Positions 1 to 24,024 of a stretch of 24,024 nt of DNA are shown here, piece after piece (the first letter of the stretch is position 1; each line of letters starts with the position of its first letter). The position numbers and the translations under genes were made by a program. The notes beneath the pieces are model-generated. The model was not told the origin of the DNA. It did no database searches and saw only the letters and a list, made by a program, of their open reading frames with translations. Origin of the DNA: a virus; IMG/VR virus record IMGVR_UViG_3300031521_002122, positions 1 to 24,024 of that record; one strand, 5' to 3'.

Positions 1-1239
1 TCTGCTTTGCTTGGGGAAAAGGTAAGGGTTAAAATCCTTAAATCGCAAAAAACTTACGCATTTGGAAAATTGCTAGAGGTTATAGAGCCATCGAAGCATA
101 GAATTGAGCCAAAATGTAAATATTTCTATAAATGTGGTGGTTGCTCATTTTGGCACGTAGATTATGAGGCGGAGCTTGAATATAAAACTCAAAAGGTTAC
201 AGACTGCATAAAACGAATAGGTGGTTTAAATGTTGAAGTTCTGCCAACTATCGGTGGAGGAAGCTGTGAACGCTATAGAAACAAGGCTCAATTCCCTGTT
301 ACACCTGAGGGAATAGGATTTTTTGCGCAAAGAAGCCATAGACTAATTTCAATAGATGATTGCATTATTCAAAATGAAGTAAATGAGGAAATTATAAATG
401 CCGTTCGTGAATTTATGTTTGAATTTGCAATAAAACCATACGATGAAACACAGCATATAGGCGATATAAGGTATGTTTTTACAAGGGTTGCAGAGGAAAC
501 GGGCGAAATTATGGTGTGCGTCGTTACAAGGGCAAAAAAGCTACGCCATAGTGACGAATTGGTCAAAAGACTATGTGAGGCAAATCCTAATATAGCTAGC
601 ATTATTCAAAACATAAATCAAGAGAAAACCAATGTTGCACTTGGTAATACAGATATAATTCTTTATGGCAAGCCATTTATAAAAGATAAAATTGGTGATT
701 TGCAATTTGAAATATCATCTCATTCTTTTTATCAGGTAAACCATAAGCAAACTAAGGTAATGTATGATAAGGTTGTTGAATTTGCAGGATTAACGGGCAA
801 TGAAACAGTATTTGACCTATATTGTGGAATAGGAACAATTTCGCTATATGTTTCAAAGTATGCAAAAAGGGTAGTCGGGGTTGAATGTGTAGAAGACGCA
901 GTTTTAGACGCACGCAAAAATGCAGAATTAAATGGAATCACAAATGCGGAATTTCATGTAGGAAATGCTGAAGATATTGCGGAAACTTTAGGCGAAGCGG
1001 ATGTAGTTATACTTGATCCTCCAAGAAAAGGGTGCGACGAAAAACTGCTACAAACCATTGCGAAAATTGCACCAAAGCGAGTTGTCTACGTGTCGTGCAA
1101 CCCAGCAACCCTTGCTAGAGATATGAAAATTTTAAAAGAATTAGGATATAACGCGATCACTATTCAACCACTTGACATGTTCCCGAGAAGTCCACACGTG
1201 GAATGTTTGGTTCTGCTATACAACGGGTCAGAAACTTAA
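1..1239 (+). CDS. rlmD: 23S rRNA (uracil-5-)-methyltransferase, RlmD/RumA family (5' partial)
   Basis: SAM-dependent 5-methyluridine methyltransferase of the TrmA/RlmD family, acting on 23S rRNA in the cytoplasm. The reading frame is open to the first base of the window and begins inside the TRAM domain (residues ~1-25, counted from the TTG at 7), so the true start lies upstream. An Fe-S cluster set C37, C43, C46 and C119 is visible. The SAM site DLYCGIGT (270-277), DPPRKG (337-342), the catalytic-Cys motif VSCNPATLARD (C364) and the general base in HVE (E399) are all present, so the enzyme looks functional. The last few residues after HVECLVLL do not look like a conserved family end, and no terminator hairpin follows. 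This fits replacement of the 3' end by an integrating element. It is probably a host chromosomal gene; the exact paralogue (RlmD versus RlmCD) cannot be fixed. Confidence 0.92.
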   Translation, partial: SALLGEKVRVKILKSQKTYAFGKLLEVIEPSKHRIEPKCKYFYKCGGCSFWHVDYEAELEYKTQKVTDCIKRIGGLNVEVLPTIGGGSCERYRNKAQFPVTPEGIGFFAQRSHRLISIDDCIIQNEVNEEIINAVREFMFEFAIKPYDETQHIGDIRYVFTRVAEETGEIMVCVVTRAKKLRHSDELVKRLCEANPNIASIIQNINQEKTNVALGNTDIILYGKPFIKDKIGDLQFEISSHSFYQVNHKQTKVMYDKVVEFAGLTGNETVFDLYCGIGTISLYVSKYAKRVVGVECVEDAVLDARKNAELNGITNAEFHVGNAEDIAETLGEADVVILDPPRKGCDEKLLQTIAKIAPKRVVYVSCNPATLARDMKILKELGYNAITIQPLDMFPRSPHVECLVLLYNGSET

Positions 1240-1260
1240 AAAAATGTGTCGTCCTTAAAA
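1195..1260. other. candidate prophage attachment site (attL region)
   Basis: The host gene rlmD ends at 1239, and phage-type operators, shared with promoters deeper in the prophage, begin at 1261. The host/phage junction should therefore lie at or just before 1261, most simply within the last codons of rlmD around the conserved HVE codons (CACGTGGAATG at 1195-1205). Large serine integrases often use the inside or 3' end of conserved genes, and rumA-type genes are known targets of serine-recombinase elements in Firmicutes. The core cannot be located without the right end of the prophage or an empty site. Confidence 0.35.
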
Positions 1261-1333
1261 TCCAAAAAGGAAATAATTTTATTCAAATTTTCCAAAATGG
1301 ATTGACACCATGTTATTTTTTATCTATAATGGA
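1261..1333 (+). promoter_or_regulatory. operator array, three copies of a TCCAWAATGGA-like dyad
   Basis: Three 11-base sites: TCCAAAAAGGA (1261-1271), TCCAAAATGGA (1291-1301) and TCTATAATGGA (1323-1333), spaced 30 and 32 bases. The same motif occurs at 6150-6189, 6484-6524 and 9841-9902, each time upstream of a phage gene. Their placement around the -35 and -10 boxes indicates repression. The binding protein is unknown; one of the small XRE proteins of this prophage is the natural suspect. Confidence 0.6.
1302..1330 (+). promoter_or_regulatory. consensus sigma-A promoter for the ASCH-like gene
   Basis: TTGACA at 1302-1307 and TATAAT at 1325-1330, separated by 17 bases: a perfect vegetative promoter. 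Transcription should start near 1337, about 30 bases before the TTG start at 1368. The -35 box directly abuts one operator copy (1291-1301) and the -10 lies inside another (1323-1333), so a bound protein would be expected to repress it. Confidence 0.85.
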
Positions 1334-1367
1334 TAGTATGAAAATAACATAAGAGGGGCGAGCGACT

Positions 1368-1982
1368 TTGAAACAAAGGATAATTAGCTTAAACATGAGC
1401 GTAGAGGCAGTAAGAAATCTAGAACATGGTAAAACACAACATAGATTATTGATTAAACCACAACCAGGAAACCAAGCAGTAAAAGGACCATATTACGTTA
1501 TGGATTGTGGAAAGCCAATGGTATCAACGTATAAAGTGGGTGATATTATCTATGTAAGGGAGCCATGGGATGTTGTCAATGAAGAACCAGATGAAACTAA
1601 AGCTGAATATTTATATTATGCAGATTACCCGGATCCAGGGCATCAACCCATAAAGCGATGTCATAGTGTTTGGATGCCAGCCTCAAGCATGCGAAAGTTA
1701 GCTGTAAGGCATTGGCTTGAGGTAACAAATATATATCCACAAAAACTAATAACGATAACCAACGAAGAAATCAAACGTGAGGGGCACAAAAATAAATTTG
1801 ATTTGATAAATTATTGGAATGAGTGGGTGTTGAGGAATTGTAAAGAATTAATTAAAATGAAAAGGCTTTTAACATATGGTTGGGATACCAACCCTTGGGT
1901 GTGGGTAATAGAATTTAAAGAAATCGAAAAGCCATCAAATGTAGATTATAGAAAAAGGAAAGTTTACAAAAAATGTGAATAA
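1368..1982 (+). CDS. ASCH/PUA-like domain phage protein
   Basis: 204-residue protein resembling the ASCH-type proteins common in tailed-phage genomes. It has an N-terminal GKTQHRLLIKP segment (residues ~22-32), then GDIIYVREPWD (~58-68), then WMPASSMRKLAVRHWLEV (~102-119), a helical ISNEEIKREG-like stretch and a C-terminal NPWVWVIEF (~179-187). ASCH domains are RNA-binding PUA-like folds, and some relatives hydrolyse acetylated cytidine; neither activity can be assigned here. The start is TTG with AGAGGGG nine bases upstream. The gene lies between the host gene and the integrase, outside the usual early operon, and has its own consensus promoter with the phage operator repeats. This suggests an accessory gene of the prophage rather than a host gene. 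A strong terminator follows. Confidence 0.7.
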   Translation: MKQRIISLNMSVEAVRNLEHGKTQHRLLIKPQPGNQAVKGPYYVMDCGKPMVSTYKVGDIIYVREPWDVVNEEPDETKAEYLYYADYPDPGHQPIKRCHSVWMPASSMRKLAVRHWLEVTNIYPQKLITITNEEIKREGHKNKFDLINYWNEWVLRNCKELIKMKRLLTYGWDTNPWVWVIEFKEIEKPSNVDYRKRKVYKKCE

Positions 1983-1992
1983 GATAAAATTC

Positions 1993-2020
1993 AAGCCACG
2001 GTGTCAATCCGTGGCTTTTT
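1993..2020. terminator. bidirectional intrinsic terminator between the ASCH gene and the integrase
   Basis: Perfect 9-bp stem AAGCCACGG (1993-2001) / CCGTGGCTT (2009-2017) with a 7-base loop and a run of T (to 2020) on the plus strand. On the minus strand the stem is followed by an A/T-rich tail, so it should serve both convergent genes. The integrase stop codon (complement of 2004-2006) lies in the loop. Confidence 0.85.
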
Positions 2021-3449
2021 CACGTTCGGGGAGGAAAGTCCAATCAATCTCTATGTGATCATCAAATACAACGATTTGACGTATTAACGCAGATAAGAGG
2101 AAACGTTTTTGTTCAAGATCGGCCATGTCCCATAATGTAGATGTATTCGATAATAATTCAGCCACACCATCGGTAAGGTTTTCTTCGTCATTTTCAGTAG
2201 GTAGTGATTTTAATTGATCAACAAGTAATAATTTTTCTTGATGAAGTGTGTCAATACGACTTGAAACAACATCCATCGGAATGGTATCACTTTGATATAG
2301 ATCCATGAGTTTATTTATTTGTTTGTCAATTTCAATAATTCTTGTATCTATATATTTTTTATTTGAATCAACAGATTTGTTTCTTGGTTTAGAGGTTTTT
2401 AGTAATTTATCAAAATATGAGTTATCAAAGCAGAGCAAACGAATTTCATAATCAACCATAGCCTCCAATATTTCAACTCTCCACCTTTTAGCTTTGCAGC
2501 TTGTTGATTTAGACATTTTTGAATTACTTTTCCCCACGGAATAACATGAATAATATTGGGTTATTTTATTTACAGAATGAGAATAAAATCTTGAACCACA
2601 AACACCACATCGTAAAAATCCAGACAATAACATTTCTCCACGTTTAAATGATGAGCCGAACTTTTTGTGCCTTTCCTCCCTTGTCGATTTTACTTGATCC
2701 CATAGTTCTTTTGTAATAATAGGATCGTGTGCATTCTCGATCACCATGGCTTTAAATTTAATATGCCCAAGATAAACTATATTAGATAATACAGAGGTTA
2801 CAGATGAAGTATATGACCAATTACCAGTTTTATATTTATAACCAGAGGAATTCATAAAAGTCGCAATACGGTCAGTACCCATACCAGACAAATATAATTC
2901 ATAAACTTTACGTACCTGCATAGCCTCATATTCATTTATTATAAGTTTGCCTTCTTTTGTTTGGTCATAGCCGATAGGGTCATATGGACCCCCATGGTAT
3001 AACCCTGCTTTTGCACGTTCTATCCTGCCCATGAGTGAGCGTTCCTTGATTTGTTCACGTTCCAATTGAGCGAATACAGATAGAATACCAATCATAGCAC
3101 GACCAAATGGGGTTGATGTGTCAAAGGACTCATTCATTGAAACAAAATCAACACCATTGGGTAAAAATACTTCCTCAATAAGGTAAAGCATATCACGTTG
3201 TGAACGAGAAATCCTGTCTAATTTGTAAACTAAAACAATGTCAAATTTTTTAATTTCACTAATCATTTTTTGCATAGCAGGCCGCTCAAGACTAGAACCA
3301 GAGAAACCACCATCAACAAACATATCAGCGACTATCCAATCCTTAGCCTTGCAATAAGCAATAAGCCTATCTTTTTGAGCACCAATAGAGTAACCCTCGT
3401 TTACTTGTTCCTGGGTGCTTACTCGTATGTAACATGCAACTTTCTTCAT
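2004..3449 (-). CDS. int: large serine recombinase (phage integrase)
   Basis: 481-residue site-specific recombinase that would integrate and excise the prophage. The N-terminal resolvase domain has the catalytic serine S11 in YIRVSTQEQ, with R9 and the LDRISR motif (77-82) as further active-site elements. A recombinase domain follows at ~155-255. A zinc ribbon is formed by C281, C284, C302 and C318, and a coiled coil lies at ~370-430, as in phiC31-type large serine integrases. Length is typical. The start ATG (3447-3449) overlaps the stop of the upstream XRE gene in an ATGA, so the two are probably translationally coupled. The last codons and the stop lie within the terminator hairpin shared with the ASCH gene. 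Confidence 0.95.
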   Translation of the reverse strand: MKKVACYIRVSTQEQVNEGYSIGAQKDRLIAYCKAKDWIVADMFVDGGFSGSSLERPAMQKMISEIKKFDIVLVYKLDRISRSQRDMLYLIEEVFLPNGVDFVSMNESFDTSTPFGRAMIGILSVFAQLEREQIKERSLMGRIERAKAGLYHGGPYDPIGYDQTKEGKLIINEYEAMQVRKVYELYLSGMGTDRIATFMNSSGYKYKTGNWSYTSSVTSVLSNIVYLGHIKFKAMVIENAHDPIITKELWDQVKSTREERHKKFGSSFKRGEMLLSGFLRCGVCGSRFYSHSVNKITQYYSCYSVGKSNSKMSKSTSCKAKRWRVEILEAMVDYEIRLLCFDNSYFDKLLKTSKPRNKSVDSNKKYIDTRIIEIDKQINKLMDLYQSDTIPMDVVSSRIDTLHQEKLLLVDQLKSLPTENDEENLTDGVAELLSNTSTLWDMADLEQKRFLLSALIRQIVVFDDHIEIDWTFLPEREKATD

Positions 3450-3805
3450 CTCATATAATCCTCAAATTCCGGGAATGCTGATATAATTAAATTTCTGAAA
3501 CGTTTTGACTTTTCTTTCGGTATTATTATTGTTTCACACATACCATCATCATCTTGCAGAACAAAATAATCATTTGTACTATTTTCATTGTCGGCTTTTT
3601 TCCTACGAGTAGGATCATCCGATAGGCCAACTATAAAATCAATTGATGCATTGAAAAAAACAGCCATGGCAGATAAGGTTTTGATGTTTGGCTCTAAAAG
3701 ACCGGTCTCGTATTTTGAGATGTTCGAAGATGTTTGACCTATACGGTCACCTAATTCTTTCTGAGTCATTCTTATACTCTCACGTAAATATTTTATCCTA
3801 TTCAT
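3446..3805 (-). CDS. XRE-family HTH regulator coupled to the integrase
   Basis: 119-residue protein with a classical XRE helix-turn-helix at residues ~2-60 (RESIRMTQKELGDRIGQTSS, then NISKYETG), followed by a short acidic C-terminal part without a recognisable peptidase motif. The ribosome site GGAGG lies 7 bases before the ATG on the minus strand. Because its stop overlaps the integrase start by four bases, it may control integrase expression or immunity. It lacks the LexA-type Ser/Lys self-cleavage region, so it would not be inactivated by RecA-stimulated cleavage. It is a candidate ligand of either operator family seen in this window; that is inference. Confidence 0.82.
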   Translation of the reverse strand: MNRIKYLRESIRMTQKELGDRIGQTSSNISKYETGLLEPNIKTLSAMAVFFNASIDFIVGLSDDPTRRKKADNENSTNDYFVLQDDDGMCETIIIPKEKSKRFRNLIISAFPEFEDYMR

Positions 3806-3827
3806 TTGTTACCTCCACAATATTATT

Positions 3828-4460
3828 TTATTTTAGATTTTTAAGTTTTGATTTTACAGACGGATGTATGGTATAATATTCAGCAATATTCAAAAGTTTA
3901 TTATAATCAGAGAACACTAAGTCACCAAAGTTTTTGTAATTAATTTTGTCGCTTTCTGATTTAGTAATACGTACAAAATATCCAATGAATTGTGTGTCAT
4001 TGCCGTAATTATCGGTAGCATCTAGTTTAAATTGTACTTGTACTTTTTTAACACCATCAATTTTAAATAGCTTTCCCATAGCTTCTACAGCGTTATATGA
4101 ACAGTCTCGGATAAACTTATCTTCATCGAAAGACATCAGAGGGGTATATGTTGTTACAACAAAGACCAAACCACTGTCTTTGTCAAAAGATGAACTTTCA
4201 AGTCCCATAAATCGAGCCTTGCTAATTTCGGAAATTTTTTCATCTGTTGTAAGTATTGGTGTAGCAGTAGGTGAAGGCTTAATAGTTACAGTAGGCTTTG
4301 CAGATGCACGAGCAGAGGGAGTGGTGCGTGTAGCAGTTTCGTCTGCATAGTTATTATATGCAATCCCAATACATAATGCGAAAATTATAATTGACGAGAT
4401 TATAACGAAGTTTCGATTTTCATCATTTTTAAAAAATTCAATTATTTTTTCCTTTATCAT
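3828..4460 (-). CDS. membrane-anchored protein of unknown function in the lysogeny module
   Basis: 210-residue protein. The N-terminus is short and charged (MIKEKIIEFFKNDENRN), followed by one hydrophobic segment at residues ~18-36. There is no lipobox cleavage context, so it is probably an uncleaved anchor. A Thr/Pro/Ala/Ser-rich linker (~43-72) leads to a ~135-residue C-terminal domain predicted to lie outside the membrane. The family is not recognised. AAAGGAG lies 7 bases before the ATG. Its position between the CI-like repressor and integrase, in a block expected to be transcribed in the lysogen, is where phages of Gram-positive bacteria often keep superinfection-exclusion genes. That role is inferred from position only. 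Confidence 0.65.
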   Translation of the reverse strand: MIKEKIIEFFKNDENRNFVIISSIIIFALCIGIAYNNYADETATRTTPSARASAKPTVTIKPSPTATPILTTDEKISEISKARFMGLESSSFDKDSGLVFVVTTYTPLMSFDEDKFIRDCSYNAVEAMGKLFKIDGVKKVQVQFKLDATDNYGNDTQFIGYFVRITKSESDKINYKNFGDLVFSDYNKLLNIAEYYTIHPSVKSKLKNLK

Positions 4461-4519
4461 TTCTAAACTCCTTTACAAATTTTGTGTCTAAACACATTAA
4501 GGCATAAACTCCACACAAA

Positions 4520-4876
4520 TCACGTTGCCCATTCTTTTGAGAATTCTACATCCATTTTTTTCCCTTGTTCTCTTATGAGCTCAACCATTTTGCCCTTTAT
4601 ATAGTCTTGATCCTCATCGTTCAATTGACCATAATAATTTAATACTTTATTCTGGTCATCATTCAATTTTTTCGTATTTTCTAGATTGTTCATCTCTAAC
4701 AGGTAATCAGTTGATACTCCGAAATATTTAGCAAATGTTTTGATTATATCCCCATTAGGAGTTACACCAGCCTTCCATTTTGCTACATTTCCTCTACTAT
4801 AACCTAATTTTTGAACGAGTGGAGTTATTTTTTCACTGTTCACAGTACATAAATGTTCCAATTGTTCATAAAACAT
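4520..4876 (-). CDS. CI-like XRE repressor of the lysogeny switch
   Basis: 118-residue DNA-binding protein with an XRE helix-turn-helix at residues ~5-62 (SEKITPLVQKLGYSRGNVAKWKAG, shown here in two pieces: SEKITPLVQKLGY and SRGNVAKWKAG; then FGVSTDYLLEM) and a helical C-terminal region (~70-110) that probably dimerises. It is transcribed away from the Cro-like gene across a control region with two related operators, the standard layout for the main repressor. GGAGG lies six bases before the ATG. There is no autoproteolysis domain, so induction must work by another route, for example the Rha/ORF6C antirepressor encoded at 6558-7310 or a host factor. Confidence 0.8.
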   Translation of the reverse strand: MFYEQLEHLCTVNSEKITPLVQKLGYSRGNVAKWKAGVTPNGDIIKTFAKYFGVSTDYLLEMNNLENTKKLNDDQNKVLNYYGQLNDEDQDYIKGKMVELIREQGKKMDVEFSKEWAT

Positions 4877-4901
4877 AAAAAACCTCCATAGAAATTATGC
4901 A

Positions 4902-4929
4902 ATTTTAACAAAATGCACTTTAGTGGATA
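4902..4929 (-). promoter_or_regulatory. probable leftward promoter for the repressor, with operator O2
   Basis: On the minus strand an extended -10 (TGT then TAAAAT, complement of 4902-4907) stands about 26 bases before the repressor start, with only a weak -35. The operator-like AATGCACTTTAGTGGATA (4912-4929) fills the spacer. Its left half matches operator O1 exactly and its right half is degenerate. Binding here would give repressor autoregulation. Confidence 0.5.
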
Positions 4930-4936
4930 ATAGGTG

Positions 4937-4965
4937 TTGACTAATGCACTGTAGTGCATTATAAT
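4937..4965 (+). promoter_or_regulatory. rightward early promoter (PR) with operator O1 in its spacer
   Basis: TTGACT (4937-4942), 17-base spacer, TATAAT (4960-4965). The spacer is almost wholly occupied by the dyad AATGCACTGTAGTGCATT (4943-4960), a perfect inverted repeat of 8-base arms around GT. A repressor bound here would block RNA polymerase directly. This promoter should drive the Cro-like gene and the early operon. Confidence 0.85.
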
Positions 4966-5102
4966 TACTATTGTAACATTCATTTTTAACAATATTTACC
5001 CATAAAGGCAAATAGTACTTGATTTTTTAATATCCACCTTTTTACATCATTATAGTTTAAAATGTTAAAAATGTCAATTACAAATGAAAGGAAGTGAGGA
5101 AA

Positions 5103-5297
5103 ATGAAACCTGCAAAAAGAGTAATTCCGAAATGGTGCAAGGAAGCCAAAAAAGCACTGATAGACAAAGACATGGCTATCCAAGATCTTTCGGAAAATAT
5201 CGGCTTTACAAGGGAACACGTATCAGCCGTTATAAACGGCAGGGTTATAAGCCCTAATACTCAAAATCTAATATGCGATTATTTGAAAATTGTTTAG
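5103..5297 (+). CDS. Cro-like small HTH protein
   Basis: 64-residue basic protein consisting of one helix-turn-helix (DKDMAIQDLSENIGFTREHV then SAVINGR), the first gene after the rightward promoter. The size and position are those of a Cro-type early regulator. An upstream GTG at 5094 is open, but it sits only two bases after the AAAGG; the ATG at 5103 has AGGAAG eight bases upstream and is the better start. About 130 bases of leader separate it from the predicted transcription start. Confidence 0.75.
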   Translation: MKPAKRVIPKWCKEAKKALIDKDMAIQDLSENIGFTREHVSAVINGRVISPNTQNLICDYLKIV

Positions 5298-5343
5298 TAA
5301 AGCTAGGTTGTATAAATTATACCATGAAAGGCAGATGAAATAA

Positions 5344-5847
5344 ATGCCTAGCAAAGCACCAAATACATACTCAAATAGATATAAACAGGCCAGAATTAAA
5401 GCAGGAAAGTACAACGAACAGTTATTGACAAGAGTATCTGCAGTGAATTATTTGCCGGGGGTCACAGAAGATTGTCTTAAAAAATATGAGTTGGATATAA
5501 ATAGACCACCAAATATTGTAGTTGCTTTGATGGCAGATGCTTATAATCAACCAGAACTGCGACAATGGTATTGTGCCAATGAATGTCCACTTGGTAAGGA
5601 TAGAATATCAGAATCAGACACTATGCCTCCAGAGAGAGCACTTATTAGGCTGAAAAAAGGCATGAAGGAAATTGACAAAGCTATGCAAGAACTAGCAAAC
5701 ATTATGGATGATGGGGTGATATCGGAAGAAGAGATGGAATTACTGCCAAATATCATGGAACAATTTATGGAGGCACGTAAGAGAATTGATGAAAACATAA
5801 TGGCCATAGAACGTTCTATAAAACACAAAAGTTTTAACAAATATTGA
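5344..5847 (+). CDS. phage XRE-like regulator with WYC-xx-ECP motif
   Basis: 167-residue protein. The N-terminal ~60 residues resemble an XRE domain (YKQARIKAGKYNEQLLTRVS, then a KYELDINRPPNIVVALMADAY stretch split here as KYELDINRPP and NIVVALMADAY). The motif RQWYCANECPLGKD follows (residues ~73-86) and is typical of a regulator family found early in clostridial prophages. The C-terminal half is helical and acidic and may dimerise. The recognition helix is poorly conserved compared with functional XRE proteins, so DNA binding is not certain. Its ribosome site is weak (AAAGG 12 bases away). The next gene follows after 12 bases with a strong AGGAGG. Confidence 0.65.
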   Translation: MPSKAPNTYSNRYKQARIKAGKYNEQLLTRVSAVNYLPGVTEDCLKKYELDINRPPNIVVALMADAYNQPELRQWYCANECPLGKDRISESDTMPPERALIRLKKGMKEIDKAMQELANIMDDGVISEEEMELLPNIMEQFMEARKRIDENIMAIERSIKHKSFNKY

Positions 5848-5859
5848 GGAGGAATTCAA

Positions 5860-6138
5860 ATGACAACCAAATACGAAGAAAACATTCAAAATGTAATAGC
5901 GAACCATACTATCAATTTAATGCTTGAAGTAGCAGCAATCAAAGGTATAACTTTTGCACAGCAAGAGGATGGAGATGCAGGAGTAAATGCATGTGCTGAA
6001 ATTATACATTGTGGCTTGAGAATATATACTAAACAAGAAATCATAGAGGCAATTAGAGATGTTGCACCAAAGGACGATATATTCCTACATACAAATAAGA
6101 TGAAAAAAATAATTCGATGGATAAATAATAACAAATAA
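5860..6138 (+). CDS. hypothetical early phage protein
   Basis: 92-residue soluble protein; no family is recognised. It has a helical N-terminus, two cysteines in ACAEIIHCG (residues ~45-53) and a basic C-terminal tail (KMKKIIRWINNNK). AGGAGG is placed eight bases before the ATG. It is the last gene of the first early block; a new promoter with operators follows at 6150-6198. Confidence 0.6.
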   Translation: MTTKYEENIQNVIANHTINLMLEVAAIKGITFAQQEDGDAGVNACAEIIHCGLRIYTKQEIIEAIRDVAPKDDIFLHTNKMKKIIRWINNNK

Positions 6139-6149
6139 AAATCAAATTA

Positions 6150-6189
6150 TCCAAAACAGATAATTATACTTTACAAATTCCGAAATAGA
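6150..6189 (+). promoter_or_regulatory. operator pair upstream of the small XRE gene
   Basis: TCCAAAACAGA (6150-6160) and TCCGAAATAGA (6179-6189), 29 bases apart, matching the operator family at 1261, 6484 and 9841. The second copy lies in the spacer of the promoter at 6170-6198, in nearly the same register as the copy in the recT promoter. Confidence 0.6.
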
Positions 6190-6198
6190 TAGTATAAT
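6170..6198 (+). promoter_or_regulatory. promoter for the 6292 XRE gene
   Basis: TTTACA (6170-6175), 17-base spacer, TATAAT (6193-6198). The spacer ends AATAGATAG exactly as in the recT promoter, whose spacer ends AATAGATAG before TAATAT. The predicted start near 6205 falls two bases before a long stem-loop. Confidence 0.8.
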
Positions 6199-6206
6199 AG
6201 AGTTAA

Positions 6207-6265
6207 TGATTATTAACAGGTCGAACATATAATGTTTTGAGATTGTACAGACTTGTTAATAATCA
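6207..6265 (+). promoter_or_regulatory. 16-bp stem-loop at the 5' end of the XRE leader transcript
   Basis: Left arm TGATTATTAACAGGTC (6207-6222) pairs with GACTTGTTAATAATCA (6250-6265). All 16 positions pair in RNA, with one G-U wobble. The 27-base loop contains a minor hairpin AACAT/ATGTT. No T-run follows, so it is not an intrinsic terminator. The ribosome site GAGAGGGG lies about 10 bases downstream, outside the stem. Possible roles are a transcript-stabilising 5' end, a regulatory leader, or, at DNA level, a pair of inverted half-sites. Confidence 0.7.
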
Positions 6266-6291
6266 AAAAATTATAGAGAGGGGATGAGATG

Positions 6292-6480
6292 ATGAACAGA
6301 GTAAAAGAACTGCGTATGGAAAAAGGAGCAACAGCAAATCAACTGGGAACATTGATTGGTGTGAGTACAGGCACATATTGGAAGAAGGAGGCAGGTGTTT
6401 TGCGTTTCAGCTTAGTGGATGCAAAAGTTTTAGCAGATTTTTATGGAGAAAGTATCGAAAGTATTTTTTTTGCAGAGTAA
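6292..6480 (+). CDS. small XRE/Cro-type regulator
   Basis: 62-residue protein that is a single helix-turn-helix (RVKELRMEKGATANQLGTLI, then GVSTGTYWKKEAG). Two adjacent ATGs (6289 and 6292) follow GAGAGGGG; the second gives the better spacing. It has a private promoter, two operator copies and a structured leader upstream, and two more operator copies directly downstream of its stop. It is therefore a good candidate for the protein that binds the TCCATAATGGA-type sites, possibly autoregulated. That assignment is inference. Confidence 0.72.
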   Translation: MNRVKELRMEKGATANQLGTLIGVSTGTYWKKEAGVLRFSLVDAKVLADFYGESIESIFFAE

Positions 6481-6483
6481 ATA

Positions 6484-6524
6484 TCTGAAATGGAATAATT
6501 TTAACTAAAATGTTCTATAAAGGA
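6484..6524 (+). promoter_or_regulatory. operator pair and possible weak promoter before rha
   Basis: TCTGAAATGGA (6484-6494) and TCTATAAAGGA (6514-6524), 30 bases apart. The second contains TATAAA (6516-6521), mirroring the copy at 1323 that contains TATAAT, but no clear -35 box is seen. This is the most degenerate of the four clusters; spacing and position argue that it is real. Confidence 0.45.
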
Positions 6525-6557
6525 ATTAAGGTGAAAAAATTTTAAGGAGGAAAAATT

Positions 6558-7310
6558 ATGACAAACGTAATTAACATTCAAACTCAAGACGGGAATTTGA
6601 CCGTCAGCAGCAGAGATGTAGCAGAGCATTTTGAAAAAAAGCATTGCCACGTATTAGATTCAATAGAGAGTTTAAGGGCACAAACGACATCAACCGAAAA
6701 TTCGGTCAATCTTTTTATCGCATCAATTTATACAGATAGCTATGGTAGAGAACAAAAAGAATACCTTTTAACTCGTGATGGATTTACATTAACTGCAATG
6801 GGATTTACTGGAGCAAAGGCTCTCCAATGGAAAATGAAGTACATAGAAGCTTTTAACGAAATGGAACGAGTAATCAAACAATCTTTTGAAAACCTATCAC
6901 CACAACTGCAATTGTTAATCAATATGGAACATCAACAGAAAGAACAGGCAAAAGCTATCACAAAAGTCGAAAACAAGGTAGAAAAGCTTGAGCTTAAGAT
7001 TGAAACATTTTCCAAGCCACTTGAAGAAACTTGGCGTGATGATATGAACAGCATAATCAATGGTTTGTGCAAGCAAAACAATTTAAACTATCAGACATTT
7101 AGAGGCGAATTGTACAATGAATTAGAAATACAAGCAAGCTGCAATCTTAAGGCAAGAGTTAGTAGGTTAAAGGAACGAATGGACAAAGCGGGAGCAAAAT
7201 ACACCGACAGGAAAGCCATAACAAAGCTTCACGTTATAGACCAAGATAACAAACTTAAGTTAATATTCGAGGGAATTGTTAAAAAATATCAAATGAGATA
7301 TTCGGGTTAA
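6558..7310 (+). CDS. rha: Rha family regulatory protein with C-terminal ORF6C domain (antirepressor)
   Basis: 250-residue phage regulatory protein. The N-terminal Rha domain covers residues ~10-108 (SSRDVAEHFEKKHCHVLDSI, the YLLTRDGFTLTAMGFTG core at ~69-85, and WKMKYIEAFNEME). A coiled linker at ~118-150 precedes a C-terminal ORF6C-type domain (~155-250) with SIINGLCKQNNLNYQTFRG. Proteins with this architecture act as antirepressors or modulators of the lysis-lysogeny decision in phages of Gram-positive bacteria and in P22/phi80-like phages. AAGGAGG lies ten bases before the ATG. Operator copies at 6484-6524 lie in the upstream gap. Since the CI-like repressor here has no self-cleavage domain, an antirepressor is a sensible partner. 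Confidence 0.88.
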   Translation: MTNVINIQTQDGNLTVSSRDVAEHFEKKHCHVLDSIESLRAQTTSTENSVNLFIASIYTDSYGREQKEYLLTRDGFTLTAMGFTGAKALQWKMKYIEAFNEMERVIKQSFENLSPQLQLLINMEHQQKEQAKAITKVENKVEKLELKIETFSKPLEETWRDDMNSIINGLCKQNNLNYQTFRGELYNELEIQASCNLKARVSRLKERMDKAGAKYTDRKAITKLHVIDQDNKLKLIFEGIVKKYQMRYSG

Positions 7311-7329
7311 ATCCACAAAGGAGATAAAA

Positions 7330-7476
7330 ATGAGAGTAGATGGTATTAAATCAAATGATGCAATATACATGGCATTTATAACGGTAGCACAACAGATAAA
7401 AGAGAGAGGGGAAAAAGTTAATGAAACAAACGATGAAAACAAATCCGAACAATTCAAACAAGCATGCGAGGCTTAA
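7330..7476 (+). CDS. 48-residue hypothetical protein
   Basis: Small ORF encoding MRVDGIKSNDAIYMAFITVA followed by a charged tail ending KQACEA. AAAGGAG stands seven bases before the ATG, and the ORF fills the gap between rha and the next gene. No family is recognised. The N-terminal half could form an amphipathic helix and the C-terminal half is very hydrophilic. Confidence 0.55.
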   Translation: MRVDGIKSNDAIYMAFITVAQQIKERGEKVNETNDENKSEQFKQACEA

Positions 7477-7500
7477 TATGCTTATAAGTGCGGTGGTTAT

Positions 7501-7719
7501 ATGAAAAAGTCATTAATTATTATCGCATTTTTGATTTTTTACTTAGTGGGGCAAAACGTAGAGAATGCTAACTACGAAAGAACAGCTAGGCAGATGTACC
7601 GAGAAAAGATAAGTGCATATAGGGAATATGATATGAGCATAACGAAAAGTGCCGAAGAAAGAATCCTCGACACTAGCGAAAGAAAACAAAAAGTGAGCGA
7701 CCACTTAAGTTTGAAATAA
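7501..7719 (+). CDS. small secreted or membrane-anchored protein
   Basis: 72-residue protein with MKK followed by a hydrophobic stretch SLIIIAFLIFYLVG (residues 4-17), i.e. a signal peptide or a single membrane anchor, then a charged, helical region rich in Arg/Glu/Ser. The ribosome site is poor (GGTGG four bases upstream). A nine-codon ORF (7478-7504, ATG...TGA) overlaps its start, so translation may depend on coupling. No family is recognised. Confidence 0.5.
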   Translation: MKKSLIIIAFLIFYLVGQNVENANYERTARQMYREKISAYREYDMSITKSAEERILDTSERKQKVSDHLSLK

Positions 7720-7781
7720 TTATATAACAAACAATAGTAAAAGTCAAGCTTGCGAAAATTTATGAGAAAAGGAGAGCGACT

Positions 7782-9818
7782 ATGAGATTACTAAGATTAA
7801 AATTAGAAAACTATCAAGGACTCAAAGAATTTGAACTTAATGCAGATGGTAAGGATGTAATAATTAAGAGTGACAATGGGGGAGGAAAAACAACAGTAGC
7901 AAATGCACTCACATGGTTATTATATGACAAGGCAAGCACTGGGGAAAAAGGGTATACACCAAAAACAACCGATGCAAACGGTGATGAAGTACATTATATG
8001 CACCATAGTGCAGAGGGAATGTTCCAAAAAGATGATGGTAGCATTATTTCATTGAAACGTGATTTTTTTGAAAACTGGCAAAAGGTGAGAGGTAGCAATG
8101 CCGAGAGTTTTAAAGGGCACAACATTGAGCATTATGTAGATGGGGTCCCAGTCAAAGAAAAAGAATACAAAGATATTCTTTCTGACATTTGCGACTCGGA
8201 GCAAGCTATGATGCTGACAATACCAGAATATTTTGCAGATACTATGACATGGCAAAAACGCAGAGAAATACTACTTGATGTTTGTGGTTATATTACAGAC
8301 GAAGATGTTATTAAAAATACAGCTGAACTTGCTGATTTGCCAATTTACCTATTAAAACTAGGAACAACGGATCAATACTACACCGTAGAGGAATATGCAG
8401 CCATAGCAAAATCGAAAAAGGCTGAAATCAACAAGGACCTACAAATGATACCGGCACGCATAGATGAGGCTAAAAAAGCCATGCCAGATGTCGCAGGAAT
8501 AGATGCCGACACCATAGACCACTGGATCATGAATAACGAGCAGGATAAAACTACCCTGGAGCAAGAGCGAAACATGATCGACATAAACCAAACATCATCG
8601 GTGCGAGGGCAACTGGCAGACGTTAAATCATTCATGGCAGAGGATAAGGTCAAATACAACGAAACCCAAGAGAAAGTCAACGAGGAAACACGCAAGGGAA
8701 TACAGACGGGGCAGACCAATATATTTGATACCGAGAACCTAATTAGAGAACTGGGGCATAAGAGGGATAACGTCAAAGACAGGATGCAGAGAATCACACA
8801 GCAGCGAGCAAGCCTGCTAGAAGAATACAACGTGGTACTGGCTCATCAATACATTCCATTTATTGCCCCAGAGATTGCCGACAACTGCCCCACTTGTGGA
8901 CAAGCAATCCCAACCGACCAGATAGAGGATGCAAAGGCAAAGCACACAACAGCAGAGCAATTGCGATTAGAAGAATTTAATCTAGCCAAAAGCCAAAACC
9001 TAGAAAAGATAAATCAAAAAGGCATTACTGAGTGTAGCAAAACACTTATTACAGAACTTCAAGACGAAGTAGACAAGTATGATGCCGAAATTATACGGCT
9101 TACAGAGGTAAAGACCACAGCCACGATCACCATGGAAAACTTGAAGAGCCGAATAGTTGTAGCCGTACCTTTTGAGGACACACCAGAGGGCATAAATTAC
9201 CTAACAAAAATTGCTCGGTTAAACGAAACAATAGAAACTGGTAGCAATAATGCAACCGAGGCTAAAAACGCAATGCAACTCAAAATTGATGTTGTAAATA
9301 AAAATTTAGCAGATCTTCAAGACAAAAAGGCATCAATCCGAATTGCACAAACACAGCAAAAACGAATCGAAGATCTTATGGCTAACGAAAAAGACCTTGC
9401 GAGTCAATATGAGTATATAGACCATGGTGTATGGCTAACAGAGGAATTCACCAGGGCAAAAGCTAAGATGCTGACCGATAAAATTAACAGCAAATTTGAT
9501 ACTATCAGATTTAAACTTTTTGTAACACAGGTCAATGGAGGACAAACAGATACATGTGAAGTCCTAGTGCAGACAACCGAGGGGTTGAAACAGTTTAAAA
9601 AAGCAAATAACGGAGCAAGAATAAACGGTGGAATAGAAATAACCAAGGTATTAAGTGACCACTGGGGAATATCAATGCCACTTATTTTAGACAATTGCGA
9701 AAGTGTTACTAGAATACAACCAACAACAGCACAACAGATAAGAATGTATGTAAACGAGGCTTATCCACAGCTTACAATAGAAACGGAGCGATCATTGAAA
9801 GTAGTAAAAGGAGCATAG
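7782..9818 (+). CDS. SbcC/Rad50-like ATPase with zinc hook
   Basis: 678-residue SMC-like ATPase. The N-terminal half-domain starts LRLKLENYQGLKEFEL and has a P-loop SDNGGGKTT (residues 30-38). Long coiled-coil arms (~200-560) flank a zinc-hook motif NCPTCGQAIP with C369 and C372, which dimerises the arm tips in Rad50/SbcC. The C-terminal half-domain ends with a Walker-B-like LILDN (~633-637), in which the usual second acidic residue (DE) is Asn. It is shorter than cellular SbcC (about 1,000 residues) and no SbcD nuclease gene is next to it. It stands just before RecT, so a role in processing DNA ends for phage recombination or replication is likely. GGAGAG lies seven bases before the ATG. A short A/T-rich gap without obvious promoter precedes it. 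Confidence 0.85.
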   Translation: MRLLRLKLENYQGLKEFELNADGKDVIIKSDNGGGKTTVANALTWLLYDKASTGEKGYTPKTTDANGDEVHYMHHSAEGMFQKDDGSIISLKRDFFENWQKVRGSNAESFKGHNIEHYVDGVPVKEKEYKDILSDICDSEQAMMLTIPEYFADTMTWQKRREILLDVCGYITDEDVIKNTAELADLPIYLLKLGTTDQYYTVEEYAAIAKSKKAEINKDLQMIPARIDEAKKAMPDVAGIDADTIDHWIMNNEQDKTTLEQERNMIDINQTSSVRGQLADVKSFMAEDKVKYNETQEKVNEETRKGIQTGQTNIFDTENLIRELGHKRDNVKDRMQRITQQRASLLEEYNVVLAHQYIPFIAPEIADNCPTCGQAIPTDQIEDAKAKHTTAEQLRLEEFNLAKSQNLEKINQKGITECSKTLITELQDEVDKYDAEIIRLTEVKTTATITMENLKSRIVVAVPFEDTPEGINYLTKIARLNETIETGSNNATEAKNAMQLKIDVVNKNLADLQDKKASIRIAQTQQKRIEDLMANEKDLASQYEYIDHGVWLTEEFTRAKAKMLTDKINSKFDTIRFKLFVTQVNGGQTDTCEVLVQTTEGLKQFKKANNGARINGGIEITKVLSDHWGISMPLILDNCESVTRIQPTTAQQIRMYVNEAYPQLTIETERSLKVVKGA

Positions 9819-9840
9819 CATTCAGCTTACCAAGTAATTA

Positions 9841-9902
9841 TCCAAAATAGAAATATATTGCTTGACTAATTCCATAATAGATAGTAATATATCCATAATG
9901 GA
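9841..9902 (+). promoter_or_regulatory. operator array of three dyads upstream of recT
   Basis: TCCAAAATAGA (9841-9851), TCCATAATAGA (9871-9881) and TCCATAATGGA (9892-9902), spaced 30 and 21 bases. The last is a perfect dyad around a central A and is the best single example of the motif. The middle copy lies in the promoter spacer and the last copy directly after the -10, both positions where binding should repress. Confidence 0.65.
9862..9890 (+). promoter_or_regulatory. promoter for recT and the replication genes
   Basis: TTGACT (9862-9867), 17-base spacer, TAATAT (9885-9890). This internal promoter separates the SbcC-like gene from recT. It has the same operator-in-spacer arrangement as the promoter at 6170-6198. 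Confidence 0.75.
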
Positions 9903-9938
9903 AAGTCCATTAAAAATAAAAAACGGAGGAATCAAAAA

Positions 9939-10892
9939 ATGAGCGAACAAAAGCAAGCACTGACAATGAAACAAGAAACAGCCGACAAGGTAGCCGACAA
10001 AGTAAAGATACTGGTACAACAGGGGGAACTTTTCGTACCAAGTAATTACTCACCAGACAACGCACTGAAGAGTGCATGGCTGATCCTGCAAAACACCGAG
10101 GATATGAACAAGAAAAAGGCATTAGAGGTTTGCACCCCGGACAGCATAGCAAACAGCTTATTCTCAATGGTAATACAAGGACTTAACCCAGATAAAAAGC
10201 AATGCTATTTCATAGTTTATGGCAACCAACTACAAATGCAACGTTCATATTTTGGTAGTATAGCAGTAGCAAAAATGGCGAACCCAAAGGTTGACGACAT
10301 CATCGGTGACATAGTATACGATGGTGACGAAGTCGTCTACGAGAAACGCAGAGGAAAGACCATAATAACCAAGCACACGCAAGTCCTTGAGAACATCGAC
10401 AGGACAAAGTTAAAGGCTGCATACGCATCGGTGCTTTATACAGACGGCACAGAGGAAAGCATTATTATGACAATGGATCAGATAAAGCAATCTTGGAAAC
10501 AAAGCAAAACGTACCCAGTAGATGATAAAGGTGGGTTAAAAGCGACTAGCACTCACGCAAAGTTCACCGAAGAAATGGCGAAAAAGACGGTCATAAACAA
10601 AATAGCCAAGATGATTATTAACACATCGGATGACAGTACCCTGCTCGGTGCTTTTAATAAGACGGAGGACATCATCATCGAAAGCGAGGCTAATGCACGA
10701 ATTGAGGAGAATGCGAACAAGCAAAGCCTAGACATTGACCTCGGAGCACCAAGAGAAGATGACGGTCCAGTAATAGATATAGACCTCGACACAGGCGAAA
10801 TCATCAAGCCAGAGCAGGAAGAACAAGCACAAGATCAAAACGATGACAACAGTCAAATCCAAATGGAAGAGCCACAAAAAGCAGACTTCTAA
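9939..10892 (+). CDS. recT: RecT family single-strand annealing protein
   Basis: 317-residue recombinase that anneals complementary single strands in phage recombination. The central RecT domain spans residues ~40-240, with VIQGLNPDKKQCYFIVYGNQ and QMQRSYFGSIAVAK (~75-115) as conserved segments, and KFTEEMAKKTVINKIAKMII (~205-225). The C-terminal tail is acidic and low in complexity (EDDGPVIDIDLDTGEI and more), as in many RecT/Bet proteins. GGAGG lies about nine bases before the ATG. No RecE/YqaJ exonuclease gene is next to it; the neighbours are the SbcC-like ATPase and an MBL-fold protein. Confidence 0.95.
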   Translation: MSEQKQALTMKQETADKVADKVKILVQQGELFVPSNYSPDNALKSAWLILQNTEDMNKKKALEVCTPDSIANSLFSMVIQGLNPDKKQCYFIVYGNQLQMQRSYFGSIAVAKMANPKVDDIIGDIVYDGDEVVYEKRRGKTIITKHTQVLENIDRTKLKAAYASVLYTDGTEESIIMTMDQIKQSWKQSKTYPVDDKGGLKATSTHAKFTEEMAKKTVINKIAKMIINTSDDSTLLGAFNKTEDIIIESEANARIEENANKQSLDIDLGAPREDDGPVIDIDLDTGEIIKPEQEEQAQDQNDDNSQIQMEEPQKADF

Positions 10893-10907
10893 GCAAAGAA
10901 CATATCA

Positions 10908-10933
10908 AGGGGCAAAGGGAAACCAATGCCCCT
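10908..10933 (+). other. stem-loop between recT and the MBL-fold gene
   Basis: AGGGGCA (10908-10914) pairs with TGCCCCT (10927-10933) around a 12-base loop. The following AATTAAAAAT has no proper T-run, so it is at best a weak terminator; an RNA processing or stability element is equally possible. Confidence 0.4.
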
Positions 10934-10966
10934 AATTAAAAATACAGGAAGAGGAGGTTGCAACCG

Positions 10967-11668
10967 ATGGAAATCAAGCCGATTGCTAGTGGTTCGACTG
11001 GCAACTGTTACTATGTTAGTGATGGTTTCACCAACATCCTGCTTGATGCAGGAATACCAATGAAAAAAATTCAACAGGCAATCAACTTTAAATTATCCAC
11101 AATAGCAGCCACACTAATAACCCACAGGCACAACGACCATAGTAAGGCAGTAAAAGACCTAGTAAAAGCCGGGGTTGATGTTTATTCTAACAAAGATACA
11201 CAAACCCATTGTGGCATTGAAAACCACCACAGGGGGCATATTTTGACACCAAATAGACAGATAGAGATCGGCACATTTATCATAATGCCTTTTGAGGCAA
11301 TACATGACGTGCCGAACTTCGGATACATCATTTATAGCAGAATGACCAAGGAGAAGTTATTATATTTGACCGATAGCATGTACAACCCAGTAAAAGTGCC
11401 GGGGTTAACACACATCATCATGGAAACCAACTGGGATGAGGACACCATCAATCTAAACGTGGAGATCGGCAGAATCCACAAGGCATACAAAAATAGAACG
11501 ATGATGACCCACATGTCCATAGATACGGCAGTAAATATGCTCAAGGCAAATGACATGAGTCAAGTGCAACAAATATACCTATGTCACATGAGTGACAACA
11601 ATGCATTAGAGCAAGAATTCAAAGACAGAATAGCTAAAGCGACCGGGGTTGAAATAATAGTGTGTTAA
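10967..11668 (+). CDS. metallo-beta-lactamase-fold hydrolase, phage recombination cluster
   Basis: 233-residue MBL-fold protein of the YycJ-like kind. It shows the metal motif HRHNDH (H53, H55, D57, H58), an N-terminal SGSTGNCYYV (residues 8-17), a later metal-ligand Asp in YLTDS, and a C-terminal LCHMSDNN. Related enzymes include DNA and RNA nucleases, so it could supply the nuclease needed by the neighbouring RecT and SbcC-like proteins; that is inference from context. The ATG at 10967 has AGGAGG nine bases upstream; the upstream in-frame TTG at 10958 abuts the ribosome site and is rejected. Confidence 0.85.
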   Translation: MEIKPIASGSTGNCYYVSDGFTNILLDAGIPMKKIQQAINFKLSTIAATLITHRHNDHSKAVKDLVKAGVDVYSNKDTQTHCGIENHHRGHILTPNRQIEIGTFIIMPFEAIHDVPNFGYIIYSRMTKEKLLYLTDSMYNPVKVPGLTHIIMETNWDEDTINLNVEIGRIHKAYKNRTMMTHMSIDTAVNMLKANDMSQVQQIYLCHMSDNNALEQEFKDRIAKATGVEIIVC

Positions 11669-11679
11669 GGAGGGGAAAT

Positions 11680-11886
11680 ATGGTTGACAAAGACGGCATA
11701 TTCACAATAAATGTGAGGAAATGCCTACGGTGTGGAAGATTACTAACGAGCGCCGATGCAGTGAAAGACGGATACGGTCACATTTGTAAACAAAAGGCAC
11801 AAGAAGAGCAAACATTAAAAAAACCAATGACAGGACAATTCAGCATATTCCACTACACTAACGATGAGGAGGAAAATAAAGCATGA
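11680..11886 (+). CDS. small Cys-containing protein, DUF6011-like
   Basis: 68-residue protein with CLRCGRLLTSADAVKDGYGH then IC: a CxxC...GYGxxC pattern typical of DUF6011-type phage proteins, probably binding zinc. The C-terminal half is polar. AAGGAGGGG lies about six bases before the ATG at 11680. The next gene starts in an ATGA overlap with its stop. Confidence 0.6.
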   Translation: MVDKDGIFTINVRKCLRCGRLLTSADAVKDGYGHICKQKAQEEQTLKKPMTGQFSIFHYTNDEEENKA

Positions 11887-12170
11887 AACACATAATGACA
11901 AAGGTGACATCACTAAAAGGCGATGCAAAAGTTGACGAAATATACTCGAATCTTATAGGGCAAAAATGCGAGGTTCAAAATACAAATAATGGCTATGGGT
12001 ATCCCTTTCAAGTAGGATACCCATTACTTGTGCAAATAAACGGAAAGAACTACCATACATCAACAATGCAGAACATGGAAGAAACAGAAACCACACTGAC
12101 CGTTACAACCAAGAACACCGTGTACTCGATGATGAAAGTGGAAGAGCAGGAGGACGTGATCCATGAATAG
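11883..12170 (+). CDS. hypothetical protein in the recT-ssb operon
   Basis: 95-residue protein without a recognised family. It contains an aromatic Gly-rich stretch NGYGYPFQVGYPLLVQI (residues ~36-52) that looks like beta strands, and is otherwise polar. The start overlaps the previous stop (ATGA) and the end overlaps the next start by eight bases, so it belongs to one translationally coupled unit. Confidence 0.6.
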   Translation: MKHIMTKVTSLKGDAKVDEIYSNLIGQKCEVQNTNNGYGYPFQVGYPLLVQINGKNYHTSTMQNMEETETTLTVTTKNTVYSMMKVEEQEDVIHE

Positions 12171-12345
12171 TTACAAAGACTCAAGAGGAGCATTATACGT
12201 TGATTGTAGCGAATGCGAACGAGGCGGAAACGGAGCAGACCAAGACAAATGCTCCTGCGGGGGCAGGGTTAAGAAATCAAAGAAAACTGGTTGTTTCAGT
12301 GGCACGTTGATGGAAAAATACACGGTGGAGGTTGATAAATTATGA
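12163..12345 (+). CDS. small Cys-rich protein, possible zinc ribbon
   Basis: 60-residue protein with cysteines in CSECERGG and KCSCGG (residues ~15-33), a likely four-Cys metal site, and a basic KKSKK patch. AGGAGG lies nine bases before the ATG. No family is recognised. It overlaps both neighbours, the next in an ATGA. Confidence 0.6.
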   Translation: MNSYKDSRGALYVDCSECERGGNGADQDKCSCGGRVKKSKKTGCFSGTLMEKYTVEVDKL

Positions 12346-12749
12346 AAAAATATTCATGGAATTTTAATCAAGATGATGAAATATGGAAAAATGATGATGA
12401 AGATAGCATCGAAGAATGTATTGCGAAAGCCAAACAGGAAATTTTAGATTGTAATTATAGTGAAGATGAGATACCAAGGTTAATTTTTATTGGTGAAAAT
12501 ATAGAATTTGTACCTTGCGTTGATATTGATTTAATGCTTGAAAATATCGAAGAACAAGCAAACGATCATTGTGGTGAAGTGGGATATGAATGGGAGGCAT
12601 ACAACCACAAGAAGTTTGATGAAACAGAGGAATTGCAGGATAAAATCAATAAAGTGGTACATGAGTGGATGAAAAAGTATGAATATTATCCTAATTTTTA
12701 TAGTATTGAAAACATCAAGGAATATTGGTTGGAGGATGTAAAATGCTAA
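12342..12749 (+). CDS. acidic hypothetical protein
   Basis: 135-residue strongly acidic protein (many Asp/Glu in NQDDEIWKNDDEDSIEE), with several Tyr/Trp near the C-terminus. Such highly acidic small phage proteins are sometimes DNA mimics or inhibitors, but no family is recognised. Its codons favour T and A at third positions more than those of the flanking recT and ssb genes, hinting at separate acquisition. It overlaps the ssb start by seven bases. Confidence 0.6.
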   Translation: MKKYSWNFNQDDEIWKNDDEDSIEECIAKAKQEILDCNYSEDEIPRLIFIGENIEFVPCVDIDLMLENIEEQANDHCGEVGYEWEAYNHKKFDETEELQDKINKVVHEWMKKYEYYPNFYSIENIKEYWLEDVKC

Positions 12750-13168
12750 ATAAGGTTTTATTGATGGGTCGTATGGTGCGTGACCCGGAACTTAAATACA
12801 CAGGAACTAACGTGCCAGTTTGTAGCTTTTCAATTGCAGTAGATAGACAGTTTGTAAAACAAGGAGAGCAACGACAGGCAGACTTTATCAACATAGTAAC
12901 ATGGAGGAATACAGCAGAATTCGTGTCAAAGTATTTCACCAAGGGGCAAATGATAAACGTTTGTGGCGCTCTGCAGACACGAACATGGGATGACGACCAA
13001 GGGGTAAAGCACTACGCAACGGAAGTGATGGCAGACGAGATAAACTTTTGTGGGGATAAAGGACAGGCAGCCACAGGGGGACCAGGTGCAGGGGCAGGAG
13101 CAGGCTATCAACAACAGCCGAATGATGGGTTTGCCCCAGTAGACACAGACGATGATCTGCCTTTTTAA
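12743..13168 (+). CDS. ssb: single-stranded DNA-binding protein
   Basis: 141-residue SSB. It starts MLNKVLLMGRMVRDPELKYT, has an OB-fold to residue ~105 with FINIVTWRNTAEFVSKYF, a Gly/Ala/Gln-rich linker (~110-130) and the C-terminal DDLPF tip that recruits partner proteins. The ATG at 12743 has GGAGG seven bases upstream. It should protect single strands in replication and work with RecT. Confidence 0.95.
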   Translation: MLNKVLLMGRMVRDPELKYTGTNVPVCSFSIAVDRQFVKQGEQRQADFINIVTWRNTAEFVSKYFTKGQMINVCGALQTRTWDDDQGVKHYATEVMADEINFCGDKGQAATGGPGAGAGAGYQQQPNDGFAPVDTDDDLPF

Positions 13169-13205
13169 GCAAGGCAGAAATACATAGGATAGAGGTGTAG
13201 TGGTT

Positions 13206-14003
13206 TTGGCAGACGTTAAATGGATAAAAATAGTTGTTGACGTTTTCGATGATGAAAAAATAAAGTACATAGAAACATTACCTAATGGAGATGCAATTAT
13301 TGTGATTTGGTTTAAAATAATTTGTCTCGCAGGAAAAAGTAACAGCAATGGATTTTTGATGATGACAAGCAAAATGCCTTACACAGAGGAAATACTATCC
13401 TCAATGTTTGGTAGGGATATAAAGTTACTAAGACTAGCACTAATGACCTTTGAAAACCTTGATATGATTGAATTTATTGACAACAAAATATATTTGTCAA
13501 AGTGGGAAAAACACCAAAATATAGAGGGATTGGATAAGGTCCGAGAACAATCACGATTAAGAGCAGAAAAGTATAGAAATAAGAACAAAAACGCAAATAA
13601 TAACGTTACTAATAACGTGACAGAACCGTTACTAATAACGCAAGGTAACGGTACAGAAGTAGAAGAAGAAATAGAAGTAGATAAAGACTTAGATATAGAT
13701 CTAGAATCAGAGAAAGAGCAAGAAGAAGATCTAGATCTTAAACCCCCAAAAGCCATTCAATCCATTTCAGAAATATGCATTCAGTACCTTGGAGATGCAA
13801 CTGGAATACACACCATGAACGTTCAAGGCTACATGGACACATACGGTGCAGGGTTTGTAATGCACATCTTGAATGACATTAAGCCAAAGGGCGACACAAT
13901 TATGTTGTCGCAGCTCATGATAAGATTTAACGAGATTGCGAACAACAACATACAGACGGTGGACGAATACATAGATTTTTATAAATTTAACAGGAGGAAC
14001 TAA
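13206..14003 (+). CDS. phage replisome organizer (Phage_rep_org_N type)
   Basis: 265-residue replication initiator. Residues 1-~115 match the N-terminal domain of phage replisome organizers: MADVKWIKIVVDVFDDEKIK, then LPNGDAIIVIWFKIICLAGK and LSKWEKHQN. Then follows an Asn/Thr-rich and acidic linker (~125-180) and a DnaD-like C-terminal domain (~185-255) that should recruit the helicase loader or helicase. The conserved MADVKWIKI start indicates TTG at 13206 (GAGGTG eight bases before) rather than the GTG at 13200. The DNA encoding the linker holds the repeats listed separately as a candidate origin. Confidence 0.9.
   Translation: MADVKWIKIVVDVFDDEKIKYIETLPNGDAIIVIWFKIICLAGKSNSNGFLMMTSKMPYTEEILSSMFGRDIKLLRLALMTFENLDMIEFIDNKIYLSKWEKHQNIEGLDKVREQSRLRAEKYRNKNKNANNNVTNNVTEPLLITQGNGTEVEEEIEVDKDLDIDLESEKEQEEDLDLKPPKAIQSISEICIQYLGDATGIHTMNVQGYMDTYGAGFVMHILNDIKPKGDTIMLSQLMIRFNEIANNNIQTVDEYIDFYKFNRRN
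13598..13650. repeat. iteron-like cluster, candidate phage replication origin
   Basis: CGTTACTAATAACG occurs twice exactly (13604-13617 and 13627-13640), 23 bases apart. Each is itself an inverted repeat CGTTA/TAACG. Further TAACG copies are at 13601-13605 and 13646-13650, giving six CGTTA/TAACG elements in 53 bases. A long A/G-rich, A/T-rich stretch follows (13651-13740). Several phages of Gram-positive bacteria carry the origin inside the initiator gene in this way. Confidence 0.55.
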
Positions 14004-14004
14004 A

Positions 14005-14115
14005 ATGCAGAAACCAAACAAAGGTCAGCAATGGAAAAGAGCCATGAAAGACCTAGACAACGGAAAGAATAGGAGCAAGAGCAGGACTCGAAAAAAAGGA
14101 GGTCCCAAGAAATGA
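14005..14115 (+). CDS. 36-residue basic peptide
   Basis: Very basic small protein (MQKPNKGQQWKRAMKDLDNG, then an Arg/Lys/Ser-rich tail ending RKKGGPKK). AGGAGG lies nine bases before the ATG and the stop overlaps the next start in an ATGA, which strongly supports translation. Charge suggests nucleic-acid binding; no family is recognised. Confidence 0.6.
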   Translation: MQKPNKGQQWKRAMKDLDNGKNRSKSRTRKKGGPKK

Positions 14116-14438
14116 AAATAGTTTACATATGCTCCCCACTTAAAGGACAGATCCTAGCTAACATAATCAGAGCCAACAAATACTGCAAGCAGGCAGCCAA
14201 TAAAGGAGTTATGCCACTAGCACCACACGTTATATTCAGCCAGTTTTTAGACGACAACAACCCGGACGACAGAGAGCACGGAATGACCATGGGCATCGAA
14301 TTATTATACAAGTGTGACGAGTTATGGGTTTATGGAGAGCCAAGCGAGGGAATGAAAGCCGAAATAAAACTAGCACAGGAACTCAACATGCCAATAAAAT
14401 ACCACGATAGCAAAGGTGGAGAATATGAAAGGGGTTAG
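14112..14438 (+). CDS. DUF4406/DUF7768-like protein (deoxyribosyltransferase-like fold)
   Basis: 108-residue protein related to nucleoside 2-deoxyribosyltransferase-like folds. It starts KIVYICSPLKG, has the ANKGVMPLAPHVIFSQFLDD segment (residues ~29-48) with PHV, and a later CDELWVYGEPSEGMKAEI (~68-85) where the E of SEGMKAEI is at the family's conserved position. Such phage proteins are assumed to act on nucleotides or nucleosides; the substrate is unknown. AAAGGAGG precedes it. A second member lies at 19551-19838. Confidence 0.7.
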   Translation: MKIVYICSPLKGQILANIIRANKYCKQAANKGVMPLAPHVIFSQFLDDNNPDDREHGMTMGIELLYKCDELWVYGEPSEGMKAEIKLAQELNMPIKYHDSKGGEYERG

Positions 14439-14443
14439 ACAAA

Positions 14444-14896
14444 GTGACACGTATTAAATATAGACATTGGAAAACCTTTGCAGTAAGGATGGCAAAGTAT
14501 GGATTTGGAAACGTTACAAAAGAACGTAAAGCAAAAATAATCGAAGAGGTAAAATCATATTTTTATTGGCGGGATTTTCAAGGGGATTGGAAAGAGATTG
14601 AAGATTGGGATGGGAACAAAGATACTTATTATTTGAGTGATTGTGTTGATGATTTCTTTGACGAATATAGGCATTATAACAGGAAACAAGATTATTATAC
14701 AGGAAAATTTTATTGCCAAATAACATCTTGTATTCGGGCAGGCATTGACGTAGCAGTAGAGCCGAGTGGTGGAGTTTTAGGATTTACTGCAGGAGATATA
14801 AGGAGAATGTTTAATGGCAAAGTTCCAAATTGGGTGAAAGAATGGTTTGAATTCGACTTTGACACAATACTTGATGGCGAACCATTGTGGCTATAA
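14444..14896 (+). CDS. hypothetical phage protein, aromatic-rich
   Basis: 150-residue protein rich in Trp, Tyr and Asp, with a C-terminal half containing CQITSCIRAGIDVAVEPSGG (residues ~92-111) and FTAGDIRRMF. No family is recognised. GTG start with GAAAGGGG about nine bases upstream. The base composition is T-richer than that of the flanking genes. Confidence 0.6.
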   Translation: MTRIKYRHWKTFAVRMAKYGFGNVTKERKAKIIEEVKSYFYWRDFQGDWKEIEDWDGNKDTYYLSDCVDDFFDEYRHYNRKQDYYTGKFYCQITSCIRAGIDVAVEPSGGVLGFTAGDIRRMFNGKVPNWVKEWFEFDFDTILDGEPLWL

Positions 14897-14915
14897 GCAG
14901 AAAAGAGGTATTACA

Positions 14916-15467
14916 TTGACACGTTGGACACAGGCAGACATTGACAAAATGACCCCCAAAGAACAGACGGAGAAATACAAACAAATAGTCACAGGCAAAC
15001 GATCAAAAGCAGCAGGCAAGCATTTTGAGGATCAGATGGAAACAGCCTGCATTCACTACTGGGCAAACGGCAAAGCACACATTGAAAAGACCCCGGAACC
15101 GTACAAGGTAATACGGAGCATGGGTGAGGGCAAGTTTTTATGCGTAATTGAAAAAGATGGTCAGCCAGATTTCAAAGGAGTTCTCGAGGGAGGACGAGCC
15201 GTAATATTTGAGGCCAAGCACACCGACAGCGAAAGAATCATGCAAGACGTAATACTACTGCACCAATGGGAGAGTTTAGACAGCCACGAACAAATGGGAG
15301 CTTTATGCTTTGTTATGGTCAGCCTTTTATACCACGGAGTATACCGAGTGCCATGGCAAGATTGGAAGAATATGAAACAACTAAACGGTCACAAGTTCGC
15401 AACGGCAGAGGAACTGGAAAAATACAAGGTGGGATTTCACAACGGTGTACATTTATTTTTAGATTAG
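14916..15467 (+). CDS. recU: RecU-like Holliday junction resolvase
   Basis: 183-residue nuclease of the phage RecU type, resolving four-way junctions in replication and recombination intermediates. The PD-(D/E)xK core is visible: QPDFKG with D85, and IFEAKHT with E99 and K101. HYW, EKTPEPYK and QWESLDSHEQMGALCFVMVS are further family segments. The TTG at 14916 has AAGAGGT seven bases upstream and starts a conserved-looking N-terminus; longer in-frame extensions overlap the preceding gene and are not needed. Confidence 0.88.
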   Translation: MTRWTQADIDKMTPKEQTEKYKQIVTGKRSKAAGKHFEDQMETACIHYWANGKAHIEKTPEPYKVIRSMGEGKFLCVIEKDGQPDFKGVLEGGRAVIFEAKHTDSERIMQDVILLHQWESLDSHEQMGALCFVMVSLLYHGVYRVPWQDWKNMKQLNGHKFATAEELEKYKVGFHNGVHLFLD

Positions 15468-15477
15468 GGGTGGCAAA

Positions 15478-16302
15478 ATGGAAGTGTTGCGAGTTTTTAG
15501 TAAAAGAACATCATACACACCAGACGACAAGATGGTCGCAATAGGAATGCCCCCACTAGCCGAATTTATACCCAAGCATGACGAGGTGCACGTTTCCTGC
15601 ATATTCACATGGGATAAGCAAAGCTGTGAGGAGTTAGCCTACCAATGGGAGAGCAGGACAAACAAGCCAGTAAAACTCGGAGGCCCTGCATTTGGGAGTA
15701 AAGCCGAGGATTTCCAACAAGGAATGTACCTTAAGCAAAATATCATTTTCACCTCAAGGGGGTGCAATAACAACTGCCCATGGTGCAACGTTCCGAAATT
15801 AGAGGGACCACTCAAAGAACTGCCAATCTTTCAAGGCAACTGGCTACAAGATAACAACTTCCTGCAGACGAGCAGCCAACACAAAGAAAAGGTTTATGAG
15901 ATGCTCCGAACACAAAAAGCAATAAGGTTCAAGGGTGGATTAGAAACAAACTACCTAGACGATGAATTCATAAGCAACATAACGAGCCTAAGCATCAAGG
16001 AGTTATGGCTTGCTTGCGACACAGATGGTGCAATGCCAGCTTTTAAGAAAGCCTGCGAGAAACTCACCAAGGCAGGGTTCAACAGAAACAAGATATTCTG
16101 TTACGCACTGATCGGTGACGACATGGAGAAGAACGAAAGCAGACTAAGGCAAATTTATGAAACAGGAGCGCTACCATTTGCACAGCTTAAAAGAGATTTT
16201 AGTGACACCAAGACGGTGTACTCACAAGAATGGAATCGGTTCGAAAGAATGTGGCAAAGACCCGCAATAATAAAAGCACACATGAAAGGAGCAAGGGAAT
16301 GA
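15478..16302 (+). CDS. phage-encoded radical SAM protein of unknown substrate
   Basis: 274-residue protein with the 4Fe-4S/SAM motif C96-xxx-C100-xx-C103 in RGCNNNCPWCNVP. An N-terminal ~90 residues (with KLGGPAFG at 66-73, resembling part of a B12-binding-like or wedge domain) precede a partial radical SAM barrel, which continues through KGGLETNYLDDEFI, ELWLACDTDG (175-184) and CYALIGDD (208-215). It lacks any recognisable SPASM or TRAM extension. It starts 10 bases after recU with AGGGGTGG as ribosome site, so it is within the replication operon. Substrate is unknown; modification of DNA, RNA or a host protein are all open. Confidence 0.82.
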   Translation: MEVLRVFSKRTSYTPDDKMVAIGMPPLAEFIPKHDEVHVSCIFTWDKQSCEELAYQWESRTNKPVKLGGPAFGSKAEDFQQGMYLKQNIIFTSRGCNNNCPWCNVPKLEGPLKELPIFQGNWLQDNNFLQTSSQHKEKVYEMLRTQKAIRFKGGLETNYLDDEFISNITSLSIKELWLACDTDGAMPAFKKACEKLTKAGFNRNKIFCYALIGDDMEKNESRLRQIYETGALPFAQLKRDFSDTKTVYSQEWNRFERMWQRPAIIKAHMKGARE

Positions 16303-16481
16303 AAGCATATCAATGCAGTTCTTGTAAACACTTGAAAGACCTTGACGAAAAATGCGATTGCCAGATAGGAATTGACCCAAGACCAAACCACAGGGAAAAA
16401 GGGGATGCCGAACTTTGTAGGGCAAATTTTGAAATGTTAGAACAAAAGAAAATGTGGCACGAAGAATTTCACTGGGAGTGA
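16299..16481 (+). CDS. small Cys-containing hypothetical protein
   Basis: 60-residue protein (MKAYQCSSCKHLKDLDEKCD, then C, a DPRPNHREKGDAELCRANF segment). The CxxC...CxC...C pattern suggests a metal site. It starts in an ATGA overlap with the radical SAM gene stop, with AAGGAG in range, which supports translation. No family is recognised. An open extension upstream to 16230 lies inside the radical SAM gene and is rejected. Confidence 0.6.
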   Translation: MKAYQCSSCKHLKDLDEKCDCQIGIDPRPNHREKGDAELCRANFEMLEQKKMWHEEFHWE

Positions 16482-16498
16482 GGGGGAGGGGAAAGCAA

Positions 16499-17050
16499 AT
16501 GGGAAAGATGGCATGCGGAACAAGAAAAAAGATGTCTGAATCAGCAAAAAAAAGATGTACAGCAGAGTGGCGAAAGAACCAAAGTATTTCAAGAGCCACA
16601 CCAATAGATGAGCAAAAAGTCATTGAAACTTATATGTTAGGACATACAATGGTTGAAGTGAGTGAGATATTAAAAACGACACCAAGAATCGTGATGAGAG
16701 TTTTAAAAAATAATAATATTACAACACGAAAAGCTGTGAAGAGAAACCAAAAGGGAGATAAAAATAACTTTTGGAAAGGTGGAAAAACCATATCTGATAA
16801 AGGATATGTACTGGTGAAAAATGAAGAACATCCAAGGGCAAAGGAATGTGGAGGGTATGTTTATGAACACATACTCATAATGGAAAACTTCTTAGGTAGG
16901 CAGTTAAAATATGAAAAAAACAACAAGTATTCAGAAGTTGTGCATCACATAAATGGTAATAAAAAAGACAATAGGATAGAAAATCTGCAAACTATGACAA
17001 AAGAAACGCATACAAAACTACACAAAGAAAAGAGGGAAAGTAATGCGTAA
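16499..17050 (+). CDS. HNH homing endonuclease
   Basis: 183-residue free-standing HNH endonuclease. An N-terminal basic region and a probable helix-turn-helix (residues ~38-72, EVSEILKTTPRIVMRVL) are followed by the WKGG segment (92-95) and the HNH nuclease core: EHILIMEN with H124, SEVVHHINGNKKDNRIENL with H149/H150, N152 and N158, and H171. Such genes spread by cutting alleles that lack them. The start ATG at 16499 follows GGGGGAGGGG. The gene is A/T-richer than its neighbours and overlaps the methyltransferase start by eight bases, a neat insertion just upstream of that gene. Confidence 0.9.
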   Translation: MGKMACGTRKKMSESAKKRCTAEWRKNQSISRATPIDEQKVIETYMLGHTMVEVSEILKTTPRIVMRVLKNNNITTRKAVKRNQKGDKNNFWKGGKTISDKGYVLVKNEEHPRAKECGGYVYEHILIMENFLGRQLKYEKNNKYSEVVHHINGNKKDNRIENLQTMTKETHTKLHKEKRESNA

Positions 17051-19373
17051 AATGGGTTCGCTTTTTTCTGGTAGTGGTGGGTTTGAGTTATCAGCAACGA
17101 TATGTGGCATTACACCAGTATGGGCAAGTGAAATAGAACCATTTCCTATAAGGGTAACAAGTAAACGGTTTCCAAATGTCAAGCACCTGGGTAGCATAAC
17201 AGAGATAGATGGGGGCAAAATAGAACCAGTGGATTTGGTAACATTTGGAAGTCCTTGCCAGAGTGTCAGTTGTGCCGGCAAAAGAAAAGGATTAATAACA
17301 AGTTGCCCAGCTTGTGGGTGGGAGCACAAAGGACATATTACAGATGAATGCCCCAAATGTGGAAAGAAAACCGACATAGCTGCATCTGCATTATTCTTTG
17401 AAAGCATAAGGGTAATTGAAGAAATGCTAGAGGCAACGAATGGAGAATATCCTAAAGCTATTATTTTTGAAAATGTGCCAGGATTGCTAAGTAGTAGTAA
17501 CGGTCAAGATTTTGTCCGTGTTCTTGAGGAAATACAGGCATTGGGCAAAGGGTTTATCATTGACCCCAACATACTCGATGCACAATTCATGGGTGTACCA
17601 CAACGGAGGCGCAGGGTGTACATAGCAGCCATTAATACAACATTTATAGAAAAAAACATGGAGGGAGATATAAACGATGCGCGACCCACAAATACAAACG
17701 GCAATGGACAATTATTGTTCAACTTCGATAGTGACAGTAAACATGATGACCTCGAGAGATTACGAGATTGTGCCTACGACCTTGAGCGATATCTTAGAAA
17801 GCAATGTAGACAAAAAGTATTACCTATCACCAGTAGCCTGCCAGGGGATATTACGCAGGGCAGAGGTAAGGGGCAAGGAACTCCCGGAGAAATTAAGGAT
17901 AGCATTGGAACAACAAGCAAACGGTTCATGGGAAATGGAAGTATAAGTACAGCAATCGGATTTGATGAATACAACCAAATGGCAACAGGAGATATATCAC
18001 TAACACTAAGGGCAAAGGCAGATAATTATAATATAGTTTTTGAACCATATGACGGAATGGATCATGGACTACCTAAAGGGGAAATTACCTATACAGGAGT
18101 ACTTGCACCATTTACTTGTGCAGGATTTAACGGACATAAAAGCATAACAGGAAACATCTGCTACAATGATGAACTCGCACCATGCTTGGAAACAAAAATG
18201 CCGGGAAACGTGCTGATTGAAGAACCCATAATGTCATTCGAACCAGGGGCAGCGAGCCGATTAGGTGGACATTGCGACAAAGGGATATGTTGCACATTAA
18301 GAGCCGACATGGGAGATAACTTACCCTGCATAATAGCACCAAGTGAAATGTACGAGAACCACAGCCAAGACTCGAGGTTCACAGGACCACTAGACACAGC
18401 CTGCACGGTTGCAGCTACATACGGCACAGGAGGAAATAATCAGCCATTCGTAGTGGAGGTTCAAAAGGCATACGGAATTTGTGCATTTGCCAGTAATTCT
18501 ATGAAATCAAATAACCCTAAAAGTGGAATATATGAGGCAGAAACAAGTAGAACGTTAGATTTAAATGGTGGCAACCCTGCCTGCAACCAGGGAGGAATTG
18601 CAATAGTAGAACCAGTAGCAACATTTAAACCAAAGATGTGGCAGTGCACAGACGGAGATAAAGCAAGCACGATGTGTGCCACCCAGTACAAAGACCCACC
18701 ATGTGTGTGCTTGCAGGGGAGCATGATAGGGAGGCAAGACCAAAACGGCCCACAAGGTGATGGCATTAACGAGGAGGTAGCATTCACACTTAATGCAACC
18801 GATAAGCATGCAGTAGTATATGCCATTGACCGTGAAACATTCAACTGTGGGCAAAGTTTTGCAAAGAACCTCGGCATAAATGAGGATGGTGTAGCAAGTA
18901 CATTAAACGCACAAGGACCATCAGCAGTAGCCAGTTTCTATCCACAGATGAAAGCAGAGAGCCAATGCTACCGGGAAGATGGGAACGCAAACACATTGAT
19001 AAACGGCACTAACCCCGGATTTCAAAATGGTGTGCTACACAACTTCATTGTACGCAGGCTTACACCAACAGAATGTGCAAGATTACAAGGGTTCCCGGAC
19101 TGGTGGGCAAAAGACCTAGAAACACCGAACCCTACAGCTGAAGATGTGGCATTTTGGAGGGAAGTATTCGAAACACATAGGAAAATAGTGACACAAACAG
19201 AAAAGCCAAAAACGGACAAGCAAATAATCAAATGGCTAAAAGACCCACATAATGATGGTGCAGAATACAAAATGTGGGGGAATGGAATAGCACTACCAAG
19301 TGGAATATATGCTATGCAAATAATTAGCATGATACTAGATGCAGAGGGAGGTAACGACATTGAAGAAAGATAA
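17043..19373 (+). CDS. C5-cytosine DNA methyltransferase with large repetitive insertion
   Basis: 776-residue phage methyltransferase, about twice the usual family length. Motif I is LFSGSGGF (7-14), motif IV GSPCQS with catalytic C72, then a zinc-ribbon insertion (C88, C91, C103, C106), motif VI ENV (143-145) and motif VIII QRRRRVY (187-193). Residues ~205-665 replace the usual target-recognition region; from 306 onward they consist of about nine degenerate units of 35-45 residues, with hallmarks such as TLNATDKHAVVY, TLNAQGPSAVA, TLRADMGDNLPCI. Motif IX (RRLTPTECARLQGFPDWW, 671-688) and motif X (MWGNGIALPSG, 744-754) close the protein. The ATG at 17043 has AGAGGGA about six bases upstream. 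A separate ORF in another frame lies inside (17677-17946). Likely role: shielding phage DNA from host restriction. Confidence 0.92.
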   Translation: MRKMGSLFSGSGGFELSATICGITPVWASEIEPFPIRVTSKRFPNVKHLGSITEIDGGKIEPVDLVTFGSPCQSVSCAGKRKGLITSCPACGWEHKGHITDECPKCGKKTDIAASALFFESIRVIEEMLEATNGEYPKAIIFENVPGLLSSSNGQDFVRVLEEIQALGKGFIIDPNILDAQFMGVPQRRRRVYIAAINTTFIEKNMEGDINDARPTNTNGNGQLLFNFDSDSKHDDLERLRDCAYDLERYLRKQCRQKVLPITSSLPGDITQGRGKGQGTPGEIKDSIGTTSKRFMGNGSISTAIGFDEYNQMATGDISLTLRAKADNYNIVFEPYDGMDHGLPKGEITYTGVLAPFTCAGFNGHKSITGNICYNDELAPCLETKMPGNVLIEEPIMSFEPGAASRLGGHCDKGICCTLRADMGDNLPCIIAPSEMYENHSQDSRFTGPLDTACTVAATYGTGGNNQPFVVEVQKAYGICAFASNSMKSNNPKSGIYEAETSRTLDLNGGNPACNQGGIAIVEPVATFKPKMWQCTDGDKASTMCATQYKDPPCVCLQGSMIGRQDQNGPQGDGINEEVAFTLNATDKHAVVYAIDRETFNCGQSFAKNLGINEDGVASTLNAQGPSAVASFYPQMKAESQCYREDGNANTLINGTNPGFQNGVLHNFIVRRLTPTECARLQGFPDWWAKDLETPNPTAEDVAFWREVFETHRKIVTQTEKPKTDKQIIKWLKDPHNDGAEYKMWGNGIALPSGIYAMQIISMILDAEGGNDIEER
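17677..17946 (+). CDS. nested ORF inside the methyltransferase gene, conserved-looking module
   Basis: 89 codons in the +1 frame relative to the methyltransferase. Residues 36-80 (TLSDILESNVDKKYYLSPVA at 35-54, then CQGILRRAEVRGKELP, then EKLRIALEQQ) resemble the LSDxLE-xxVD-KYYLS segment that follows motif VIII in many C5 methyltransferases, and the LSPxACxGILRRAExRGKxLP pattern I recognise from phage methyltransferase loci. The ATG has GGAGGGAG (17660-17667) nine bases upstream, so independent translation is possible. The methyltransferase frame over the same DNA (residues ~212-300) encodes a Gly/Lys/Ser-rich, family-less stretch. Either this is an overlapping gene, or a pair of frameshifts has put a normal part of the enzyme out of frame. 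Confidence 0.55.
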   Translation: MRDPQIQTAMDNYCSTSIVTVNMMTSRDYEIVPTTLSDILESNVDKKYYLSPVACQGILRRAEVRGKELPEKLRIALEQQANGSWEMEV

Positions 19374-19539
19374 AAAACCAACATGCTCGCAGTGTGCATA
19401 TTTTTATGATTTATTTTATGTAGATCTAACACCGGCATATATAGGACGATGCAAATACCCAAAAAATAAAAAGACTAAACATGCTACAGCAGGCATTTAT
19501 AAAAATAATTTTTGCGATAATTTTAAACAACGACAATAG
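19360..19539 (+). CDS. small Cys-containing phage protein
   Basis: 59-residue protein with CSQC (residues ~9-12), then GRCKYP and a final NFCDNF: a four-Cys pattern seen in short phage zinc-ribbon-like proteins. TTG start with GAGGGAGGT eight bases upstream; it overlaps the methyltransferase end by 14 bases. Composition is A/T-rich. No function assigned. Confidence 0.6.
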   Translation: MKKDKKPTCSQCAYFYDLFYVDLTPAYIGRCKYPKNKKTKHATAGIYKNNFCDNFKQRQ

Positions 19540-19550
19540 GAGGAATGACT

Positions 19551-19838
19551 ATGATTTATTATTTGTGTGGACCTACTACTGGAGTAAAAGATTATAAGTG
19601 TAATTTTGAAAAAGTGGAAAAAGAATACACCCAAAAAGGGCATACAGTTTTAAACCCTGCCTGGATACCTAAGTCATTGTCGTGGGAAAAGGCTATGTCG
19701 ATTGATATGGTAATTGTACAAGAATGTGAAGTCCTGTTATTGCTACCAGGATGGGAAAATAGCAGCGGAGCATTAATCGAAAAAGCATTAGCCGAAAAGA
19801 TTGGTAAGAGAATAGAGAATTATGTAGAGGAGGGGTAG
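19551..19838 (+). CDS. DUF4406-like protein, second copy
   Basis: 95-residue protein of the nucleoside-deoxyribosyltransferase-like DUF4406 family: IYYLCGPTTG at the N-terminus, GHTVLNPAWIP (residues ~31-41), the Asp in SIDMVIVQECEVLLLLPGWE (~50-69) and SSGALIEKALAE with the conserved Glu. AGGAGG lies seven bases before the ATG at 19551; the ATG at 19545 is only one base from the ribosome site. It is a distant paralogue of 14112-14438. With the dCMP deaminase nearby it points to nucleotide metabolism. Confidence 0.78.
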   Translation: MIYYLCGPTTGVKDYKCNFEKVEKEYTQKGHTVLNPAWIPKSLSWEKAMSIDMVIVQECEVLLLLPGWENSSGALIEKALAEKIGKRIENYVEEG

Positions 19839-19840
19839 AG

Positions 19841-20161
19841 TTGGGTAGACAAAAAGAGCCATGGTGGAGTTACGTTAAGAGCATAATCGGACAATACCCC
19901 GAGTTGCAGAGAGAAATGACTTCTACGGATGAAATGAAAAACATTCAAAAGTATGAGGCAATATCAAATGCGATAAATAAAATAAGCAACATTCACCCAG
20001 ACGACTACCAACAGAGGCTAAAAGTAATTGAACTAGTATATTTTAAAAAGACGCACAACATAGAGGGTGCATCAATGATAATACCTTGTCACTTAAATAC
20101 AGCAGGACGATGGCAAGGGGAGTTCATACGGATAGTAGCTGATGAATTGCAACTACCATAA
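19841..20161 (+). CDS. RinA/ArpU-like phage transcriptional regulator
   Basis: 106-residue protein resembling the small sigma-like late-gene regulators that stand just before the terminase genes in clostridial phages. It has an N-terminal KEPWWSYVKSIIGQYPELQ (residues ~5-23) and a C-terminal helix-turn-helix with the characteristic LVYFKKTHNIEGASMIIPC, then HLNTAGRWQGEFIRIVADEL (~66-103). TTG start with GAGGAGGGG about six bases before. Likely role: activating the packaging and structural operon to the right. Confidence 0.72.
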   Translation: MGRQKEPWWSYVKSIIGQYPELQREMTSTDEMKNIQKYEAISNAINKISNIHPDDYQQRLKVIELVYFKKTHNIEGASMIIPCHLNTAGRWQGEFIRIVADELQLP

Positions 20162-20180
20162 ATAGAGGAGGAGCGACCAA

Positions 20181-20387
20181 ATGGAAATCTACACAGCAAT
20201 AACAATCGCAAGCAGAATCCCTGCAGGCTTGCTAGATGCCAAGCAGGAAGAGGCAGTGCTTAAACTAAGGGATTTTGCAAAAGGTGAAATGGAAAAGCAA
20301 GATCCCTTGAGAGCAGCCGAGGAAAAGCAAAAGTTTGTAGATAACATGAGAAAGTTATATCCACGCACAGGGGGACCCGACCGATGA
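20181..20387 (+). CDS. hypothetical small helical protein
   Basis: 68-residue, mostly helical, charged protein (VLKLRDFAKGEMEKQDPLRA) ending YPRTGGPDR. GAGGAGG lies about nine bases before the ATG. The stop overlaps the next start (ATGA). No family is recognised. Confidence 0.55.
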   Translation: MEIYTAITIASRIPAGLLDAKQEEAVLKLRDFAKGEMEKQDPLRAAEEKQKFVDNMRKLYPRTGGPDR

Positions 20388-20614
20388 GCCAAATAATAAT
20401 CATACTTTGTAGTGGAGAGGCTGAACGCATAGACATTAGCAAACTTGCAGATTTAGAAATGCCTAACTTCCCGGCATTCACACTACCAAGTATGCCATCA
20501 TTTGAGGATTTAGAGAACATCCGAAATTGTAAACCCGGTGAAATATGCGTGATTGAACAACCTCAAGAGAAGAACTGGTTAAAAAATAACTTGAAATTTA
20601 GGAGGAAAAGATGA
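20384..20614 (+). CDS. hypothetical small protein
   Basis: 76-residue protein with a Pro-rich middle (MPNFPAFTLPSMPSFEDLE) and a basic C-terminus (NNLKFRRKR). It overlaps the previous gene by four bases and the following microprotein ORF by four bases. No family is recognised. Confidence 0.5.
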   Translation: MSQIIIILCSGEAERIDISKLADLEMPNFPAFTLPSMPSFEDLENIRNCKPGEICVIEQPQEKNWLKNNLKFRRKR

Positions 20615-20667
20615 AAATAATTGCTATTGCGTTATTTTTATTGATTTTATTACGAATAGACTTATAA
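20611..20667 (+). CDS. 18-residue hydrophobic microprotein
   Basis: MKIIAIALFLLILLRIDL: a lysine followed by 12 uninterrupted hydrophobic residues, i.e. a minimal transmembrane helix. AGGAGG stands five bases before the ATG, and the start overlaps the preceding stop (ATGA), the same coupling used by proven genes here. Its purpose is unknown; it could also serve only to couple translation to the next gene. Confidence 0.45.
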   Translation: MKIIAIALFLLILLRIDL

Positions 20668-20687
20668 ACAAAGAGGAGGAAATGAGT

Positions 20688-21167
20688 ATGTCAAGAATCG
20701 AAAAAACACGTTATTATTTAAACATCGCAGAAGAGGTAGCACGGAGGGGAACGTGCATAAGGCGAAACTATGGGGCCGTTATTGTTAAGAACGATGAAAT
20801 CATAGCAACGGGATACACAGGGTCACCAAGAGGGTGTGATAATTGCAATACCACAGGCAAATGTCACCGAGAACAAAACAACATACCAAGTGGCACACAA
20901 TACGAGCAGTGCAAATCAGTACATGCAGAAATGAACGCAATCATATCAGCAAAAAGATCAGATATGCTAGGATCTAAAATGTACATTTATGGATTTGATG
21001 CAAAAACAGGACTACCCATAGAAACACACCCTTGTATGCTTTGCAAAAAAATGATAATAAACGCAGGCATAGAACTGGTTATTGTTTCAACACCATATGA
21101 GAACCAATGCAGAGCAGAATCTAGCGAGCAATACATAAAAGAGATAAACGAAATGAACACAAAATAA
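20688..21167 (+). CDS. deoxycytidylate (dCMP) deaminase
   Basis: 159-residue zinc enzyme converting dCMP to dUMP for dTTP synthesis. The catalytic HAE is at H79-A-E81 (SVHAEMNAI) and the second zinc motif PCMLC at 115-119. N-terminal GTCIRRNYGAVIVKN and GYTGSPRGCDNC match ComEB/dCMP deaminases, with further Cys (C50, C53, C59) that may bind a structural zinc. The ATG at 20688 has AGGAGG eight bases upstream; the ATG at 20682 is only two bases from it. No thymidylate synthase is visible in the window. Confidence 0.93.
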   Translation: MSRIEKTRYYLNIAEEVARRGTCIRRNYGAVIVKNDEIIATGYTGSPRGCDNCNTTGKCHREQNNIPSGTQYEQCKSVHAEMNAIISAKRSDMLGSKMYIYGFDAKTGLPIETHPCMLCKKMIINAGIELVIVSTPYENQCRAESSEQYIKEINEMNTK

Positions 21168-21189
21168 AAAATATTAGGAGGAAATGACA

Positions 21190-21633
21190 ATGAGCGCAAG
21201 CACAGCTAGAGAATTAAGAGGCATGCAGGACCGTAACATCAAGGCACTAGAGGATCATAATGCAATATTACAGGATATAAGCTCAATAAAATTTGGCATC
21301 TTCAAGATCAACGAGAATTTCAAAGAGATTCACGAAGATTTAATTAAAATAAATCTGACTATGGCAAGCAACGCATTAGAGAGTGCAAAGCGTGATAGCG
21401 AAATAGCAAAGTATGTGTTAGATTATGAAAAAGATGCAAACATGGTAATAGATAAAATTCTTCATGGTATAACACGTCATGCAATTCAGCTTGAATACTT
21501 AATGCGTAAAAGATGGTGGCAGTTTTGGAGAAAGCCAAAGCCAGTGTTAATGCCAAAAATAGAGATCGAGGAAGAAACAATAGAAGAGCCACAAGCTGAA
21601 ATGGAGGAAAAAAGTAATGACAAATGTAATTAA
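21190..21633 (+). CDS. coiled-coil hypothetical protein
   Basis: 147-residue helical protein; residues ~15-95 are likely coiled coil. A basic aromatic patch RKRWWQFWRKPKP (~105-117) could contact a membrane, followed by an acidic tail rich in Glu. There is no true transmembrane segment. The ATG at 21190 has AGGAGG eight bases upstream. No family is recognised. Confidence 0.6.
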   Translation: MSASTARELRGMQDRNIKALEDHNAILQDISSIKFGIFKINENFKEIHEDLIKINLTMASNALESAKRDSEIAKYVLDYEKDANMVIDKILHGITRHAIQLEYLMRKRWWQFWRKPKPVLMPKIEIEEETIEEPQAEMEEKSNDKCN

Positions 21634-21874
21634 ATTAAAGTTTAAACGAGGCGAGGAGGCAAAAGGTAGGGAATATACATATTACACATCATGCCCGGTA
21701 GAGATAGGTGACATTGTGGAAATTGATAAAGGAAAATTAGGAATAGTAACAGCCATAGATGTGCCAGAAGAGGAAATATTACAGTTTAAAGAGTGGGCAA
21801 AGACAATTATTGGAAAATACATACCACAGGAAGAACCAAAGATTGTGAATTCAGACCCCAAAAATATAATATAA
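21617..21874 (+). CDS. hypothetical small beta-rich protein
   Basis: 85-residue protein whose middle (YTYYTSCPVEIGDIVEIDKG then KLGIVTAIDVPEEEI) looks like a small beta-barrel of the kind seen at the start of PriA-like or KOW-type domains. This is a weak resemblance. It overlaps the preceding gene by 17 bases with GGAGGAAAAAAG in front of the ATG. Confidence 0.55.
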   Translation: MTNVIKLKFKRGEEAKGREYTYYTSCPVEIGDIVEIDKGKLGIVTAIDVPEEEILQFKEWAKTIIGKYIPQEEPKIVNSDPKNII

Positions 21875-21877
21875 TGA

Positions 21878-21896
21878 GTGCAACCGAAAGTTGTAC
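21878..21896 (+). promoter_or_regulatory. hairpin directly before the ribosome site of the ParB-methylase gene
   Basis: GTGCAAC (21878-21884) pairs with GTTGTAC (21890-21896), seven pairs with one G-U, around CGAAA. The stem ends at the base before the ribosome site GGAGAGG (21897-21903), so stacking or a bound protein could limit ribosome access. Confidence 0.4.
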
Positions 21897-21911
21897 GGAG
21901 AGGATAAAACT

Positions 21912-23510
21912 ATGGCTAAGAAATCAGGTACCGAAAATACAATAAACTTTAAGACAGGCGCACCACCGAGGGCAATGGCAGGGGAGATCCCTGTCTTTTG
22001 TTCATTTGACGAATTAGTGGACATAGGGAAAATGACAGGCAATCCCAAGAACCCAAACAACCACGGCAAAGAACAAATCAAGCTACTAGCAACAATCATA
22101 CAAGCACAGGGGTGGAGAGCACCCATCACCGTATCAAAACGCAGTGGTTTTATTGTAAAAGGACACGGCAGGCTTTCAGCAGCTCAACATTTCGGAGCAA
22201 CGCAGGTCCCGGTAGATTATCAAGAATACGCAAGCGAGGCTGAGGAGTACGCAGACCTAATAGCAGATAATAGACTATCCGAGTTGAGTGATATGGACAA
22301 CACCGTTCTAACAGATTTACTGGCTGAGATAGACACAGGAGAAATACCCATTGAAATAACAGGCTACACAGCAGAGGACATCGAAAGCCTTATAGCAGCC
22401 ATTGGAGGAAATGACGACAGTGAGGACGACAAGATAGACGATGTGCCAGAGGAACTACCTCACAAATTGCAAATTGCAAAGCCGGGGGATATTTGGAATG
22501 TTGGACAGCACAGAATCATTTGTGGTGATAGCACTGACCCCAAAGTTATAGATAGGCTTATGGGGGAAGAAAAGGCACAATGCGTGAACACCGACCCACC
22601 ATACGGAGTAAGCTACGAAAGTGATAGTGGCAAGTTTGACAAGATAGCAAACGATGAATTGACACAAGATGATCTTATGACAAAACTGCTCCTCCCAGTA
22701 TTCAAGAATTATATGGCACACACACAAGCAGATGCAGCATTTTACATATGGCATGCAAGTAGCACAAGGCGAGATTTTGAGGATGCAATGAACAAGGTCG
22801 GCATAATGGAAAAGCAATACCTCCTATGGGTCAAGAATTCCATCAACCTCGGCAGAGCAGACTACCAATGGCAACATGAACCGTGTTTTTATTGCGAAAA
22901 GGCAGGACAAAAAGCAAAATGGTGTGGGGATAGAAAGCAAGCCACCACTTGGAAAGTAACAATGAGAGGGAAAGACGGCACAGCAACTGTGCTAACAGGA
23001 GGCCTTGTTGTAACAGATGGCGAGGGAAACAAGGTATTCATTGCAGAAAAGCCACCCAAGAACAAGAAAATTCGATATGTTAGACTTTCAGAGGGTCGTA
23101 GTGTTACGTTATTCCAAGAGGATAAAGCAAACACCGTGTGGGAAGTTTCAAGGGAATCAGACACAGAACACCCAACACAGAAACCAGTTGAACTGGCAGT
23201 AAGGGCAATCACCAACAGCACAGAACCCGGAGAGATTGTAGCCGACTTTTTCGGAGGTTCACACAGCACAATGATAGGGGCAGAACTAACAGGCAGGCAG
23301 GCGAGAATATGCGAGTTAGAGCCTAAATATGTTGATGTTGGACTCTTGAGGTTTGTAAGGCTAAGAGGGTTAAACGTTCCGATCACATGCGAACGTGACG
23401 ACACGGTTTATGATTTCTTGGACATCTGCGAACACATAGCAACCGAGAATGGAGTGACCATAGAGGGATTGATTGACGGAACTTATAGCATACCAGGGAG
23501 TGAAGAATAA
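21912..23510 (+). CDS. ParB-domain and beta-class DNA methyltransferase fusion
   Basis: 532-residue two-part protein. Residues ~28-130 form a ParB/Srx-like nuclease domain (GNPKNPNNHG, then IVKGHGRLSAAQHFGATQVP at 81-100, then LIADNRLSELS). Residues ~185-495 form an amino-methyltransferase making N6-methyladenine or N4-methylcytosine: motif IV TDPPYG (227-232) precedes HPTQKP (420-425) and motif I DFFGGSHST (446-454), the beta-class order. Motif I has SHST where most have SGTT, a mild departure. This fusion is common beside phage terminase genes and modifies phage DNA. The ATG at 21912 has GGAGAGG nine bases upstream. Confidence 0.92.
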   Translation: MAKKSGTENTINFKTGAPPRAMAGEIPVFCSFDELVDIGKMTGNPKNPNNHGKEQIKLLATIIQAQGWRAPITVSKRSGFIVKGHGRLSAAQHFGATQVPVDYQEYASEAEEYADLIADNRLSELSDMDNTVLTDLLAEIDTGEIPIEITGYTAEDIESLIAAIGGNDDSEDDKIDDVPEELPHKLQIAKPGDIWNVGQHRIICGDSTDPKVIDRLMGEEKAQCVNTDPPYGVSYESDSGKFDKIANDELTQDDLMTKLLLPVFKNYMAHTQADAAFYIWHASSTRRDFEDAMNKVGIMEKQYLLWVKNSINLGRADYQWQHEPCFYCEKAGQKAKWCGDRKQATTWKVTMRGKDGTATVLTGGLVVTDGEGNKVFIAEKPPKNKKIRYVRLSEGRSVTLFQEDKANTVWEVSRESDTEHPTQKPVELAVRAITNSTEPGEIVADFFGGSHSTMIGAELTGRQARICELEPKYVDVGLLRFVRLRGLNVPITCERDDTVYDFLDICEHIATENGVTIEGLIDGTYSIPGSEE

Positions 23511-24019
23511 TGTCAATAACTGGCAAACTTCAAGACTTGCCCGAACCTTGGGAACGTCAACTAGGGGAGGGTGCTAAACCGTTTGAGGCATTCAAAATTT
23601 ATAGGGATATGGGTGTAGGGAAACGTGGCATTAGAAAAGTTGTACAAGAGTTAAACAAAAGTCATACACTAATAGCAAGGTGGAGTACCGAACATGCGTG
23701 GGTAGAAAGAGTCAACCAGTATGATGCACACCTCGACAAACTACAGCTTGAAAAAGAGGAAAAAGAACGCAAAGAAATGAGTGAATTGCACATCAAGACG
23801 GCACGGTCAATGCTTTCAAAAGCCTTAACAGGATTGCAAGCCATTCCTGCAAACGAAATGAAAGCAGCCGACATAACCAAGATGATAGAGGTTGCGACTA
23901 AGCTAGAACGACTAAGCAGGGGAGAGAGCACCGAGAGTGTGGAAACATTCGGTAAAGCAGGAGCAATCCCAGCTGTTCAGATTTACCTACCAAGCAACGG
24001 AAAGGAGGCAAAGGAATGA
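23510..24019 (+). CDS. terS: probable terminase small subunit
   Basis: 169-residue protein. The N-terminal part has a helix-turn-helix-like region (KPFEAFKIYRDMGVGKRGIR then KVVQELNKSHTLIARWS, residues ~23-59), followed by HAWVERVNQYDAHLDK, a segment usual in small terminase subunits, and a helical oligomerisation region. It would recognise packaging sites on phage DNA. Its start overlaps the methylase stop by one base (TAATG). It is the expected neighbour of a large terminase, which should start at the window's end. Confidence 0.68.
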   Translation: MSITGKLQDLPEPWERQLGEGAKPFEAFKIYRDMGVGKRGIRKVVQELNKSHTLIARWSTEHAWVERVNQYDAHLDKLQLEKEEKERKEMSELHIKTARSMLSKALTGLQAIPANEMKAADITKMIEVATKLERLSRGESTESVETFGKAGAIPAVQIYLPSNGKEAKE

Positions 24020-24024
24020 ATGAA
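24016..24024 (+). CDS. start of the next gene, expected large terminase subunit (3' partial)
   Basis: ATGAATGAA: the ATG overlaps the preceding stop in an ATGA and has AAGGAGG (24003-24008 area) plus AAAGG just upstream. Only three codons are visible; the identity is guessed from phage gene order. Confidence 0.3.

Follow-up and report, generated by a model that had tools for sequence, protein, structure and literature searches.

Ten 11-bp dyads in a prophage fragment are probable operators of a CI/Cro-type switch with separated genes

Ten 11-bp dyads, grouped in four clusters along 8.6 kb of a prophage fragment, are probably the operators of a CI/Cro-type, TP901-1-like switch made up of a 119-aa CI-like protein (XRE119) and a 63-aa Cro/Mor-like protein (XRE63), as judged by comparison with related phages. 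What is unusual is that the gene pair is split, is placed around another switch, and has dispersed operators. The window (the whole stretch of DNA that was analyzed) is the entire 24,024-base IMG/VR record IMGVR_UViG_3300031521_002122, which is the left part of a prophage adjoining a host rlmD-like gene (positions 7 to 1239). The closest relatives of the rlmD-like gene were only ~40% identical to it, and the attachment core was not found. Rfam gave no match in the window, and a literature search with the letters of the motif found no phage paper.

A sequence-only reading of this DNA had listed ten sites near the consensus TCCAWAATRGA, and all were found at the positions that it gave. Cluster A (1261 to 1333, plus strand) holds sites 1261-1271 (TCCAAAAAGGA), 1291-1301 (TCCAAAATGGA), and 1323-1333 (TCTATAATGGA); cluster B (6150 to 6189, plus strand) holds 6150-6160 (TCCAAAACAGA) and 6179-6189 (TCCGAAATAGA); cluster C (6484 to 6524, plus strand) holds 6484-6494 (TCTGAAATGGA) and 6514-6524 (TCTATAAAGGA); and cluster D (9841 to 9902, plus strand) holds 9841-9851 (TCCAAAATAGA), 9871-9881 (TCCATAATAGA), and 9892-9902 (TCCATAATGGA). 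The spacings listed (30, 32, 29, 30, 30, and 21 bp) were likewise correct.

With a leave-one-out matrix, each of the ten sites ranked between 2 and 16 of 48,028 strand-positions. A cross-phage matrix was built from 14 sites of three other phages, and 24,014 window positions were scored with it; the ten sites took ranks 1, 2, 3, 4, 6, 7, 8, 11, 12, and 16 (cluster A, 3, 1, and 6; cluster B, 8 and 12; cluster C, 11 and 16; cluster D, 4, 7, and 2, each in order of position). At the cross-phage threshold the window had 16 matches, against a mean of 6.1 and a maximum of 14 in first-order Markov sequences, and four tight clusters, against a mean of 0.05 and a maximum of 1 in 300 such random sequences. 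All ten sites were intergenic, in a window of which 5.5% is intergenic. The six further matches at the threshold, five of them coding, were the number expected by chance. Site 6514 (rank 16), taken alone, did not rise above the coding background and was accepted because it is clustered. That the sites are AT-rich, promoter-like words chosen by eye would fit the simple two-mismatch count, which was in only modest excess (48 observed versus 35.7 expected); against the four clusters where 0.05 was expected, and ten of ten sites intergenic with the cross-phage matrix, we consider the probability of such a chance origin negligible.

Three clusters overlap strong promoters, as had been claimed. The 204-aa gene has a promoter (1302 to 1330, plus strand; TTGACA-17-TATAAT, consensus match 12/12) whose −10 element is covered by site 1323 and whose −35 element is abutted by site 1291. 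Its product (1368 to 1982, plus strand) had been called an ASCH protein, a name without Pfam support even at an E value of 5; the protein belongs to phrog_874 (function unknown). In the XRE63 promoter (6170 to 6198, plus strand; TTTACA-AAT-TCCGAAATAGA-TAG-TATAAT, 11/12), the dyad 6179-6189 is centered in the 17-bp spacer, an OL-like place with the same register in relatives. The recT promoter (9862 to 9890, plus strand; TTGACT-AAT-TCCATAATAGA-TAG-TAATAT, 9/12) also has a dyad, 9871, centered in its 17-bp spacer, with site 9892 about the transcription start; the gene encodes RecT (9939 to 10892, plus strand; PF03837, E value 1.5e-37). Since the position of the dyads relative to the −35 and −10 elements differs from promoter to promoter, a repressor would fit better than an activator.

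Cluster C has no promoter in the list of consensus-matching promoters. It lies just 3′ of the XRE63 gene, with 6484-6494 four bases past the stop codon and not inside the gene, an OD-like place. The cluster had been assigned to rha, and a gene for a Rha-type regulator (6558 to 7310, plus strand) does lie downstream, but the cluster is better read as a distal operator located where a Cro/Mor-like gene ends. Helical phasing of the sites, also proposed from the sequence, did not hold up: 29 to 30 bp is 2.8 turns, 32 bp is 3.0, and 21 bp is 2.0, and the phasing was not conserved in relatives, in which the offsets between dyads were about 25 to 27, 29, 34, and 40 bp.

Evidence linking the dyads to a protein pair came from other phages. 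A scan for two copies of the motif gave 58 stretches, mostly coding repeats and near-identical contigs, which also produced, as an artifact, an apparent excess of 30-bp spacing. Two loci that resemble the window, L065 and L068, were recovered in this way by the DNA motif alone. Each has a promoter with a dyad (L065, TTGACA-ATA-TCCAAAATAGA-AAC-TATAAT; L068, TTGACA-CTT-TCCAAAATGGA-ATA-TACAAT), and in both the divergent genes flanking the dyads encode a relative of XRE119 (56% identity over 61 aa, in the HTH, in L065; 32% in L068) and a relative of XRE63 (37 to 38%). Because these loci were found by DNA motif only, the pairing of XRE119 with XRE63 is independent evidence. L065 has the closest relative of XRE119 and shares its dyad motif with the window. 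A second DNA-only scan, for promoter plus operator, added L155 and L164, both encoding the pair; most of its matches had no HTH pair nearby and were taken as chance or unrelated, as was the sole match of a first pair pattern (L028), taken as chance. Single-sequence scans with RecT, Rha, phrog_6499, and XRE63 returned distant or no relatives, none with the motif.

An alignment of three small proteins retrieved 27 loci, and nearly all of the distinct ones with enough upstream sequence had a CI-type gene divergent and nearby. Altogether, homologues of XRE119 and XRE63 are divergent neighbors with 11-bp dyads between them in about a dozen other phages, where the small gene's promoter has one dyad centered in its 17-bp spacer and further dyads lie upstream and near the transcription start. 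Copies of the dyad were counted at 13 loci (L155, L164, and eleven found by alignment); the query for each was the central 11-mer of the spacer in the small-gene promoter. Of 1,929 intergenic positions, 36 carried a similar 11-mer (odds ratio, 5.1; P = 5e-14), with frequent matches near −66, −40, and +27; around the 3′ end of the small gene the count was 17 of 1,300 positions (odds ratio, 3.6; P = 1.5e-5), and the remaining sequence of the loci gave a background of 278 of 75,251. Kinship among the loci means that these P values are indicative only and overstate independence. Most relatives had an operator where the small gene ends, between −45 and +5 around the stop codon.

Dyad sequence varies among the phages (TCCAAAATGGA, TCCTAATAGGA, and TCTGATTAAGA; in more distant ones GTGTCGAAAACGACAC and TTACC...GGTAA), as would be expected if the dyad follows its regulators, and distant relatives in bacterial genomes have the same general layout with other dyads. 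The comparison of related phages that had been proposed as a check found a dyad that recurs with the gene pair while its sequence changes from phage to phage. A code relating recognition helix to operator (S/A-N-I-S with a purine at base 4; S/A-A-V/I-S mostly with T) was set aside as suggestive only, since L068 does not follow it and the sequences share kinship. Were the ten sites bound by a host regulator instead, it would have to be reconciled with like dyads accompanying a phage gene pair in many phages, their sequence changing along with the pair, and with the absence of all ten sites from the interior of the host rlmD-like gene in the window; we hold this explanation to be very unlikely.

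XRE119 (3446 to 3805, minus strand) is predicted to be the CI-like repressor of this second switch. Pfam assigned it an HTH (HTH_3) only, its structure model has an HTH and a small C-terminal part without a peptidase, and ICEBs1 ImmR (7t8i) is, by sequence, the solved chain closest to the XRE119-type profile. XRE63 (6289 to 6480, plus strand) is a small Cro/Mor-like HTH protein by sequence and structure model, with a high-confidence model of the P22 c2/434 Cro type of fold; Mor was not among the solved chains listed for this kinship check, and its absence there proves nothing. The two genes are separated in the window by another CI/Cro-like pair, which forms the first switch: a CI-like repressor (4520 to 4876, minus strand) and a Cro-like protein (5103 to 5297, plus strand), both assigned by sequence. 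Its operators, TGCACTTTAGTGGA (4914 to 4927) and TGCACTGTAGTGCA (4945 to 4958), differ from the ten dyads, as the sequence-only reading had said of its CI-like operators; its view that the dyads look regulatory and belong to a second circuit is upheld as well. The operator 4945-4958 lies inside the spacer of a promoter (4937 to 4965), the same operator-in-spacer design as in the second circuit.

Directly upstream of XRE119 there is no dyad and no strong promoter. A leftward promoter (5049 to 5077, minus strand; consensus match 12/12) is likely that of a lysogeny operon that would run from 4876 to 2004. In the leftward gene series from this promoter, XRE119 is preceded by genes for the first repressor and for a membrane protein, its stop codon is overlapped by the start codon of a serine integrase gene (2004 to 3449, minus strand), and no terminator-like site is listed on the minus strand between the genes of the series and XRE119. 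The simplest reading is that XRE119 would be made together with the first repressor in the lysogen.

The closest known arrangement is that of the lactococcal phage TP901-1, with a central operator (OR), one that overlaps the lytic promoter (OL), and one in the distal portion of mor (OD); many lactococcal and streptococcal phages are said to share this layout despite differing operator sequences (PMC7250872). The CI of the staphylococcal phage phi13 binds operators at the same places as in TP901-1, and the operator half-site of both is AGTTCAYR (PMC8516035). TP901-1 CI does not cleave itself (PMC11149083), and the window likewise has a CI-like protein without a peptidase and a small HTH partner. 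It keeps the OL place (6179-6189 in the spacer of 6170-6198) and the OD place, and relatives of its pair show an OR/OL/OD-like layout, mostly with divergent and adjacent genes. In contrast, its operator sequence is not that of the AGTTCAYR half-site, its two genes are not adjacent (XRE119 ends at 3446 and XRE63 starts at 6289) and have a second switch between them, and operators also occur at recT and the 204-aa gene. Because divergent adjacency is missing, the window is not classed as a plain member of the TP901-1 type. It resembles lambdoid CI/Cro systems in the P22 c2/434 Cro type of HTH modeled for XRE63 and in having several operators per promoter, but differs from them in that XRE119 has no self-cleaving C-terminal peptidase domain, a distal operator is present, and the genes are split. 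Although ImmR of ICEBs1 is the nearest solved chain, no gene for an ImmA-type protease was noticed next to XRE119, and the gene order is another one. Mycobacteriophage L5-type stoperators are phage repressor sites at several places per genome (PMC9283540), and the candidate repressor sites of the window are likewise found at more than one place; its sites, however, are dyads in four promoter-proximal clusters and not asymmetric, genome-wide, elongation-stopping sites, and its coding matches are at chance level.

Phages with intact pairs, scanned over their whole records, had clear operators at the switch and elsewhere roughly the control number of matches, whereas dyads in the window reach recT and the 204-aa gene, beyond the switch genes. 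A second case is the 62-kb phage G395 (also recovered as locus L126), which has dispersed dyads and five promoters with a dyad in the spacer. They precede a 63-aa-type gene, an amidoligase gene, and two genes of unknown function, and also occur in the stretch that separates an AAA gene from those leading to recT; this stretch is the counterpart of cluster D. The switch region of G395 held no extra copies of the dyad. Neither a relative of XRE119 nor an HTH_3 protein was detected in G395, in a search for HTH_3 that also missed the 63-aa gene and in a record that is possibly incomplete. A split or missing partner accompanies dispersal of the operators in the two cases seen (the window and G395), and the intact pairs examined keep their operators local.

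These comparisons bear on which protein binds. XRE63 had been named the likeliest binder, which is credible, with dyads beside its relatives in about a dozen phages and in G395, but incomplete, XRE119 being the divergent CI partner in relatives; XRE119 appears at least as strongly implicated as XRE63. On balance we favor binding of the dyads by both proteins, and binding by neither would be very unlikely. XRE63 might bind alone and repress several early promoters, its own included, with XRE119 acting elsewhere: its gene sits between clusters B and C, and G395 combines a 63-aa relative and dispersed operators with no detected XRE119 relative or HTH_3 protein. A regulator may, however, have been missed in G395 for the reasons given above, most relatives have a divergent CI-type gene beside the dyads, and the dyad of the window recurs beside the closest CI relative, so we think this version unlikely. 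Binding by XRE119 alone, with XRE63 as a Mor-like antirepressor that acts by binding XRE119, would suit the TP901-1-like operator layout and the report that TP901-1 Mor does not bind DNA with high affinity on its own (PMC11149083), but G395 retains dispersed dyads and a 63-aa relative with no detectable CI, and we rate this version as quite improbable.

From the site positions, their excess over chance, the promoter overlap, and the like dyads beside homologous pairs in other phages, all seen directly, we infer binding by XRE119 and XRE63, repression, and timing along the following lines. In the prophage state, XRE119, whose probable source is the first switch's lysogeny operon, would bind the dyads and stop RNA polymerase at three promoters (those of XRE63, recT, and the 204-aa gene); it would also hold the distal operator just after XRE63. 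Upon induction, XRE63 would be made, bind the same dyads, and repress its own and other early promoters in a Cro-like manner. Tentatively, and with the odds somewhat against it, the prophage may carry two stacked immunity switches: XRE119 would have given up a divergent promoter of its own and be expressed as part of the first switch's lysogeny operon, and its operators would have come to lie at promoters of recombination and accessory genes as well. If so, the phage would encode a small regulon that is freed only after the first switch has flipped.

The motif is now assigned, at the strength given above, to a specific protein pair, which makes it a concrete, testable candidate regulon. Beyond the lactococcal and streptococcal phages from which it is known, the OR/OL/OD-like layout is seen in many more phages, whose operators are quite different. 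The window and G395 provide two natural cases in which the parts of a switch are separated and the operators are used at recT and other early promoters, and such separated switches bear on the growth of phage regulons and on the immunity of phages that have two switches.

A host rlmD-like gene borders the prophage with its 3' end (window 7-1260); the best relatives of this gene from a search of genome contigs share only 36-40% identity with it. The putative 11-bp operator at 1323-1333, over the -10 of the promoter of the 204-aa gene, is flanked by a perfect 10-bp inverted repeat, ATGTTATTTT / AAAATAACAT (1310-1350, + strand), centred approximately on that site. In G395, a 62-kb phage with dispersed dyads and a relative of the 63-aa small HTH protein XRE63, a long hairpin, GTATACTTATAGT...ACTATAAGTATAC, lies between the AAA gene and recT (~19930-19990; stretch L147) and starts at the -10 of a promoter bearing a putative operator. 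Dyads resembling TTTCCAAAATGGAAC and TTTCCATAATGGAAA, spaced 30 bp apart, were also present in seven stretches from the DNA pattern scan for two motif copies (L079, L081, L091, L099, L103, L113, and L115), where their setting differs.

Within the AAA gene of the window, TGCACCATAGTGCA (7999-8012), a dyad in its own right, has one mismatch to the putative operators of the separate CI/Cro-like switch; it may be either a distal operator or a chance occurrence.

The XRE63 leader contains a 16-bp inverted repeat (6207-6265, + strand) with a predicted fold of -22 kcal/mol (z, -5.85; no shuffled sequence equally good), no U-run on its 3' side, and no match in an Rfam search. This repeat could serve in translation control or as a DNA-level site.
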